Assembly (NCBI GenBank): GCA_031177985.1
Contig: JAPSJW010000003.1
Span: 372,001 to 436,000, forward strand
DNA from: Microbacteriaceae bacterium
GTDB taxonomy: Bacteria > Actinomycetota > Actinomycetes > Actinomycetales > Microbacteriaceae
Direction: 5' to 3'
Length of the DNA: 64,000 nucleotides
Shown here one piece after another: positions 1 through 64,000 of this stretch (the stretch's first letter is position 1; every line of letters starts with the position of its first letter). The position numbers and the translations under genes are program-made. The notes under the pieces were generated by a model. It saw nothing but the letters and a program-made list of their open reading frames with translations. It was not told the DNA's origin and searched no databases.

Positions 1-104
1 GCACGCAGACCGCCGTCGAGGTGGTCGTGCAGCGAGACCTTCGGCAGTGCGGTCAGGGGCACTGTGGTGCCTGGGACGACGTCGGTCTCGCTCGCGGAAG
101 CCAT
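1..104 (-). CDS. add: Adenosine deaminase, N-terminal part (cut by window edge)
   Basis: Only the first 34 codons lie in the window, starting at ATG 104. The peptide ends in LPKVSLHDHLDGGLR. This is the metal-binding N-terminal motif of adenosine deaminases, in which the HxH pair binds zinc. The enzyme deaminates adenosine and deoxyadenosine to inosine and deoxyinosine in the cytoplasm. It is divergent from a nucleoside hydrolase and close to nucleoside import and pyrimidine salvage genes, which fits purine salvage. A TAGATT -10 box six bases before the ATG suggests a leaderless mRNA. An adenine deaminase or related amidohydrolase cannot be excluded from so short a piece. Confidence 0.85.
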   Translation of the reverse strand, partial: MASASETDVVPGTTVPLTALPKVSLHDHLDGGLR

Positions 105-110
105 GCTGCC

Positions 111-116
111 AATCTA
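111..116 (-). promoter_or_regulatory. -10 box of add, leaderless arrangement
   Basis: On the minus strand TAGATT is followed by six bases and then the ATG at 104. The same TAGATTGGC string precedes the transporter ATPase gene at 6942. No ribosome binding site fits in between. Confidence 0.5.
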
Positions 117-121
117 CTAGC

Positions 122-135
122 GGCGGACGTCCGCC
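122..135. promoter_or_regulatory. Perfect 14-base palindrome between add and the nucleoside hydrolase
   Basis: GGCGGACGTCCGCC reads the same on both strands. It lies just upstream of the add -10 box and about 17 bases before the divergent gene's TAGCGT box (152-157). A shared operator is possible but unproven. Confidence 0.3.
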
Positions 136-165
136 AACCTGGGCACTGAGGTAGCGTGGCTCCTC

Positions 166-1125
166 GTGCCCAGGAAGATCCTCCTCGACTGCGACCCAGG
201 CCACGACGACGCGATCGCGATGCTCCTCGCGCACGGCGATCCCGACATCGAGCTCGTCGGCGTGACCACGGTGATGGGCAACCAGACGATCGAGAAGGTG
301 ACCCGCAACGCCCTCGCGGTCGCCCGCATCGCGGGCATCACCGACGTGCCGTTCGCCCGAGGCGCCCACCGCCCGCTCGTGCGCGCGGTCGAGGTAGCGG
401 ACTCCATCCACGGCGAGTCGGGGCTCGACGGACCGGTGCTGCCCGAGCCCTCGATCGAGCTCGACGAGCGGCACGCGGTCGACCTCATCATCGACACGAT
501 CATGGCGAGCGAGCCCGGCGAGATCACGCTCGTGCCCACCGGCGCCCTGACGAACATCGCCCTCGCCGTGCGCAAGGAGCCGCGGATCGTCGAGCGGGTG
601 CGCGAGGTCGTGCTGATGGGGGGCGGGGTGCACGTCGGCAACTGGAGCGCGACGAGCGAGTTCAACATCGTCATCGACCCCGAGGCCGCGCACATCGTGT
701 TCAACGAGCCCTGGCCGCTCACGATGGTGGGCCTCGACCTCACGCATGAGGCGCTCGCGACTCCCGAGGTCGCCGAGCGGATCGCCGCGATCGGCACGGC
801 TCCGGCCCGTTTCGTCGGCGAGCTGCTCGAGTTCTTCCGGGAGAGCTACAAGGATGCGCAGGGCTTCGAGCATCCGCCCGTGCACGACCCGTGCGCCGTC
901 GCGTTCGTCATCGATCCCTCGGTGATGAAGGTCACCCGGGTGCCGCTCGACATCGAGCTCACCGGCTCGCTCACCCTCGGCATGACCGTCGCCGACTTCC
1001 GCTTCCCTGCCCCCGAGGACTGCACGACCCAGGTCGCGACGAACCTCGACCACGGCCGCTTCTGGGACCTGGTCGTCCGGGCGATCGAGAACATCGGCGA
1101 GCCCGACGAAGCGCCGGTCGTGTAG
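166..1125 (+). CDS. Nucleoside hydrolase (inosine-uridine preferring family)
   Basis: The protein has 319 residues. It carries the family's N-terminal signature DCDPGHDDAIAML at residues 8-20, whose aspartates bind calcium and the ribose. A later VLMGGG stretch is also typical of the family. The enzyme hydrolyses the N-glycosidic bond of ribonucleosides, giving free base and ribose, in the cytoplasm. The GTG at 166 is used because the family motif begins directly after it. A TAGCGT box eight bases upstream suggests a leaderless or very short leader. It converges on the thymidine phosphorylase gene with a 7-base gap. The exact substrate cannot be read from sequence. Confidence 0.9.
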   Translation: MPRKILLDCDPGHDDAIAMLLAHGDPDIELVGVTTVMGNQTIEKVTRNALAVARIAGITDVPFARGAHRPLVRAVEVADSIHGESGLDGPVLPEPSIELDERHAVDLIIDTIMASEPGEITLVPTGALTNIALAVRKEPRIVERVREVVLMGGGVHVGNWSATSEFNIVIDPEAAHIVFNEPWPLTMVGLDLTHEALATPEVAERIAAIGTAPARFVGELLEFFRESYKDAQGFEHPPVHDPCAVAFVIDPSVMKVTRVPLDIELTGSLTLGMTVADFRFPAPEDCTTQVATNLDHGRFWDLVVRAIENIGEPDEAPVV

Positions 1126-1132
1126 GGGCCGG

Positions 1133-2434
<1,302 letters not shown>

Positions 2435-2436
2435 GG

Positions 2437-2853
2437 TCAGTGGTTCTCTCGATAGGCGGCGAGGGTGCGGGGACCGAACGCGTCGGGGATCACCTCGTCG
2501 ATGGTGCGGATGCCCGAGACGGTTTCGAGCAGCATGCCCTCGGCCGAGTGCTCGAACAGCAGCTGCCGGCAGCGGCCGCACGGCATGAGAGCGCCGCCGT
2601 CCCCGTCGACGCAGGTGAAGGCGACGAGCTTGCCGCCGCCGGTCATGATGAGGGTCGAGACGAGCGTGCACTCGGCGCACAGCGTCAGCCCGTACGAGGC
2701 GTTCTCGACGTTGCAGCCGCTGATCACCCGTCCGTCGTCGACGATCGCCGCGACGCCCACCGGGAACTTCGAGTACGGCACGTACGCCTTGCGCATCGCG
2801 TCGATCGCGACCTCGCGCAGCGCGTCCCAGTCGACGCCTTCCGGGGCGCTCAT
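2437..2853 (-). CDS. cdd: Cytidine deaminase
   Basis: The protein has 138 residues, normal for the homotetrameric type. The zinc and catalytic motifs are visible as NVENASYGLTLCAE (Cys ligand and catalytic Glu) and PCGRCRQ (two Cys ligands). It deaminates cytidine and deoxycytidine to uridine and deoxyuridine, which the next gene product, DeoA, can phosphorolyse. The ATG overlaps the preceding permease stop as ATGA, showing operon coupling with the nucleoside transporter. Confidence 0.96.
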   Translation of the reverse strand: MSAPEGVDWDALREVAIDAMRKAYVPYSKFPVGVAAIVDDGRVISGCNVENASYGLTLCAECTLVSTLIMTGGGKLVAFTCVDGDGGALMPCGRCRQLLFEHSAEGMLLETVSGIRTIDEVIPDAFGPRTLAAYRENH

Positions 2854-4130
2854 GCCTTCACGTACGGCTTGCCGGCGGCCGCGGGTCCTCGGACGAAGCC
2901 CACGAGACCCGCCACCGCCAGGATCGTGATCACGTAGGGCAGCATCAGCATGAACTCGCTGGGAACGGGCGAGCCGATGACGCCGAGCACGTTCTGCAGG
3001 TTGGTGGCAAAGCCGAAGAGCAGCGCCGCGAGCGTCGCACGGATGGGGTCCCACCGCCCGAAGATGACCGCCGCGAGGGCGATGAAGCCTGCGCCCGCGG
3101 TCATCTCCTTGTTGAACTGCCCGACCGAGCCGAGCGTGATGAACGCGCCGCCGAGGCCGGCGATGGCGCCCGCGAGGGAGACGTTCCAGAAGCGCGTGCG
3201 GTTCACGTCGATGCCCACCGTGTCGGCCGCGGTCGGGTGCTCGCCGACCGAGCGGAGCCGCAGTCCCCACTTGGTGTGGAACAGCGCGAACCAGACCGCG
3301 AAGACCGCGAAGTACATCAGGTACACGATGATCGTCTGGCGGAAGAGCGCCGGTCCCAGCACCGGGATCTCGCTGAGCACCGGGATGGGGAGTCGCTCGA
3401 AGCGCGGCGGCGAGTTCAGCGTCGCCGCGTTCGGGCTCAGCACCTGCGAGTAGAGGAAGCTCGTGAGGCCGGTGACGAGCACGTTGAGCACCACGCCGAC
3501 GATGACCTGGTCGACGATGTACTTGATCGAGAACGCGGCGAGCACGAACGAGACGAGCACCCCGGCCACCATGGCGCCGAGCAGTCCGAGGAACGGCTGG
3601 TTGGTGAGCGAGGCGATCATCGCGGCCACGAAGGCACCGGCGAGCAGCTGTCCCTCGATGGCGACGTTGACGACGCCCACCCGCTCGGAGATCACGCCGC
3701 CGAGCGCACCGAAGATGATCGGCGAGGACAGCGCGAGGGTGCCGACGAGCAGCCCGGGCACGGGGATCGTCGCGTTCGCCGACGCCCAGGTGAGGAACCC
3801 GATGAGGAAGACCGCCGCGAACACGGCGGTGCCCCACAGCGGCACCTTGCGTGCGCGCAGAGTCAGCAGGACGGCGCCGATCGTGCCCGCGACCAGCAGC
3901 ACAGCGACGACGATGCCGGTCGCACGGGTCGGGAGCAGCAGCGGGGCCAGCTGGATGACGTCGCCCTGATTGCTCAGCCGGAAGGTGCTGACGCCGTCGC
4001 GGCCGAGCAGGACGAAGAGCACGATCGCGAGCAGAGCGAAGACGCCGAGGCCGATCGCGGACTTCCAGCTGCGCACGGTGGCGGTCTGGAGTCCGGTCAC
4101 GGGCGTCGCACCGACGGTCGTCGTGGTCAC
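2850..4130 (-). CDS. Nucleoside ABC transporter permease (second permease)
   Basis: The protein has 426 residues with about ten hydrophobic segments. It belongs to the branched-chain amino acid/ribose permease superfamily; stretches such as ERVGVVNVAIEGQLLAGAF and GEHPTAADTVGIDVN match permeases of BmpA-type nucleoside importers (the YufQ/NupQ kind). It forms half of the membrane channel with the neighbouring permease. It starts at GTG 4130, overlapping that gene's stop as GTGA, and its stop overlaps the cdd start. The specificity for nucleosides is inferred from the BmpA proteins and from co-transcription with cdd and deoA. Confidence 0.88.
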   Translation of the reverse strand: MTTTTVGATPVTGLQTATVRSWKSAIGLGVFALLAIVLFVLLGRDGVSTFRLSNQGDVIQLAPLLLPTRATGIVVAVLLVAGTIGAVLLTLRARKVPLWGTAVFAAVFLIGFLTWASANATIPVPGLLVGTLALSSPIIFGALGGVISERVGVVNVAIEGQLLAGAFVAAMIASLTNQPFLGLLGAMVAGVLVSFVLAAFSIKYIVDQVIVGVVLNVLVTGLTSFLYSQVLSPNAATLNSPPRFERLPIPVLSEIPVLGPALFRQTIIVYLMYFAVFAVWFALFHTKWGLRLRSVGEHPTAADTVGIDVNRTRFWNVSLAGAIAGLGGAFITLGSVGQFNKEMTAGAGFIALAAVIFGRWDPIRATLAALLFGFATNLQNVLGVIGSPVPSEFMLMLPYVITILAVAGLVGFVRGPAAAGKPYVKA

Positions 4131-5425
4131 TTGGTCACCACCGCCTTCTTTCCGGTGCGGGGACGGCTGAAGACGCTGACACCGGTCGGGGTCGGCAGCC
4201 TGAAGATGGAGCGCACGAGCGGGGGCGCCGCGATGAACAGCACGATGAGCGACTGCACGACGAGCACGATGTCGATCGGCACGCCCTGTGCCGCCTGCAT
4301 CGAGTAGCCGCCCGCCTTGAGCGCGCCGAAGAGGATGCCGGCTCCGAAGACGCCCCAGGGCCGCGACCTGCCGAGCAGGGCGACGGTGATCGCGTCGAAC
4401 CCGATGCCCGCGTCGATGCCCGAGGCGAAGCCGGTCGTGATGGTGCCGAGCACCTGCGAGGTGCCGGCGAGGCCGACGAGGGCCCCGGAGAGCAGCATCG
4501 CGAGCACGTAGGTGTTCTTGACGCTGATGCCCGCCACCCGCGCCGCGTTCGGGTTCTCGCCGACCGCACGGAACTGGAAGCCGAGGCTCGAGCGGTTCAG
4601 CAGGTACCAGACGTAGATCGTCGCGAGGATGACGAGGATGAAGCCGAAGTGCAGGTTGTAGGCGGGGCCGAGGAGGTCGGGGAAGACCGCGGTGTCGGCG
4701 ATCGGCGGCGACTTCGGGTTGTTCTGCCCGGGGGCCTGCAATGCGCCCGGAGTGCGCAGCAGGTAGGAGATCAGGTAGAACGCGATGTAGTTGAGCATGA
4801 TGGTGACGATCACCTCGTGCGCTCCGGTACGGGCCTTGAGGAGGCCGGCGAGGCCGCCCCAGAGCGCGCCGCCGATGAGGCCCGCGATGACCGCGACGAG
4901 CATGTGGATGACGGGCGGCAGATCGAGAGTGAACCCGACCCAGCCCGCCGCCGCGGCCGCGATGAGGATCTGCCCGCGTCCGCCGATGTTGAACAGGCCG
5001 ACCCGGAAGGCGAGAGCGACGCCGAGGCCCGCGGCGATGAGCGGCGTCGCGAAGGTCAGGGTCTCGGTGAGCGGCCGGATTCCCTGCGCGAAGGTGTCGC
5101 GCCGGAAGTTGTAGATCGAGCCCTGGAAGAGGGCCGAGTAGGCGCCGCCGACCGATTCGCCGATCGCGCGGAGGGTGTCCGCAGGCCGGGAGAAGAAGTA
5201 CCCGAGTGCCTGCGCTACGTCGTCGTCGGTGGCGACGATGAGCACGGCTCCCGCGAGGAGAGCCAGGACGACGGCGAGCACCGAGATGAAGGCGCTCCCG
5301 CCGATGATCTCGCGCAGCACCTGGTTCTCGCGCGGCGGCGGCTCGACTGCCGGGCTCTGGCCCGGCTCGGGCGATGCCGAGGGAGGCGCGACCTGCCCGA
5401 GCGGCGGGATCTGCTGGTCGCTCAC
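4127..5425 (-). CDS. Nucleoside ABC transporter permease (first permease)
   Basis: The protein has 432 residues: a proline-rich cytoplasmic N-terminus of about 35 residues and then multiple membrane spans. The family-typical segments FNIGGRGQILIAAAAAGW and AVGENPNAARVAGISVK are present (YufP/NupP kind). It pairs with the next permease and the upstream ATPase. GTG 5425 overlaps the ATPase stop as GTGA, and its own stop overlaps the following permease start. That chain of 4-base overlaps implies stoichiometric translation of the channel. Confidence 0.88.
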   Translation of the reverse strand: MSDQQIPPLGQVAPPSASPEPGQSPAVEPPPRENQVLREIIGGSAFISVLAVVLALLAGAVLIVATDDDVAQALGYFFSRPADTLRAIGESVGGAYSALFQGSIYNFRRDTFAQGIRPLTETLTFATPLIAAGLGVALAFRVGLFNIGGRGQILIAAAAAGWVGFTLDLPPVIHMLVAVIAGLIGGALWGGLAGLLKARTGAHEVIVTIMLNYIAFYLISYLLRTPGALQAPGQNNPKSPPIADTAVFPDLLGPAYNLHFGFILVILATIYVWYLLNRSSLGFQFRAVGENPNAARVAGISVKNTYVLAMLLSGALVGLAGTSQVLGTITTGFASGIDAGIGFDAITVALLGRSRPWGVFGAGILFGALKAGGYSMQAAQGVPIDIVLVVQSLIVLFIAAPPLVRSIFRLPTPTGVSVFSRPRTGKKAVVTK

Positions 5426-6942
5426 GCTGCGGTCTCCAGCCCGGCGGGCCGCTCGCCCGCCATCATGAGGCCGAGCACGTCGCGCGGCGTGTTCCCGGGG
5501 ACGATCCCCACGATTCCTCCTCGGTACATGACCGCGATGCGGTCGGCGAGCGCGACGACCTCGTCGAGCTCGGTCGAGACGACGATGACCGGGATGCCGG
5601 CATCCCTCGTCGCGACGATGCGGCTGTGCACGAACTCGATCGAACCGACGTCGAGCCCGCGGGTGGGCTGGGCGGCGACGAACAGCCGCAGGTCGCGGCT
5701 GAGCTCGCGCGCGAGCACGACCTTCTGCTGGTTTCCGCCGGAGAGCCGGCCGACGCGGGTCGTGATGCCCTGGGCACGGATGTCGAACTCCTGCACCTTC
5801 TGCTCCGCGAAGTCGGCGAGGTAGTCGAGCTGCAGGGTGCCCGCCTTGACGAAGGGCTCGCCCTCGGCACGGTCGAGCATGAGGTTCTCGGCGATCGTGA
5901 ACTCCGCGACGAGGCCGTCCTCCTTGCGGTCCTCCGGCACGAAGCCGATGCCCGCATCGAGGCTCTGCCGCACCGAGCGGCCGACGAGCGACTTGTCGTC
6001 GAGCTCGATGGTGCCGGTCACTCGGGTCTGCAGTCCGAGGAGGGCCTCGGTCAGCTCGGTCTGGCCGTTGCCCTGCACGCCGGCGATCGCGAGGATCTCG
6101 CCTGCCCTGACGTCGAAGCTGACGTCGTTGACCACGAGCTGACCGCGCGGGTCGATCACCGAGAGGTTGCGCACCTCGAGCGCCGCCTTGCCGGGCTTCG
6201 CTGGTCCCTTCGCGACCGTGAGCTCGACCGACCGGCCGACCATGAGCGAGGCGAGCTCGGTGTTGGTGGCGGTGGGGAGCGCCTCGCCGACGACCTTGCC
6301 GAGCCGGATGACGGTGATGCGGTCGGCCACCTCGCGCACCTCGCGCAGCTTGTGCGTGATGAACACGATCGCGGTGCCCGACTCCTTGAGCTGGCGCATG
6401 ATCGCCATCAGCTCGTCGGTCTCCTGCGGGGTGAGGACTGCGGTGGGCTCGTCGAACACGAGCACCTTCGCGTCGCGCGACAGCGCCTTGATGATCTCGA
6501 CCCGCTGCTGCACGCCGACGGGGAGGTCTTCGACGAGGGCGTCGGGGTCGACGTCGAACCCGAAGCGCGCGGAGATGTCGCGCACCTTCTGCCGTGCGCC
6601 GGCGAGGTCGAGCCTGCCGCCGAAGGAGGTGTCCTCGTGGCCGAGCATGACGTTCTCGGCGACTGTGAACACGGGGATCAGCATGAAGTGCTGATGCACC
6701 ATGCCGATGCCCGCGGCCATCGCGTCGCCGGGGCCGGCGAAGCGCTGCACCTCGTCATCGAGGAGGATCTCGCCCTCGTCGGCCTGGTACAGCCCGTAGA
6801 GCACGTTCATGAGGGTGGACTTGCCCGCGCCGTTCTCACCCAGAAGACAGTGGATCTCGCCGGCCTCGACGGTGAGGTCGATGTGATCGTTGGCGACGAG
6901 CGAACCGAATCGCTTCGTGATGCCGCGGAGTTCGAGCTTCAT
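5422..6942 (-). CDS. Nucleoside ABC transporter ATP-binding protein (double ATPase domain)
   Basis: The protein has 506 residues with two ABC domains, as in sugar/nucleoside importers of the RbsA/NupO type. The first domain has Walker A GENGAGKST (about residues 35-43), signature LPVGVQQRVEI and Walker B VLVFDEPTAVL. The second keeps LSGGNQQKVVLARELSRD, but its Walker A region reads AIAGVQGNGQTE, without the GKS/T, the usual degenerate second site of this family. It powers uptake through the two downstream permeases. The ATG at 6942 has its own TAGATT -10 box six bases upstream, downstream of a strong hairpin that separates it from the bmpA-like gene. Confidence 0.92.
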   Translation of the reverse strand: MKLELRGITKRFGSLVANDHIDLTVEAGEIHCLLGENGAGKSTLMNVLYGLYQADEGEILLDDEVQRFAGPGDAMAAGIGMVHQHFMLIPVFTVAENVMLGHEDTSFGGRLDLAGARQKVRDISARFGFDVDPDALVEDLPVGVQQRVEIIKALSRDAKVLVFDEPTAVLTPQETDELMAIMRQLKESGTAIVFITHKLREVREVADRITVIRLGKVVGEALPTATNTELASLMVGRSVELTVAKGPAKPGKAALEVRNLSVIDPRGQLVVNDVSFDVRAGEILAIAGVQGNGQTELTEALLGLQTRVTGTIELDDKSLVGRSVRQSLDAGIGFVPEDRKEDGLVAEFTIAENLMLDRAEGEPFVKAGTLQLDYLADFAEQKVQEFDIRAQGITTRVGRLSGGNQQKVVLARELSRDLRLFVAAQPTRGLDVGSIEFVHSRIVATRDAGIPVIVVSTELDEVVALADRIAVMYRGGIVGIVPGNTPRDVLGLMMAGERPAGLETAA

Positions 6943-6948
6943 GGAGCC

Positions 6949-6954
6949 AATCTA
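6949..6954 (-). promoter_or_regulatory. -10 box of the transporter ATPase gene, leaderless arrangement
   Basis: TAGATT on the minus strand is followed by six bases and the ATG at 6942. It lies after the hairpin at 6988-7022, so the ATPase/permease/cdd/deoA segment can be transcribed independently of the lipoprotein genes. Confidence 0.5.
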
Positions 6955-6957
6955 ACC

Positions 6958-6975
6958 GGCGCCCGCACGGGCGCC
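6958..6975. promoter_or_regulatory. 18-base perfect palindrome in the ATPase promoter
   Basis: GGCGCCCG-CA-CGGGCGCC sits just upstream of the TAGATT box, where a repressor would block RNA polymerase. It could instead be an extra hairpin of the terminator region. Confidence 0.3.
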
Positions 6976-6987
6976 CCGGACGACAGA

Positions 6988-7022
6988 ACTCGGGGAGGCC
7001 GGACGAGCCGGCCTCCCCGAGT
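6988..7022 (-). terminator. Strong hairpin between bmpA-like gene and ATPase gene
   Basis: A perfect 15-base-pair stem (ACTCGGGGAGGCCGG with its complement) encloses the 5-base loop ACGAG. It begins 12 bases after the stop codon of the upstream lipoprotein gene. It lacks a clear U-tract, as is common for actinobacterial terminators. It probably attenuates transcription so that more binding protein than ATPase is made. Confidence 0.75.
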
Positions 7023-7034
7023 GGAGTGGGTCGA

Positions 7035-8138
7035 TCAGGAGGTGGGCGACGAGGGCGACGTGACCTCGATCTCACCGTCGATGATCATCTGCTGGAGCTC
7101 CTCGAGCTTCGCGCCGAGCTCGGGGTCGACCTTGTCCTCGAAGTCGTGGAACGGGGCGAGTCCCACGCCCTCGTTCTCGAGGGTGCCGACGTAGAGGCTG
7201 TTGTCGAAGTCGCCCGCGGCAGCAGCCAGCACGACGTCCTCCACGCCCGAGTCGACCCGCTTCTGGATCGAGGTGAGCAGCAGGTCGCCGACCGCCGGGT
7301 CGGTCTCGTAGACGTCGGCGTCGACGCCGATGAGGGCGATCTCGTCGCCCGCGTCGCGGATGGCCTCAGCGGCGCTCGTGTAGATCGGGCCGCCGACCGG
7401 GAGCAGCACGTCCGCACCCTGGTCGATGAGGGTCTGGGCGGCCTGCTTGGCCTCGACGCCGGCGGCGAAGCCACCGGTGAACGAGCCGTCGCTCTTGTCC
7501 CAGCCGACGACCTGCACGTCTTCGCCGGTCTCCTCGTTGTAGTACTGCACTCCGTCGTAGAAGCCGTCCATGAAGATGGTCACCGGCGGGATCGGGATGC
7601 CGCCGAAGGTGCCGACGACGCCGCTCTCGCTGTAGCTGGCGGCGGCGTAGCCCGCGAGGAACGCGGCCTGCACGGTGTCGAAGACGATCGGCTTGCCGTT
7701 CTCGACGTCCGGCGCGCCATCCTGGTCGGCGTCGAGCTGGTCGTCGATGATCGCGAAGTTGACGTCGGGGTTCGCCTCGGCGGCCTCGATCGTCGCCTCG
7801 GCGAGCAGGAAGCCGACCGTGACGATGAGGTTGCAGCCCTGGTCGACCAGGTTCTGGATGTTCGGGCCGTAGGCCGACTCGTCAGCCGACTCGACGCTGA
7901 TGGGCTCGACACCGAGCTCGTCAGCCGCCGCCGTCAGGCCCTGGAGCCCGAGCTGGTTGAACGACTTGTCGTCGAAGCCGCCGGCGTCGGAGACCATGCA
8001 CGGGATGAAGTCGCTCGACTCGCCCGTGCCGCCGCCTTCGTTGTCTTCGGGCGCGGCCGCGCAGCCGGCGAGCACGAGGGAGCTCGTGCCGATCAGGGCA
8101 AGTCCGCCGAGGGCGGCCTTGCGGGAGATGAATCTCAC
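7035..8138 (-). CDS. BmpA-family nucleoside-binding lipoprotein (second copy)
   Basis: The protein has 367 residues. A signal peptide with lipobox LAGC near residues 23-26 predicts a lipid-anchored extracytoplasmic protein. The body is a BmpA/PnrA-type periplasmic-binding fold (for example DAGGFDDKSFNQLGLQG and PNIQNLVDQGCNLIVTVG), the solute receptor for purine and pyrimidine nucleosides. The GTG at 8138 is supported by a GGAGGA ribosome binding site seven bases upstream. It is a paralogue of the next gene upstream, and the hairpin at 6988-7022 follows it. Confidence 0.92.
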   Translation of the reverse strand: MRFISRKAALGGLALIGTSSLVLAGCAAAPEDNEGGGTGESSDFIPCMVSDAGGFDDKSFNQLGLQGLTAAADELGVEPISVESADESAYGPNIQNLVDQGCNLIVTVGFLLAEATIEAAEANPDVNFAIIDDQLDADQDGAPDVENGKPIVFDTVQAAFLAGYAAASYSESGVVGTFGGIPIPPVTIFMDGFYDGVQYYNEETGEDVQVVGWDKSDGSFTGGFAAGVEAKQAAQTLIDQGADVLLPVGGPIYTSAAEAIRDAGDEIALIGVDADVYETDPAVGDLLLTSIQKRVDSGVEDVVLAAAAGDFDNSLYVGTLENEGVGLAPFHDFEDKVDPELGAKLEELQQMIIDGEIEVTSPSSPTS

Positions 8139-8188
8139 TGTGTGTCCTCCAAAGTGCTGTCCGGCGGGGGTGGGCCGGGGTGACCCCC

Positions 8189-8206
8189 AACGTTACAGAA
8201 CGTTAC
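8189..8206. promoter_or_regulatory. Tandem AACGTTAC repeats upstream of the bmpA-like gene
   Basis: Two exact copies of AACGTTAC are spaced 10 bases apart, one helical turn, 51-68 bases before the GTG at 8138. A related AACAGTTAC lies near 8239. The phasing suggests a transcription factor site. No factor in the window can be assigned. Confidence 0.35.
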
Positions 8207-8294
8207 GTCGCCGCCCCAGGCCGGGAGCCCGCCGATCAGCAACAGTTACGAAGTCGCGATGCTGCCGAAACGCCTCGGAAATGTCCGATCCGGG

Positions 8295-9356
8295 TCACTC
8301 GGGGGTGCTCGGGCTGGTCACCTCGAGCTCGCCCGAGATGATCGCCTCGCGCAGCCCGTCGAGCTCGGCGTCGAGCTCGGCCGACACGCGGTCCTCGAGG
8401 TCGTGGTACGGAGCGATCTCCACCCCGCCGTTTTCGAGCGTTCCGATGAACGGCTCGTTCGAGAACTCCCCGTTGATGCTCGAGTCGACGATCTCCACGA
8501 CGGCATCGCCGGTGTTCTTCAGCACCGAGGTGAGCACCACCGGCCGGAACTCCGCGGGGAGGGTCTCGTAGCCGTCGGAGTCGACCCAGATGACGAGCGC
8601 GTTCCCCGACTCGAGGGCGGCGCGGGCAGCACCCTCCCCGACCTGACCTGCCACGGGGAGGATGACGTCCGCGCCCTGGTCGAGAAGCGCCTGCGCCGTC
8701 GTGAGGCCCTTGTTGATGTCCTCGAAGTCGCCGGTGAAGACGCCGTCCTGCTCCTCCTTGTTCCAGCCGAGCGCGCGCACCTCGGTGCCGTGCACCTCGT
8801 TGTAGTGCGCGACCCCGTCGACGAACCCGTCCATGAACAGGGTCACGGGCGGCTGGTTGCCGCCGCCGAAGGTCGCCACCGTGCCGGTCTCGCTGACGCC
8901 GGCCGAGAGGTAGCCGGCGAGGAACGCCGCCTGCGCCGTGTCGAACACGATCGGCTTCACGTTGTCGGCCTCGACGAACTCGTCGACGATCGCGAAGTCG
9001 ACGTCGGGATTGTCGGCGGCGTACTCCTCGGTCGACGGCGCGAGCTCGAAGCCCACCGTGAGCACGAAGTCGCAGCCCGAGCCGACCGCCTGATCGACGT
9101 TCGGCTCGAGGTCGGTCTCCGAGGTCGACACGAGCACGTCGACGTCGATGCCGAACTCGTCCGCAGCCTGCTCGAGGCCGGCCCAGCTGGACTGGTTGAA
9201 CGACCGGTCCTCCAGCCCGCCGGAGTTGGTCACCATCCGAGCGCAGTAGTCGCTGTCGGCGGAACCGCCCTGCTCGGGAGCCGGAGCGCAGCCGGCGAGG
9301 AGCAGCGCGGCCGCGCCGATCACCACGGTCGAGGGCAGGAGGAGGGTGCGAGTCAT
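8295..9356 (-). CDS. BmpA-family nucleoside-binding lipoprotein (first copy)
   Basis: The protein has 353 residues with a lipoprotein signal peptide ending LLAGC (about residues 19-23). The same BmpA/PnrA motifs are seen as in its neighbour: SGGLEDRSFNQSSWAGLEQ, VGSGCDFVLTVGFEL and AAFLAGYLSAG. It is a second substrate receptor for the transporter encoded downstream. It is clearly diverged from the neighbouring copy, which suggests a different ligand range. It begins at ATG 9356, with TACCGT six bases before it, so it heads the cluster with a leaderless mRNA. Confidence 0.92.
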   Translation of the reverse strand: MTRTLLLPSTVVIGAAALLLAGCAPAPEQGGSADSDYCARMVTNSGGLEDRSFNQSSWAGLEQAADEFGIDVDVLVSTSETDLEPNVDQAVGSGCDFVLTVGFELAPSTEEYAADNPDVDFAIVDEFVEADNVKPIVFDTAQAAFLAGYLSAGVSETGTVATFGGGNQPPVTLFMDGFVDGVAHYNEVHGTEVRALGWNKEEQDGVFTGDFEDINKGLTTAQALLDQGADVILPVAGQVGEGAARAALESGNALVIWVDSDGYETLPAEFRPVVLTSVLKNTGDAVVEIVDSSINGEFSNEPFIGTLENGGVEIAPYHDLEDRVSAELDAELDGLREAIISGELEVTSPSTPE

Positions 9357-9362
9357 GCCGAA

Positions 9363-9368
9363 ACGGTA
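9363..9368 (-). promoter_or_regulatory. -10 box of the first bmpA-like gene, leaderless arrangement
   Basis: TACCGT on the minus strand is followed by six bases and the ATG at 9356; no ribosome binding site is present. Confidence 0.45.
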
Positions 9369-9390
9369 GTGGACGGCCGCGCCGCCCGCA

Positions 9391-10512
9391 TCACAGCACG
9401 TCGTCGCGGCCCGACACCTTGAGCGCGTCGACCACGGACTTGACCCGCTGAGCGTTCGCGCTCGTGGTGACGAGCAGCGCGTCGGGGGTGTCGACCACGA
9501 CGATGTCGTTGACGCCGATCAGCGAGATCAGCCGGCCGCTCTGGCTCACGACGACGCCGCTCGACGCGTCGGCGAGCACGCGGGCGTTCTCGCCGAGGAT
9601 CGCGAGGTCGGACTTGCGGCCGCTCGAGTGCAGCTTCGCCAGTGCGGCGAAGTCGCCGACGTCATCCCAGTCGAAGTAGCCGGGGATGACGGCGAGCCGT
9701 CCGGCGGCCGCCGCGGGCTCCGCGACGGTGTAGTCGATGGCGATCTTCGGCAGGGTCGGCCAGACCTGGTCGACGACCGCGCCGCGCTCCGGGGTGTCCC
9801 AGGCGTCGGCGAGCCGGTCGATGCCCTCGCGCAGCACGGGGTTCGTCTCGCCGAGCTGGTCGAGCAGCACGTCGGCACGCGAGATGAACATGCCGCCGTT
9901 CCACAGGTAGTCGCCGCTCGCGACGTAGCGCTCGGCGGTCTCGAGGTCGGGCTTCTCGACGAAGCTGTCGACGGCGAGCGCGCTCGGGGCCCCCTCGATC
10001 GCGAGAGGCGGCCCGCAGTGTATGTAGCCGAAGCCGATGGCGGGCTCGCTCGGCGTGATGCCGATCGTCGAGATGTAGCCGGCATCCGCTGCGGCGACCG
10101 CCTCGACCACGGCCCGCTTGAAGGCCCGCTGGTCGCCGATCACGTGGTCGGCGGCGAAAGAGCCGACGATGACATCCGGCTCGCGCCTCGCGAGGATGGC
10201 TGCGGCGAGCCCGATCGCGGCGGAGCTGTCCTTCGGCTCGCTCTCGAGCACGACGTTCCGGTCAGCCAGGTCCGGCAGCTCCTTCTCGACGGCCGCGCGG
10301 TGGGCGCGTCCGGTGACCACCATGATCCGCTGCTCGCCCGACAGCGGCACGAGGCGATCCCAGGTCGTGCGCAGCAGGCTGCTGCCGGTTCCCGTCAGGT
10401 CGTGCAGGAACTTGGGGGCGTCCGCGCGCGACAGCGGCCACAGCCGCGAACCGATGCCGCCGGCCGGGATCACGCTGTAGAAGGCGCTCAAGGGGTCTCG
10501 TGTCTCAGGCAT
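9391..10512 (-). CDS. Mannose-1-phosphate guanylyltransferase
   Basis: The protein has 373 residues. The nucleotidyltransferase signature IPAGGIGSRLWPLSR lies at about residues 15-29, and VDSFVEKPDLETAERY and WNGGMFISR are the sugar-phosphate-binding motifs. It joins GTP and mannose-1-phosphate to make GDP-mannose for cell-envelope glycans. It is the short form with no fused isomerase domain (manC/manB type). A divergent mannosyltransferase-like gene begins 85 bases away. ATG 10512 has TAGGGT six bases upstream, the leaderless pattern. Confidence 0.92.
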   Translation of the reverse strand: MPETRDPLSAFYSVIPAGGIGSRLWPLSRADAPKFLHDLTGTGSSLLRTTWDRLVPLSGEQRIMVVTGRAHRAAVEKELPDLADRNVVLESEPKDSSAAIGLAAAILARREPDVIVGSFAADHVIGDQRAFKRAVVEAVAAADAGYISTIGITPSEPAIGFGYIHCGPPLAIEGAPSALAVDSFVEKPDLETAERYVASGDYLWNGGMFISRADVLLDQLGETNPVLREGIDRLADAWDTPERGAVVDQVWPTLPKIAIDYTVAEPAAAAGRLAVIPGYFDWDDVGDFAALAKLHSSGRKSDLAILGENARVLADASSGVVVSQSGRLISLIGVNDIVVVDTPDALLVTTSANAQRVKSVVDALKVSGRDDVL

Positions 10513-10518
10513 GAGGCC

Positions 10519-10524
10519 ACCCTA
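10519..10524 (-). promoter_or_regulatory. -10 box of the GDP-mannose synthesis gene
   Basis: TAGGGT on the minus strand is followed by GGCCTC and the ATG at 10512, matching the recurring leaderless arrangement. Confidence 0.5.
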
Positions 10525-10597
10525 GACTTAAGCCCGGATTCACCCGGGCGACGTGTCCGCGCCCTACGGTGGCAGGAAGCGGAACGAACGGAGCTTC

Positions 10598-11731
10598 ATG
10601 CGCGTCGCAGTCGTGAGCGAGAGTTTCCTCCCCACCGTCAACGGCGTGACCAACAGCGTCCGCAAGGTGCTCGACTACCTTCGCGAGAACGGGCACGAGG
10701 CCATCGTCATCGTCCCGGCTGCCGGGAGCCCCAAGGAGTACGCGGGCTTCCCCGTGCACCAGGTGCCGGCGATCGCCTACCGGCAGTTCCCGGTCGGCCT
10801 TCCGAGCCCGCAGGTGCAGAAGCTGATGGCCGACTTCCAGCCCGACGTGATCCACGCCGCGAGCCCCTTCCTGCTCGGCGCCCAGGCGATCGCAGCGGGC
10901 AACCGGCTCGGCATCCCCTCGGTCGCGATCTTCCAGACCGATGTCGCCGGCTACGCCCGCAGGAATCACCTGGGCGCGACGACCCGGTTCGCCTGGCGCG
11001 TCATCCGCTGGATCCACGACGGGGCCGAGATCACTCTCGCGCCGTCCTCCGCCTCCATCGCCGACCTCGACGCCGCGGGCGTCGAGCGCGTCGCGCGCTG
11101 GGGCCGAGGCGTCGACCTCGACACGTACCACCCGCGCAACCGCCTCGAGCCGACGGTGCAGCGGCTGCGTCACCGGCTGGCGCCGCACGGCGAGCGCATC
11201 GTCGGCTACGTCGGGCGCATCGCACCCGAGAAGCAGGCGGAGCGGCTGGCCGCCCTGCGCGGCCTCGACGGCATCCGTCTCTGCATCGTCGGAGAGGGCC
11301 CGTCGATGCCGCTCGTCAAGCGCGAGCTGCGCGGCATGCCCGTCACCTACCTCGGCAAGCTGACCGGTCAGGAGCTCGCGGCCGCGTACGCGAGCTTCGA
11401 CCTCTTCGTGCACACCGGCACGGAGGAGACCTTCGGCCAGACCGTGCAGGAGGCGCACGCGAGCGGCCTGCCGGTGATCGCTCCCCGCGCCGGAGGTCCG
11501 ATCGACCTCGTGCAGCACGGGGTCAACGGCTATCTCTACGAGCCGGGGGACGACGGCGAGCTGCGCGATCAGGTCGAGGAGCTCATCGGCGACGACCGGC
11601 TGCGCGCACGGATGGGCGAGGCCGGTCGGCGCGCGGTGCTCGACCGCTCCTGGGAGGCGATCTGCGGCGAGCTCGTCGGTCACTACCGGGCTGCCGTGGC
11701 GTCGCGCCAGCTCGCCGGCGTCGCCCTCTGA
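10598..11731 (+). CDS. GT4-family glycosyltransferase, probably GDP-mannose-dependent
   Basis: The protein has 377 residues in two Rossmann-like halves (GT-B fold). The N-terminal ESFLPTVNGVTNSVRK glycine loop and the C-terminal ETFGQTVQEAHASGLPVIAPRAGGP nucleotide-sugar motif (E-x7-E) are typical of the family. It resembles the actinobacterial alpha-mannosyltransferases that act on envelope glycolipids (PimB/MgtA kind). The donor is inferred from the divergent GDP-mannose gene. ATG 10598 is preferred because GAACGGAGC precedes it and the motif-bearing N-terminus starts there; an in-frame GTG at 10553 is possible but less likely. It acts at the cytoplasmic membrane face. Confidence 0.85.
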   Translation: MRVAVVSESFLPTVNGVTNSVRKVLDYLRENGHEAIVIVPAAGSPKEYAGFPVHQVPAIAYRQFPVGLPSPQVQKLMADFQPDVIHAASPFLLGAQAIAAGNRLGIPSVAIFQTDVAGYARRNHLGATTRFAWRVIRWIHDGAEITLAPSSASIADLDAAGVERVARWGRGVDLDTYHPRNRLEPTVQRLRHRLAPHGERIVGYVGRIAPEKQAERLAALRGLDGIRLCIVGEGPSMPLVKRELRGMPVTYLGKLTGQELAAAYASFDLFVHTGTEETFGQTVQEAHASGLPVIAPRAGGPIDLVQHGVNGYLYEPGDDGELRDQVEELIGDDRLRARMGEAGRRAVLDRSWEAICGELVGHYRAAVASRQLAGVAL

Positions 11732-11746
11732 CGACGACCCGCCGGG

Positions 11747-11760
11747 TAAGGCATACCTCA
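11747..11760. promoter_or_regulatory. Candidate DtxR/IdeR-like iron box upstream of sdhC
   Basis: TAAGGCATACCTCA is a near-dyad (TnAGG-N4-CCTnA) resembling half of the iron-regulator consensus of actinobacteria. It lies about 25 bases upstream of a TAGACT -10-like box at 11785-11790. The match is partial, so this is only a candidate. Confidence 0.3.
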
Positions 11761-11860
11761 ACAGCGAGTGCTGTCGGGCCCGAATAGACTGGACTCCGTC
11801 CGGTTCCCAGCCGACAGCGCCGCCGCCCAGTGGCGCTCTCACCGCCAAGGAGGGTTGGTC

Positions 11861-12289
11861 GTGGCATCCAGTCCGTCAGGCGCGGCGACGACGCCGGCGC
11901 CCACCATCACGGCGCCGAAGCGCCCAGCAGGCACGCTGTATCGCGGCCGCGAGGGCATGTGGTCGTGGGTCCTGCACCGCATCACCGGTGTGGCGATCTA
12001 CTTCTTCCTGCTCGTGCACCTGCTCGACACGGCCCTCGTGCGCGTCAGCCCCGAGGCGTACGACGCGGTGATCAACACCTACAAGACGCCGATCATGGGC
12101 CTCGGCGAAGCCGGCCTCGTTGCGGCGATCGTCTTCCACGCCTTCAACGGGCTGCGGATCATCCTCATCGACTTCTGGAGCTTCGGCACCAAGCACCACC
12201 GGGCGATGTTCTGGGTCGTGATCGCACTCTGGGCCGTGACGATGGCAGCGTTCCTGCCCCGTCACCTGATGCACGTGTTCGGAGGCTGA
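11861..12289 (+). CDS. sdhC: Succinate dehydrogenase cytochrome b556 subunit
   Basis: The protein has 142 residues with three membrane spans. The SdhC signature WSWVLHRITGVAIYFFLLVH includes the region that contacts haem and quinone, and HAFNGLRIILIDF follows in the third span. With SdhD it anchors the catalytic subunits to the membrane and carries electrons to menaquinone. GTG 11861 is chosen for the strong AAGGAGGG seven bases upstream; an in-frame longer form is not family-like. It is the first gene of sdhC-sdhD-sdhA-sdhB. Confidence 0.95.
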   Translation: MASSPSGAATTPAPTITAPKRPAGTLYRGREGMWSWVLHRITGVAIYFFLLVHLLDTALVRVSPEAYDAVINTYKTPIMGLGEAGLVAAIVFHAFNGLRIILIDFWSFGTKHHRAMFWVVIALWAVTMAAFLPRHLMHVFGG

Positions 12290-12293
12290 GCGG

Positions 12294-12746
12294 ATGACCA
12301 CCGAACCCGTCGAGTGGCCCCGCACCGCGCGTGCGGCGACCCGCAACCGCGGCATCAACTGGGAGAAGTGGGGCTGGGTCTACATGCGCGTGAGCGGCGT
12401 CGCTCTCGTCGTGCTGATCTTCGGCCACCTCTTCGTGAACCTCGTCGCAGGCGAGGGCGTCAACGCCATCGACTTCGCCTTCGTCGCCGGCAAGTGGGCC
12501 GACCCGTTCTACATCGTGTGGGACACCCTGCTGCTGTGGCTCGCGCTGATCCACGGCGCGAACGGCATGCGCACCCTCGTCAACGACTACGTCTACCGTC
12601 CGAAGGTCCGCAAGTGGACGCTGCGAGCACTGTTCGCCTCCACCGCGGTCCTCCTCCTCCTGGGAACTCTCGTGATCTACACCTTCGACCCGTGCATCGG
12701 CGATCCTCAGTCGTCCGGCCTCCAAGAGCTGTGCGCGGGGCGGTGA
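12294..12746 (+). CDS. sdhD: Succinate dehydrogenase hydrophobic membrane anchor subunit
   Basis: The protein has 150 residues with three hydrophobic spans and the conserved [19 protein letters not shown] and [14 protein letters not shown] segments, the latter including the haem-region histidine. It forms the membrane anchor with SdhC. It follows sdhC by four bases and its stop is two bases before the sdhA ATG, so the operon is translationally coupled. Confidence 0.94.
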
Positions 12747-12748
12747 GC

Positions 12749-14563
12749 ATGGAGTACCAGGACGGGGACATCGTCGACGGCGTGCACTACCACCAGCACG
12801 ACGTCGTCATCGTGGGAGCCGGCGGTGCGGGGATGCGCGCGGCCATCGAGGCGGGACCGAAGGCGAAGACCGCGGTCATCTCGAAGCTCTACCCGACGCG
12901 CTCGCACACGGGCGCCGCGCAGGGCGGCATGGCCGCCGCGCTGGCGAACGTCGAGGAGGACAGCTGGGAGTGGCACACCTTCGACACGGTGAAGGGCGGC
13001 GACTACCTGGTGGACCAGGACGCCGCCGAGATCCTCGCGAAGGAGGCCATCGACGCCGTCCTCGACCTCGAGAACATGGGCCTGCCCTTCAACCGCACGC
13101 CTGACGGCAAGATCGACCAGCGCCGGTTCGGCGGGCACACCGCCGAGCACGGCAAGGCGCCGGTGCGCCGCGCCTGCTACGCAGCCGACCGTACCGGTCA
13201 CATGATCCTGCAGACGCTGTACCAGAACTGCGTCAAGCACGGCATCGAGTTCTACAACGAGTACTACGTGCTCGACCTCGTCATGACCGAGGTGAGCGAC
13301 GGCCTCTTCAAGAAGAAGCAGAAGCGCCCGGCCGGCGTCGTCGCCTACGAGCTCGCCAGCGGCGACCTGCACGTCTTCCAGGCGAAGTCGATCGTCTTCG
13401 CGACGGGCGGCTTCGGCAAGATCTACAAGACGACGTCGAACGCGCACACCCTCACCGGTGACGGCGTGGGCATCGTCTGGCGCAAGGGTCTGCCGCTCGA
13501 GGACATGGAGTTCTTCCAGTTCCACCCGACCGGCCTCGCCGGTCTCGGCATCCTGCTCACCGAGGGCGCCCGCGGCGAGGGAGCGATCCTCCGCAACGCG
13601 AGCGGCGAGCGGTTCATGGAGCGCTACGCCCCGACCATCAAGGACCTCGCACCGCGTGACATCGTGTCCCGCTGCATGGTGCAGGAGGTCGCCGAGGGTC
13701 GAGGCGCCGGTCCCAACAAGGACTACGTGCTGCTCGACTGCACGCACCTGGGCGCCGAGGTGCTGGAGACGAAGCTCCCCGACATCACCGAGTTCGCCCG
13801 CACCTATCTGGGCGTCGACCCGGTGTACGAGCCGGTGCCCGTGATGCCGACCGCGCACTACGCGATGGGCGGCATCCCGACGAACGTCCGTGCCGAGGTG
13901 CTGAGCGACAACGACACCGTCGTCCCCGGCCTCTATGCCGCCGGCGAGTGCGCCTGCGTCTCGGTGCACGGCTCCAACCGTCTCGGCACCAACTCCCTGC
14001 TCGACATCAACGTGTTCGGCAAGCGCGCCGGCAACAACGCCGTCGAGTTCGCGCGGGGCGCGGACTTCGTGCCGCTGCCCAAGGACCCGGCGAGGGACGT
14101 GCGGGAGCTCATCGAGGGGATCCGCAACGCGAGCGGCACCGAGCGCGTCGCCGCGATCCGCAAGGAGCTGCAGGACGAGATGGACCGGAACGCCCAGGTG
14201 TTCCGCACGGACGAGTCACTCGAGAAGGTGACGCACACGATCGCGGCGCTGCGCGAGCGGTACCGGAACGTCTCGGTTCAGGACAAGGGCAAGCGGTTCA
14301 ACACCGACCTGCTCGAGGCCGTCGAGCTGGGCTTCCTGCTCGATCTCGCGGAGGTCGTCGTCTTCTCGGCGCGCAACCGCAAGGAGAGCCGTGGCGGCCA
14401 CATGCGCGACGACTACCCGAAGCGCGACGACGACGAATACATGAAGCACACGATGGCGTACCTGACGGGCGATCCGCACTCGTCGATCGCGGACGACCAC
14501 ATCCGCCTCGACTGGAAGCCCGTCGTGATGACCCGCTACGAGCCGATGGAGCGTAAGTACTGA
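12749..14563 (+). CDS. sdhA: Succinate dehydrogenase flavoprotein subunit
   Basis: The protein has 604 residues, the expected size. The FAD-binding [16 protein letters not shown] is at about residues 20-35, and the FAD-attaching histidine is in [10 protein letters not shown] (His 53). Substrate-site motifs HPTGLAG and GGHTAEHG, and the C-terminal [20 protein letters not shown], are present. It oxidises succinate to fumarate in the citric-acid cycle. ATG 12749 is used; a GTG at 12743 that overlaps the sdhD stop is an alternative adding two residues. Confidence 0.97.
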
Positions 14564-15324
14564 TGAGCATGGCGACGATCGAAGGACAGGCCGCTCCCCC
14601 GCCCGCCGAGGTGCAGTCGTTCACCGTGACGCTGCTCATCCGCCGGTTCGATCCCGAGAAGGACACCGAGCCCTACTGGCAGGACTTCGACGTCGAGATG
14701 TACCCGACCGACCGGGTGCTCGACGCGCTGCACAAGATCAAGTGGGAGCAGGACGGCTCGCTCACCTTCCGGCGCAGCTGCGCCCACGGCATCTGCGGCT
14801 CCGATGCGATGCGCATCAACGGCCGCAACCGCCTGGCCTGCAAGACGCTCATCAAGGACCTCGACATCACGAAGCCGATCTACGTCGAGGCGATCAAGGG
14901 CCTTCCCCTCGAGAAGGACCTCATCGTCGACATGGAGCCGTTCTTCGAGTCCTACCGGCAGATCCAGCCCTTCCTCATCGCGAGCTCGAAGCCCGAGAAG
15001 GAGCGCATCCAGACGGTCGCTCAGCGCGAGCGCTTCGACGACACGACCAAGTGCATCCTCTGCGCCGCCTGCACCTCGAGCTGCCCGGTCTTCTGGACCG
15101 ACGGCCAGTACTTCGGACCCGCGGCGATCGTCAACGCGCACCGGTTCATCTTCGACTCGCGCGACGAGGGCTCGCAGGTGCGCCTCGACATCCTCAACGA
15201 CAAGGAGGGCGTGTGGCGCTGCCGCACGACCTTCAACTGCTCCGAGGCATGCCCCCGCGGTATCCAGGTGACGAAGGCGATCCAGGAGGTCAAGCAGGCC
15301 ATCCTGCGCGGCGGGAATGCCTGA
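14563..15324 (+). CDS. sdhB: Succinate dehydrogenase iron-sulfur subunit
   Basis: The protein has 253 residues. The [2Fe-2S] motif SCAHGICGSDAMRINGRNRLAC and the downstream cysteine clusters CILCAACTSSCP and CRTTFNCSEACPRG (for [4Fe-4S] and [3Fe-4S]) are complete. It passes electrons from SdhA to the membrane quinone site. The start overlaps the sdhA stop as TGATG. It ends the operon, and a hairpin terminator follows 42 bases later. Confidence 0.97.
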   Translation: MSMATIEGQAAPPPAEVQSFTVTLLIRRFDPEKDTEPYWQDFDVEMYPTDRVLDALHKIKWEQDGSLTFRRSCAHGICGSDAMRINGRNRLACKTLIKDLDITKPIYVEAIKGLPLEKDLIVDMEPFFESYRQIQPFLIASSKPEKERIQTVAQRERFDDTTKCILCAACTSSCPVFWTDGQYFGPAAIVNAHRFIFDSRDEGSQVRLDILNDKEGVWRCRTTFNCSEACPRGIQVTKAIQEVKQAILRGGNA

Positions 15325-15366
15325 CGCGTTGCCGCACGCCTGACCAGTTCGGGAGGAGCTGACCTT

Positions 15367-15388
15367 CCCGGAGGGCCGACCCTCCGGG
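15367..15388 (+). terminator. Terminator of the sdh operon
   Basis: CCCGGAGGG and CCCTCCGGG form a 9-base-pair stem with loop CCGA, 42 bases after the sdhB stop. There is no U-tract. Confidence 0.6.
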
Positions 15389-15433
15389 CGAGGGGGCGTC
15401 ATCGTGCCGCGGGTGCCGCGGCGAAGAAGAAGA

Positions 15434-15483
15434 GACGCCGGCCCCGCCACGACCCTGGGCGATCGTGACGGGGGACCGGCGTC
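15434..15483 (-). terminator. Likely terminator of the sigma-factor gene
   Basis: GACGCCGG pairs with CCGGCGTC, with an inner CACGA/TCGTG stem. Read on the minus strand, the hairpin is followed by CTCTTCTTCTTCGC, a U-rich run. It lies about 120 bases past the stop of the gene ending at 15602. The remaining 15325-15601 sequence shows no gene. Confidence 0.5.
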
Positions 15484-15601
15484 GGGACCCGCGGGAGGGG
15501 GGTGACGTCTGGGAAAAGCTCCCGGTCGGATCCCTTCACCCGAAGAGACGGGGGATCGGCTCCGCTATGACGCGGACCCGGGAAAGAAAACCCGGCGGAT
15601 T

Positions 15602-17179
15602 TCAGCCGATGACGTTGAGCGGCAGACCGGCTCCGGTGCCGCCGACGCTCGCCAGGGAGAGCGGCTTGAGCAGCCCGTCCACGAGGCCGCCGACGATCCC
15701 CCCGAGCAGTCCCTGATCGACCTTCTGCACGAGGTCGAGCCCCTGCAGGCCGTTAGGCAGAGCCGACACCGCCAGCGTGAAGGTCCCGTCCTGGCCGACC
15801 GTGGTCGTGGCGTAGACGATTCCCGCCGCCTGCAGCGAGACCTGAGCGCCGGGAGTTCCGGTTCCGGTGAGGTTCAGGGAGAGGTCGACGCCGACGACCC
15901 CGCCGGGCGCGGTGTGGCCGGGGGGCGGGCTCTGGCCTCCCGTGACCACGTCGACGACGTCGCCGACGATGCCGCCGTCCTCAGACGGCTCTCCGCCGGG
16001 CACGTCCACGGAGTCGGCGGGCTGCGGGATGGTGGTCGGGTCGGCCGGGTCTCCGGCCACGGGCGCATCCGTCGCCGGGGTGCCCCGCGGAGGCGCCACC
16101 GCGACATCGCCCTCGTGGGTCGGGCCGGGCGTGGGGGTCGGCGTGGCGACGAACTGCGCGCTGGTGGCGACGACCTCCTGCGGCGGCGCGGTCGCGACGA
16201 CCACCGAGCCGGTGACCGCCGCGGCGAGCGCGAGGCCGCCGACGAGCGCCGGCGCCGATGCCATGGAGAACAGCCCTGCGCCCGCGGCTGCGGCGGCAGG
16301 AGCCGACGCGGATGCCGCGGTCGCCGTTGCGGCGAGCGCGTCGATGGCGTGCGGCACGGCGGGCACCGCCTCCGCGGCGACGGCGGACGCGTCCCCGAGC
16401 GAGGAGAGCCACGCACCGCCGGCGACGCCGCCGAGCAGGAGGGGCATCAGCACGAGGGCGAGCTTGGAGCCGACCTCGTCGACCTCGTCCGCGATGATGC
16501 TGCACTTCGAGCACGAGGCCAGGTGGGTCTCGATCCGGGTGGTCTCCCTGGCTGTCAGTCCGCGGCGGGCGTGGTCTCCGATGCGGGCGACGGTCCAGCG
16601 GCACTCGCCGGACTCGGTGGAGTCGTTGACGTGGGCCTGGAGCCAGGCCTTCCGCAGCCCTTCACGGGCCCGGTAGGAGAGCGCGGCGACGCCATTGGCG
16701 GAGAGCCCGAGGATCGGGGCGACCTCGTGCGGGTCCATCCCCTCGACCTCGGTGTACCAGAGCACCGACTGCCAGCGCTCCGGCAGGGCGCGGAACGCCT
16801 GGGCGGTGAGCGTCTTGTCGAGCGCGGCGGCGGCAGGGTCGCCGAGCGTCGCCGGGTCCTCGAAGTCCTCGATCTGGTCCACGTTCACGTCTCGGGAGGC
16901 CGCTCCCCAGCTCGAGGCCAAGTTGCGGATGGTGGTGTACAGGTACGGCCGGAATGCGCCGTTCGGGCCGCCGCCCGCCAGAACACGTTGGTAGATGCGC
17001 GTGTATGCCTCGCTGACGAGGTCATCCGCATCGATCGACGACGTGAACTGGCGAGCGACGCGCACCCCTGAGCGATAGTGACGACGCCACAGCTCGGCGA
17101 ACGCGCGCTGATCCCCCGCGCGCGTCTGCTCGATCAGAGCCCCGTCCGAGGTGGTCAGCCCCGAATCCTGCTCGCTCAT
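15602..17179 (-). CDS. ECF sigma factor fused to zinc-finger, membrane and extracytoplasmic regions
   Basis: The protein has 525 residues. Residues 15-95 look like sigma region 2 (DADDLVSEAYTRIYQRV) and 125-180 like region 4 (ALPERWQSVLWYTEVEG, then a helix-turn-helix). Residues 193-226 form a zf-HC2-type zinc finger (C193, H219, CSKC at 223-226) as found in anti-sigma factors. Two hydrophobic segments follow at about 239-260 and 306-330, then a Pro/Thr/Ala-rich linker and a C-terminal Ig-like or beta-rich tail. It looks like an ECF sigma factor carrying its own membrane-bound regulator. ATG 17179 is chosen, although a GGGGG only one base upstream is a poor ribosome binding site and an in-frame ATG at 17221 remains possible. 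Confidence 0.8.
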   Translation of the reverse strand: MSEQDSGLTTSDGALIEQTRAGDQRAFAELWRRHYRSGVRVARQFTSSIDADDLVSEAYTRIYQRVLAGGGPNGAFRPYLYTTIRNLASSWGAASRDVNVDQIEDFEDPATLGDPAAAALDKTLTAQAFRALPERWQSVLWYTEVEGMDPHEVAPILGLSANGVAALSYRAREGLRKAWLQAHVNDSTESGECRWTVARIGDHARRGLTARETTRIETHLASCSKCSIIADEVDEVGSKLALVLMPLLLGGVAGGAWLSSLGDASAVAAEAVPAVPHAIDALAATATAASASAPAAAAAGAGLFSMASAPALVGGLALAAAVTGSVVVATAPPQEVVATSAQFVATPTPTPGPTHEGDVAVAPPRGTPATDAPVAGDPADPTTIPQPADSVDVPGGEPSEDGGIVGDVVDVVTGGQSPPPGHTAPGGVVGVDLSLNLTGTGTPGAQVSLQAAGIVYATTTVGQDGTFTLAVSALPNGLQGLDLVQKVDQGLLGGIVGGLVDGLLKPLSLASVGGTGAGLPLNVIG

Positions 17180-17190
17180 CCCCCTGATCC

Positions 17191-17228
17191 ATTTCCCGGG
17201 CCCTCTCCTTGTGTCCCTCATGGGAAAT
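17191..17228. promoter_or_regulatory. Inverted repeat in the leader of the sigma-factor gene
   Basis: ATTTCCC (17191-17197) and GGGAAAT (17222-17228) are exact complements separated by 24 bases. They lie just upstream of the sigma gene start and could be an operator or an mRNA hairpin. Confidence 0.25.
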
Positions 17229-17318
17229 TGGGTTGCTGGGTGCTTCCCTTGTCCCAAGAGACGGAGTTCGCCGTCGTCTATGACGCCCGATTCGCCACCT
17301 TCTCGAAGATTTCCTCCC

Positions 17319-17324
17319 TAGCGT
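17319..17324 (+). promoter_or_regulatory. -10 box of the flavodoxin-fold gene, leaderless
   Basis: TAGCGT is followed by AGGCGG and ATG 17331. Confidence 0.5.
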
Positions 17325-17330
17325 AGGCGG

Positions 17331-18053
17331 ATGACCGACACGATGCCTGCCACCCACTCGGGGGTCACGGCCCTCTACATCAACACCACGCTCAAGAAGT
17401 CGCCTGAGAGCAGCCACACCCAGGCCCTCATCGACCAGAGCGCAGAGCTGCTGCGGTCCGCCGGCGCGACGACGGATGTGGTCCGCGCGGTCGACCATCG
17501 CATCGCTCCAGGAGTGCTGCCCGACATGCGGGAGGAGGGCTGGCCCGAGGACGAGTGGCCGGAGCTCGCGAAGCGGGTGATGGCCGCGGACATCGTCATC
17601 CTCGCCGGGCCGATCTGGCTCGGCGACCAGTCGTCGGTGATGCGCTCCGTCATCGAGCGGCTGTACGGCCACTCCAGCGAGACGAATGAGAAGGGGCAGG
17701 GCATCTTCTTCGGCAAGGTCGGCGGCGTCATCGTCTCGGGCAACGAGGACGGAGCCAAGCACGTCGCCTCCAAGGTGCTGTACTCGCTGCAGCACATCGG
17801 CTTCAGCATCCCGCCGCAGGCCGAGGCGGCCTGGCTCGGCCCGATCGGTCCGGGGCCCAGCTACCTGGACCAGGGGTCGGGCGGACTCGAGACCGACTTC
17901 ACGAATCGCGCGCTCACCTTCCTCAGCTGGAACACCCTCCACCTCGCGACGCTGCTGAAGTCGGCGGGCGGCTACCCCTCCTACGGCAACAGCTCCGACG
18001 GATGGAGCGAGGGCGAGCGCTACGGATTCCGCGGCTTGAGCAGGGCGGACTGA
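17331..18053 (+). CDS. Flavodoxin-fold NAD(P)H-dependent oxidoreductase family protein
   Basis: The protein has 240 residues. It begins with a beta strand and the phosphate-loop-like NTTLKKSPESSHTQALID, and has ILAGPIWLGDQSSVMRSVIERLYG, typical of FMN-binding flavodoxin-like reductases. It is likely cytoplasmic and uses FMN. Its substrate is unknown. It stands alone between the divergent sigma-factor gene and the convergent AAA gene, whose stop is two bases away. TAGCGT six bases before ATG 17331 indicates a leaderless mRNA. Confidence 0.78.
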   Translation: MTDTMPATHSGVTALYINTTLKKSPESSHTQALIDQSAELLRSAGATTDVVRAVDHRIAPGVLPDMREEGWPEDEWPELAKRVMAADIVILAGPIWLGDQSSVMRSVIERLYGHSSETNEKGQGIFFGKVGGVIVSGNEDGAKHVASKVLYSLQHIGFSIPPQAEAAWLGPIGPGPSYLDQGSGGLETDFTNRALTFLSWNTLHLATLLKSAGGYPSYGNSSDGWSEGERYGFRGLSRAD

Positions 18054-18055
18054 CC

Positions 18056-18979
18056 TCAGGCGCTCTCGAGGTAGCTGCGCAGGTCGTCGAGCAGGCCGTC
18101 GTCGGTGAGTCCGTCGGCGGCGGCTCGTGCCTCCTCGAGCCATGAGGCGACCGTCGGACCCGCGGCTGCGAGCGCTTGAGCGACCTCCTGGGTCGTCGCC
18201 CGCGGCCCTGCCGTCGCACAGACCTGCAGGATGTCGGCTCCCGAGGAGCCCTCGCTCAGGCGAGCCAGCTCATCCAAGTCGACGCGGTCATCGAGGGCGC
18301 GCTCGAGGTACTCCCGTCGCGCGGACGCGCCGGGTGGACGCACGAAGAGCGCGGTCTGGAATCCGCCCTCGCGGCGGAGGAGCGAGTCGACCGCCCACGG
18401 ACGGGTGGCCGCCCCGACCACCGCGACCTGGTGACCCGCACGCGCGACGGATCCGAGCTCGGTGAGCAGCTGCCGGATCCCGCCCTGCAGCCAGGGGGCC
18501 CTGGCGCGGGAGGGCTCGGAGTCGATCGTGTCGAGCTCGTCGAAGAAGATCACGCAGGGCGCGTTGACTCGAGCGACGTCGAAGAGCTCCCTCAGCGCCT
18601 GTTCCGACTCCCCGGCGTACAGGTCGGCGAGCTGCGCCCCATTGGCGCGCAGCAGCGGCACACCGAGCTCTCCGGCGATCGCACGGGCGAGTGTCGTCTT
18701 GCCGCAGCCGGGCGGGCCGTACAGGAGCACGCGCGCGCTGAACGTGCGGTTCGCGGGCTCTGAGCGACGGAACGGCTGCAGGAACAGGTCGCTCAGGCGG
18801 TCCTGCAGGGGCTCCAGATCGATGACGTCGTCGAAGGTGAGCTCCGGGCGCGCCACCTCGAAGAGGGACGGGGCGCCGACCGTCGTGAGCGACGGCTCAG
18901 GACGCGCGGAGGGGAGCCCGGGCTGCGGCACGTCGGCGACCTCCGCCTCGGCCCTGCCCCAGTCGTAGCCCTCGCTCAC
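18056..18979 (-). CDS. Stand-alone AAA ATPase
   Basis: The protein has 307 residues. A roughly 45-residue N-terminal segment precedes one AAA module with Walker A GPPGCGKTT, Walker B CVIFFDELDT, a sensor-1/arginine-finger stretch and the C-terminal helical lid. It resembles the single AAA module of FtsH/Cdc48-type proteins but has no protease, substrate-binding or membrane domain. Its job is unknown; remodelling a protein partner is the usual role. GTG 18979 has TACTAT six bases upstream (leaderless). Confidence 0.8.
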   Translation of the reverse strand: MSEGYDWGRAEAEVADVPQPGLPSARPEPSLTTVGAPSLFEVARPELTFDDVIDLEPLQDRLSDLFLQPFRRSEPANRTFSARVLLYGPPGCGKTTLARAIAGELGVPLLRANGAQLADLYAGESEQALRELFDVARVNAPCVIFFDELDTIDSEPSRARAPWLQGGIRQLLTELGSVARAGHQVAVVGAATRPWAVDSLLRREGGFQTALFVRPPGASARREYLERALDDRVDLDELARLSEGSSGADILQVCATAGPRATTQEVAQALAAAGPTVASWLEEARAAADGLTDDGLLDDLRSYLESA

Positions 18980-18985
18980 GGCCCT

Positions 18986-18991
18986 ATAGTA
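18986..18991 (-). promoter_or_regulatory. -10 box of the AAA ATPase gene, leaderless
   Basis: TACTAT on the minus strand is followed by AGGGCC and GTG 18979. Confidence 0.5.
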
Positions 18992-19000
18992 GGTCGCTCG

Positions 19001-20644
19001 TCACGCCCCGTGGGCTGCTTTTCTCGCCTCTGACGCGGTGGTCGCGGCGAGCGCAGCGTCGGCCTTCGCCCGCGCCTGCTCCAGGGTGGTCGCCGCGAGC
19101 TCGGCGCGCACATCGGCGAGCGCCGCCGGGGTCATCGAGAGCGTCGTCGCGCCGAGCCCGACGAGCACGACGGCGAGCTGCGGATCGGCCGCCGCCTCGC
19201 CGCAGATGCCGACCGCCTTTCCCGCAGCGGCACCCGCGTCGCCGAGCATCTTCACGAGCCGGAGGACCGCCGGGTGCCACGGGTCCTGGTAGGAGGCGAC
19301 CGAGCCGAGCATGCGGTCTGCGGCGAGGGTGTACTGGGTGAGGTCGTTGGTGCCGATGCTGACGAAGTCCGCCGTGGCGAGCACCTGATCGGCCAGCACC
19401 GCGAGCGAGGGCACCTCCGCCATGACGCCGACGGTCGTGAGGCCCAGCTCCTTGCCGAGCGAGACGAAGTACTCGGTCTCCTCGGCGTCCGCCACCATGG
19501 GCGCCATCACCCACAGGTCGGCGTCGGTCGCGTCCTGCGCGTTCTTGAGCGCGGTCAGCTGATCGCGCAGGATCTGCTCGGTCGCACGCAGCGCCCGCAG
19601 ACCGCGTAGCCCCAGGGCCGGGTTCTCCTCCTCCGCGTCGTTGAGGAAGCTGAGCGGCTTGTCGGCTCCGGCGTCGAGCGCGCGAACGACCACCTTCTTC
19701 CCGGGGAAGTGCTGCAGCAGCGCGGTGTACTGCTCCGTCTGCTGCTCGACCGTCGGCGCGGTCTGAGCGTCGAGGAAGAGGAACTCGGTGCGGAAGAGCC
19801 CCACCCCCTCGGCTCCCAGCTCGAGGGCGGCTGCCGCCTCCTTCGGGCTTCCGAGGTTCGCGAGCAGGGGCACCTCGGTGCCGTCGGCGAGCGCACCGTC
19901 GGTGACCGGGGCCGCGGCGGCCGCCTTGCGCTGCTCGATCCGCTGCCGCACCTCGGCGACGACCTCCTGGGAGGGATCGCTCACGACGGAGCCGGTCGCC
20001 GCATCCGCCACCACGACGGTGCCGTCGGCGAGGTTGAGAGCGTCGGTGACGCCGACGATCGCGGGGATCGACTTCGAGCGCGCGAGGATCGCGGTGTGCG
20101 ACGTCGGGCCGCCGTCCCGCGTCACGAGCGCGAGCACCTTCTCGAGGTCGAGCAGCGCCGTGTCGGCGGGCGCGAGATCCCGGGCGACGAGGATGAACGG
20201 CTCATCGGACTCGGGCACGCCAGGCGCCGGGACGCCCCGGAGCGCGGCGATGATGCGCTGGGCGACGTCGCCGAGGTCGGTCGCGCGCTCCGCCATGTAG
20301 CCGCCCATCGCGGTCAGCATGTCCTGGAAGGCGGCGAAGGCCTCGAAGACGGCGCGCTCCCCGGTGCGGCCCTGCTCGATCCGGCTCCGGACGTCGTCGG
20401 CGAGAGTCGGATCCTTGGCCATCATGGCGGCGGCCTCGAGCACGTCCTTCGCCTCGCCGCCCGCGCGCTCCCCCTTCGCGGTGAGCTCCGCGGCGACCTG
20501 CTCGATCGCGTAGGTGACGGCGGCGAGCTCCGCGCCTGCGTCCTGCTCGCGCTCCGCGTCGGACGGCTCAGGCAGCGGATCCGGCATCCTGCGCACGGGC
20601 CCGACGGCGACGCCCCGGCCTACTCCGACACCGTGCAACTCCAT
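19001..20644 (-). CDS. ptsI: PTS Enzyme I (phosphoenolpyruvate-protein phosphotransferase)
   Basis: The protein has 547 residues, near the usual 570. The phosphohistidine site GGPTSHTAILAR (His 183) and the PEP-binding motifs AEGVGLFRTEFLF and VGICGEAAADP are intact. It takes phosphate from PEP and passes it to HPr for sugar uptake. No HPr or Enzyme II gene lies in the window, so the partners are elsewhere. GGGAGG precedes ATG 20644 and a TAGGCT -10 box (20682-20687 on the opposite strand) lies upstream. It is divergent from xthA, whose own -10 box is about 30 bases away. Confidence 0.95.
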   Translation of the reverse strand: MELHGVGVGRGVAVGPVRRMPDPLPEPSDAEREQDAGAELAAVTYAIEQVAAELTAKGERAGGEAKDVLEAAAMMAKDPTLADDVRSRIEQGRTGERAVFEAFAAFQDMLTAMGGYMAERATDLGDVAQRIIAALRGVPAPGVPESDEPFILVARDLAPADTALLDLEKVLALVTRDGGPTSHTAILARSKSIPAIVGVTDALNLADGTVVVADAATGSVVSDPSQEVVAEVRQRIEQRKAAAAAPVTDGALADGTEVPLLANLGSPKEAAAALELGAEGVGLFRTEFLFLDAQTAPTVEQQTEQYTALLQHFPGKKVVVRALDAGADKPLSFLNDAEEENPALGLRGLRALRATEQILRDQLTALKNAQDATDADLWVMAPMVADAEETEYFVSLGKELGLTTVGVMAEVPSLAVLADQVLATADFVSIGTNDLTQYTLAADRMLGSVASYQDPWHPAVLRLVKMLGDAGAAAGKAVGICGEAAADPQLAVVLVGLGATTLSMTPAALADVRAELAATTLEQARAKADAALAATTASEARKAAHGA

Positions 20645-20681
20645 CGAGAACCTCCCGCTCGGCCTGCGCTTCAGCCCGACC

Positions 20682-20687
20682 AGCCTA
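20682..20687 (-). promoter_or_regulatory. -10 box of ptsI
   Basis: TAGGCT on the minus strand lies 37 bases before ATG 20644, followed by a leader with GGGAGG. The divergent xthA promoter is so close that the two polymerases may compete. Confidence 0.4.
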
Positions 20688-20715
20688 GCCCGGCGCCCGT
20701 GTCGGCGGGCCTGCC

Positions 20716-20721
20716 TACACT
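20716..20721 (+). promoter_or_regulatory. -10 box of xthA, leaderless
   Basis: TACACT is followed by CGTCGC and ATG 20728. Confidence 0.5.
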
Positions 20722-20727
20722 CGTCGC

Positions 20728-23177
<2,450 letters not shown>

Positions 23178-23181
<4 letters not shown>

Positions 23182-23909
23182 CGCCCTCGGTCGTGCTCTT
23201 CGATCTCGACGACACCCTCTTCGCGCACGCGGAGTCGGTCGCGTCGGGGCTCGCCGCCCACCGGGCCGCGCTCGCGGGCGAGCTCGGTGCGGCCGACGCC
23301 GAGGCTGAGCTCGTCCGCTGGGTCGAGCTCGAGGAGCTGCACTACGCCCGTTACCTCTCCGGCGAGCTCGACTTCCTCGGGCAGCGCCGGGAACGCGCCC
23401 GGTCCTTCGTCGAGCCCTACGGCATCCGTCTCGACGACGAGGCGGCGCTCGCCTGGTTCGACGGCTACCTCGCCGAGTACGAGCGGGGCTGGGCGCTGCA
23501 CGACGACACCCTTCCGACGCTCGACGAGCTCGAGCGGCGCATCCCGGGAGTGCGCTTCGGGCTCATCACGAACGGCGACATCGACTTCCAGACGCGCAAG
23601 CTCGTCGCGATCGAGCTCGACGTGCGGCTCGAGCACGTGATCGCGTCGGGTTCGCTCGGGATCGCGAAGCCCGACCGCCGCATCTTCGAGCACGCCTGCT
23701 CGCTGTTCGGTGTCGCCCGCTCCGAGGCGGCCTACATCGGCGACCGGCTGCACACCGACGCGATCGGCGCGGCAGAGGCGGGACTCACGGGCGTCTGGAT
23801 CGACCGGCCGGGCCGGGCGACGGATGCGGAGCTCGCGGAGGCGGCGTCGGCAGGGGCGCACGTCATCCGCTCGCTCGCGGAGCTGCCGGACCTGCTGGCG
23901 GCCCGCTGA
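23178..23909 (+). CDS. HAD-superfamily hydrolase
   Basis: The protein has 243 residues. Motif I is LFDLDDTLF (nucleophile Asp), motif II is LITNGD, motif III Lys is in GIAKPDRRIF, and motif IV is YIGDRLHTDAIGA. The family includes phosphatases such as YjjG-type pyrimidine nucleotidases and phosphoglycolate phosphatase; the substrate here is not clear. It starts at a GTG that overlaps the acetyltransferase stop. The last 42 bases of the gene are copied, with three changes, immediately downstream (see the repeat entry). Confidence 0.88.
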
Positions 23910-23952
23910 GCGCTCGCTCGCGGGGCTGCCAGATCTGCTGGCGGCCCGCTGA
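23868..23952 (+). repeat. Tandem duplication of the HAD gene 3' end
   Basis: Copy 1 (23868-23909) and copy 2 (23911-23952) are 42 bases each and differ at three positions; a single G separates them. Both end in the same LPDLLAAR-TGA string. Copy 2 lies after the true stop codon. The insertion is 43 bases, so copy 2 is read in another frame. Confidence 0.85.
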
Positions 23953-23956
23953 CTCT

Positions 23957-24040
23957 GCGGCTCAGTGAGGAGGGCCCTCGGACACGCCGTCCCGATGTGT
24001 TCCGTCCCGGCGTGTCGGCGCCGCATCCTCACTGAGCCGC
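23957..24040. repeat. 84-base nested palindrome (long stem-loop)
   Basis: Outer arms GCGGCTCAGTGAGGA (23957-23971) and TCCTCACTGAGCCGC (24026-24040) are exact complements of 15 bases. Inner arms GACACGCCG (23981-23989) and CGGCGTGTC (24008-24016) form a second 9-base stem. It lies between the HAD gene and the next acetyltransferase promoter. It could be a terminator, a folded mobile palindrome, or a remnant of one. Confidence 0.8.
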
Positions 24041-24055
24041 GCTCGTAGCCCGTCC

Positions 24056-24061
24056 TACACT
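24056..24061 (+). promoter_or_regulatory. -10 box of the second GNAT gene, leaderless
   Basis: TACACT is followed by CCCGGG and ATG 24068, the same string type as before xthA. Confidence 0.5.
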
Positions 24062-24067
24062 CCCGGG

Positions 24068-24715
24068 ATGGACCTGCTCGACGTGTGGCCGCTGTTCCGC
24101 CTCGAACTGCGCACTCCGAGGCTCACCCTCCGCACGCTCCGCGACGAGGACATCGCCGGCCTGGTCTCCGGGGCGATCGCCGGCATCCACCCGCGTGACG
24201 AGATGCCCTTCGCTGTTCCGTGGAGCGAGGCGCCGCCGCGAGAGCTCGCTCGATCGGCAGCGCAGCACTACTGGTCCGCTCGCGCCGCGACCACCCCTGA
24301 CGCCTGGGTGCTGCATCTCGTCGTGCTGCTCGACGGGCGGCCGATCGGCGTTCAGGACCTGCGCGCGACGTCCTTCGCCACGACCCGCACGATCTCGTCG
24401 GGCTCCTGGCTGACGAGAACCGAACAGGGCAAGGGCTACGGCACCGAGATGCGAGCCGCGATGCTGATCTTCGCCTTCGACCACCTCGGAGCCGAGGTCG
24501 CCGAGTCGGGAGCCTACGAGTGGAACGCCCGCTCGCTGGCCGTCTCCCGCCGGCTCGGCTATCGCCACAACGGCCGCAGCCGACGTGCCCCTCGCCCTGG
24601 CGAGGTGGTCGAGGAGGTGCTGCTCCGGCTCGACCGGGACGACTTCGTCCGCCCGGAGTGGGAGCTCGAGGTCCGGGGCGCCGAGGAGGCGCGGCGCGAG
24701 CTCATCGGGGAGTAG
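24068..24715 (+). CDS. GNAT acetyltransferase
   Basis: The protein has 215 residues. LRTPRLTLRTLRDEDIAGLV, TEQGKGYGTEMRAAM (acetyl-CoA pyrophosphate loop) and EWNARSLAVSRRLGYRHNG are the usual RimJ/RimL-type features. It is not closely similar to the other GNAT gene in the window. The substrate is unknown. It converges on the membrane-protein gene with three bases between stops, and its promoter begins 15 bases after the 84-base palindrome. Confidence 0.85.
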   Translation: MDLLDVWPLFRLELRTPRLTLRTLRDEDIAGLVSGAIAGIHPRDEMPFAVPWSEAPPRELARSAAQHYWSARAATTPDAWVLHLVVLLDGRPIGVQDLRATSFATTRTISSGSWLTRTEQGKGYGTEMRAAMLIFAFDHLGAEVAESGAYEWNARSLAVSRRLGYRHNGRSRRAPRPGEVVEEVLLRLDRDDFVRPEWELEVRGAEEARRELIGE

Positions 24716-24718
24716 GAC

Positions 24719-25672
24719 TCAGCGCGTCACCCGCTGCACGGTCACCCGGAAGCCGAACATCCGGACCAGTGCGAGCACGGCGCACAGCAGCAGCACTCCG
24801 AGGCCGACGGTCCCGGCGATCGCGACGATCTCGCCCGTGTCCCGGGCGCCGAAGGCGGCGACGAGCAGCCAGGGCGCGGCGCTCAGCAGCGCAGCACCGG
24901 CCCACGCCCTTCGGCGGGTGAGCCGCAGCAGCACGGCCAACCCGACGGCGACGCACGGCAGCCATCCGGTCGCCCAGGGCAGGTACGGGTCCTGCAGCAT
25001 CCAGACGTCGGGTCCGAGCCTCTGGAGCATCCAGCCCGCCGGGATGGCGAACATCAGCAGGGATACGACCGCGGCGACCGAGAGCCTCACCGTGCCGTGG
25101 CTTCCACGGGCCGGATGACCGATTGCGGACAGGACCGCCAGCATCGTGAACAGCGCCGTCGTCGTCAGCGACGGGCGAAGGTCGTAGCCTGCGGCGTCCG
25201 AGACGGCTCGTACCGCGATCCACAGCGGCAGCGTGGTCAGTACGAGTCCGCGCGACGCGCGCGCAAATCCCGCGATGCTCGCGATGAAGGCTGCCGCCCA
25301 CAGCACGTAGCCGACGGATGCTGGACTCGCCACGACCCCGAAGGTCGCTGCCACCCCACTTGGCCGCGGCGCCCAGGGAGACCACTCGACCGCGAAGAAC
25401 ATGACAAGAGCCAGCATCGCCCCGGCCCCGAGAGCGACGTCGGCCGTGCGGTCGCGCATCCCCTGCGGCACGACGCCGGGGAGGGTCCTCAGTCGGGTGA
25501 GCAAACCGTTCCAGGCGAGATCGGCGAGCTCCCCTACTCGCGGTCGATCGCGCCGCTCGCCCGTCGCGAGGTCGAGCAGTACCTCAACCATCTCCTGACC
25601 GTGCTCGTCTCTCCACGACCGCGGGTACCAGGCGATCGCCCTGTGATAGGCCCGCTCCAGTTCTGCGGTCAC
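24719..25672 (-). CDS. Membrane protein paired with a PadR regulator
   Basis: The protein has 317 residues. A soluble N-terminus with YHRAIAWYPRSWRDEHGQEM precedes about seven to eight hydrophobic spans; this head motif (aromatic-YP-x-x-WR...GxEM) is common in actinobacterial membrane proteins encoded beside PadR regulators. Its function is unknown, perhaps sensing or export at the membrane. GTG 25672 overlaps the PadR stop as GTGA, so the two are made together. Confidence 0.75.
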   Translation of the reverse strand: MTAELERAYHRAIAWYPRSWRDEHGQEMVEVLLDLATGERRDRPRVGELADLAWNGLLTRLRTLPGVVPQGMRDRTADVALGAGAMLALVMFFAVEWSPWAPRPSGVAATFGVVASPASVGYVLWAAAFIASIAGFARASRGLVLTTLPLWIAVRAVSDAAGYDLRPSLTTTALFTMLAVLSAIGHPARGSHGTVRLSVAAVVSLLMFAIPAGWMLQRLGPDVWMLQDPYLPWATGWLPCVAVGLAVLLRLTRRRAWAGAALLSAAPWLLVAAFGARDTGEIVAIAGTVGLGVLLLCAVLALVRMFGFRVTVQRVTR

Positions 25673-26016
25673 GACGCAAACCCCTCCACGGCGCGCGAGC
25701 GGCGCCGCAGCCGCAAGTCGGCCTGCTCGGCCCTCCTGCGCATCCGCTCGACCTCCTCGGTCAGTACAGCCGCTCCCCGCTCGGTCAGCGAGTAGTAGCG
25801 ACGCAGCCGGCCTTCGACGATCTCCTCGCCGCTCACGACGACGAGACCCTGCGCGCCCAGTCGTTCGAGGGCCGCGTACAGCGTCCCAACCTTGAGATGC
25901 ACTCGCCCTTCCGACAGCGCGTCCGCTTCGCCGATCAGGGCGTACCCGTGCTTTGGCCCGTCAGCAAGCGCCGCGAGCACCAGGAATGTCGGCTCGCGAA
26001 TCTCAAGAACACTCAT
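25669..26016 (-). CDS. PadR-family transcriptional regulator
   Basis: The protein has 115 residues. A winged helix-turn-helix fits residues 8-80 (TFLVLAALADGPKHGYALI, then KVGTLYAALERLGAQGLV, then RRYYSLTERGAAVL). It likely represses its own operon with the downstream membrane protein. ATG 26016 is preceded six bases upstream by TATCAT, with a TTGCCC -35 at 18-base spacing, so it looks leaderless. A TAtTCA-N7-TGAgTA dyad overlaps this promoter. Confidence 0.88.
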   Translation of the reverse strand: MSVLEIREPTFLVLAALADGPKHGYALIGEADALSEGRVHLKVGTLYAALERLGAQGLVVVSGEEIVEGRLRRYYSLTERGAAVLTEEVERMRRRAEQADLRLRRRSRAVEGFAS

Positions 26017-26022
26017 GCGCCC

Positions 26023-26051
26023 ATGATATTCAGGCGAATTGAGTATGGGCA
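26023..26051 (-). promoter_or_regulatory. PadR promoter with candidate operator
   Basis: The -10 TATCAT lies at 26023-26028. An inverted repeat TATTCA (26027-26032)/TGAGTA (26040-26045), one mismatch, spans the region between -35 and -10. This is where an autorepressor would bind. Confidence 0.4.
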
Positions 26052-26128
26052 AGGCGCGATCGGCCGGAAGCGTCACGCGGGAATACGGGAGCGACAGTCG
26101 CGTTGGATACACTCCAGAAGGAGTAGTT

Positions 26129-26252
26129 ACGCGCTCCGGGGTCGGTGAAAATCCGAGCCGGCGGTGAAAGTCCGCGACCCGCCTCTCATGAGGCGGTTGA
26201 CCTGGTGGAACTCCAGGACCGACGGTCAAAGTCCGGATGGGAGGAAGCGCGT
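26129..26252 (+). ncRNA. FMN riboswitch (RFN element)
   Basis: The conserved RFN blocks are all present: CCGGGGTCGGTGAAAATCCG, GCCGGCGGTGAAAGTCCGCGA, and GACGGTCAAAGTCCGGATGGGAGGAAG. The closing P1 stem pairs ACGCGCT (26129-26135) with AGCGCGT (26246-26252). FMN binding would shut down the riboflavin genes that follow. A GCACGGC/GCCGTGC hairpin at 26253-26271 just downstream is part of the likely expression platform. Confidence 0.95.
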
Positions 26253-26271
26253 GCACGGCGTCGAGCCGTGC
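26253..26271 (+). promoter_or_regulatory. Expression-platform hairpin of the FMN riboswitch
   Basis: GCACGGC (26253-26259) and GCCGTGC (26265-26271) form a 7-base-pair stem around GTCGA, directly after P1. It is about 50 bases before the ribD ATG and has no U-tract, so control may be at translation or by a Rho-type mechanism. Confidence 0.5.
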
Positions 26272-26322
26272 GGGTCGACCGACCCTGTCCCCGGAGCCGT
26301 TTCTCGAGGCACGAGGGACCGG

Positions 26323-27333
26323 ATGACCAGCTACGAGGACGCGATGCGCAGGGCGATCTCGCTCGCCGCGCACGGTCCCGCCACGGGCGAGAACCCGCAG
26401 GTCGGCTGCGTGCTGCTGACGCCCCAGGGCGAGGTGCTCGCGGAGGGCTGGCACCGCGGCGCAGGAACCGCGCACGCGGAGGTCGACGCGCTGTCGAAGG
26501 TCACGGATGCGCGCGGCGCGACCGCGGTCGTCACACTGGAGCCCTGCAACCACTTCGGTCGCACAGGGCCCTGCGCCGTCGCTCTCATCGAGGCGGGCGT
26601 GAGCAGGGTCGTGTACGCCGTGTCCGACCCGGGACGGCAGTCGGCCGGTGGTGCGCAGCGCCTGCGCGACGCCGGCATCGAGGTCGTCTCCGGGGTGCTG
26701 GCCGCCGAGGTCGAGGAGTTCCTGCGGCCGTGGCTCACGGCCGTGCGGCTCGGCCGCCCCTTCGTGCAGGTCAAGTGGGCGTCCACCCTGGACGGGCGCG
26801 CCGCGGCCGCCGACGGCTCGAGCCGATGGATCACGGGAACCGCCGCCCGGCAGAAGGTGCACGAGCAGCGTTCGCTCGCCGACGCGATCCTCGTCGGCAC
26901 CGGCACCGTGCTCGCCGACGACCCCGCGCTGACGGTGCGAGGCGAGGCGGGCGAGCTCACCGGGCCGCAGCCGCTTCCGGTCGTGGTGGGCACGACACCC
27001 GTTCCCGCCGACGCGGAGCTGCGCCGTCACCCGCGCGGGCTTCTCGAGACGGGCAGCCGGGACCTGCGGCGCATCCTCGAGGATCTGTACGCCCGCGGCG
27101 TCCGCCGCGCCTACGTCGAGGGCGGGCCCACGCTCGCGTCGGCGTTCATCGCCGAGGGACTCGTCGAGGAGTACCTCGTCTACCTCGCCCCAGCCCTGCT
27201 CGGCGGAGACCGGGTCGCCATCGGCGACCTCGGCATCCGCTCGATCGGCGAGGCGCGACGACTGACCATCACCAGCGTCGAGCAGCTCGGGGAAGACCTG
27301 CTGCTCGTCGCGCGTCCGAAGCAAGGAGCCTGA
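26323..27333 (+). CDS. ribD: Bifunctional riboflavin biosynthesis deaminase/reductase
   Basis: The protein has 336 residues. The N-terminal deaminase domain (about 1-140) has the zinc motif HAEVDAL (His 51, Glu 53) and PCNHFGRTGPC (Cys 75, Cys 84). The C-terminal reductase (about 145-336) has KWASTLDGRAAAADGSSRWITG and EGGPTLASAFI. It converts the product of GTP cyclohydrolase II to 5-amino-6-ribitylamino-uracil phosphate. ATG 26323 follows GAGGGACCGG; the frame is open further upstream through the riboswitch but that is not coding. The gene is under the FMN riboswitch. Confidence 0.96.
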   Translation: MTSYEDAMRRAISLAAHGPATGENPQVGCVLLTPQGEVLAEGWHRGAGTAHAEVDALSKVTDARGATAVVTLEPCNHFGRTGPCAVALIEAGVSRVVYAVSDPGRQSAGGAQRLRDAGIEVVSGVLAAEVEEFLRPWLTAVRLGRPFVQVKWASTLDGRAAAADGSSRWITGTAARQKVHEQRSLADAILVGTGTVLADDPALTVRGEAGELTGPQPLPVVVGTTPVPADAELRRHPRGLLETGSRDLRRILEDLYARGVRRAYVEGGPTLASAFIAEGLVEEYLVYLAPALLGGDRVAIGDLGIRSIGEARRLTITSVEQLGEDLLLVARPKQGA

Positions 27334-27334
27334 C

Positions 27335-27964
27335 ATGTTCACCGGAATCATCGAGGAACTCGGCACGGTGGAGGCGTGGGAGCACGACGGCGATGCCGGT
27401 CGGCTCACCGTGCGCGCCCCGCTCGCGGTCTCGGATGCGAAACACGGCGACTCGATCTCGGTCAGCGGCGTCTGCCTCACCGTCGTCGACCAGGGTCGCG
27501 ACTGGTTCACCGCCGACGTCATGGGCGTCACGGTGACCACCAGCACCCTCGGCGGCGTGCGGCCGGGACAGAAGGTCAACATCGAGCGAGCGGCCGCCCT
27601 CGGCGACCGGCTCGGCGGGCACATCGTGCAGGGCCACATCGACGGCACCGCAGAGCTGCTCTCGATCGACCAGCAGGAGTCGTGGCGGGTGCTGCGCTTC
27701 TCGCTCGACCCCGAGCACGCGCCGCTCGTCGCGCGGAAGGGGTCCATCGCCGTGGACGGCGTCTCCCTGACCGTGAGCGACGTGGGGGCCGACTGGTTCG
27801 AGGTCTCGCTCATCCCCGAGACCCTCGTCGCCACGACGCTCGGCGCCCGCGAGCCTGGCGACCGCGTGAACATCGAGACGGACATCCTGGCGCGGCACGT
27901 GCTGCGCCTCGCCGAGTTCGGTCAGGGTCTGCCGGCCCCGACCGGTGGAAGGAGCGGGTCATGA
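27335..27964 (+). CDS. ribE: Riboflavin synthase alpha subunit
   Basis: The protein has 209 residues. The start MFTGIIEELGTV is diagnostic, and the two lumazine-binding halves (about 1-95 and 96-190) repeat the pattern, as in GDSISVSGVCLTVVDQG and GSIAVDGVSLTVSDVG. It dismutates two lumazines to riboflavin and the ribityl-pyrimidine. It starts one base after the ribD stop region with GGAGCC upstream, and its stop overlaps the ribBA ATG. Confidence 0.97.
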   Translation: MFTGIIEELGTVEAWEHDGDAGRLTVRAPLAVSDAKHGDSISVSGVCLTVVDQGRDWFTADVMGVTVTTSTLGGVRPGQKVNIERAAALGDRLGGHIVQGHIDGTAELLSIDQQESWRVLRFSLDPEHAPLVARKGSIAVDGVSLTVSDVGADWFEVSLIPETLVATTLGAREPGDRVNIETDILARHVLRLAEFGQGLPAPTGGRSGS

Positions 27965-29244
27965 GCCTCGCCGGCATCCCCGAGGCGATCGAGGCGCTGC
28001 GCGCCGGCCGCCCCGTCATCGTGGCGGACGACGAAGGTCGCGAGAACGAGGGCGACGTCATCATCTCGGCGGCCCTCGCCTCGCAGGAGTGGATCGCCTG
28101 GATGGTGCGCCACTCGTCGGGCTTCATCTGCGCCCCGATGACCAACGCCATCGCCGACGAGCTCGACCTGCCGCCGATGGTCGCCGTCAACCAGGATCCC
28201 CGCGGCACCGCCTACACCGTGTCGGTCGACGCAGCGGAGCGCCTCAGCACGGGTATCAGCGCGTCCGATCGTGCGCACACCCTGCGGGTGCTCGCGAACC
28301 CGGCCTCGACGCCGGCGAGCCTGTCCCGCCCGGGGCACGTGCTGCCGCTGCGCGCGAAGGACGGCGGCGTCAAGGAGCGGGACGGCCACACCGAGGCCGC
28401 CGTCGATCTGATGAAGCTCGCAGGGCTCCGTCCCGTCGCCGCGATCGCGGAGATCGTCGACGCCGACGGGGAGATGATGCGGTTGCCGAACCTCATCAAG
28501 CTCGGCGAGCGGGAGAACGTGCCGGTCATCACGATCGCCTCGCTCATCGAGTTCGTGAACGAGAACCACTGCGACGGCATCCCCGATGACGTCGTGGCGA
28601 CGACCGAGTTCCAGCGGGTGACCTTCGAGGTCGAGACGACGGTGCCCACGACGCACGGCTCCTTCAGCGTGCGCGCCTACCGCGACCGCTCGACGGGCGC
28701 GGACCACGTCGCCTTCGTGCGCGGACCGGTGACCGACGGCACCCTCGTCCGGGTGCACTCCGAGTGCCTGACCGGCGAGGCGTTCGGCTCGCTCAAGTGC
28801 GAGTGCGGACCGCAGCTCGACGCGGCCCTCGAGCGCATCCAGGACGAGACGGGCGTCGTCGTCTACCTGCGCGGGCACGAAGGCCGGGGCATCGGCCTCG
28901 TCAACAAGCTGCGCGCCTACCGCCTGCAGGAGGACGGCCTCGACACGCTCGACGCGAACGTCGCGCTCGGCCTCCCCGCCGACGCCCGCGACTATGGCGC
29001 CGCCACCGCGATCCTCAAGGACCTGGGGCTGTCGTCGGTGCGCCTGCTCAGCAACAACCCCGAGAAGAAGCGCCAGCTCGAGGAGCGCGGCGTCGAGGTG
29101 AGCGAGCTCGTGCCGCTCGTCGTCGGCGTGGCCCCCGAGAACGAGGGCTACCTCGACACCAAGCGCGACCGGATGGGTCACGCGCTTCCGACGCACGACG
29201 TGCTCGACGAGGCGCTGGCCTCAGCAGGAAAGGAACAGTCATGA
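27961..29244 (+). CDS. ribBA: Bifunctional 3,4-dihydroxy-2-butanone-4-phosphate synthase / GTP cyclohydrolase II
   Basis: The protein has 427 residues. The N-terminal RibB domain (about 1-205) has the active-site [14 protein letters not shown] and RPGHVLPL. The C-terminal RibA domain (about 206-420) has the zinc motif [20 protein letters not shown] and [12 protein letters not shown]. It makes both branches of riboflavin precursors, from ribulose-5-phosphate and from GTP. ATG 27961 overlaps the ribE stop as ATGA, and its stop overlaps the ribH start. Confidence 0.97.
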
Positions 29245-29711
29245 GCGGAGCAGGACGCCCGGAGCTCGAGGTCGACGGCACGGGACTGCGCGTCGCGATC
29301 GTCGCAGGGTCATGGCACGACGAGATCACCGACGGCCTCCTGACGGGCGCCCGGCGCACGCTGACCGAGGCCGGCGCGGAGATCGTGGAGTACACGGTGC
29401 CGGGCAGCTTCGAGCTGCCGGTCGTGAGCAAGGCTGCCCTCGACGCAGGGGCGGATGCGGTGGTCGCTCTGGGCGTCATCATCCGCGGCGGCACACCGCA
29501 CTTCGAGTACGTGAGCTCCGCCGCGACGGATGGGCTCACCCGCGTCGCCCTCGACACCGGCAAGCCCGTCGGCTTCGGGGTGCTCACCCTCGACGACGAG
29601 CAGCAGGGCCTCGATCGTGCGGGCCTGCCGGGGTCGAAGGAGGACAAGGGAGCCGAGGCCGCGGAGGCAGCTCTCGCTACCGCGAACCTCCTGCGGAGCA
29701 TGCGCGCCTGA
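29241..29711 (+). CDS. ribH: 6,7-dimethyl-8-ribityllumazine synthase
   Basis: The protein has 156 residues. The segments [15 protein letters not shown] and [16 protein letters not shown] contain the substrate and phosphate-binding residues and the catalytic histidine. It condenses the ribityl-pyrimidine with the butanone phosphate to make lumazine for RibE. It is the last gene of the riboflavin operon; a hairpin terminator follows 17 bases after the stop. Confidence 0.96.
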
Positions 29712-29728
29712 GACCGGCCCCGACGGGC

Positions 29729-29763
29729 CGACCCTCACGACCCCGAGTCGGTCGGGAGGGTCG
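29729..29763. terminator. Bidirectional terminator between ribH and the alpha-galactosidase gene
   Basis: CGACCCTC (29729-29736) pairs with GAGGGTCG (29756-29763), with an inner CGACC/GGTCG stem. It lies between two convergent stop codons (29711 and 29777). Confidence 0.65.
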
Positions 29764-29776
29764 CCCCCCGACCCGA

Positions 29777-31933
29777 TCAGCTGGTCGCCTCGACCTCCAC
29801 GACGAGCGCCTGACCCGGCCCGAGCAGCGGCATCCGCAGCCCGAGGTCCTCCAGCACCGACCCGGGGAGCACCACGCCCTCGGCGAGCCACGGGGGCGGC
29901 ACCGAGTCGAGGAGGTGCGGCATCCTGAGCTCTCGAACGGGGCGGACGGAATAGCGGCGCGCCCGATCGAGTCCGCTCAGCCGCAGGTGTGCGGGAAGAG
30001 CGCGATCGGAGCTCGCCAGCTGCGCGGCACGGAAGAGCGCGGTGCCGCCGTCGGCTGCGACCACTCCCTCGACGTGCAGACCGGGATCGGGATGCGACGG
30101 ATGCCGCACGCGGCCGGAGTGCAGCATCCCCCGCACGCGCTTGTAGAGGGCGATCCAGTCCCGCACCTGCTCGAGCTCGTCGGCGTCGAAGGCGCGGAGG
30201 TCGGCCTCGATACCCGCGGAGGCGAAGAGGCTCACGGCGAGCCGGAACGAGAGGTCGGTCTTCCGGCCGGTGGTGTGCGAGCGCTCCGCGCCCACGTGGC
30301 TGCCGACGAGCTCCGGCGGGATGAGGAGCTGGGTCCAGCGCTGGATCGGCACCCGCTCGACGGGGTCATTGGTGTCGGAGGCCCAGACCCGGTCGGTGCG
30401 CTCGAGGATGCCGAGATCGACTCGTGCGCCGCCCGAGGCGCAGGACTCGATCTCGAGCAGCGGGAAGCGCTCGCGCAGCCGGTCGAGCAGCGCATACACG
30501 GCGCGGGTGTGGGCGTCCACGCCGGTTCGGCCCTCGTGCACGGCCTCGAGCAGGTCGCGGTTCTGGTCCCACTTCAGATAGTCGATGCCGTACTCGGCGA
30601 CGAGCGACGCGATGCGCTCCTCGAGGTAGGCGGCCACCTCGGGGAGGGCGACGTCGAGCACGTGCTGATGCCGCCACTCGCGGCCGATCCGCCCCGCGGG
30701 TTCGAGCAGCCAGTCGGGGTGCGCGCGTGCGAGGTCCGAGTCCAGGTTCACCATCTCCGGCTCGACCCACAGCCCGAACTCGAGCCCGAGCCCCTTGACC
30801 CGATCGACGAGCGGACGCAGCCCGTGCGGCCAGACGGTCTCGTCGACGAACCAGTCGCCGAGGCCGGCGCGGTCGTGTCGCCGGTGCCGGAACCAGCCGT
30901 CGTCGAGCACGAACCGCTCGACTCCGGTCGCGGCCGCGAGCTCCGCCAACTGGGTGAGCGCGCCGAGATCGTGGTCGAAGTACACGGCCTCCCAGGTGTT
31001 GAGGAAGACGGGACGGGTCGACGGATGCCGCGGACGGGTCCTCAGCGAGGCGTGCAGCCTGGCGGAGAGGCCGTCGAGCCCCTCATCGCTCCACACGAAG
31101 ACCGCGTCGGGGGTGGTGAAGCTCTCCCCCGCCGCGAGCAGGATCTCGCCGGGTCGCGCGAGCTCCGCAGCCCCCAGCAGACCGGCGGCTTCCGGCAGGG
31201 AGTCGTACCGGTAGACGGCGTCGGCGCTCCAGGCGAGATGCACGGCCCAGAGCTCGCCCTGCTCGTCGCCGAAGCCCTGCGTGCCGAGCGCGAGCAGCGT
31301 CGGCGAGTCATGACCGGTGCGTCCGCGCCGCGTCTCGCGCACGTGGCTGCCCGACAGCAGCGGCCGGCGCTGCGGAGTGCGCTCCCGGGTCCACCTGCCC
31401 GCGAGGTCGAGCACCTCGGTGGCGGCGGAGCCGAACGGCATGGTGGCCTCGAGGGCGGCGACGGTCACGGCGGCGGCGCCCCGATTCGCCACCGTGTGCC
31501 GCACTCGCAGCACGCCCGCCGGATCGAGCTGCACGATGCTGGTGAGCTCCAGGTCGTCGGCGAACGCGGTGACGGTCAGGCGGTCACTCGCGCCGTCGGC
31601 GCCTGCGACCTCCCAGCGTGGGTGGATCGGCACGCCGTCGCGGGTGGCGGCGAACGCGGGGCGACCCTGCCAGCCGTCGGTCTCGGTGGGGAGGATCGTG
31701 AGCGGCCAGGGCTCGTCGAGCGCGCTGCTCGACACCTGCCTCCGTGTGGCGAGCAGCAGCTGGCGCGCATCGTCGTCGTCGAGGTCGCCGAGGTCGCGCC
31801 CCCAGTGCAGCACCTCGGGCAGGCCGCCCGCGGCGAAGGAGAGGACGACGGCGACGCCGCCGTTTCGGACCACATGCAGGAGAGGAGGAGCCGTCACATC
31901 GTCCATCGTGCCCGGCGCGAGCAGTTCGGTCAC
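29777..31933 (-). CDS. Alpha-galactosidase, GH36 family
   Basis: The protein has 718 residues, full length for GH36. The nucleophile is in YLKWDQNRD (Asp 456) and the acid/base in WASDTNDPVER (Asp 520). GLWVEPEMVNLDSDL and CASGGARVDLG are other substrate-site motifs. It releases alpha-linked galactose from raffinose-type or melibiose-type sugars. There is no signal peptide, so it acts on imported sugars. GTG 31933 overlaps the beta-galactosidase stop. An in-frame ATG nine codons later is an alternative start. Confidence 0.93.
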   Translation of the reverse strand: MTELLAPGTMDDVTAPPLLHVVRNGGVAVVLSFAAGGLPEVLHWGRDLGDLDDDDARQLLLATRRQVSSSALDEPWPLTILPTETDGWQGRPAFAATRDGVPIHPRWEVAGADGASDRLTVTAFADDLELTSIVQLDPAGVLRVRHTVANRGAAAVTVAALEATMPFGSAATEVLDLAGRWTRERTPQRRPLLSGSHVRETRRGRTGHDSPTLLALGTQGFGDEQGELWAVHLAWSADAVYRYDSLPEAAGLLGAAELARPGEILLAAGESFTTPDAVFVWSDEGLDGLSARLHASLRTRPRHPSTRPVFLNTWEAVYFDHDLGALTQLAELAAATGVERFVLDDGWFRHRRHDRAGLGDWFVDETVWPHGLRPLVDRVKGLGLEFGLWVEPEMVNLDSDLARAHPDWLLEPAGRIGREWRHQHVLDVALPEVAAYLEERIASLVAEYGIDYLKWDQNRDLLEAVHEGRTGVDAHTRAVYALLDRLRERFPLLEIESCASGGARVDLGILERTDRVWASDTNDPVERVPIQRWTQLLIPPELVGSHVGAERSHTTGRKTDLSFRLAVSLFASAGIEADLRAFDADELEQVRDWIALYKRVRGMLHSGRVRHPSHPDPGLHVEGVVAADGGTALFRAAQLASSDRALPAHLRLSGLDRARRYSVRPVRELRMPHLLDSVPPPWLAEGVVLPGSVLEDLGLRMPLLGPGQALVVEVEATS

Positions 31934-33921
31934 TCGCGGATCACCCGCACCTCGCCGGCGGGGACGACGAGTCGCCCGTCCACCGGCTCGTCGGTCAGCA
32001 GCTCGTGTCCGGTCACAGTCAGCTCCTCATCCTCGGATCCGTGGTTGACGACGAAGAGCCAGCTCGCTGCGTCGCCGACCCGCCTGACGACTTCGACGCC
32101 CTCAGCGGCAGGCAGCACCGGAGCGACCCCGGTTCCCTCGATCAGACGGTCGAGCAGGGCGGCGACGCCGTCCTCCTCGAGTCCCGCCGAGACGTACCAG
32201 GCGCTGCCGTTCCCTGTGTGGCGGCGGCTGATCGCCGGCGAGCCGGAGAGCGGGCCGTTCGCGTAGCCGGCGACGACCTCGGCATCCGTCGTGGTGAGGA
32301 GCTCGGACCACTCCCGCACCCGCCAGCCGGTGTCGAGCTCGACCTGCTCGTCGGTCATCAGCGGGAAGAACTCCTCGCTGGAGACGCCGAGCAGCTCCCT
32401 GAACGCGCCGGGATAGCCGCCGAGCCGCACGCGGTCATCGGGATCGACGATCCCGGACAGGTAGCCGACGACCACGGTCGCTCCGCGCTCGGCGGCCGCG
32501 GCGATGCGTGCGGCGTCCTCGTCGGAGACGAGGAAGAGGGTCGGCACCACGACGAGGTCGTAGGCGTCGAGATCCGCCCACGGCGGCACGACGTCGACGA
32601 GGATGTTGCGGCGCCAGAACGCGCGGTGCCAGCGGCGCGGCTCGTCGGAGTAGGACATGGAGCGACGGGGCTTGAGCCCTCGCCGCAGAGCCCAGTCCGC
32701 CTCGGTGTCCCAGAGCACGGCGACCTTCGCCCGCTCGACGGTCGAGCCCTGCACCTCGGCGAGCCGCCGGAGCGCAGAGCCCAGCTCGACGACCTCACGG
32801 AACACCTTGGAGTCCCGGCCTGCGTGCGGCACCATCGCCGAGTGGAACTGCTCGGCGCCGGCCGCCGAGGCCCGCCACTGGAAGAACATCGCCGCGTCTG
32901 CGCCGCGCGCGACGTGCACGAGCGAGTTGCGCAGCAGCTCCCTCGGCGCCTTCGCCCGGTTCACCGGCTGCCAGGCGACGGCGCTCGTCGAGTGCTCCAT
33001 CATCATCCAGGGGCCGCGATCGCGGGCGATCCCGCGCATCCGGTCGTCGGCGAAGGCGAGCTCCTGCTCGCGGTGCGGATCGGCGCCGATGACGTAGTGG
33101 TCGTTGGCGACGATCGGCAGCTCGCGCGCCCACCGCGGGTAGTCGACGACGTCGCCCGTGTTGACCATCAGATTGGTGGTGATCGGCCGGTCGGTGTGGC
33201 GCGCGAGCACGCTGCGCTCGGCACGGAAGTGCTCGAGCAGCTCGTCGGAGGAGAAGCGCTCGAAGTCGAGCTGCAGGGCCGGGCTGTGCGCAGCCGTGGA
33301 ACCGCGGGGCGGCATGATCTGCTCGAAGTCGGTGTACCGGTGACCCCAGAAGCTCGTGCCCCACGCGGCGTTGAGCTCGTCGAGACCGCCGTACTTGCGT
33401 TCCAGCCAGCTCCGGAACGCCGCCGCCGACTCGTCGCAGTAGCAGCGTCCGTTGCCTCCGCCGAGCTCGTTGCTGACGTGCCACATCCGCACCGCCGGAT
33501 GCTTCCCGTACCGCTCCCCCAGGGCGTCGGCGATCCGCTCGGCATAGCGGCGGAACACCGGCGAGCTCGGGCACCAGCCCAGCCGCCCGCCCGGCGCCTG
33601 ACGGTGACCGTCGGCATCCACCGGCAGCAGCTCCGGATGCTTCGCGAGCAGCCACGACGGAGGCGCGGCGGTAGGCGTGGCGAGGTCGATCCCGATGCCG
33701 TTCTCGTGCAGCAACTCGACGATCTCGTCGAACCACTCCCAGTCGAAGCGGCCGTCGTCGATCTCGACGAGTCCCCAGGAGAACACGCCGAGGGTCACGA
33801 GGTTGACTCCCGCCTCGCGCATCAGCGCGACATCCTCCCGCCAGATCTCTCGAGGCCACTGCTCGGGGTTGTAGTCCCCGCCGAACGACAGGCCCTCGGT
33901 CGGCCAGGCGCCGTGCGTCAT
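31930..33921 (-). CDS. Beta-galactosidase, GH42 family
   Basis: The protein has 663 residues. FGGDYNPEQWPREIWREDV marks the GH42 N-terminus, Glu 152 in MWHVSNELGGG is the acid/base and Glu 309 in MMMEHSTSAVAW is the nucleophile. The trimerisation and C-terminal beta domains are both present. It has no signal peptide, so it hydrolyses imported beta-galactosides in the cytoplasm. ATG 33921 gives the canonical N-terminus and overlaps the permease stop as ATGA; the open frame upstream is not family-like. Confidence 0.95.
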   Translation of the reverse strand: MTHGAWPTEGLSFGGDYNPEQWPREIWREDVALMREAGVNLVTLGVFSWGLVEIDDGRFDWEWFDEIVELLHENGIGIDLATPTAAPPSWLLAKHPELLPVDADGHRQAPGGRLGWCPSSPVFRRYAERIADALGERYGKHPAVRMWHVSNELGGGNGRCYCDESAAAFRSWLERKYGGLDELNAAWGTSFWGHRYTDFEQIMPPRGSTAAHSPALQLDFERFSSDELLEHFRAERSVLARHTDRPITTNLMVNTGDVVDYPRWARELPIVANDHYVIGADPHREQELAFADDRMRGIARDRGPWMMMEHSTSAVAWQPVNRAKAPRELLRNSLVHVARGADAAMFFQWRASAAGAEQFHSAMVPHAGRDSKVFREVVELGSALRRLAEVQGSTVERAKVAVLWDTEADWALRRGLKPRRSMSYSDEPRRWHRAFWRRNILVDVVPPWADLDAYDLVVVPTLFLVSDEDAARIAAAAERGATVVVGYLSGIVDPDDRVRLGGYPGAFRELLGVSSEEFFPLMTDEQVELDTGWRVREWSELLTTTDAEVVAGYANGPLSGSPAISRRHTGNGSAWYVSAGLEEDGVAALLDRLIEGTGVAPVLPAAEGVEVVRRVGDAASWLFVVNHGSEDEELTVTGHELLTDEPVDGRLVVPAGEVRVIRE

Positions 33922-34805
33922 CCCTTGAGTCCTCCGGAGATCAGGTCGAGCTTCCAATAGCGCTGCAGGAACAGCACGAGTGCGACGAGCGGCACGATCG
34001 AGACGGCCGCGCCGGTGATCGCGAGCGAGTAGAGAGCGGGAGACCCCGACCCGCGCGACAGCAGCGTGAAGAGCCCGACGGTGAGCGGGTACGTCGACTG
34101 GTCGGACAGCATGATGTACGGCAGCAGGAAGTTGTTCCAGATGCCGATGAACTGCAGCAGGAACACCGTGACCATGCCGGGCACCAGCAGCGGCAGGGCG
34201 ATCGAGCGGAAGATCCGCCACTCGGACGACCCGTCGATGCGTGCTGCCTCTATGGTCTCCTGCGGCACCGCCGAGGCCGCATAGACCCGCGAGAGGTAGA
34301 TGCCGAACGGCGAGATGATCACCGGGATGAGCACCGACAGCGGGTTGCCCGCGAGCCCGAGCTGCGACAGCAGCAGGTACTGCGGCACCGCGAGGGTGAT
34401 GCCCGGGATGAGCACACCGGCGAGGATGCCGTAGAAGACGAGCTTGCGTCCCGGGAACTCGTACTTCGCGAGCGCGTAGCCGGCCATCGCCGAGACGAGC
34501 GTCGACAGCAGCGCGCCGACCCCCGAGTACAGCAGCGAGTTGAGCGCCCAGAGCACGAACTGCCCGTTGCCGTAGGCGAACAGATCGGCCAGGTTGCCGA
34601 ACAGGCCGGTGCCCGGGGCGAAGGTGAAGGTGGAGAAGAGCTCGCTCGGCGCCTTGGAGGTCGCCACGAACACCCAGGCCACCGGGATGAGGCAGTAGAC
34701 CGCGCCGATGAGAAGCACGATCGTGGGCAGGATGCCGCCTCGGCGAGAAGCGGATGCTGCGCGGCGCGGCGCGGACACCGCACGGGGCGAGACAGCGGCG
34801 GTCAC
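33918..34805 (-). CDS. Sugar ABC transporter permease, MalG type
   Basis: The protein has 295 residues and six predicted membrane spans. The cytoplasmic EAA loop reads EAARIDGSSEWRIFRSIALP, where the ATPase docks. It pairs with the MalF-type protein encoded next to it. GTG 34805 overlaps that gene's stop as GTGA. Substrate is inferred to be an oligosaccharide containing galactose from the downstream glycosidases. Confidence 0.93.
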   Translation of the reverse strand: MTAAVSPRAVSAPRRAASASRRGGILPTIVLLIGAVYCLIPVAWVFVATSKAPSELFSTFTFAPGTGLFGNLADLFAYGNGQFVLWALNSLLYSGVGALLSTLVSAMAGYALAKYEFPGRKLVFYGILAGVLIPGITLAVPQYLLLSQLGLAGNPLSVLIPVIISPFGIYLSRVYAASAVPQETIEAARIDGSSEWRIFRSIALPLLVPGMVTVFLLQFIGIWNNFLLPYIMLSDQSTYPLTVGLFTLLSRGSGSPALYSLAITGAAVSIVPLVALVLFLQRYWKLDLISGGLKG

Positions 34806-35737
34806 TTGGCGTCCTCCATCCGTCTGCGGTTCGCGATCGCGAGGACGAGCACCGAGATGAGCACGGTGCCGAGCGCCAGCACCGTCGACGACGCCGCAGC
34901 GGCCGGGAGATCGTCGGTGACGAAGGCGTCGCGGTAGATCGTCATGAGGGGCGCCCAGGTCTGGCTGATGTCGCGGGTCATCGGCTGCAGGGTCGCGGGC
35001 TCGCCGTACACCTGCAGCGTGCCGATGAGCGAGAACACGAGGGTGAGCACGACGGCCGGCATCACCAGCGGCACCTTGACCCTGAGCGCGATCTGCACCT
35101 CACTGGCCCCGTCGAGCCGAGCCGACTCGTAGAGCTCGGTGGGGATGCCCCGCAGCGACGTGTAGATGATGATCATGTTGAAGCCCACCCCGCCCCAGAT
35201 CGCGATATTGGCGAGCGAGCCGAACAGCGTCGGGTTCTCGAGGAAGGGGATCGTGCCCCAGCCGGCCGCCTCCGTGAGGTAGGAGAACGGACTCGTGCTG
35301 GGCAGGTACATGAAGCCCCAGAGCAGCGCCGCGACGACTCCCGGCACCGCGTAGGGCACGAAGATGGCCGTCCGGGCGAACCGCTTGGCGCGCACCGCGG
35401 GCACGTCGAGCATCAGCGCGAAGAGCAGCGCGAGGCCGAGAGTGAGCGGCACCGCGATCAGTCCGTAGACCGCCAGCCGGCCGAGGCTCGCGAGCAGCTC
35501 CGGATCGGTGAGCACCGACACGTAGTTCTCGAGGCCCACGAAGACGTCCTGGCGGGTGCCGAGGATGCCGCCGCCGACCAGGCGGTAGGCCCGAAGGCTC
35601 AGCCAGATGGCATAGCCGACCGGCACGAGCATGAAGGCGACGTAGAGCACCACGGCGGGCGCGGAGAAGAGGTAGGGGGCGAACCGCGGGCGCAGCGTGC
35701 GCCGCGCCCGCGGTCGTGCCTGCACGGAGGCCGTCAT
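34802..35737 (-). CDS. Sugar ABC transporter permease, MalF type
   Basis: The protein has 311 residues with six spans and an EAA loop ESARLDGASEVQIALRVKVP. It forms the import channel with the MalG-type subunit. It starts at ATG 35737, one base after the binding-protein stop region. No ATPase gene is in the cluster; in actinobacteria a shared MsiK-type ATPase encoded elsewhere commonly serves such importers. Confidence 0.93.
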   Translation of the reverse strand: MTASVQARPRARRTLRPRFAPYLFSAPAVVLYVAFMLVPVGYAIWLSLRAYRLVGGGILGTRQDVFVGLENYVSVLTDPELLASLGRLAVYGLIAVPLTLGLALLFALMLDVPAVRAKRFARTAIFVPYAVPGVVAALLWGFMYLPSTSPFSYLTEAAGWGTIPFLENPTLFGSLANIAIWGGVGFNMIIIYTSLRGIPTELYESARLDGASEVQIALRVKVPLVMPAVVLTLVFSLIGTLQVYGEPATLQPMTRDISQTWAPLMTIYRDAFVTDDLPAAAASSTVLALGTVLISVLVLAIANRRRMEDAK

Positions 35738-35738
35738 C

Positions 35739-37028
35739 TCAGTCCCCGGCGACCTCGTAGCCGGTCTCCCTCATGTCGTCGCGCACCGCATCCGCCGTCG
35801 CGGTGAAGGCGTCACGCCACGGGGTGCCGGACTCGACCGCCTTGTTGAGCTGGTCCTCGAAGGTGCTCTTGGCGACGTTGACGTTCGGGCCCCAGATGAC
35901 GGGCTTCGTCTGGGAGGCGATGTCGGCGGCGATCTCGTAGAAATCGGTCTGCTGCGGCATCAGGGTGGGCGGGTCGCTCTCGGCTGCCAGCTCCTGACCG
36001 GCGATCGCGGCCGGGTAGGCGTTCTGCTTGGTGAGCACGAGCTCCGACCCCTCGTCGCTCGCGTTCAGCCACTTCGCGAACTCCGCGGCCTCCTCGGGGT
36101 GCTCGCTCGCCTTCGTCACGATGACGGCCGACCCGCCCTGGTAGGCGACGGCCGGGTCTCCCTCGTTCCACTGGGGAAGCGGGGCCATCGACCAGCCGCC
36201 TGCGGTCTCGGGAGCGACGCTCTCGATCACGCCGGGCGCCCAGAGAGCCGAAGGCCAGGAGAGGATCGTGCCCTCGTTGAGCTTCTTGTTGTACTCGGGG
36301 GTCAGGAGGGGCTCGGTCGAGATGAGGTCGTCGTCGGCGAGCGACTGGAAGAAGTCGGCGACCTCGAGCGACTCGTCGTCGTCGATGCCGACCGACCAGG
36401 TGCCGTCTTCGATCGCCCACCACTCGGAGCCCGCCTGCGCGGCGACACCGGCGAAGAAGCCGAGCTCACCCGGAGGAAGCGAGGCGATGTAGGTGTTCGG
36501 GTCGGCGGCGCGCACCGCGGCGGCGGCCTCGCGGAACTCCTCCCACGTGGTGGGCACCTCGACGCCGAGCTCCTCGAAGCGGTCGGAGCGGTAGACCATC
36601 GCCATCGGTCCGACGTCCTGAGGCAGGCCGAAGACCGCGCCGTCGAACGTCGTCTGCGCCCAGGTGCCCTCGGTGTAGGCGTCCTGCACGTCCTCGACGT
36701 ACTCGGTGATGTCGAGCGGCACGTCGGAGACGATGAGCGAGGGCAGGGTCGTGTACTCGACCGCCGCCAGGTCGGGAGCGTTGCCCGCGCGGTTCGCCGT
36801 CAGCAGCTTGGCCGCGGAGTCGTCACCGCCTCCTGCGTCGGTGTACTCCACCTGGATGTCGGGGTTCTCCTCGTTCCAGATGTCGACGAGCTCCTGGGTG
36901 TTCGGCGCCCAGGACCAGAACTCGAGGGTGACGGGGCCGCCGTCGCCGGAGCCGGTGCTCGAGCACCCGCTGAGAAGCAGCGCCGTGAGGCTTACCAGCC
37001 CGACAACCGCCGTTGAACGCGATCGCAT
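35739..37028 (-). CDS. Sugar ABC transporter solute-binding lipoprotein
   Basis: The protein has 429 residues. The signal peptide ends in the lipobox LLSGC (about residues 19-23), followed by a Ser/Gly linker. The body has the extracellular solute-binding family 1 pattern (LEFWSWAPNTQELVDIWNEE, YRSDRFEELGVEVPTTWEEF). It captures the sugar at the cell surface. ATG 37028 follows AAAGGAGATATGC, an excellent ribosome binding site; an in-frame ATG at 37046 is the weaker choice. It heads the operon. Confidence 0.93.
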   Translation of the reverse strand: MRSRSTAVVGLVSLTALLLSGCSSTGSGDGGPVTLEFWSWAPNTQELVDIWNEENPDIQVEYTDAGGGDDSAAKLLTANRAGNAPDLAAVEYTTLPSLIVSDVPLDITEYVEDVQDAYTEGTWAQTTFDGAVFGLPQDVGPMAMVYRSDRFEELGVEVPTTWEEFREAAAAVRAADPNTYIASLPPGELGFFAGVAAQAGSEWWAIEDGTWSVGIDDDESLEVADFFQSLADDDLISTEPLLTPEYNKKLNEGTILSWPSALWAPGVIESVAPETAGGWSMAPLPQWNEGDPAVAYQGGSAVIVTKASEHPEEAAEFAKWLNASDEGSELVLTKQNAYPAAIAGQELAAESDPPTLMPQQTDFYEIAADIASQTKPVIWGPNVNVAKSTFEDQLNKAVESGTPWRDAFTATADAVRDDMRETGYEVAGD

Positions 37029-37084
37029 GCATATCTCCTTTGACATTCACCGCGGCCCGCACCGGCCGGCGCGGGGGTGTCACA

Positions 37085-37127
37085 AGGATGCCGCGGGCCG
37101 CGCTCTTTGTCAACCGATGTAACAAAG
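37085..37127 (-). promoter_or_regulatory. Promoter of the galactoside operon with ROK operator
   Basis: A -35 TTGACA (37108-37113 complement) and -10 CATCCT (37085-37090 complement) are 17 bases apart. A dyad CTTTGT-N11-ACAAAG (37105-37127) covers the -35. The same half-sites occur before the ROK gene (38288-38310), so this is a likely operator for that regulator. Confidence 0.6.
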
Positions 37128-37131
37128 TGCG

Positions 37132-38247
37132 TCAGTCGAGCGTGCGCCGGACTCCGGTCACCGCCGCCGCACGCGCCCACTCCGAGAAGTCGAACCCCTG
37201 CACTTCGAGGGTGATGGCAGGCGCCTCACGCGACAGCCGCGACCAGAGCGAGGACTCGATCTCCGGTCGCGCGAGCTCCCAGACCGGCAGTCCGTCTCCC
37301 GTCAGCACGATCTTCTGCGGGTCGACGGCGTGCACGACCACCGCCAGAAGCGCACCGAGAGCGGTGCCCGCGTCGGCGAAGGCACGGCGGGAGACCGGGT
37401 CGCCGGCTCGGGCGCGCTCCACCGCCTCCTGGTAGCTCGCCGCACGAGCGGAGTGCGCGATGACCTCGTTGGGCAGGTAGCTCGAGACGCAGCCGCGGTG
37501 CCCATGGGCGCAGATCGGGCCGGACGGGTCGACCGCCGCGTGGTCGAGGCTGCCCGCCTTGCCGTGCGCTCCCTGCACGACCCGCCCGTGCACGACCAGG
37601 CCGACGCCGACGCCCACGCCGACCGTCACCAGGGCCATCGACTCCAGGCCGGAGCCGAACCCGAACCAGTGCTCCATGGCTGTCAGAGCGTGCACATCGT
37701 TCTCGATGGCGGCCGGAAGGCCTGTCGCCTGGCCCAGCAGCGCTTCGAGCGGGACGTCGAACCAGCCGAGGAACGGCGAGCGCAGCAGCTGACCGCCCTT
37801 CGCCACCTCCCCCGCCAGCCCGACGCCGAGCGCGGTGACGGGCTCCCCTGCCGCGAGCTCCTCCACCTGCGCCGCGACCAGCTCGACGACGTCGCCGACA
37901 TCCCGCGAGGGCAGTGGCGCCTCGACCGAGACCTGCGTCCGACCCCGGAGATCGGTGCGCACGGCGTACGACGCATCCCCCGTGAGCTTCACCCCGACGA
38001 ACCGGCGGGCGTCGGCCCGGACGTCGAGCAGCTCGGAGGGACGCCCGGTCGTCGACCGAAGTTCGTGGCCACCCTCGACCAGCAGGCCGGCGTCGACGAG
38101 ATCGCGCGTGATCCGGGTCAGACTCGCCCGCGACAGACCCAGCCGTCGTGCCAGCTCGGCACGCGGGAGCGGGCCACGCAGCAGGACCTCGAGCAGGGTC
38201 GCGCGCGCTCCGGGCGACAATCCGCGCCATTCGTCGACCTCGACCAC
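37132..38247 (-). CDS. ROK-family transcriptional regulator
   Basis: The protein has 371 residues. An N-terminal MarR-like helix-turn-helix (LPRAELARRLGLSRASLTRITRDLVDAGL) is joined to a ROK sugar-kinase-like domain. The ROK zinc motif normally reads CxCGxxGC; here it is CAHGHRGC, so the middle cysteine is histidine, and the next glutamate is missing. It likely represses the adjacent operon and its own gene. The GTG at 38247 follows GGGAGG, six bases away. The galactoside operon lies directly downstream on the same strand. Confidence 0.9.
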   Translation of the reverse strand: MVEVDEWRGLSPGARATLLEVLLRGPLPRAELARRLGLSRASLTRITRDLVDAGLLVEGGHELRSTTGRPSELLDVRADARRFVGVKLTGDASYAVRTDLRGRTQVSVEAPLPSRDVGDVVELVAAQVEELAAGEPVTALGVGLAGEVAKGGQLLRSPFLGWFDVPLEALLGQATGLPAAIENDVHALTAMEHWFGFGSGLESMALVTVGVGVGVGLVVHGRVVQGAHGKAGSLDHAAVDPSGPICAHGHRGCVSSYLPNEVIAHSARAASYQEAVERARAGDPVSRRAFADAGTALGALLAVVVHAVDPQKIVLTGDGLPVWELARPEIESSLWSRLSREAPAITLEVQGFDFSEWARAAAVTGVRRTLD

Positions 38248-38287
38248 GTCAGCCTCCCGTTCGGGACATCATGCCAGAATGGCGAAC

Positions 38288-38310
38288 CTTTGTTCCGTCA
38301 CGGAACACAG
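38288..38310 (-). promoter_or_regulatory. Second ROK-type operator, upstream of the regulator gene
   Basis: CTTTGT-N11-ACACAG, the same half-site spacing as the site at 37105-37127, with the perfect dyad TGTTCCG-TCA-CGGAACA at its core (38291-38307). It is 41 bases before the GTG at 38247, with a CATGAT -10-like box at 38268-38273 in between. Confidence 0.55.
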
Positions 38311-38327
38311 GGCCGCGGAATCGGCGG

Positions 38328-39146
38328 TCAGTCGAGGAACAGCGCGCGCAGCCGCCGGGTCGTGAAGACGAGCCCGATGGCGATCATGACGACGTAGTAC
38401 AGCAGGTGGCCGAGCAGGGCGAGACTCAGGGCGCCAGTGGTGAGACCCCTGACGAGCTCGACCCCGTGCCACAGCGGCAGCGCCTGGATGATCCACTGGA
38501 TGGGCTCCGGGTAGACCGTGATCGGGTAGAAGGTCGCCGAGAAGAGGAACATCGGCAGCATGAAGAACTGGATCCAGTCCATCTGCTGGAAGGTCTTCAT
38601 GTAGCTCGTGATCGCCATGCCGAGGCTCGCGAACCCGAACGCGATGATCACGATCGCGGGGAGGGCGAGGATCGCCGTCCAGGAGAGGTTGAGGCCGAGC
38701 AGCTGCATGACGATCATGAAGCCGGTCGCGTAGGCCGCTCCGCGCAGCAGGGCGAGGGAGATCTCGCCGAGAGCGACGTCGAGCGGGCCGAGCGAGGTCG
38801 CGAGCATGCCGTTGTAGAGCTTGCCGAAGTTCATCTTGAAGAAGACGTTCCAGGTGGAGTCGTAGATCGCCCCGTTCATCGCCGAGACCGCGAGCAGAGC
38901 AGGGGCGATGAAGGCCGCGTACGACACCTCGCCGCCCGCCGTCGTGCCGACCGTGCCGACGAACGACCCGAGCCCGATCCCGAGCGACAGCAGGTAGAAC
39001 ACCGGCTCGAAGAAGCCGCTGAGCACGACCCAGTAGTTCGTGCTGCGGGTGGCGAGCAGGCCGCGGCCGACCACCGCGCGGGCGTTGCCCGCGTAGAGCC
39101 CGCGCAGCCCTCCGGTGCGCGCCGGTGCCGTCGTGGTGGCCGTCAC
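38328..39146 (-). CDS. ABC-2 type exporter permease (second)
   Basis: The protein has 272 residues with six hydrophobic spans and the ABC-2 permease motif MLPMFLFSATFYPITVYP near the end of the domain. It forms the exporter channel with the neighbouring permease. GTG 39146 overlaps that gene's stop as GTGA. The family commonly exports antibiotics, lipids or polysaccharides; no substrate can be assigned. Confidence 0.9.
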   Translation of the reverse strand: MTATTTAPARTGGLRGLYAGNARAVVGRGLLATRSTNYWVVLSGFFEPVFYLLSLGIGLGSFVGTVGTTAGGEVSYAAFIAPALLAVSAMNGAIYDSTWNVFFKMNFGKLYNGMLATSLGPLDVALGEISLALLRGAAYATGFMIVMQLLGLNLSWTAILALPAIVIIAFGFASLGMAITSYMKTFQQMDWIQFFMLPMFLFSATFYPITVYPEPIQWIIQALPLWHGVELVRGLTTGALSLALLGHLLYYVVMIAIGLVFTTRRLRALFLD

Positions 39147-39982
39147 TTGTTCAGCCTCCTGGTCACGACGCGCTGCGTGGCGAGCCAGCCCCAGGCCGCG
39201 AGCCCCACGAGGTAGACGACGTGGATGACGGTGAGCCAGATCGGCTCCTCGAGCCCGTAGCTGAAGACGCGGCTGAGCTCGGTGCCGTGCCAGAGCGGCG
39301 AGATCCAGCCGATCCACTGCAGGTACACGGGCAGCTGCTCGAGCGGGAAGAACGTGCCCGAGAAGAGGAACATCGGCAGGACGCCGAAGCGCATGATCAT
39401 CGCCATCTGGCCCTTGTCCTCCTCGACGCCGGAGGAGTAGCTGCCGATGAGCGTCGCGACGGCGAGCCCGGTGAGGGCGGCCGCGGGGATCATCAGCCAG
39501 CCGAGCGACGACGGCACGGCGCCGAAGAGCAGCATGATGACGAAGTAGATCGTGACGGTCGGCACGATGCGCGCGAGCATCGCGAGGTACATGCCGCTCG
39601 CGATCTGACGGCCCGAGATCGGCGCGGCGTTCATGGCGTAGAAGATCGGGACCCACTTGAAGCCGAGCAGGAACGGATAGGTCGCCTCCTCGGCGGCGAC
39701 GGTCACGGCGGCCGAGGCGAGCAGAGCCGGTGCGACGAAGGCGAGGTAGCCGACACCCTGCAGCCCCGAGGCGTTCTGATCCACGAGGGTCGCGAGCCCG
39801 ATGCCGAGCGCGAAGAGGTAGACGAGCGGATTCCCGATGCTCGTCGCCACGATGGTCTGCGCGTACGCCCGCATGCCGAGGAGCTTGTGCTCCATCACGT
39901 AGAAGGCGCCGAACCGCCGGGGCTTGGCGCCGGCCGCGAGAATCGCCGCGGTGTCGTGCTCCTCGAGAGGTGTCGCGCTCAT
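39143..39982 (-). CDS. ABC-2 type exporter permease (first)
   Basis: The protein has 279 residues and six spans, with VLPMFLFSGTFFPLEQLPVYLQ, the same motif as its neighbour, showing the two are paralogues. It starts at ATG 39982, overlapping the ATPase stop as ATGA. The arrangement ATPase-permease-permease is typical of a DrrABC-like exporter. Confidence 0.9.
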   Translation of the reverse strand: MSATPLEEHDTAAILAAGAKPRRFGAFYVMEHKLLGMRAYAQTIVATSIGNPLVYLFALGIGLATLVDQNASGLQGVGYLAFVAPALLASAAVTVAAEEATYPFLLGFKWVPIFYAMNAAPISGRQIASGMYLAMLARIVPTVTIYFVIMLLFGAVPSSLGWLMIPAAALTGLAVATLIGSYSSGVEEDKGQMAMIMRFGVLPMFLFSGTFFPLEQLPVYLQWIGWISPLWHGTELSRVFSYGLEEPIWLTVIHVVYLVGLAAWGWLATQRVVTRRLNK

Positions 39983-40905
39983 TCGATGAGGCTCCGCCCG
40001 GTGAGACGCAGGAAGACGTCCTCGAGGCTCGATCGCCGAACGAGGCTCGTCATCGGCTGAAGCCCGGCCGAGGTGATGCGCTCGAGCTCGGCCTCGCCGT
40101 TGTCCGAGTACACGAGGATGCGGTCGGGCAGCACCTCGATGCGCTCGCCGCTGCCGTGCAGCTGCTCGGCGACGACGGCGTTCCGGTCGCTGCCGAAGCG
40201 CACCTCGAGCACCTCGCGACTCGAGTGCTTGCGGATGAGCTCGGCCGGCGACCCCTCCGCCATGATCTTGCCCTTGTCGACCACGATCAGCCGGTCGCAA
40301 AGCTGCTCGGCCTCGTCCATGTAGTGGGTCGTGAGCACGAGCGTGGTGCCCTGCTCCTTGAGGCGGAAGAGGCGGTCCCACAGGATGTGCCGCGCCTGCG
40401 GGTCGAGGCCCGTCGTCGGCTCGTCGAGCAGCAGGATGCGGGGGTCGTTGATGAGCGCGCGGGCGATCGTGAGGCGGCGCTTCATGCCGCCGGAGAGGTC
40501 GTCGACCTTCGCCTTCGCCCGGTCCTCGAGCTGGGCGAAGGCGAGCAGCTCGTCGGCCCGCTTCTCCACCTGCTTGCGCGGAAGCCCGAAGTAGCGCCCG
40601 TACACGATCAGGTTGTCGCGGGCCCGCAGCTCCGTGTCGAGGTTGTCCTGCTGCGGCACGACGCCCAGTCGGGAGCGGATCTCCGGTCCGTGCTGGTCAG
40701 GGTCCAGCCCGAGGATGCTCAGCGTGCCGCTGGTGCGGGTCGACACCGCTCCCACCATGCGCATCGTCGTCGACTTGCCGGCTCCGTTCGGGCCGAGCAG
40801 ACCGAAGGACTCGCCGGGGGCGACCTCGAAGTCGAGCCCGTCGACGGCCGCAAAGTCCTTGTACTTCTTGACGAGCGAGGTCGCTGTGATGACGGGCGCT
40901 GGCAC
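39979..40905 (-). CDS. ABC exporter ATP-binding protein (DrrA-like)
   Basis: The protein has 308 residues. Walker A GPNGAGKST, signature LSGGMKRRLTIARAL, Walker B ILLLDEPTTGLD and the H-loop TTHYMDEAEQ are complete, with a C-terminal extension of about 80 residues seen in DrrA-type exporters. GTG 40905 is chosen because TACGCT lies seven bases upstream and the beta strand of the ABC fold starts six residues in; an ATG at 40935 with AGAGG upstream would add ten unlikely residues. Two GTCAAC palindromes lie upstream and are shared with the divergent HTH gene. Confidence 0.9.
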   Translation of the reverse strand: MPAPVITATSLVKKYKDFAAVDGLDFEVAPGESFGLLGPNGAGKSTTMRMVGAVSTRTSGTLSILGLDPDQHGPEIRSRLGVVPQQDNLDTELRARDNLIVYGRYFGLPRKQVEKRADELLAFAQLEDRAKAKVDDLSGGMKRRLTIARALINDPRILLLDEPTTGLDPQARHILWDRLFRLKEQGTTLVLTTHYMDEAEQLCDRLIVVDKGKIMAEGSPAELIRKHSSREVLEVRFGSDRNAVVAEQLHGSGERIEVLPDRILVYSDNGEAELERITSAGLQPMTSLVRRSSLEDVFLRLTGRSLIE

Positions 40906-40912
40906 GCAGTCG

Positions 40913-40918
40913 AGCGTA
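40913..40918 (-). promoter_or_regulatory. -10 box of the DrrA-like ATPase gene
   Basis: TACGCT on the minus strand is followed by seven bases and GTG 40905. A matching -35 is not evident, so an activator or the nearby palindromes may matter. Confidence 0.4.
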
Positions 40919-40944
40919 GCCGGATGCGGCGACATGGGACCTCT

Positions 40945-40988
40945 GTCAACCGAAGTTGACGAGCATCGGACTGTCAACTACGGTTGAC
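40945..40988. promoter_or_regulatory. Two identical-arm palindromes between divergent exporters
   Basis: GTCAAC-CGAA-GTTGAC (40945-40960) and GTCAAC-TACG-GTTGAC (40973-40988) are perfect dyads with identical 6-base arms, 28 bases apart. For the rightward gene a TTGACG -35 (40956-40961) falls in the first site and a TACGGT -10 (40979-40984) in the second, at 17-base spacing. They are likely operators for the HTH protein encoded next. Confidence 0.8.
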
Positions 40989-40991
40989 GGC

Positions 40992-41198
40992 ATGACGCTC
41001 CACACCCTGGCCGGAGAGGCGGACGCCGAAGACCCGCTCGCCGCCCTGCGTGCCGTCCGGGCGATGCGCCGAGAGCTCGACCTGCATGAAGCGGGTCTTG
41101 TGCGACGAGCGCGTAACCTCGGTTACGGCTGGCAGATGATCGCTACCGCGCTCGGCGTCACCCGGCAGGCCGTGCACAAGAAGTACGGCCGACGCTAG
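40992..41198 (+). CDS. Small helix-turn-helix protein (68 residues)
   Basis: The protein is only 68 residues. Residues 15-45 form a charged helical segment and residues 46-66 (YGWQMIATALGVTRQAVHKK) form a clear helix-turn-helix ending at KYGRR. It has no ligand-binding domain. It is transcribed from a promoter lying in the two GTCAAC palindromes and starts about eight bases after the -10, so the mRNA is leaderless. It is the obvious candidate to bind those sites and control both exporters. It is followed 18 bases later by the second exporter gene. Confidence 0.8.
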   Translation: MTLHTLAGEADAEDPLAALRAVRAMRRELDLHEAGLVRRARNLGYGWQMIATALGVTRQAVHKKYGRR

Positions 41199-41216
41199 TC
41201 CCCACGAGGAAGAACC

Positions 41217-43067
41217 ATGTCCGACAACCGCACCCGTCCGCGCCGCTCGCCGTTCAGCGCTCCCGAGGAGACCGGCCCCCGCGCCACCTTCCGGCAGCTG
41301 CTGCCCTATCTGCTCGAGCACCGCCGCGTGCTCTCGTTCGTCGTCGTGCTCAGCGTCCTCGGCGCCGCGGCCTCGCTCGCCCAGCCCCTCCTCGTGGGTC
41401 AGGTCATCACGGCGGTCGACAACAATCAGGGCCTCGGAACGCTCGTCTGGATCCTCGTCGGCCTCGTCGTCGTCTCCGCTCTCATCAGCGGCTATCAGCA
41501 TTACCTGCTGCAGCGCACCGGAGAAGGGGTCGTGCTCTCGAGCCGCAAGCGGCTCGTCGCGAGGATGCTGAACCTCCCGATCAGCGAGTTCGACTCCCGC
41601 CGCACCGGCGACCTGGTGTCCCGAGTGGGGTCGGACACCACGCTGCTGCGCGCGGTGCTCACGCAGGGTCTCGTCGAGGCGATCGGCGGCGCTCTCACCT
41701 TCGTCGGAGCCCTCATCGCGATGCTCATCATCGACCCGGTGCTGCTCGGGCTCACGCTGCTCGTGGTCGCGATCGCGATCGTCACGGTCACGACGCTGTC
41801 CAGTCGCATCCGGGTGGCCAGCGCGCAGGCCCAGGAGAGCGTCGGCGACCTCGCGGCCGCGGTCGAGCGGGCCGTGGGCGCCGTGCGCACCGTGCGGGCC
41901 GCGAACGCCACGGAGCGCGAGATCGAGGTCATCGGACGCAACGCCGAGAACGCCTGGAAGGCCGGCATCCGCGTCGCCCGGATCTCGGCCTTCGTCGTGC
42001 CGGTCGCAGGCATCGCCATGCAGGTCGCGTTCCTGACCGTGCTGGGTGTCGGCGGCTTCCGCGTCGCGAGCGGAGCGATCGAGGTCGCGTCGCTCGTCTC
42101 GTTCATCCTGTTCCTCTTCATGATGATCCTGCCCCTCGGCCAGGCGTTCGGGGCGATCACCGCCGTGAACCAGGCGCTCGGCGCGCTCGGTCGCATCCAG
42201 GAGATCATCGCCATCCCCAGCGAGAGCGAGGCGGATGCCGGCGTGCAGCCCACGGCGGACGCACCGGCTGCGGATGCGGCGATCAGCTTCGAGGACGTGC
42301 ACTTCACCTACCCCGAGACGGCGCACAAGACGGAGCAGGAGAAGGTCGTCGCCGAGGAGCTCGGTGAGGAGTTCATCGAGCACGACCGTGTGGTGCTGCG
42401 GGGTGTGTCGTTCGAGGTGCCGCGCGGCAAGCGCACCGCGCTCGTCGGCCCGTCGGGCGCAGGGAAGAGCACCATCTTCGCCCTGGTCGAGCGGTTCTAC
42501 GACCCGACCGAGGGCGTGCTCCGGATGGACGGCGTGGACATCCGCGGGCTCGACCGCGAGGAGCTGCGCTCTCGCATCGGCTACGTCGAGCAGGACGCTC
42601 CCGTGCTCGCCGGATCGATCCGCGAGAACCTGCTGCTGGGCAAGCCCGACGCCACCGACGAGGAGTGCGTGCAGGTGCTGCGCGAGGTCAACCTCACCGA
42701 GGTGCTCGAGCGCAACGAGCTCGGCCTCGGCGCTCCCGTCGGCGAGGACGGCGTCATGCTGTCCGGTGGCGAGCGCCAGCGCCTCGCGATCGCCCGCGCC
42801 CTGCTCGCGGCTCCGCCCATCCTGCTGCTCGACGAGTCCACCTCGAGCCTCGACGGCCTCAACGAGCAGCGGTTGCGCGAGGCGATCGACGCCGTGGCCG
42901 AGAACCGCACCCTGCTCGTGATCGCCCACCGGCTCTCGACCGTCGTCGACTCCGACCGGATCGTCGTGCTCGAGCGGGGCCAGGTCGTCGGCGTCGGCAC
43001 CCACTCCGAGCTCGTCGAGTCCACCCCGCTCTACCGCGACCTCGCCAAGCACCAGCTGCTGGTCTGA
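41217..43067 (+). CDS. ABC exporter, fused membrane and ATPase domains
   Basis: The protein has 616 residues. The membrane domain (about 30-325) has six spans and the ATPase (about 360-600) has Walker A GPSGAGKST, signature LSGGERQRLAIARAL and Walker B ILLLDESTSSLD. Between FEDVHFTYPE and the VVLRGVSFEV strand there is an unusual charged insert of about 25 residues (HKTEQEKVVAEELGEEFIEH). It is a homodimer-type multidrug or lipid exporter. ATG 41217 follows GAGGAAG. It probably forms a transcription unit with the HTH gene. Confidence 0.93.
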   Translation: MSDNRTRPRRSPFSAPEETGPRATFRQLLPYLLEHRRVLSFVVVLSVLGAAASLAQPLLVGQVITAVDNNQGLGTLVWILVGLVVVSALISGYQHYLLQRTGEGVVLSSRKRLVARMLNLPISEFDSRRTGDLVSRVGSDTTLLRAVLTQGLVEAIGGALTFVGALIAMLIIDPVLLGLTLLVVAIAIVTVTTLSSRIRVASAQAQESVGDLAAAVERAVGAVRTVRAANATEREIEVIGRNAENAWKAGIRVARISAFVVPVAGIAMQVAFLTVLGVGGFRVASGAIEVASLVSFILFLFMMILPLGQAFGAITAVNQALGALGRIQEIIAIPSESEADAGVQPTADAPAADAAISFEDVHFTYPETAHKTEQEKVVAEELGEEFIEHDRVVLRGVSFEVPRGKRTALVGPSGAGKSTIFALVERFYDPTEGVLRMDGVDIRGLDREELRSRIGYVEQDAPVLAGSIRENLLLGKPDATDEECVQVLREVNLTEVLERNELGLGAPVGEDGVMLSGGERQRLAIARALLAAPPILLLDESTSSLDGLNEQRLREAIDAVAENRTLLVIAHRLSTVVDSDRIVVLERGQVVGVGTHSELVESTPLYRDLAKHQLLV

Positions 43068-43076
43068 GCTCGGGCG

Positions 43077-45170
43077 TCAGCTCGCCGGCACGACCTCCGC
43101 GATGCGCAGCGCGGCGGATGCGGGGGCGTCGACCGCGAGCATGCTGACCTCGCCCGACCCGCTGAGCGGAACCTCGACTGTGGCCGCGAGGTCCGCCGTC
43201 GACGACCCGATCGTCCAGTCTGTGCGTCCCTCCTCGTTCGCCGGCTCCAGGCGGACGGCGTAGTCGCCGGCGAGCGACGGAGAGGCCAGCACGAGGAACG
43301 CTCCACCGTTCTGTCCGGTGGGGGCCGGAGACTCGTCGGCATGGGCCGCCCAGGTGCCCTGCCCGGGCACCGCGACGACCACATCCCCGGCCTCGGTGTC
43401 GAGCATCACGAACCGGTCGTTCGAGGCCACCACCGCGGCGGGATCCGCGTGCATCGCGGCACCCGACCCGACCAGCAGGTAGCGCCGCGGCTCGCCGTCC
43501 CAGAAGGTGTCGCGGCGCAGGTAGGTGCTGTTGACGTCGGCGAAGCTCGTGTCGGGCTCGGTGCGCATGCCGTAGGCCAGCCAGAGCTGCTCGAAGAAGT
43601 CCGGCGAGGCGACGAGCACGTCCTTGCCGCCGCGCTCCTCGACCCAGGAGACGGCCTCGTCGAAGTCCTCGTCGTACTGCTGACGCTCGGCGAAGTCGAC
43701 CGAGAAGTCGGTGGACGCGACCGCGGCGTTCACGCCGATCACCGGCACAGTCGCGACCAGGACGGCCGCGACGACCACCCGCGGATGCCAGCGCACCCTG
43801 GCGGCGATGGCCTCCCAGCCGAGCGCCACCGCGACGAGCACGAGGGGCACGAGGAGGATGACGGCGCGCTGCTGGCTGTAGCCGCGCTGCGCGAGCGTGA
43901 GGTAGCCGACATAGAGCGCGGCGAACAGCAGCAGCCCGTACAGCCATCCGTCGCGGCGACGCAGGAGCAGCGCCGCGACGAGCGCCGCGACGGCGGCGAC
44001 CAGGGCGACGAGCGTGAGCCAGCGGAAGGACGACCCGGCGTAGAAGCCCTCGGTGCCGAGCGCGCGCCCGATCGACACCCACGGATCCGCGTGGGCGAAC
44101 CAGGAGCTCCGGTCGTCCTGGTCTCCGCCGCGCAGGCCGAGAAGCATCGTGCGGGCGCCTCGGTACCAGGCGAAGGGCGAGATGACGACGGCCACGGCGC
44201 CGGCCGCCGCCGCACGCTTGAACGCGCCGACCCGCGTGCCCTTGCGGGCGAGCAGCACGGCCGCGCCGAGCGCCGGCAGCACGAACACGAGGTACTCGGT
44301 GTAGACCGCCGCGGTGCCGGCCAGCAGGAGGGCCGCCGGCAGCACGAACCTCCACTGCCGGGCCGCGAGCACGCCCACGGCCACAGAGGCGATCGCGAGC
44401 GAGACGCCCAGCAGCGAGTCGGAGTTCTGGTTGTAGACCTGCTGCAGCAGCGGTGATGAGAAGCCGCCTGCCGCCCCCGCGAGGAGCGCCACCCACCACC
44501 GTGCTCCCAGCAGGCGGGCGGCGCCAGCCGTCGCGACGGCGACGAGCAGCACCCAGAGGCCCAGCAGCGGGATGAGAGTGTCGGCGGCGTCGGCGCCGAG
44601 CACGGTGTCGATCGTCGCGTGCACCATGGGCTGACCCATCCGCACCGGGCGGTCGATCGCGGCGGAGGCCGGTCCGTGCGCGAGCAGCAGCGCGCCCTCC
44701 CCCGGCAGCTCGGAGATCGTCGGGCGCGGCCAGATCCGCTGCTGCCGCAGCCAGTCGGCCTCGGAGACGTAGAAGATCGCGTCCATGCTCCGGTTGCCCG
44801 AGACCGACATCGCGCGGCTCGACCCCGCGATCATCGCCGGCAGCTGGGACAGAACCGCGGCGGCGACCCCGATCGCCGTGGTCGCCGAGATCAGCACCGC
44901 CTCCGCGCGGGTCCACCGCCAGCGCAGCCGTCCGCGCCGCTGCGCCACAACGAGGCACCCGGCGAGGACGAGCACGACGCCTGCCAGCCCGGCCGGCACC
45001 GGCACGAGCAGCGCGGTCCAGTGCAGCACGGAGGAGAGGAGGGCCGCGCCGAGCACGGGCGCGAAGATCAGGAGTCTGCGCTTGACATCGGGTGCTGCCG
45101 GGGCGAGCACCGCGATGCCGACCACCGTGAGCACGAGCCATCCGACGGCGACTGTGAGGGCGGGGAGCAC
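43077..45170 (-). CDS. Large multi-spanning membrane protein, GT-C-like
   Basis: The protein has 697 residues. About 12-13 hydrophobic segments occupy residues 1-480, with an extracytoplasmic-looking loop (NRSMDAIFYVSEADWLRQQRI) after the third or fourth; the final 200 residues are soluble. The layout resembles lipid-linked-sugar (GT-C) glycosyltransferases, but I do not recognise the family. GTG 45170 has TAGGAT six bases upstream (leaderless). It converges on the exporter gene with nine bases between stops. Confidence 0.6.
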   Translation of the reverse strand: MLPALTVAVGWLVLTVVGIAVLAPAAPDVKRRLLIFAPVLGAALLSSVLHWTALLVPVPAGLAGVVLVLAGCLVVAQRRGRLRWRWTRAEAVLISATTAIGVAAAVLSQLPAMIAGSSRAMSVSGNRSMDAIFYVSEADWLRQQRIWPRPTISELPGEGALLLAHGPASAAIDRPVRMGQPMVHATIDTVLGADAADTLIPLLGLWVLLVAVATAGAARLLGARWWVALLAGAAGGFSSPLLQQVYNQNSDSLLGVSLAIASVAVGVLAARQWRFVLPAALLLAGTAAVYTEYLVFVLPALGAAVLLARKGTRVGAFKRAAAAGAVAVVISPFAWYRGARTMLLGLRGGDQDDRSSWFAHADPWVSIGRALGTEGFYAGSSFRWLTLVALVAAVAALVAALLLRRRDGWLYGLLLFAALYVGYLTLAQRGYSQQRAVILLVPLVLVAVALGWEAIAARVRWHPRVVVAAVLVATVPVIGVNAAVASTDFSVDFAERQQYDEDFDEAVSWVEERGGKDVLVASPDFFEQLWLAYGMRTEPDTSFADVNSTYLRRDTFWDGEPRRYLLVGSGAAMHADPAAVVASNDRFVMLDTEAGDVVVAVPGQGTWAAHADESPAPTGQNGGAFLVLASPSLAGDYAVRLEPANEEGRTDWTIGSSTADLAATVEVPLSGSGEVSMLAVDAPASAALRIAEVVPAS

Positions 45171-45176
45171 CAGAAG

Positions 45177-45182
45177 ATCCTA
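45177..45182 (-). promoter_or_regulatory. -10 box of the membrane-protein gene, leaderless
   Basis: TAGGAT on the minus strand is followed by six bases and GTG 45170. Confidence 0.5.
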
Positions 45183-45216
45183 GGGGTCGGATGCGACGGA
45201 ACGTCACAGCCTGTCG

Positions 45217-45235
45217 GGCGCGCCAGCAGCGCGCC
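45217..45235 (-). terminator. Terminator of the pncA-gabD-RNA methyltransferase operon
   Basis: GGCGCGC (45217-45223) and GCGCGCC (45229-45235) form a 7-base-pair stem, five bases past the methyltransferase stop at 45241, and before the next gene's promoter. Confidence 0.55.
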
Positions 45236-45240
45236 TCGGA

Positions 45241-46047
45241 TCAGTCGACCGCCAGCGCCCACATCGCGACAGCGGAGGCGGCGGCGACGTTCAGTGAGTC
45301 GATGCCGTGCCGCATGGGGATCTGCACCACGGCATCCGCCGCCTCGAGCGCCTCCTCGGTCAGCCCCTCCCCCTCGGCGCCGAGCACGAGGGCGACCCGC
45401 TCGGGCGCCGACGCCGCGAACGAGCGGAGGCTCACCGCACCCGCCGTGAGGGCGAGAGCCGCGACGGTGAAGCCGGATGCCGTCAGCAGGCGCCGCGTGG
45501 AGGCCCAGTCGCAGACGCGCGTCCAGGGCACCTGCAGCACCGTGCCCATCGATACCCGGATGGCACGCCGGTAGAACGGGTCGGAGCAGCGGGGCGTGAC
45601 GAGCACGGCGTCGGCTCCGATCCCGGCGACGGAGCGGAAGATCGCGCCGACGTTCGTCGGATCCGCCACGTTCTCCAGCACCACGACGCGGCGCGCGTCC
45701 GAGAGCAGTGCGGCCGGGTCGGGAAGCGGCGGCCGATGCATCGACGCGATCAGCCCGCGGTGCAGCACATAGCCGGTGAGCTCTGCCAGCAGCTCCCCCG
45801 GGCCGGTGTAGACCGGCACGTCCCGGTCCCCCAGCAGCGCGCGTGCCTCATCGGCGCTGCCGCCCAGCGCGAGCACCGACCGCGGCTCGTGCCCTGCCCG
45901 CAGCGCGCGCTCGAGCACGAGGGCCGACTCGGCGAGGTACAGGCCGTGCTCCGTGCCCTGCGCCTTGCGCAGGGCGACGTCGGTGCGGTGCGCGTAGTCG
46001 ACGAGCCGCGGGTCGTCGATCGACTCCACGGCGAGCGCGTCGGGCAC
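45241..46047 (-). CDS. SpoU/TrmH-family RNA 2'-O-methyltransferase
   Basis: The protein has 268 residues. The three SpoU motifs are present: motif 1 ENVADPTNVGAIFRSVAG, motif 2 LVLGAEGEGLTEEAL, motif 3 IPMRHGIDSLNVAAASAVAMW, which make the SAM-binding knot. It has the extra N-terminal RNA-binding domain. It methylates ribose 2'-OH of tRNA or rRNA. Its GTG start abuts the stop of the upstream gene. Confidence 0.92.
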   Translation of the reverse strand: MPDALAVESIDDPRLVDYAHRTDVALRKAQGTEHGLYLAESALVLERALRAGHEPRSVLALGGSADEARALLGDRDVPVYTGPGELLAELTGYVLHRGLIASMHRPPLPDPAALLSDARRVVVLENVADPTNVGAIFRSVAGIGADAVLVTPRCSDPFYRRAIRVSMGTVLQVPWTRVCDWASTRRLLTASGFTVAALALTAGAVSLRSFAASAPERVALVLGAEGEGLTEEALEAADAVVQIPMRHGIDSLNVAAASAVAMWALAVD

Positions 46048-46614
46048 TCAGTCGCTCCGCGTCGCGATCAGCTGCACGACGAGCCTGCCGTCGGAGTCGC
46101 GGTACTCCAGCGCCTCGAACAGCGTCTCGATCTCCCCGCCGCGGCCGGCGAAGTACCCGGCGTCCGCGCGTCCGGCGAGCGCCTCCGCGACCTCGGCAGG
46201 CCAGGGCTCGGGCTGCCGCGCGTAGAGCAGCCCGCCGAGCGGCGACGCGGCACCCTCGGGCAGTCGCAGCTCCGCGCGGAAGTCGTAGCGGCCCATCCCG
46301 TCGAACCAGCTGGACGACACCACCTCGCTGCCCTCGGGGAGGGCGAGCTTCGACTCCTCCTGCACTCGGTCGAGCGTCAGCGTGGTGCAGGAGACGAACA
46401 CACGACCGCAAAGGCCCGCCTCGCTCTGCAGGAACCCGCCGACGGTCGACGTGACGCCGAGCAGCAGCAGCCCGGCGCCCAGCCCCGCTGCGACGAGCAC
46501 CGCGAGAGCCCGCAGCACCGGATGCCGGGTCTCGTCGCCGACGGTGGTCGGCTCCCCGAGGTCGTCGATCGAGTCGACCAGCGTCCCCTCGACGTGCTCG
46601 TCGTCGTAGCTCAT
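46048..46614 (-). CDS. Hypothetical single-span membrane protein
   Basis: The protein has 188 residues: an acidic cytoplasmic N-terminus of about 32 residues, one hydrophobic span (about 33-57, VLRALAVLVAAGLGAGLLLLGVT), then an extracytoplasmic domain of about 130 residues with the pair CGRVFVSC. No known family is recognised. It sits between gabD and the RNA methyltransferase, with a 1-base overlap with the former and abutting the latter. Confidence 0.65.
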   Translation of the reverse strand: MSYDDEHVEGTLVDSIDDLGEPTTVGDETRHPVLRALAVLVAAGLGAGLLLLGVTSTVGGFLQSEAGLCGRVFVSCTTLTLDRVQEESKLALPEGSEVVSSSWFDGMGRYDFRAELRLPEGAASPLGGLLYARQPEPWPAEVAEALAGRADAGYFAGRGGEIETLFEALEYRDSDGRLVVQLIATRSD

Positions 46615-48080
46615 CAGCCGAACGGATCCGGGGTCAGCACGTACTTCGTCTCGAGATACTCGTGGATCCCCTCCGAGCCGCCCTCTCGGCCGATGCCCGA
46701 CTGCTTGACTCCCCCGAAGGGAGCGGCGGCGTTCGACACGACGCCGACGTTGATGCCGAGCATGCCCGACTCGAGCGACTCGACGAGCCGCTGAGCGCGC
46801 GCGAGGTCGCGGGTGAAGGCGTAGGCGACGAGCCCGTACTCGGTGCCGTTGGCTTTGGTCACCGCATCCGCTTCATCGCTGAAGGGCACGATCGAGACGA
46901 CGGGGCCGAAAATCTCCTCGCGCAGGATGTCGCTGCCGGGCGCGACGTCCGTCACGACGGTCGGCTCGTAGAAGGTGCCGGCTCCGTCCACGCGGCTGCC
47001 GCCGGTGACGAGCGTCGCGCCGCGCTCGACGGCGTCGCGCACCAGCGCGTCCGCCTTGTCGACGGCTCGCTCGTCGATCAGCGGGCCGACGCCCACGCCC
47101 TCCTCGGTGCCGCGTCCGATCCTCAGCTGCTTCACCCGCTCCGTGATGCGAGCGGCGAACTCGTCGGCGACCGACTGGTGCACGAGGAACCGGTTCGCCG
47201 CCGTGCAGGCCTGGCCGATGTTGCGGAACTTGGCGAGCATCGCGCCGTCCACCGCCTTGTCGAGGTCCGCGTCCTCGAAGACCAGGAACGGGGCGTTGCC
47301 GCCGAGCTCCATCGAGGTGCGCAGCACCCCCTGCGCCGCCTGGGTGAGGAGCTTCTGCCCCACCGCCGTCGACCCGGTGAAGCTGAGCTTGCGCAGCCGC
47401 GGGTCGCGGATGATCGGCTCGGAGACCTCGCCGCTGGTCGAGGTCGTGACGACGTTGACCACCCCGGCGGGGAGGCCGACCTCCTCGAGGAGCCTTGCGA
47501 AGTACAGGGTCGTGAGCGGCGTGAGCTCGGCCGGCTTGATGACCGACGTGCAGCCTGCGGCGATCGCCGGCGCGAGCTTGCGTGTCGCCATCGCGAGAGG
47601 GAAGTTCCACGGCGTGATGAGGTACGACGGGCCCACCGGGGTGTGGGTCACGATCATGCGTCCCGTGCCCTCCGGATTGGGCCCGTACCGACCCGAGATG
47701 CGCACGGCCTCCTCGCTGAACCAGCGCAGGAACTCCCCGCCGTAGGTCACCTCGCCGCGCGCCTCCGCGAGCGGCTTGCCCATCTCGAGCGTCATGAGCA
47801 GGGCGATCTCGTCCGCGCGCTCCTGCAGCAGGTCGAAGGCGCTGCGCAGCAGCTCGCCGCGCTTGCGCGGGGCGGTGGCCGCCCACTCGGCCTTCGCCTC
47901 GACGGCCGCATCGAGCGCCCGGCGCCCGTCGTCGACCGACGCGTCGGCGATCGAGAGCAGCACGTCGCCCGTGGCGGGATCGACGACCTCGATGGACCTG
48001 CCGGAGGTGGAGTCGACCCACTCGCCGCCGATGTAGAGCTGCGTCGGGACCTTCGCGAGCAGCTCGGCCTCGCCGATCAC
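46614..48080 (-). CDS. gabD: Succinate-semialdehyde dehydrogenase (NADP+)
   Basis: The protein has 488 residues. The catalytic cysteine is C292 in NIGQACTAANRF and the general-base glutamate is E258 in MELGGNAPF. The cofactor-binding region has the NAD(P) segment TPWNFPLAMATRKLAPAIAAGCT. It oxidises succinate semialdehyde to succinate, feeding the citric-acid cycle. A closely related aldehyde dehydrogenase (for example glutarate semialdehyde) is possible. It follows pncA with a GTGA overlap. Confidence 0.88.
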   Translation of the reverse strand: MIGEAELLAKVPTQLYIGGEWVDSTSGRSIEVVDPATGDVLLSIADASVDDGRRALDAAVEAKAEWAATAPRKRGELLRSAFDLLQERADEIALLMTLEMGKPLAEARGEVTYGGEFLRWFSEEAVRISGRYGPNPEGTGRMIVTHTPVGPSYLITPWNFPLAMATRKLAPAIAAGCTSVIKPAELTPLTTLYFARLLEEVGLPAGVVNVVTTSTSGEVSEPIIRDPRLRKLSFTGSTAVGQKLLTQAAQGVLRTSMELGGNAPFLVFEDADLDKAVDGAMLAKFRNIGQACTAANRFLVHQSVADEFAARITERVKQLRIGRGTEEGVGVGPLIDERAVDKADALVRDAVERGATLVTGGSRVDGAGTFYEPTVVTDVAPGSDILREEIFGPVVSIVPFSDEADAVTKANGTEYGLVAYAFTRDLARAQRLVESLESGMLGINVGVVSNAAAPFGGVKQSGIGREGGSEGIHEYLETKYVLTPDPFG

Positions 48081-48670
48081 CCCGACACCTCCGCGCTCGT
48101 CGCGACCCGAGCGCCGGCATCCCGCACCTCGGCGAGCGCCGCCTCGCTGGATTCCGGCGCGACGCCGGCCACGAGGTCGGTCAGCACCCGCACGTCGAGC
48201 CCCGCGGCCAGCGCGTCGAGGGCGGATGCCCGCACGCAGTAGTCGGTGGCGATGCCCACGACATCGACCTCGGTCACCTCGCGGTCGCCGAGCGCCTCGA
48301 GAACCGTGCCGCCGTCATCCGTCGTGCCCTCGAAGAGGGAGTACGCGGGGATCCCCTGGCCCTTCCGCACGTGCACATCGATGAGCCCCGTGTCGAGCCC
48401 GGGATGGTACTCGGCGCCCGAGGTGCCCGAGACGCAGTGTCGCGGCCAGCTGTTCACGAAGTCGGGAGCCGCGTCGACCGCGAAGTGGCCGCCGTTGTCG
48501 CCCTCTCCGTCGTGCCAGTCGCGGCTGGCGAACACGTGGTCGTAGCGGTCGGGGTGCTCACGCAGGAAGCGCGTGATGCCCTCCGCGACGGCCGCGCCGC
48601 CCTCGACACCGAGCGCTCCGCCCTCGGTGAAGTCGTTCTGCACGTCGACGATGAAGAGCGCCCTGGACAT
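48077..48670 (-). CDS. pncA: Nicotinamidase
   Basis: The protein has 197 residues. The catalytic triad is visible as D9 (VDVQNDF), K103 (VRKGQG) and C145 (ATDYCVRAS); D51, H53 and H62 are the likely metal ligands. It hydrolyses nicotinamide to nicotinate for NAD salvage. ATG 48670 has TAGCCT six bases upstream (leaderless). It is first in a four-gene minus-strand unit with gabD, a membrane protein and the RNA methyltransferase. Confidence 0.94.
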   Translation of the reverse strand: MSRALFIVDVQNDFTEGGALGVEGGAAVAEGITRFLREHPDRYDHVFASRDWHDGEGDNGGHFAVDAAPDFVNSWPRHCVSGTSGAEYHPGLDTGLIDVHVRKGQGIPAYSLFEGTTDDGGTVLEALGDREVTEVDVVGIATDYCVRASALDALAAGLDVRVLTDLVAGVAPESSEAALAEVRDAGARVATSAEVSG

Positions 48671-48676
48671 GGCTCT

Positions 48677-48682
48677 AGGCTA
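48677..48682 (-). promoter_or_regulatory. -10 box of pncA, leaderless
   Basis: TAGCCT on the minus strand is followed by AGAGCC and ATG 48670. Confidence 0.5.
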
Positions 48683-48687
48683 GCCGC

Positions 48688-49665
48688 CTACTCGCCCGGG
48701 TACCGGAGTCCGATCTGCGCGCGCACCTCGTCGAGGAGGCCCATGATCGCGATGCTCTCGCCGGGCGTGAGCACGTCGGAGTCCGACCGCCCCTCGGCGA
48801 CGAGCCGCTCGAGCTCGGCCGCCTCGAACTGGAAGCCGTGGCCCTCGACCTGCGCGTCCCAGCGCTCGACGACCTCTCCCCTGCGGTCGAACCTGGTCCA
48901 GGAGGTGAGAGCCATGAACGGGCCGTCGAACTCGACCCTCCCCTCGGTGCCGTAGACGACGGCGCGGTTCTCCGCGCGCACATCCATGGCGCAGCTCAGC
49001 AGCGCGTGCGCGCCCGACGGGTAGCCGAGCAGGATCGACGTCTGCCGGTCCACGCCGGTCGCGGTCGCGGTCGACAGGGCTCGCACCTCCGACGGTGCAC
49101 CCAGCACGTCCCAGGCGAACGACACCGGGTAGATGCCGAGGTCGAGCAGCGCCCCGCCGCCGAGCGCCGGGTCGTTCAGACGGTGTGCCGGGTCCTTCGG
49201 CAGGTCCTGATCGTGCTCGGCGATCACCGTGCGGATCTCCCCCAGCTCACCGGCGCGCAGCAGTTCCCTGAAGCGCACCATCGGCGGCAGGAACCTCGTC
49301 CACATCGCCTCGAGCGCGACGACTCCCCGCTCCTCGGCTGCGGCGTAGAGCTGCCGCGCCTCCTCGGCGTTCACGGTGAGCGGCTTCTCGACCAGCACGT
49401 GCTTGCCGCCGCGGATGGCGACGAGCGCCGCGGGGAGGTGCTGAGGGTGCGGCGTCGCCACGTAGATGGCGTCGACCTCGGGGTCGGCGGCGAGCTCCTC
49501 GTAGGACCCGTGGGATCTCGGCACCCCGTGCTTCGCCGCGAACTCCTCTGCGGACGCTGCCGTGCGGGAGCCCACGGCTCCCAGCTCGAACCCGTGCTTG
49601 TTCAGATCCTTCGCCATGGCACCGGCGATGCCGCCCGTGCCGAGAATGCCCCATCGCAGGCCCAC
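48688..49665 (-). CDS. Gfo/Idh/MocA-family oxidoreductase
   Basis: The protein has 325 residues. A Rossmann fold GILGTGGIAGAMAKDL opens the protein, and the conserved VATPHPQH and VEKPLTVN motifs follow; the latter lysine is the family's catalytic or substrate lysine. It is a NAD(P)-dependent oxidoreductase acting on a sugar or inositol-like substrate; which one is not known. GTG 49665 follows GAGGGGAGTC. A TAGGCT -10-like box lies about 40 bases upstream. Confidence 0.9.
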   Translation of the reverse strand: MGLRWGILGTGGIAGAMAKDLNKHGFELGAVGSRTAASAEEFAAKHGVPRSHGSYEELAADPEVDAIYVATPHPQHLPAALVAIRGGKHVLVEKPLTVNAEEARQLYAAAEERGVVALEAMWTRFLPPMVRFRELLRAGELGEIRTVIAEHDQDLPKDPAHRLNDPALGGGALLDLGIYPVSFAWDVLGAPSEVRALSTATATGVDRQTSILLGYPSGAHALLSCAMDVRAENRAVVYGTEGRVEFDGPFMALTSWTRFDRRGEVVERWDAQVEGHGFQFEAAELERLVAEGRSDSDVLTPGESIAIMGLLDEVRAQIGLRYPGE

Positions 49666-49716
49666 GTCGACTCCCCTCGTGCGGCCGCACAGCCGCCCGA
49701 CGAGCCTAGCGGCGGG

Positions 49717-50643
49717 TCAGCAGGTCACCCACCGCGCCGCCGACCGCACGAAGGAGTCGGTCTCGTGCGGAAGATTCCCGTCGCCGTGGGTCATCGCGAA
49801 GATGATGCAGATGCCGGCGACGCTGCCGCTGTAGCTCGGCTTGTACAACGAGGTGCGGTGCGCCTCGGAGTCCCACCACTTCTGTGCGACCGTCGCTCCC
49901 GTGTTGCCGCCGCCGCCCGCCAGGTTGCCGTCGCAGCCGCGACTCGGCACGCCATCCGATCGCACGCTGCCCATGTGACCCCACGCACTCAGAGGGTCGG
50001 GCGAGGGGTCCTCCGCCATCCAGAACAGCCGGTCCTCCAGGCACGGGTCGTAACGGAAGTTCGACCACGGGATGGGCTGCAGGCAGTTCGACGCGCGGAT
50101 GATGTTGTAGGCGTGCGCGAAGCTGCGGAGGTCGGCGGTCGTGGTGCCCTGCACCCCTCCGCCGGAGATCCGGCCGGGGGCGGTTCCCGCTGTTCCCACC
50201 GGGAGCGGCACGCAGGTCGGAGGCGCCTGCGGCTGCGTCGTGTCAGCCCGGAGCGGGCTGCCGACCCTCGGGACATCGACCTGAGTCGCCGGAGCGACGG
50301 CAGCGCCCGCGGTCGGCCCGGGCGCGGCCGGGGCCTCCTGCTCGGTGGACGGCGCCTGCTGCTCGGCGGGGTTCTCGCCCGCCGAGCTCGGCTTCTCGAC
50401 GACCGGCTCCGTGGAAGCCGGTGCGGCCGTCGGCTCCGTCGCCGCTGTCGCCCCTGTCACCCCCGGGGCGGCTGCGCCGGCCTGCCCGCCCGAGCGGGCC
50501 CCGACCGGAGCCGCTTCGCCGTGGTCGGAAGCGACCTCCGCCTGGGCGAGGGCGCGGCTGAGCCCGCCGCCCGACCACGCCGGCGCTGCCAGCGCCGCCA
50601 TCGTCACGAGCACCGCCGCGACCCGAACATGCCGACGCCCCAT
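49717..50643 (-). CDS. Secreted CAP (SCP/PR1)-superfamily domain protein
   Basis: The protein has 308 residues. A signal peptide is likely in the first 25 or so residues (RHVRVAAVLVTMAALAAPAWS), then an Ala/Pro/Thr-rich linker (about 30-150) and a C-terminal CAP-type domain. The domain has SFAHAYNIIRASNCLQPIPW, GNLAGGGGNTGATVAQKWWD and SEAHRTSLYKPSYS, the usual helix and loop motifs, with several cysteines that may form disulphides. No anchor is seen, so it is probably released. ATG 50643 follows GGGGGGT. Its role is unknown. Confidence 0.75.
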   Translation of the reverse strand: MGRRHVRVAAVLVTMAALAAPAWSGGGLSRALAQAEVASDHGEAAPVGARSGGQAGAAAPGVTGATAATEPTAAPASTEPVVEKPSSAGENPAEQQAPSTEQEAPAAPGPTAGAAVAPATQVDVPRVGSPLRADTTQPQAPPTCVPLPVGTAGTAPGRISGGGVQGTTTADLRSFAHAYNIIRASNCLQPIPWSNFRYDPCLEDRLFWMAEDPSPDPLSAWGHMGSVRSDGVPSRGCDGNLAGGGGNTGATVAQKWWDSEAHRTSLYKPSYSGSVAGICIIFAMTHGDGNLPHETDSFVRSAARWVTC

Positions 50644-50685
50644 CGCCCTACCCCCCAGAACGAATCCCGACCTGTCCCCACAGGC

Positions 50686-50709
50686 CACGAACCACCCCCG
50701 CAGTTCGTG
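50686..50709. promoter_or_regulatory. Inverted repeat upstream of the CAP-domain gene
   Basis: CACGAAC (50686-50692) and GTTCGTG (50703-50709) are exact complements 43-66 bases before the start at 50643. A candidate operator. The rest of 50644-50872 contains a 24-base polypurine tract at 50845-50868 and no gene. Confidence 0.3.
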
Positions 50710-50872
50710 ATTGCACGGTAGACCGGCGGTCGCACCGCCTTCAAGAGAAGGGGCGCGGATCGGGGCGAAAAGCCCTCGGACTGGGGCCAAGGCGCGGGCT
50801 CGCCCCGCCGGAAAGAGGACAGACGGAGTGGTCTGAGTCCCGCTGGGAGGGAGGAGAGAGAAGGGAAGTCGG

Positions 50873-50945
50873 AGCCGCCTGAGGGAATCGAACCCTCGAC
50901 CTATTCATTACGAGTGAATCGCTCTGCCGACTGAGCTAAGGCGGC
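50873..50945 (-). tRNA. tRNA-Thr (anticodon CGT)
   Basis: The 73-base cloverleaf pairs GCCGCCT with AGGCGGC in the acceptor stem, has the D-arm TTAGCTCAGTCGGCAGAGC, and the T-loop GGTTCGATTCC. The anticodon stem ATTCA/TGAAT encloses CTCGTAA, so the anticodon is CGT (Thr, ACG codons). CCA is not encoded. Downstream is a polypyrimidine run on the minus strand that may be its end signal. Confidence 0.95.
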
Positions 50946-50947
50946 GT

Positions 50948-50982
50948 GGTCTCGCCGAGACCGGTGCCTCCGGCAGAGGCAC
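50948..50982 (-). terminator. Two adjacent hairpins between tetR-like gene and tRNA-Thr
   Basis: GTGCCTC-CGGCA-GAGGCAC (50964-50982) and GGTCTC-GCC-GAGACC (50948-50962) are perfect stems. They lie just after the TetR-family gene stop (51002) and end two bases before the tRNA 5' end. They may stop the TetR transcript or form part of the tRNA precursor. Confidence 0.45.
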
Positions 50983-51001
50983 AGTCAGGTAGCTTAGCCG
51001 A

Positions 51002-51622
51002 TCACCGGCCGCGCGCGTACCTGGGCAGGGCCCGCAGCCCTTCGAACGAGGCCCGCACCCGATCGACGAGCTCGCCGTGCGGTTCGGAGTTCGCCCACAC
51101 GGCCCAGGCGTGCCGCACCACGGCGATGACCAGCAGCGCGATGAGGTGCGCCTCCTCGCGGTCCGCGGGCGGCTCCTCGTGCTCGAGTCGGCGGGCCAGC
51201 AGGTCGGTGAGCTCCTCCTCGAAGAGGCGGGTGTTGGCCATCCGCCGGGCGAAGAGCTGCGGATGCTCGCGCAGCACCTTGCGACGCAGCATCGTGAGGG
51301 AGTGGTCCACCTCCCCCGCATCGAGGCTCGCGACGATGAGGTCGGCGAGGTCGCCGAGCAGGTCTCCCTTACCATTCGCGAACCGCTCCACCGCCTCCAC
51401 GTCGCCGAACTCCGGGGCGTCGCCCACGAGGGCGTCCTCCTTGGTCGCGAAGTAGTTGAAGAAGGTGCGCGGCGAGATGTCGGAATGCCGGGCGATCTCC
51501 TCCACGGTCACGTGGTCGAGGCCCCGCTCCTCGACGAGTTCGAGGGCGGCGAACTGGATGGCGCGACGGGTCGCCCTGCGCTTGCGCTCCCGAAGGCCGG
51601 GCGGCTCCTCGATCGTCGTCAT
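51002..51622 (-). CDS. TetR-family transcriptional regulator
   Basis: The protein has 206 residues. The N-terminal helix-turn-helix is RRAIQFAALELVEERGLDHVTVEEIARHSDISPRTFFNYFATKEDAL; the C-terminal part is the ligand domain. It probably represses itself through the perfect dyad at 51632-51648, and could act on the lipoprotein peptidase gene that is transcribed into it. The ligand is unknown. It follows that gene by 37 bases on the same strand. Confidence 0.92.
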   Translation of the reverse strand: MTTIEEPPGLRERKRRATRRAIQFAALELVEERGLDHVTVEEIARHSDISPRTFFNYFATKEDALVGDAPEFGDVEAVERFANGKGDLLGDLADLIVASLDAGEVDHSLTMLRRKVLREHPQLFARRMANTRLFEEELTDLLARRLEHEEPPADREEAHLIALLVIAVVRHAWAVWANSEPHGELVDRVRASFEGLRALPRYARGR

Positions 51623-51631
51623 GGCGTCATC

Positions 51632-51648
51632 ATTGCACAGAATGCAAT
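51632..51648 (-). promoter_or_regulatory. TetR-type operator
   Basis: ATTGCA-N5-TGCAAT, a perfect 17-base dyad, lies 10-26 bases before the ATG at 51622, over the expected -10 region. Confidence 0.55.
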
Positions 51649-51659
51649 AATCGTCCCGC

Positions 51660-53192
51660 TCAGCACATCGGGTCGGCCGTCGGCACGGTGCCGTCGATGA
51701 GGTAGTCGTCGACCGTGTCGAGCACGCAGTCGTTCGACTTGTTGTACGCCGTGTGACCTTCGCCCTCGTAGGTCACGAGGTGGGCGTTCGCGAGCTGGGC
51801 GGCCATGTTCTCCGCCCACTCGTACGGGGTGGCCGGATCGTTGGTCGTGCCGATCACCAGGATGTCGGCAGAGCCGGGGGCAGCGATAGGTCCGCGCTCA
51901 CGGGTCGGCGGGAAGGGCCAGTCCGCGCAGCCCGTGCCGCCGTATGCCATCTGCGGTCCGAGGATCGGAGCGAGCGCCCTCAGCTCATCCGCCTCGCGGC
52001 GCATCGTGGCCAGATCGGAATCGGTCTCGTAGTCGAGGCAGTTGATCGCGATGAACGACTCCGTGGAGTTGTCGATGTAGTTGCCGTCGGGCTCACGACC
52101 GTAGTAGCTGTCCGCCACCTGGAAGGCCACCTCCGCCTGGCCGTCGAGCACCGTCGCGAAGACGTCGTTCAGCGCGGGCCAGTTGCCCTCGTTGTAGAGC
52201 GGCAGGATGATCGCGATGAACATCGCCCCGCTGCCGAGCTCCCGGCCGTCCTCGGCACGGATCGGACTCGCGTCGAGGCTGTCGAGCAGCCCGCGGATCG
52301 ACTGCATCGCGTCCTCCACGTCTCCGCGGAACGGGCACTCCGGGCCCTCGAGGCAGCTGGCGAGGTACGCCCGGAGCGCGTTCTCGAAGCCGCGCGCCTG
52401 GGTGGCGGTCACATCGAAGTTCGAGGTGTCGGGGTCGACCGCGCCGTCGAGCACCAGGCGCCCGGTCTTCTCGGCGTAGAGGTCGGCGTAGGTGGCTCCG
52501 AGCAGGGTGCCGTAGCTGAAGCCGAGGTAGTTGAGCTTCTCGTCGCCGAGGATCGCGCGCAGGAGGTCGATGTCGCGCGCAGCGCTCACGGTGTCGACCT
52601 CGCCCAGCAGGTCGCCGGTGAGCTCCAGGCACCGCTGGCCGAAGGCGCGGTTGGCCTCCCGGAGGTCCGCGATCCAGGCGTCGGAGCCGACCTCGTTCGG
52701 CGACAGGTCGAAGAGGTACGCGTCGAGCTCGCCCGGGTCCTCGTAGCAGGTGACCGGTGTCGACCGGTTCACCCCCCGGGGGTCGAAGCCCACGATGTCG
52801 AATCGCTGCTGCAGCCGCTCGCTCGTGGCGAAGTCGACCGAGTCGAGCACGAAGTCGTAGCCCGAGCCGCCCGGTCCACCTGGGTTCACGAGCAACGACC
52901 CGGCGGGCTCCCCTGCGGTGGCGGGCTGACGCACCAGCGCGAGCTCGATCGAGTCCCGCGCCGGCTCATCCCAGTCGAGCGGAGCCTCGGCGGTCGTGCA
53001 CTGCATTCCGTCGCCGCAGGACTCCCACCGCAGCACCTGGCTGTAGAACGGCTCGAGCTCCGGCGCGACCTCCTCGCCTGTCGGAGTCGAAGTGGTGCGC
53101 GGCGCCGGCGGCAAGAACCACGTCGTGCAGCCCGACAGCGTCACCAGCAGAGCGGTCGCCGCGGCGAGCGCCGCCAACCGGGTGCGCTTCAT
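51660..53192 (-). CDS. Lipoprotein alpha/beta hydrolase (tripeptidyl aminopeptidase-like)
   Basis: The protein has 510 residues. A lipoprotein signal (LSGC) is at about residues 19-22. The nucleophile elbow is GFSYGT, with the acid in TNDPATPYEWA and the histidine in GEGHTAY; the C-terminal half matches the TAP-like domain of SlpD/SlpE and tripeptidyl aminopeptidases. It acts at the cell surface on peptides. It is coupled to holB: its ATG 53192 overlaps the holB stop. Confidence 0.9.
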   Translation of the reverse strand: MKRTRLAALAAATALLVTLSGCTTWFLPPAPRTTSTPTGEEVAPELEPFYSQVLRWESCGDGMQCTTAEAPLDWDEPARDSIELALVRQPATAGEPAGSLLVNPGGPGGSGYDFVLDSVDFATSERLQQRFDIVGFDPRGVNRSTPVTCYEDPGELDAYLFDLSPNEVGSDAWIADLREANRAFGQRCLELTGDLLGEVDTVSAARDIDLLRAILGDEKLNYLGFSYGTLLGATYADLYAEKTGRLVLDGAVDPDTSNFDVTATQARGFENALRAYLASCLEGPECPFRGDVEDAMQSIRGLLDSLDASPIRAEDGRELGSGAMFIAIILPLYNEGNWPALNDVFATVLDGQAEVAFQVADSYYGREPDGNYIDNSTESFIAINCLDYETDSDLATMRREADELRALAPILGPQMAYGGTGCADWPFPPTRERGPIAAPGSADILVIGTTNDPATPYEWAENMAAQLANAHLVTYEGEGHTAYNKSNDCVLDTVDDYLIDGTVPTADPMC

Positions 53193-54337
53193 GCGGTCTC
53201 CTTCCGCACCGCCGCCACGAGCATCGCCTCGAGGGCGAGCGCCGGTGCGACGTTGCCTTCGATGCGGGTGCGTGCGGTGGTGATGGCGTCCATGGTGGCG
53301 AGGGTCTGCGCAGCGGTCGATCGCCGCGCCGCGTCCTCGAGCCGTTCGCCCAGCCGCTCGTTGATCCGCTCCCCTGGCACCCCGAGCTGGGTGAGCAGGA
53401 TGTCGCGGTACAGCGACAGCAGGTCCACGAGGATGCGGTCGATGCCGTCCCGAAGACTGCGCGTCGACCTCCGCTTCTGGTCCTCCTCGAGGCTCTTCAC
53501 CTGCGCGCGCAGCGCGGGTGGCACCGTGCCGCCCGGCTCGACGCCCAGCGAGCGCATGAGGGCGACCCGCTCTTCGGCGTCGCGCTCCTCGGTGATAGCG
53601 CGGGCGTCATCCGTCGCCACCTCGATCAGCTCGGCCGCGGCCCGCACGGCGCCCGAGACCGAGCGGATGCCGAGCGCGAGCTCGAGAGTCCGCTCGCGCC
53701 GCACGCGTGCGTCGGCGTTCGTCGCCAGCCGATGCGCCATGCCGATGTGGCTCTGCGCCTCCCGGGCGGCGACGCGGGCGGTCTCGGCGTCGACGCCGTC
53801 GCGCCGCTCGAGCAGCGCGGCCACGTCCTCGGCGTCGGGCACGCGTAGCCGCACGGTCCGCACGCGGGACCGGATCGTCGGAAGCAGGTCGGCCTCGCTC
53901 GGGGCGCACAGGATCCACACGGTGCGCGGCGGCGGCTCCTCGAGCGCCTTCAGCAGCACGTTGGAGGTGCGCTCGGTCATCCGGTCGGCGTCCTCGATGA
54001 CGATGACCCGGTAGCGCGAGACGGACGGCGAGAACTGCGAGGCGGCCACGAGGCGTCGCACCTCGTCGATCGAGATGATGACGCGCTCGGTGCTGAGCAC
54101 GGCGAGGTCGGGATGGGTGCGCGCCTCGACCTGGCGCCAGGTCGGAGTCCCGACCTCGGGTGCCTCGGGGCTGAGCAGGGCGGCGGCGAACGCGAAGGCG
54201 AGGTTGGAGCGCCCCGATCCGGGCGGACCCGTGATGAGCCAGGAGTGGGTCATGGCGCCGGTCGTCGCGGGGTCGGCCGCGGCGCGGAAGACTGCGATGG
54301 CCTCGTCCTGGCCCATGAGCTCGTCCCAACCCGCCAT
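53189..54337 (-). CDS. holB: DNA polymerase III subunit delta'
   Basis: The protein has 382 residues. MAGWDELMGQDEAIAVF starts the clamp-loader domain. Walker A reads GPPGSGRSN, with arginine in place of lysine, the usual form in actinobacterial delta' that does not hydrolyse ATP. The VIVIEDADRMTERTSNVLLKALEEPP segment is characteristic. It is part of the clamp-loader complex. ATG 54337 has TAGGCT seven bases upstream, inside the tmk stop region, so an internal leaderless promoter is likely. Confidence 0.94.
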   Translation of the reverse strand: MAGWDELMGQDEAIAVFRAAADPATTGAMTHSWLITGPPGSGRSNLAFAFAAALLSPEAPEVGTPTWRQVEARTHPDLAVLSTERVIISIDEVRRLVAASQFSPSVSRYRVIVIEDADRMTERTSNVLLKALEEPPPRTVWILCAPSEADLLPTIRSRVRTVRLRVPDAEDVAALLERRDGVDAETARVAAREAQSHIGMAHRLATNADARVRRERTLELALGIRSVSGAVRAAAELIEVATDDARAITEERDAEERVALMRSLGVEPGGTVPPALRAQVKSLEEDQKRRSTRSLRDGIDRILVDLLSLYRDILLTQLGVPGERINERLGERLEDAARRSTAAQTLATMDAITTARTRIEGNVAPALALEAMLVAAVRKETA

Positions 54338-54344
54338 GCTCGAC

Positions 54345-54350
54345 AGCCTA
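54345..54350 (-). promoter_or_regulatory. -10 box of holB, overlapping the tmk stop codon
   Basis: TAGGCT on the minus strand contains the tmk stop TAG and is followed by seven bases and ATG 54337. Confidence 0.45.
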
Positions 54351-55043
54351 GGCTCCGCCGCCGACCGGGGGCGTGGCGCCCGGGGACTCCGTGGACTCCG
54401 TGGACGCGAGCTCGGCGACGGTGGACACCCGGCGCCGTATCCGCTCCGCCAGCTCCTCGACGGGCAGGGTCGCGTCGAGGACGAGGAACCGGTCGGGCTC
54501 CGCCGCGGCGAGCGCGAGGTAGCCGGCACGCACCCGCTCGTGGAACTCCTGCTGCTCGTCCTCGAGCCGGTCGTAGCGGGTGCGGGCGGCGGCGAGACGC
54601 TCGCGGCCGGTCCTCGCGTCGAGGTCGAGCAGGATCGTCAGATGCGGAAGCAGCCCGCCGGTCGCCCAGAGCGAGAGGTCGCGCACCTCGGCCGGGTCGA
54701 GCACGCGACCCGCCCCCTGGTAGGCGACGGAGGAGTCGAGGTAGCGGTCCTGGATCACGACGTCGCCGCGCTCCAGGGCGGGGCGCACGACGGTCGCGAT
54801 GTTGTGAGCGCGGTCCGCCGCGTAGAGCAGCGCCTCGGCGCGCTCGGCGATGTGTCCCCTGCGGTGCAGCACGATGTCCCGCAGCTCGAGCCCGAGGTCG
54901 GTGCCGCCGGGCTCGCGGGTGTGCAGCACGCTGCGCCCCTGTGCGGTCAGCCAGTCGGTCAGCAGGCGCGCCTGGGTGCTCTTGCCCGAGCCGTCGCCTC
55001 CCTCGAAGGTGAGGAAGAGACCGCTCGCGGACCGCTCGGCCAT
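54348..55043 (-). CDS. tmk: Thymidylate kinase
   Basis: The protein has 231 residues. The P-loop TFEGGDGSGKST (about residues 12-23), the DR motif QDRYLDSSVAYQGAGR and the lid region are intact. It converts dTMP to dTDP. The start is ATG 55043, one base overlapping the topA stop (TGATG); GTG 55046 would give one more residue. It lies between topA and holB, a conserved actinobacterial order. Confidence 0.95.
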   Translation of the reverse strand: MAERSASGLFLTFEGGDGSGKSTQARLLTDWLTAQGRSVLHTREPGGTDLGLELRDIVLHRRGHIAERAEALLYAADRAHNIATVVRPALERGDVVIQDRYLDSSVAYQGAGRVLDPAEVRDLSLWATGGLLPHLTILLDLDARTGRERLAAARTRYDRLEDEQQEFHERVRAGYLALAAAEPDRFLVLDATLPVEELAERIRRRVSTVAELASTESTESPGATPPVGGGA

Positions 55044-57748
55044 CACTTCTTCTTCGCGGTGCCCGCGGTCGTCCGCTTGCGCCCCTTCGCGGGCGCAGGT
55101 CCCTTCGCCCGCTTGTCGGCCAGCAGCTGCACGGCGCGGTTGAAGTCGACGTCGTCGACGGTCTCGCCGCGAGGAATGGTGGCGTTGGTCGTGCCGTCGG
55201 TGACGTACGGGCCGAAGCGCCCGTCCTTCACCTTGATCGGCTTGCCGCTGACGGGATCGGCGTCGAACTCCTTGAGCGCGCTCGACGAGGTGCGCCCCCC
55301 GTACTTCGGCTGCGCGAAGATCTCCATCGCGCCGTCGAGGTCGATCTCGAAGATCGCGTCCTCGCTCGGAAGCGTGCGGGAGTCGTTGCCCTTCTTGAGG
55401 TAGGGGCCGAAGCGACCGTTCTGCGCGGTGATCTGCTCGCCTGTGCCGGGATCCTCGCCGACGACGCGCGGGAGGTCGAGCAGCTTGAGTGCCGTCTGCA
55501 GGTCGATCGAGTCGACGTCCATGCTCTTGAAGAGAGAGGCCGTGCGCGGCTTCTCGGCCGCCGCCTTCTTCTTCGGCTTCGCGTCGGGCACCTCGCCCGT
55601 CGCGGGGTCCGCGGCATCCGCCTCGTCGGGATCGACCTCGGTGACGTACGGGCCGTAGCGGCCGTCCTTCGCGACGACGAGCTTGCCGGTCTCGGGGTTG
55701 GCTCCCAGCACCCGGTCGCCCTGGACCGGGGCCTCGACGAGCTCGCGGGCCTTCTCGGGAGTCAGCTCGTCGGGTGCCAGCTCGGCGGGGATGTTGATGC
55801 GGCGCGGAGTCTCCACCCCGTCTTCAGCGATTTCGAGGTAGGGCCCGTACTTGCCGATCCGCAGGGTGATGCCGTCGGCGATCGCGACGGAGTTGATCGA
55901 CCTGGCGTCGATCTCGCCGAGGTTGTCGATGACCGTGCGCAGGCCCCGGTGCTTCGGGCCTCCGAAGTAGAACTGGCGGAGCCAGGCGACGCGCTTCTCG
56001 TCGCCGCCGGCGATGCGGTCGAGATCGCTCTCCATGTCGGCGGTGAAGTCGTACTCGACGAGGTCGTGGAAGTGCTCCTCGAGCAGCCGGACGACGCTGA
56101 ACGCGATCCAGTTCGGCACGAGGGACTGGCCGCGCGGCGTCACATAGCCGCGGTCGACGATCGTCGAGATGATCGACGCGTAGGTCGACGGGCGGCCGAT
56201 CCCCAGCTCCTCCAGCGCCTTGACGAGGCTGGCCTCGGTGTAGCGCGGAGGCGGGCTCGTCTCGTGACCCTTCGCCTCGGCCTCGAGCACGGTGAGCGTC
56301 TGTCCCTGCTTGAGATCAGGGAGCTTTGCCTCGGCAGCGTCGGCCGCGTCGTGGCGGTCCTCGTCGCGGCTCTCCTCGTAGGCGGCGAGGAACCCGCGGA
56401 AGGTGATGACCGTGCCGGTCGCGACCAGGTCGGCGATCGTCGGGGCGCTGCCGACGACCTCGCGGGGGCTCTGCGCCGTGATCGTGACGGTCGCGGTCGA
56501 CCCCTTGGCGTCGGCCATCTGCGAGGCGACCGTGCGCTTCCAGATGAGGTCGTAGAGCCGGAACTCGTTGCCGCTGAGCTCCCGCTGCACCTCCGCCGGG
56601 GTGCGGAAGGTGTCGCCCGAGGGTCGGATCGCCTCGTGCGCCTCCTGAGCGTTCTTGCTCTTGCCCGCGTAGAGCCTGGGCTTGTCGGGGATGCTGTCGG
56701 CGCCGTACAGCGTGGTGGCCTGGCTGCGGGCCGCCTGGATCGCCTGCTGCGAGAGCGTCGGCGAGTCGGTGCGCATATAGGTGATGTAGCCGTTCTCGTA
56801 CAGCGACTGCGCCACGCTCATCGTCTGGCGGGCCGAGAATCGCAGCTTGCGCGCGGCCTCCTGCTGCAGCGTCGAGGTGGTGAACGGCGCCGCGGGGCGT
56901 CGCGTGTACGGCTTCGACTCGACCGAGGCGACCGTGACCGTCGTGTCGGCGGCGCGGAGGGCATCCGCCAGAGCAGTCGCGGTGCTCTCCTCGAGCACCA
57001 GCACGTCGCCCTTGAGCTTGCCGGAGTCGTCGAAGTCACGGCCGCTCGCGATCCGCTTGCCGCCGACCCGCGCCAGGCGCGCCTCGAAGCGGTCGCTCTC
57101 CTTCTGCTCGGGAGCGAGCGCCGCCGCGAGGTCCCAGTAGGTCGCGGCGGTGAAGGCGAGGCGCTCGCGCTCGCGGTCCACCACGAGGCGGGTGGCCGCG
57201 GACTGCACACGTCCGGCGGAGAGGCCCGGGCCCACCTTGCGCCAGAGCACCGGCGAGACCTCGTAGCCGTAGAGACGGTCGAGGATGCGCCGGGTCTCCT
57301 GCGCGTCGACGAGCGCGCTGTCGATGTCGCGGGTGTTCTCCCTCGCGCGCTGGATCGCGTCCTTCGTGATCTCGTGGAAGACCATCCGCTTGACGGGCAC
57401 CTTGGGCTTCAGCACCTGCAGCAGGTGCCAGGCGATCGCCTCGCCCTCGCGGTCCTCATCCGTCGCCAGGTAGAGCTCGTCGGCGTGGGAGAGCGCCTTC
57501 TTCAGGTCGCTGACCGTCTTCTTCTTGGAGTCGGAGACCACGTAGTAGGGCTCGAAGTCGTTGTCGACGTCGACCGAGAACTTGCCGAGCGAGCCCTTCT
57601 TGAGCTCGGCGGGGAGGTTCTTCGGCTCGATCAGGTCGCGGATGTGCCCGACGGAGGCCTGCACCTCGTAGCCGTCGCCGAGGTACTGCGCGATCGTCTT
57701 CGCCTTCGCGGGCGACTCGACGATCACGAGCTTCTTCGTACCTGGCAC
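55043..57748 (-). CDS. topA: DNA topoisomerase I
   Basis: The protein has 901 residues. The Toprim domain starts LVIVESPAKAKTIAQYLG and the active tyrosine is Y324 in GYITYMRTDSP. The C-terminus has several Toprim_CRpt-type repeats (for example DGRYGPYVTEVDPDEAD) and a lysine-rich tail. It relaxes negative supercoils. GTG 57748 is chosen for the strong GAGGAGA upstream. Its leader (57749-57847) has two GC hairpins (57765-57779 and 57814-57833) and a TATGGT -10-like box at 57842-57847. Confidence 0.96.
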   Translation of the reverse strand: MPGTKKLVIVESPAKAKTIAQYLGDGYEVQASVGHIRDLIEPKNLPAELKKGSLGKFSVDVDNDFEPYYVVSDSKKKTVSDLKKALSHADELYLATDEDREGEAIAWHLLQVLKPKVPVKRMVFHEITKDAIQRARENTRDIDSALVDAQETRRILDRLYGYEVSPVLWRKVGPGLSAGRVQSAATRLVVDRERERLAFTAATYWDLAAALAPEQKESDRFEARLARVGGKRIASGRDFDDSGKLKGDVLVLEESTATALADALRAADTTVTVASVESKPYTRRPAAPFTTSTLQQEAARKLRFSARQTMSVAQSLYENGYITYMRTDSPTLSQQAIQAARSQATTLYGADSIPDKPRLYAGKSKNAQEAHEAIRPSGDTFRTPAEVQRELSGNEFRLYDLIWKRTVASQMADAKGSTATVTITAQSPREVVGSAPTIADLVATGTVITFRGFLAAYEESRDEDRHDAADAAEAKLPDLKQGQTLTVLEAEAKGHETSPPPRYTEASLVKALEELGIGRPSTYASIISTIVDRGYVTPRGQSLVPNWIAFSVVRLLEEHFHDLVEYDFTADMESDLDRIAGGDEKRVAWLRQFYFGGPKHRGLRTVIDNLGEIDARSINSVAIADGITLRIGKYGPYLEIAEDGVETPRRINIPAELAPDELTPEKARELVEAPVQGDRVLGANPETGKLVVAKDGRYGPYVTEVDPDEADAADPATGEVPDAKPKKKAAAEKPRTASLFKSMDVDSIDLQTALKLLDLPRVVGEDPGTGEQITAQNGRFGPYLKKGNDSRTLPSEDAIFEIDLDGAMEIFAQPKYGGRTSSSALKEFDADPVSGKPIKVKDGRFGPYVTDGTTNATIPRGETVDDVDFNRAVQLLADKRAKGPAPAKGRKRTTAGTAKKK

Positions 57749-57847
57749 TTCTCTCCTCTTTAATGCGCTGACCCAGCGCCGACATCGGGGGCCGCCATCG
57801 AGAACAGGCGGCGGAGCGCTGCATCGAGCGCTCACTGCGACACCATA
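57749..57847 (-). promoter_or_regulatory. Structured leader and promoter of topA
   Basis: TATGGT (57842-57847 complement) is a possible -10. The leader of about 90 bases contains the hairpins GCGCTG-ACC-CAGCGC (57765-57779) and GAGCGC-N8-GCGCTC (57814-57833). No gene is seen here. Confidence 0.35.
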
Positions 57848-57879
57848 CACACGTCGGCTCGGATGCTCCCGCGGCGTGC

Positions 57880-58251
57880 TCACCCTCCTCCGGCTTCGAC
57901 GGTTGCCGCCGGAGGCGGTCCGGCCGTCGCGGTCGCGGTCACCGGGATGCCGAGGACGTGGACCGATGCGGTCACCGTCGCCTCGAGGCCGCGGAGCTCG
58001 CAGGCCGTCACGGCGGCGTCATTGGCCTCCGCGACGTGGGCGGCGAGAGCGCAGGGCGCACCCGCGACGATGCCGACCGCGACATCAGCGGCGGCGAGCG
58101 CGGCCGCGTCGGCGGCCGATGCGACACGCTGCTTCGCGCTGAGGGCCGCGAGCAGCGGCAGCAGAGTGCCGACGAGCACCCCCGTCGCCGCAGCCACAGC
58201 GATCGCGAGCACCGAGCCGGCGCCGTCCTCTCGGCCCCACCGCACGCTCAC
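57880..58251 (-). CDS. TadE-like membrane protein of the Tad cluster (Rv3654c-like)
   Basis: The protein has 123 residues. One hydrophobic segment (GAGSVLAIAVAAATGVLVGTLLPLLAALS) is followed by an Ala/Val-rich extracytoplasmic part with two cysteines. It resembles the small TadE-like proteins at the end of actinobacterial Tad clusters near helicase and topoisomerase genes. It may assemble at the pilus base. GTG 58251 overlaps the tadE stop, with GGAGGAGGG upstream. Confidence 0.7.
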   Translation of the reverse strand: MSVRWGREDGAGSVLAIAVAAATGVLVGTLLPLLAALSAKQRVASAADAAALAAADVAVGIVAGAPCALAAHVAEANDAAVTACELRGLEATVTASVHVLGIPVTATATAGPPPAATVEAGGG

Positions 58252-58694
58252 CGCCCTCCTCCGAGCGCACAGCTCGATGCGCTGAGGGGCACAGACAGCC
58301 AGGGGCCGATCGAGGCGTCGGCGCGAAGGCTCGCGCACACCAGGTCGCCGGACACCGACGACGACACGATTGCCCCCGGAACCGCTCGTGCCGCCACGGC
58401 GGCGGCTGCGCCGTCGCCCTCCCCTCGGCCGAGGAGGCGGGCGGCGTCGGCCGCGGCGTCCTGCAGGCGCACCTGGACGCCCGCGATTGCGACGCCGCTC
58501 AGGCAGCACGCGAGCAGGAGCAGCACCGCCGGGACGGCCGCGGCGAGCTCGGCGGTCGCGCTGCCGCGCTCGCCTCCGCTCGGCCGGAACGCCGATCCTG
58601 ACGCCGCGGCCGCAGCGAGCCGCCGGATCGGCGGCCGAGCGATCCGGAGCCATCCGCTGGAGCGCTGCTCCCGCCCGCGTGCCGCCCGGCTCAT
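58248..58694 (-). CDS. TadE-family pseudopilin-like protein
   Basis: The protein has 148 residues. An N-terminal basic stretch leads to the prepilin-like GGERGSATAELAAAVPAVLLLLA at about residues 40-60, a typical cleavage and hydrophobic segment of TadE pseudopilins. The remainder is extracytoplasmic with two Cys. ATG 58694 overlaps the pilin stop (ATGA). Confidence 0.78.
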   Translation of the reverse strand: MSRAARGREQRSSGWLRIARPPIRRLAAAAASGSAFRPSGGERGSATAELAAAVPAVLLLLACCLSGVAIAGVQVRLQDAAADAARLLGRGEGDGAAAAVAARAVPGAIVSSSVSGDLVCASLRADASIGPWLSVPLSASSCALGGGR

Positions 58695-58870
58695 CCGGCG
58701 AAGGTGAGCGCGCGCCGCACGAGGTCCTCGAGGATGCCGCGCACCTCGTCGGATCTCATGATGACGACGAGGAGCCCCGCGAAGCCGACGGCCGCCATCG
58801 TGGCGATCGCGTATTCGGCGGTGGCGGCTCCATCGTCCTCGCGCATCAGGCGCTGCAGGAACTGTCGCAT
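58691..58870 (-). CDS. Flp-type pilin (DUF4244 family), 59 residues
   Basis: The protein is only 59 residues. MRQFLQRLMREDDGAATAEYAIATMAAVGFAGLL shows a short leader and the GAATAEYAIA prepilin-peptidase cleavage and hydrophobic segment of Flp pilins. It is the likely major subunit of the Tad pilus. It is preceded by AAAGAGGC. A GC hairpin at 58939-58956 separates it from the tadB/C gene, which may allow higher pilin expression. Confidence 0.85.
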   Translation of the reverse strand: MRQFLQRLMREDDGAATAEYAIATMAAVGFAGLLVVIMRSDEVRGILEDLVRRALTFAG

Positions 58871-58938
58871 GTCGTGCCTCTTTCTCTAGCAAGGAGCTCG
58901 GCACGAGCGGATCGAGTCTGACAGTCGTCGCGCGAGCG

Positions 58939-58956
58939 CCGGCGGCATCCCGCCGG
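58939..58956 (-). terminator. Hairpin between the tadB/C gene and the pilin gene
   Basis: CCGGCGG-CATC-CCGCCGG forms a 7-base-pair stem just past the tadB/C stop (58971). It may uncouple the assembly genes from the pilin gene. The whole gap is 58871-58970; no other gene is seen. Confidence 0.45.
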
Positions 58957-58970
58957 AACGTGGAGGGGCT

Positions 58971-59876
58971 TCACGGGGCGAGCACTGTGGAGGAGACGAC
59001 GGTGACGATCAACGGGACCACCCCCAGCACCATGAAGGCGGGGAGCACGCAGACGCCGAGGGGCAGCATGAGGCGCACGCCGAGCGCGGTCGCCCTGCGC
59101 TGCGACTCGGCCCGGGCGCGACGGCGGGACTCCTCCGCCTCCGCCCGCAGCAGCTCGGCCGCGGGGACGCCCGCCGAGGATGCGAGCGCGATGATCTCCT
59201 CCACGACCGCGCCGTCTCCCGGCAGCTCGGCGCGCGCAAGCGCCTCTCGCACCTGGTCGCGAGCCGCGCCCAGCGCGGCTCCGCCCGAGACCGCGATGGC
59301 CAGCAGCTCGCTCTCGATGCCGGGGGCGTTCCCGTCGGGAGCGGCTCGAGCCACCATCCGTCGCATCCAGTAGGAACCGACGAACATCAGGCAGCCGCCG
59401 ACCGTGAGACACGCCCACCCCATCGGCGTGCCGAACAGCATGGCGGGAGTGTCGAAACCGAGCGCGACCCCGAACAGGACCCCCACGACGGGCAGTGCGA
59501 GCACGAGCCGCGCGGTCGCCCTGGGGGCGGCGAGGGCGACCGAGATCTCCCGCTCCACCTCCGCGAGCCCGCGCAGCATGCTGGCGAGGCTGCGCAGCGC
59601 CGGCGCCAGCGGGGCCCCGGCATCCGTCGCCACGCGCCAGGCGACCGCCACGGCGCGCCAGGCGCGCGCGGCCACCGGACCGCACTGAACGGCAGCATCA
59701 TGCACCGCCGCAGCCACGCCGTCGGCTCCCGCAGCGCGCACCGCCGCCACGACCGGCGACGGGAAGGAGAGGTAGTGCCACGCTGCAGCGGGCGCGACTC
59801 CCGCCGAGAGGAGCACCGCGAGCCGGTGCACGACGGCCGCGACCTCCTCGGCCCCCTCGACCGGTCGTCGCCTCAT
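58971..59876 (-). CDS. Tad pilus inner-membrane platform protein (fused TadB/TadC-like)
   Basis: The protein has 301 residues. It shows two type-II-secretion-F-like halves: residues about 10-120 and about 185-300, each a helical domain followed by a hydrophobic pair. In many bacteria these are separate TadB and TadC. It forms the platform that the ATPase drives. Its ATG overlaps the ATPase stop as ATGA. Confidence 0.78.
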   Translation of the reverse strand: MRRRPVEGAEEVAAVVHRLAVLLSAGVAPAAAWHYLSFPSPVVAAVRAAGADGVAAAVHDAAVQCGPVAARAWRAVAVAWRVATDAGAPLAPALRSLASMLRGLAEVEREISVALAAPRATARLVLALPVVGVLFGVALGFDTPAMLFGTPMGWACLTVGGCLMFVGSYWMRRMVARAAPDGNAPGIESELLAIAVSGGAALGAARDQVREALARAELPGDGAVVEEIIALASSAGVPAAELLRAEAEESRRRARAESQRRATALGVRLMLPLGVCVLPAFMVLGVVPLIVTVVSSTVLAP

Positions 59877-60850
59877 CGCACCGCGAGCCTTCCGCGTTCG
59901 TCGAGCTCGAAGGACCCGACCGCGGTGAGCCTGCGCCCCGCGCCGTCGCGTTCGAGGTGCAGCACGGCGCCGATGGCGCTGACCGTCTGCCGCGCCACCG
60001 CTGTCTCGCTCATTCCGGCGAGCGCTCCGAGCGCCTCGAGGCGCGCGGGGACGTCGGCGAGGCTGTTGGCGTGCAGCGTGCCCGCACCGCCGTCGTGCCC
60101 CGTGTTGAGCGCGGAGAGGAGCTCACGCAGCTCTGCACCGCGGCACTCGCCGAGCACCAGGCGATCGGGCCGCATCCGCAACGCCTCGCGCAGCAGCCTC
60201 GGCAGCCCGATCTCGCCGGCGCCCTCGACGTTGGCCTGCCGGGCCTCGAGGGAGACGAAGTGCGGATGCGCCACCCGCAGCTCCGCCACGTCCTCGATGG
60301 CGAGGATGCGGTCGGTCGGTGCCGCGGCGGAGAGCATCGCACCGAGGAGCGTCGTCTTCCCCGAGCCGCCGGCTCCCGTGAGCAGCACGTTGACGCGGTC
60401 CCGCACCATCCGCTCGATCTCGGCACGAGGAACCACCTCGAACAGCCCACCTGAATCGAGGTCGTCGAGGGACAGCCCGCCGCTGCGCGGGATGCGGATG
60501 GAGAGGAGCGTTCCCGTCGTCGACACCGGCGGCAGCACCGCGTGCACCCGGATGCCGCCGTCGAGCCTGGCGTCGATGCACGGGTTCGCCTCATCGATGT
60601 GCCGGCCGCCGAGACCGATCAGCCTCACCGCGAGGTCGCGCCCTGCTCCGTCGAGCACCCGCACCTCGGTCCGTTCGAGGCCGCTGCCGCGGTCCACCCA
60701 GACGGGACCATCGCCGTTGACGAGGATGTCGGTCACCGACTCCTCGGCGACGAGCGGCGCGAGCGGGCCGAACTCGTCCGGCCACGGTCCTGCCCTCAGG
60801 CGCGGGGCCGCGGAACCGGGCCGCACGGCGACGAAGGGGACGGGATCCAC
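59873..60850 (-). CDS. tadA: Tad pilus ATPase (CpaF/TadA family)
   Basis: The protein has 325 residues, shorter than most CpaF/TadA. Walker A LLTGAGGSGKTTLL, Walker B LVLGECRGAEL, the His box GTLHANS and Asp box ILAIEDVAELR are present. The N-terminal segment is reduced. It powers pilus assembly. GTG 60850 has TAGCGT six bases upstream (leaderless). It is the first gene of the compact Tad cluster; no ssd/CpaE and no prepilin peptidase gene is in the window. Confidence 0.9.
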   Translation of the reverse strand: MDPVPFVAVRPGSAAPRLRAGPWPDEFGPLAPLVAEESVTDILVNGDGPVWVDRGSGLERTEVRVLDGAGRDLAVRLIGLGGRHIDEANPCIDARLDGGIRVHAVLPPVSTTGTLLSIRIPRSGGLSLDDLDSGGLFEVVPRAEIERMVRDRVNVLLTGAGGSGKTTLLGAMLSAAAPTDRILAIEDVAELRVAHPHFVSLEARQANVEGAGEIGLPRLLREALRMRPDRLVLGECRGAELRELLSALNTGHDGGAGTLHANSLADVPARLEALGALAGMSETAVARQTVSAIGAVLHLERDGAGRRLTAVGSFELDERGRLAVR

Positions 60851-60856
60851 GATGCG

Positions 60857-60862
60857 ACGCTA
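60857..60862 (-). promoter_or_regulatory. -10 box of tadA, leaderless
   Basis: TAGCGT on the minus strand is followed by CGCATC and GTG 60850. Confidence 0.5.
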
Positions 60863-60970
60863 GGCGCGAGCAGGAGCCGACTGAGGCCGGGGAGACCGCC
60901 CGGTGGAGAACCCGGGGCTGTGAGCGACCGGACGACAGCGGCCCTTCGAAAGGGGGCCGGTTAAAGAGGG

Positions 60971-61040
60971 GCGGCGCCAGTTGGGGGGAACCGGCGCCGC
61001 CACAGCGACGCACGATTGGGGGGAATCGCGTACGCGTCGC
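60971..61040. repeat. Two hairpins with GGGGGG loops between the Tad operon and acsA
   Basis: Each hairpin carries a dyad around a G6 tract, GTT-GGGGGG-AAC (60980-60991) and CGATT-GGGGGG-AATCG (61014-61027), and GC arms (GGCGGCGCC/GGCGCCGCC; GCGACGC/GCGTCGC). The strings TTGGGGGGAA are 35 bases apart. The whole 60851-61227 gap has no gene I support; further inverted repeats follow (CGAACC-TGA-GGTTCG at 61045-61059). Confidence 0.6.
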
Positions 61041-61162
61041 ATGCCGAACCTGAGGTTCGACCGCACTCAGCATACTCAGGCACCGGCCGTACGCAAGGAT
61101 GAGTCGCAAACGAACAGCGGTCATTCAGCTTCATCCTTTGCGGCTGTTCCCCGCCTGCGGTC

Positions 61163-61168
61163 TAGGAT
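61163..61168 (+). promoter_or_regulatory. Likely -10 box of acsA
   Basis: TAGGAT lies about 60 bases before the ATG at 61228; the leader of roughly 50 bases includes GCGGAGATCG. No good -35 is visible. Confidence 0.35.
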
Positions 61169-61227
61169 CGGGAATCGACCACGGTGACCACGCGGCACGG
61201 CCCGAGATGCCCGCGGAGATCGACAGG

Positions 61228-63193
<1,966 letters not shown>

Positions 63194-63213
<20 letters not shown>

Positions 63214-63583
63214 CCGTGCTCGGGGCGCGCCGGGGCACCCACCAGTCGGTGAACTCCGTGGCGCGGCCCGCCGCGTCGAAGCGGACGAGCCACAGGTTGT
63301 CGTAGGTGCCCTGCTTCGCGCCGGTCGAGTAGCGGGTGACACCGCGGATCACGGCGGCGTCATCCGTCTCGAGCTCGATCGACCACTCGAAGGACCACAC
63401 CCCCGGCGCGTCCTGCTCCTCGAGCCAATGCGCGATGATCGCCTCGATCCCCCTCGCCGGCGTCGGGTCGTAGGGCCGGGCGGAGTAGACGGCGTCGGGC
63501 GCGAAGGCCGCCGCGATGTCCGCCGGATCGTTCGAGCGCCACGCGGCGAGATACCGATCGACGAAGACGCTGGCGTTGCTCAC
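63194..63583 (-). CDS. NTF2-like (SnoaL-like) domain protein
   Basis: The protein has 129 residues. It matches the SnoaL/NTF2-like cone fold: FVDRYLAAWRSNDPADIAAAFAPDAVYSARPYDP and YDNLWLVRFDAAGRATEFTDWW. It could be a small-molecule isomerase, hydrolase or binding protein; there is no catalytic assignment. GTG 63583 follows GGAGCA and is 10 bases after the RidA-family stop, so the two are probably an operon. It overlaps acsA tail-to-tail by 20 bases. Confidence 0.85.
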
Positions 63584-63593
63584 TGCTCCGACC

Positions 63594-64000
63594 TCAGGCG
63601 AACTCGAGGATCAGTTCCACCTCGACCGGTGAGTCGAGAGGGAGCACCGGCACACCGACGGCCGACCGGGCATGCCGGCCCGCGTCGCCGAAGACGTCCC
63701 CGAGAAGCTCGGACGCTCCGTTGATGACACCGGGCTGCCCGGTGAAGTCGGGCGTCGACGCGACGAAGCCGACGACCTTCACGACACGGATGACCCGGTC
63801 GAGCGAGCCGAGCACGCTCGCCGCAGCGGCGAGGCCGTTGAGGGCGCAGATGCGCGCGAGCGGCGCCGCCGTCTCGACGGTGTGCTCTGCACCGAGCTTG
63901 CCTGTGCCGAGCAGCTGACCGTCGACGAAGGGCAGCTGGCCCGAGGTGAAGACGAGATTGTCGCTGATGACGGCCGGAACGTAGGCGGCGACCGGCTTGG
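63594..64000 (-). CDS. RidA-family (YjgF/YER057c/UK114) protein, 5' end cut
   Basis: The visible 135 residues lack only the start. LVFTSGQLPFVDG, LNGLAAAASVLGSLDRV, TPDFTGQPGVINGASELLGDVFGD, GRHARSAVGVPVLPLDSPVEVEL are family motifs; the conserved arginine in GRHARSAVG is present. These enzymes hydrolyse reactive enamine/imine intermediates, for example those from serine or threonine dehydratases. It lies just upstream of the NTF2-like gene on the same strand. Confidence 0.9.
   Translation of the reverse strand, partial: KPVAAYVPAVISDNLVFTSGQLPFVDGQLLGTGKLGAEHTVETAAPLARICALNGLAAAASVLGSLDRVIRVVKVVGFVASTPDFTGQPGVINGASELLGDVFGDAGRHARSAVGVPVLPLDSPVEVELILEFA

Follow-up and report, generated by a model that had tools for sequence, protein, structure and literature searches.

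Few targets or promoters are known for the fused ECF sigma factors of Actinobacteria, in which a zinc-finger domain of the anti-sigma type lies C-terminal to the sigma part in one protein. A gene of this kind, found in the 64,000-nucleotide stretch of Microbacteriaceae DNA analysed here (the window), raises the question of what such a protein transcribes and how its own gene is controlled. Our preferred answer, to which we assign a probability of roughly 0.6, is that the gene encodes an autoregulated, membrane-tethered ECF sigma factor with a fused anti-sigma part, and that an adjoining small RNA is its closest target. Judged from its sequence, the fused protein itself is of a known kind (ECF48/ECF52/ECF53), with an Ig tail. 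What is newly noticed is a pair of promoter-like motifs and a structured stretch in the DNA around the gene.

A single reading frame on the minus strand

The original prediction placed one 525-residue frame at positions 15602-17179 and gave no strand. These coordinates are right, and the strand is the minus strand: the frame starts with the ATG at 17179, its codons run from 17179 to 15605 and its TGA stop ends at 15602, while a plus-strand reading of the same interval meets an internal stop. A frameshift or a second start could have divided the frame into two proteins. This is not the case, as the nine nearest homologues (57-63% identity) all have a single open frame without stops, and their aligned starts agree with the ATG at 17179. 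Two in-frame start codons lie 5' of this ATG, a TTG at 17257 and an ATG at 17221. In most of the nearest homologues the sequence GGATCAGGGGG (positions 17179-17192 of the window) abuts the start codon, nearer to it than a usual ribosome-binding site. The 3' neighbour converges on the sigma gene, and from its sequence we take it to be sdhB (stop at 15324). On the 5' side lies a divergent 240-residue frame (17331-18053), presumably flavin reductase-like to judge by its sequence. Synteny of this divergent neighbour found no support, as tblastn against 22 loci gave no match.

Homologues are found at E<=1e-10 in 60 of 150 family genomes, and the nearest named relatives are Microbacteriaceae, for example Rhodoglobus, Salinibacterium and Glaciihabitans. 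The genome of the window contains one paralogue (L050; G000:C7:657359-658762, minus strand), which is 45% identical, lies in a 781-codon open frame and has no strict form of the motif described below adjoining it. The homologues L048 (genome G134), L049 and L047 (genome G009) are apparently frameshifted, which could be due to assembly errors or decay. An evolved split into separate sigma and anti-sigma genes was considered for G134 and G009 and rejected: the sequence in frame past the break is unrelated, and both were therefore treated as frameshifts. L016 is also frameshifted and was excluded from the protein alignments; its frameshift accounts for a downstream motif located 676 nt past the apparent stop.

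A sigma factor, a zinc finger and a membrane part in one protein

The ECF sigma part occupies residues 26-178 (16646-17104, minus strand). The NCBIfam profile TIGR02937 (sigma70-ECF) matches over this whole range with 65.3 bits, for a cut-off of 42.9, and Pfam Sigma70_r2 matches residues 30-88 with 32.7 bits (cut-off 24). Sigma70_r4_2, at residues 127-173, alone stays below its cut-off, with 19.8 bits for 25.7. The protein thus has regions 2 and 4, as first proposed, and no region 3, under a sigma70-ECF profile that scores over its cut-off. C-terminal to the sigma part, residues 193-226 (16502-16603, minus strand; G000:C18:388502-388603) match the anti-sigma-type domain zf-HC2 of Pfam with 32.5 bits (cut-off 22.2). 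The ligands previously named for this finger, C193, H219, C223 and C226, show no variation across a 14-row homologue alignment. The proposal that a sigma factor shares one protein with a finger of anti-sigma type and a membrane-bound part is therefore backed by sequence, and it fits the published model of ECF48, ECF52 and ECF53. In that model a single protein comprises the sigma part, a zinc finger, one or two transmembrane helices and a long extension that is often rich in proline, and its release by proteolysis is proposed (PMC8999054, PMC5826349).

Two hydrophobic segments are found at residues 240-258 (16406-16462, minus strand) and 311-329 (16193-16249, minus strand), with Kyte-Doolittle means of 2.01 and 2.13, and the protein ends with a 196-residue tail. 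Both segments have counterparts in all 14 homologues with an intact frame. Lysine and arginine make up 1.5% of the tail versus 10.0% of the sigma part and are absent between the two segments; in the tails of the 14 intact homologues they amount to 0.6-5.2%. Being almost without lysine and arginine, the tail is probably extracytoplasmic, and the sigma part must be on the cytoplasmic side. A cytoplasmic N terminus and an exported tail require an odd number of spanning segments, so that probably only one of the two crosses the membrane. The two hydrophobic segments of the original prediction stand, but two spanning helices together with an outside tail do not. In zinc anti-sigma domains, the last sigma-binding helix sits roughly where the first segment is found, and this segment begins 14 residues past C226. 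The second segment is the likelier spanning helix, with the first belonging to the anti-sigma part; the first may also be the one that spans, and the second not.

Structure prediction of the full-length protein with AlphaFold2 (mean pLDDT 61.2) is uninformative on topology, residues 238-420 scoring below 50. Modelled separately, the tail forms a small strand-rich domain (mean pLDDT 80.7). As a Foldseek query, this model gave no match at E<=0.001, and the Ig assignment consequently rests on Pfam. At the tail end (residues 425-525; 15605-15907, minus strand), residues 435-484 match Big_6, 'Bacterial Ig domain', with 29.3 bits versus a cut-off of 27.6, and all 14 homologous tails match at E<=1, in agreement with the Ig-like tail proposed earlier.

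By its sigma part and zinc finger, and probably also by its membrane part and long extension, the window protein resembles ECF52, ECF53 and ECF48. It differs from ECF52, described as carrying a carbohydrate-binding module at the C terminus, by its Big_6 Ig domain; a full-length Pfam scan at E<=1 found no carbohydrate-binding module. The lack of a separate anti-sigma gene next to the sigma gene had been regarded as unusual. It is not, since the known fused groups show the same absence.

A motif of fixed spacing flanks the gene

Alignment of the homologous loci revealed a promoter-like motif upstream of the sigma gene. CGTCATA (CGTCATC in L014), exactly 16 nt and GTCTC (GTCTT in L005) precede 12 of the 15 nearest homologues. 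In the window, the exact CGTCATA-N16-GTCTC occurs at two sites, both on the strand of the gene, one upstream of it (17285-17258) and a second one starting 30 nt past the stop codon (15572-15545). When two mismatches were allowed, the window contained seven sites versus 5.2 expected; as this is no excess over chance, we gave weight only to exact sites. Assembly-wide, the looser CGTCAT-N16..18-GTCTC has 13 sites, among which only the two beside the sigma gene start with CGTCATA, and the strict GCGTCATA-N16-GTCTCT is found only at two sites in 3.16 Mb, both beside the sigma gene.

The fixed spacing is also seen in relatives. In 30 homologue loci, CGTCAT-N18-TCT occurs 49 times versus 0.95 expected under a Markov model (20 simulations per locus), and other spacings give 0-8 sites, except for 45 at spacing 20 that correspond to the TCTCT repeat. 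A set of 80 named loci, some from the same genomes as the 30, gave 62 sites at the right spacing; spacing 20 had 43 and the remaining spacings 2-11. Two copies are present in 22 of the 30 loci, one of them always upstream; the second lies past the stop in 11 loci and is divergent in the other 11. Four loci have a downstream copy only, one has an upstream copy only and three have none. Among the 80 named loci, only nine show the upstream-plus-downstream pair. Cultured relatives in which both copies are present include Salinibacterium amurskyense DSM 16400 (L149) and Schumannella soli 10F1D-1 (L169).

The motif can be compared with the promoters of two known systems. ECF41 factors are described with the promoter TGTCACA-n16-CGTC, a target adjoining the sigma gene and a C-terminal extension (PMC3426412). 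The window system has a similar layout, a proposed target next to the sigma gene and a C-terminal extension, and the -35 letters differ. The extension of ECF41 is soluble, without a membrane part. SCO4117 of Streptomyces coelicolor is presented as the first member of ECF52 to have been characterised (PMC5826349). Positive autoregulation was reported for it (PMC8999054, PMC5826349), and the promoter CSGYN-17-SRHA was proposed. This proposed motif differs from CGTCATA-N16-GTCTC.

The distribution of the motif bears on the question of which protein reads it. In the family, GCGTCATA-N16-GTCTCT has 37 sites in 21 of 150 genomes, for two sites with a reversed control, and 20 of these 21 genomes fall among the 60 that have a homologue. 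This co-occurrence is partly trivial, because many of the sites lie beside the gene. The exception is G038, an 83% complete genome with three strict sites and a best homologue match of E 9.9e-4. Such a genome would be expected if some other regulator or sigma factor recognised the motif and the gene were not self-controlled, an explanation that we consider highly improbable given that every other strict-motif genome has a homologue and that the motif has the spacing and layout of an ECF promoter. We thus favour the fused sigma factor as the reader of the motif, and the motif as the probable promoter of the sigma gene.

A putative structured RNA behind the second motif

The second motif is followed by a stretch of about 105 nt (15434-15538, minus strand; approximate ends, deduced from the motif and from folding) that would be transcribed from this site as a small structured RNA. 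In each of 12 sequences the stretch folds better than the shuffle mean (z from -2.36 to -6.28). No shuffle out of 200 was equally stable for 10 of the sequences; three of 200 were for L047 and four of 200 for L035. Folding and covariation define a 3' stem-loop, SL3 (15434-15483, minus strand). In the 12 sequences, SL3 shows 31 doubly changed cells versus 15.0±2.9 after shuffling and 6-16 in slid controls. Extending the comparison to 22 sequences, in an alignment fitted to the model, gave 94 cells versus 32.4±4.0 and 12-21. The SL3 loop is CCCAG or near it in many sequences, with UCCCAG in many relatives and GCCCAG in the window, and the stretch behind the downstream motif carries C-rich loops. 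A coding function was considered for this stretch and rejected, the 12 sequences having no start codon or frame in common. It therefore unites a promoter-like motif of predicted activity with a covarying structure and no common open reading frame, as expected of a small RNA.

The RNA has no Rfam match above gathering thresholds, in eight loci and the window stretch. At E<=1 the window stretch gave only two miRNA matches, both below threshold and lying elsewhere than the RNA, which were taken as chance. An FMN riboswitch (RF00050, 91.1 bits) is located near one homologue (L038:809-940, minus strand). With a search model, R1, the RNA of the window genome scores 66.1 bits, followed by the upstream motif with 23.7 bits (E 0.005) and then by a match at E 0.29. 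R1 matches 25 of 150 family genomes at E<=0.01, and many of the weak matches that we inspected stem from the motif preceding other genes. Across the order, five of 198 genomes match at E<=0.001, one of them outside the family (G262, E 4.3e-4).

A convergent sdhB follows in most of the 12 loci that we examined, and in Salinibacterium-type loci (L149, L035) the last hairpin has A- and T-rich flanks resembling those of a bidirectional terminator. The sigma gene could then be an ordinary autoregulated one, followed by a strong, perhaps bidirectional, terminator before sdhB and by no functional RNA. We find this unlikely: a terminator has no need to begin with this same promoter motif of 28 nt, or to conserve a loop while its stem changes, and the stretch is kept in L043, L048 and L020, where the next gene is not a convergent sdhB. 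A transcript that acts on its neighbours instead of in trans, as a leader, an antisense RNA or the leader relic of a lost protein gene, would suit its direction toward sdhB, the epimerase-like frame that comes next in L048 and L020, and the divergent motif that leads to a protein frame in Aeromicrobium and Promicromonosporaceae (see below). The predicted RNA nevertheless stops at 15434, some 110 nt short of the stop codon of sdhB at 15324, and a leader relic would not preserve its stem pairing through many double changes, as seen here; we judge an explanation of this kind, for the downstream or the divergent transcript, to be quite improbable. The reading that we retain is that of a small RNA acting in trans. 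Its pairing with the sigma leader, the only target tried, gave no signal beyond shuffles in 10 pairs (z from -0.91 to +1.09).

The second motif is divergent in a sister clade

In a sister clade the second motif copy is not downstream of the sigma gene but divergent from it, and R1 matches are weak there. Of 19 divergent putative transcripts, 11 have a hairpin with at least 5 pairs whose loop contains CCCGAA or CCCGAG, versus 4.3% of random windows from the same loci. The two placements, downstream and divergent, sort with a tree built from 111 sigma parts and require two changes, in a count where some genomes appear twice, 44 motif-less and 10 upstream-only rows are uncounted and one row with both copies is scored as downstream. 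A more general proposal, for which we see somewhat better than even odds, is the following: in this actinobacterial family, tethered sigma factors with their own anti-sigma part would have a dedicated adjoining small RNA under the same promoter, forming a one-protein signal receiver that has one arm for activation and one for repression. Between its downstream and divergent positions the RNA would have moved, and it would have kept a C-rich hairpin loop.

Protein frames are also found on the divergent side. Four family loci have a conserved frame 378-393 nt past the divergent motif. In Aeromicrobium and Promicromonosporaceae (seven loci: L194, L201, L207, L213, L220, L206, L211) a frame of 217-258 residues follows immediately on the divergent motif, and its product may be a target of the sigma factor or of the ancestors of that factor. 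In view of these frames, the second motif may long have been divergent and may once have driven a protein gene. The case for an RNA is best in the clade to which the window belongs.

Proposed mode of action

From these features we infer a cycle of retention and release. At rest, the zf-HC2 part would hold the sigma part, as known zinc-finger anti-sigma factors do, one spanning helix would keep both at the membrane, and the Pro/Thr-rich linker and the Ig domain would lie outside. An envelope signal would then free the sigma part, either by cleavage or through an altered shape of the protein, in line with what is proposed for ECF52. Once free, the sigma part would bind CGTCATA-N16-GTCTC and transcribe its own gene, in a positive feedback, as well as the structured RNA of about 105 nt from the second copy just past the stop; in some relatives it would also transcribe the gene of a choice-of-anchor G surface protein. 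We propose that the RNA pairs with ribosome-binding sites through its C-rich loops, and it would then act as the arm of this response that represses.

For IutY of Pseudomonas putida (ECF243), regulated proteolysis was shown to release the sigma factor (PMC8999054). Like the window protein, IutY is a sigma factor fused to a membrane-bound anti-sigma part; the window system differs from it, since IutY serves iron cell-surface signalling in a Gram-negative bacterium and has another anti-sigma part. The sigma-E factor of Escherichia coli has a separate anti-sigma factor, RseA, and its RNAs are not encoded next to rpoE. It is described as an envelope ECF sigma factor that activates genes and also transcribes the repressing small RNAs MicA, RybB and MicL (PMC8103513). 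A similar two-arm design is proposed for the window locus. If the RNA is real, a Gram-positive envelope-type sigma factor would have the design of sigma-E, with activation by the protein and repression by the RNA, in one locus. An adjoining RNA, putative here, is not mentioned for ECF52, ECF53 and ECF48 in the available parts of their descriptions (PMC8999054, PMC5826349). Titles and abstract openings in the literature searched contained no report of an RNA adjoining a fused ECF gene, nor of the self-control motif. With a fixed-spacing motif and putative adjoining targets, reporters can be used to test directly which signal acts, how release occurs and what the regulon contains.

Motif sites in front of other genes

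Away from the sigma gene, CGTCATA-N16-GTCTC precedes apparently one orthologous secreted-protein gene in seven genomes (G035, G009, G031, G038, G081, G040 and G112; loci L134, L135, L136, L137, L138, L232 and L233), the frame of G009 being interrupted. The two of these seven proteins that were scanned match the choice-of-anchor G family (NF033766) with 227.5 and 225.7 bits versus 45, and the remaining five were assigned by eye. The window genome has a similar choice-of-anchor G protein (G000:C18:476861), with no motif in front of its gene. Further motif sites precede unrelated or unassigned frames. In G038, the genome without a good homologue, a strict motif (L243; G038:C3:279739, minus strand) lies 66 nt ahead of a start codon in another gene for a sigma factor of ECF type, an arrangement that suggests a possible sigma cascade.
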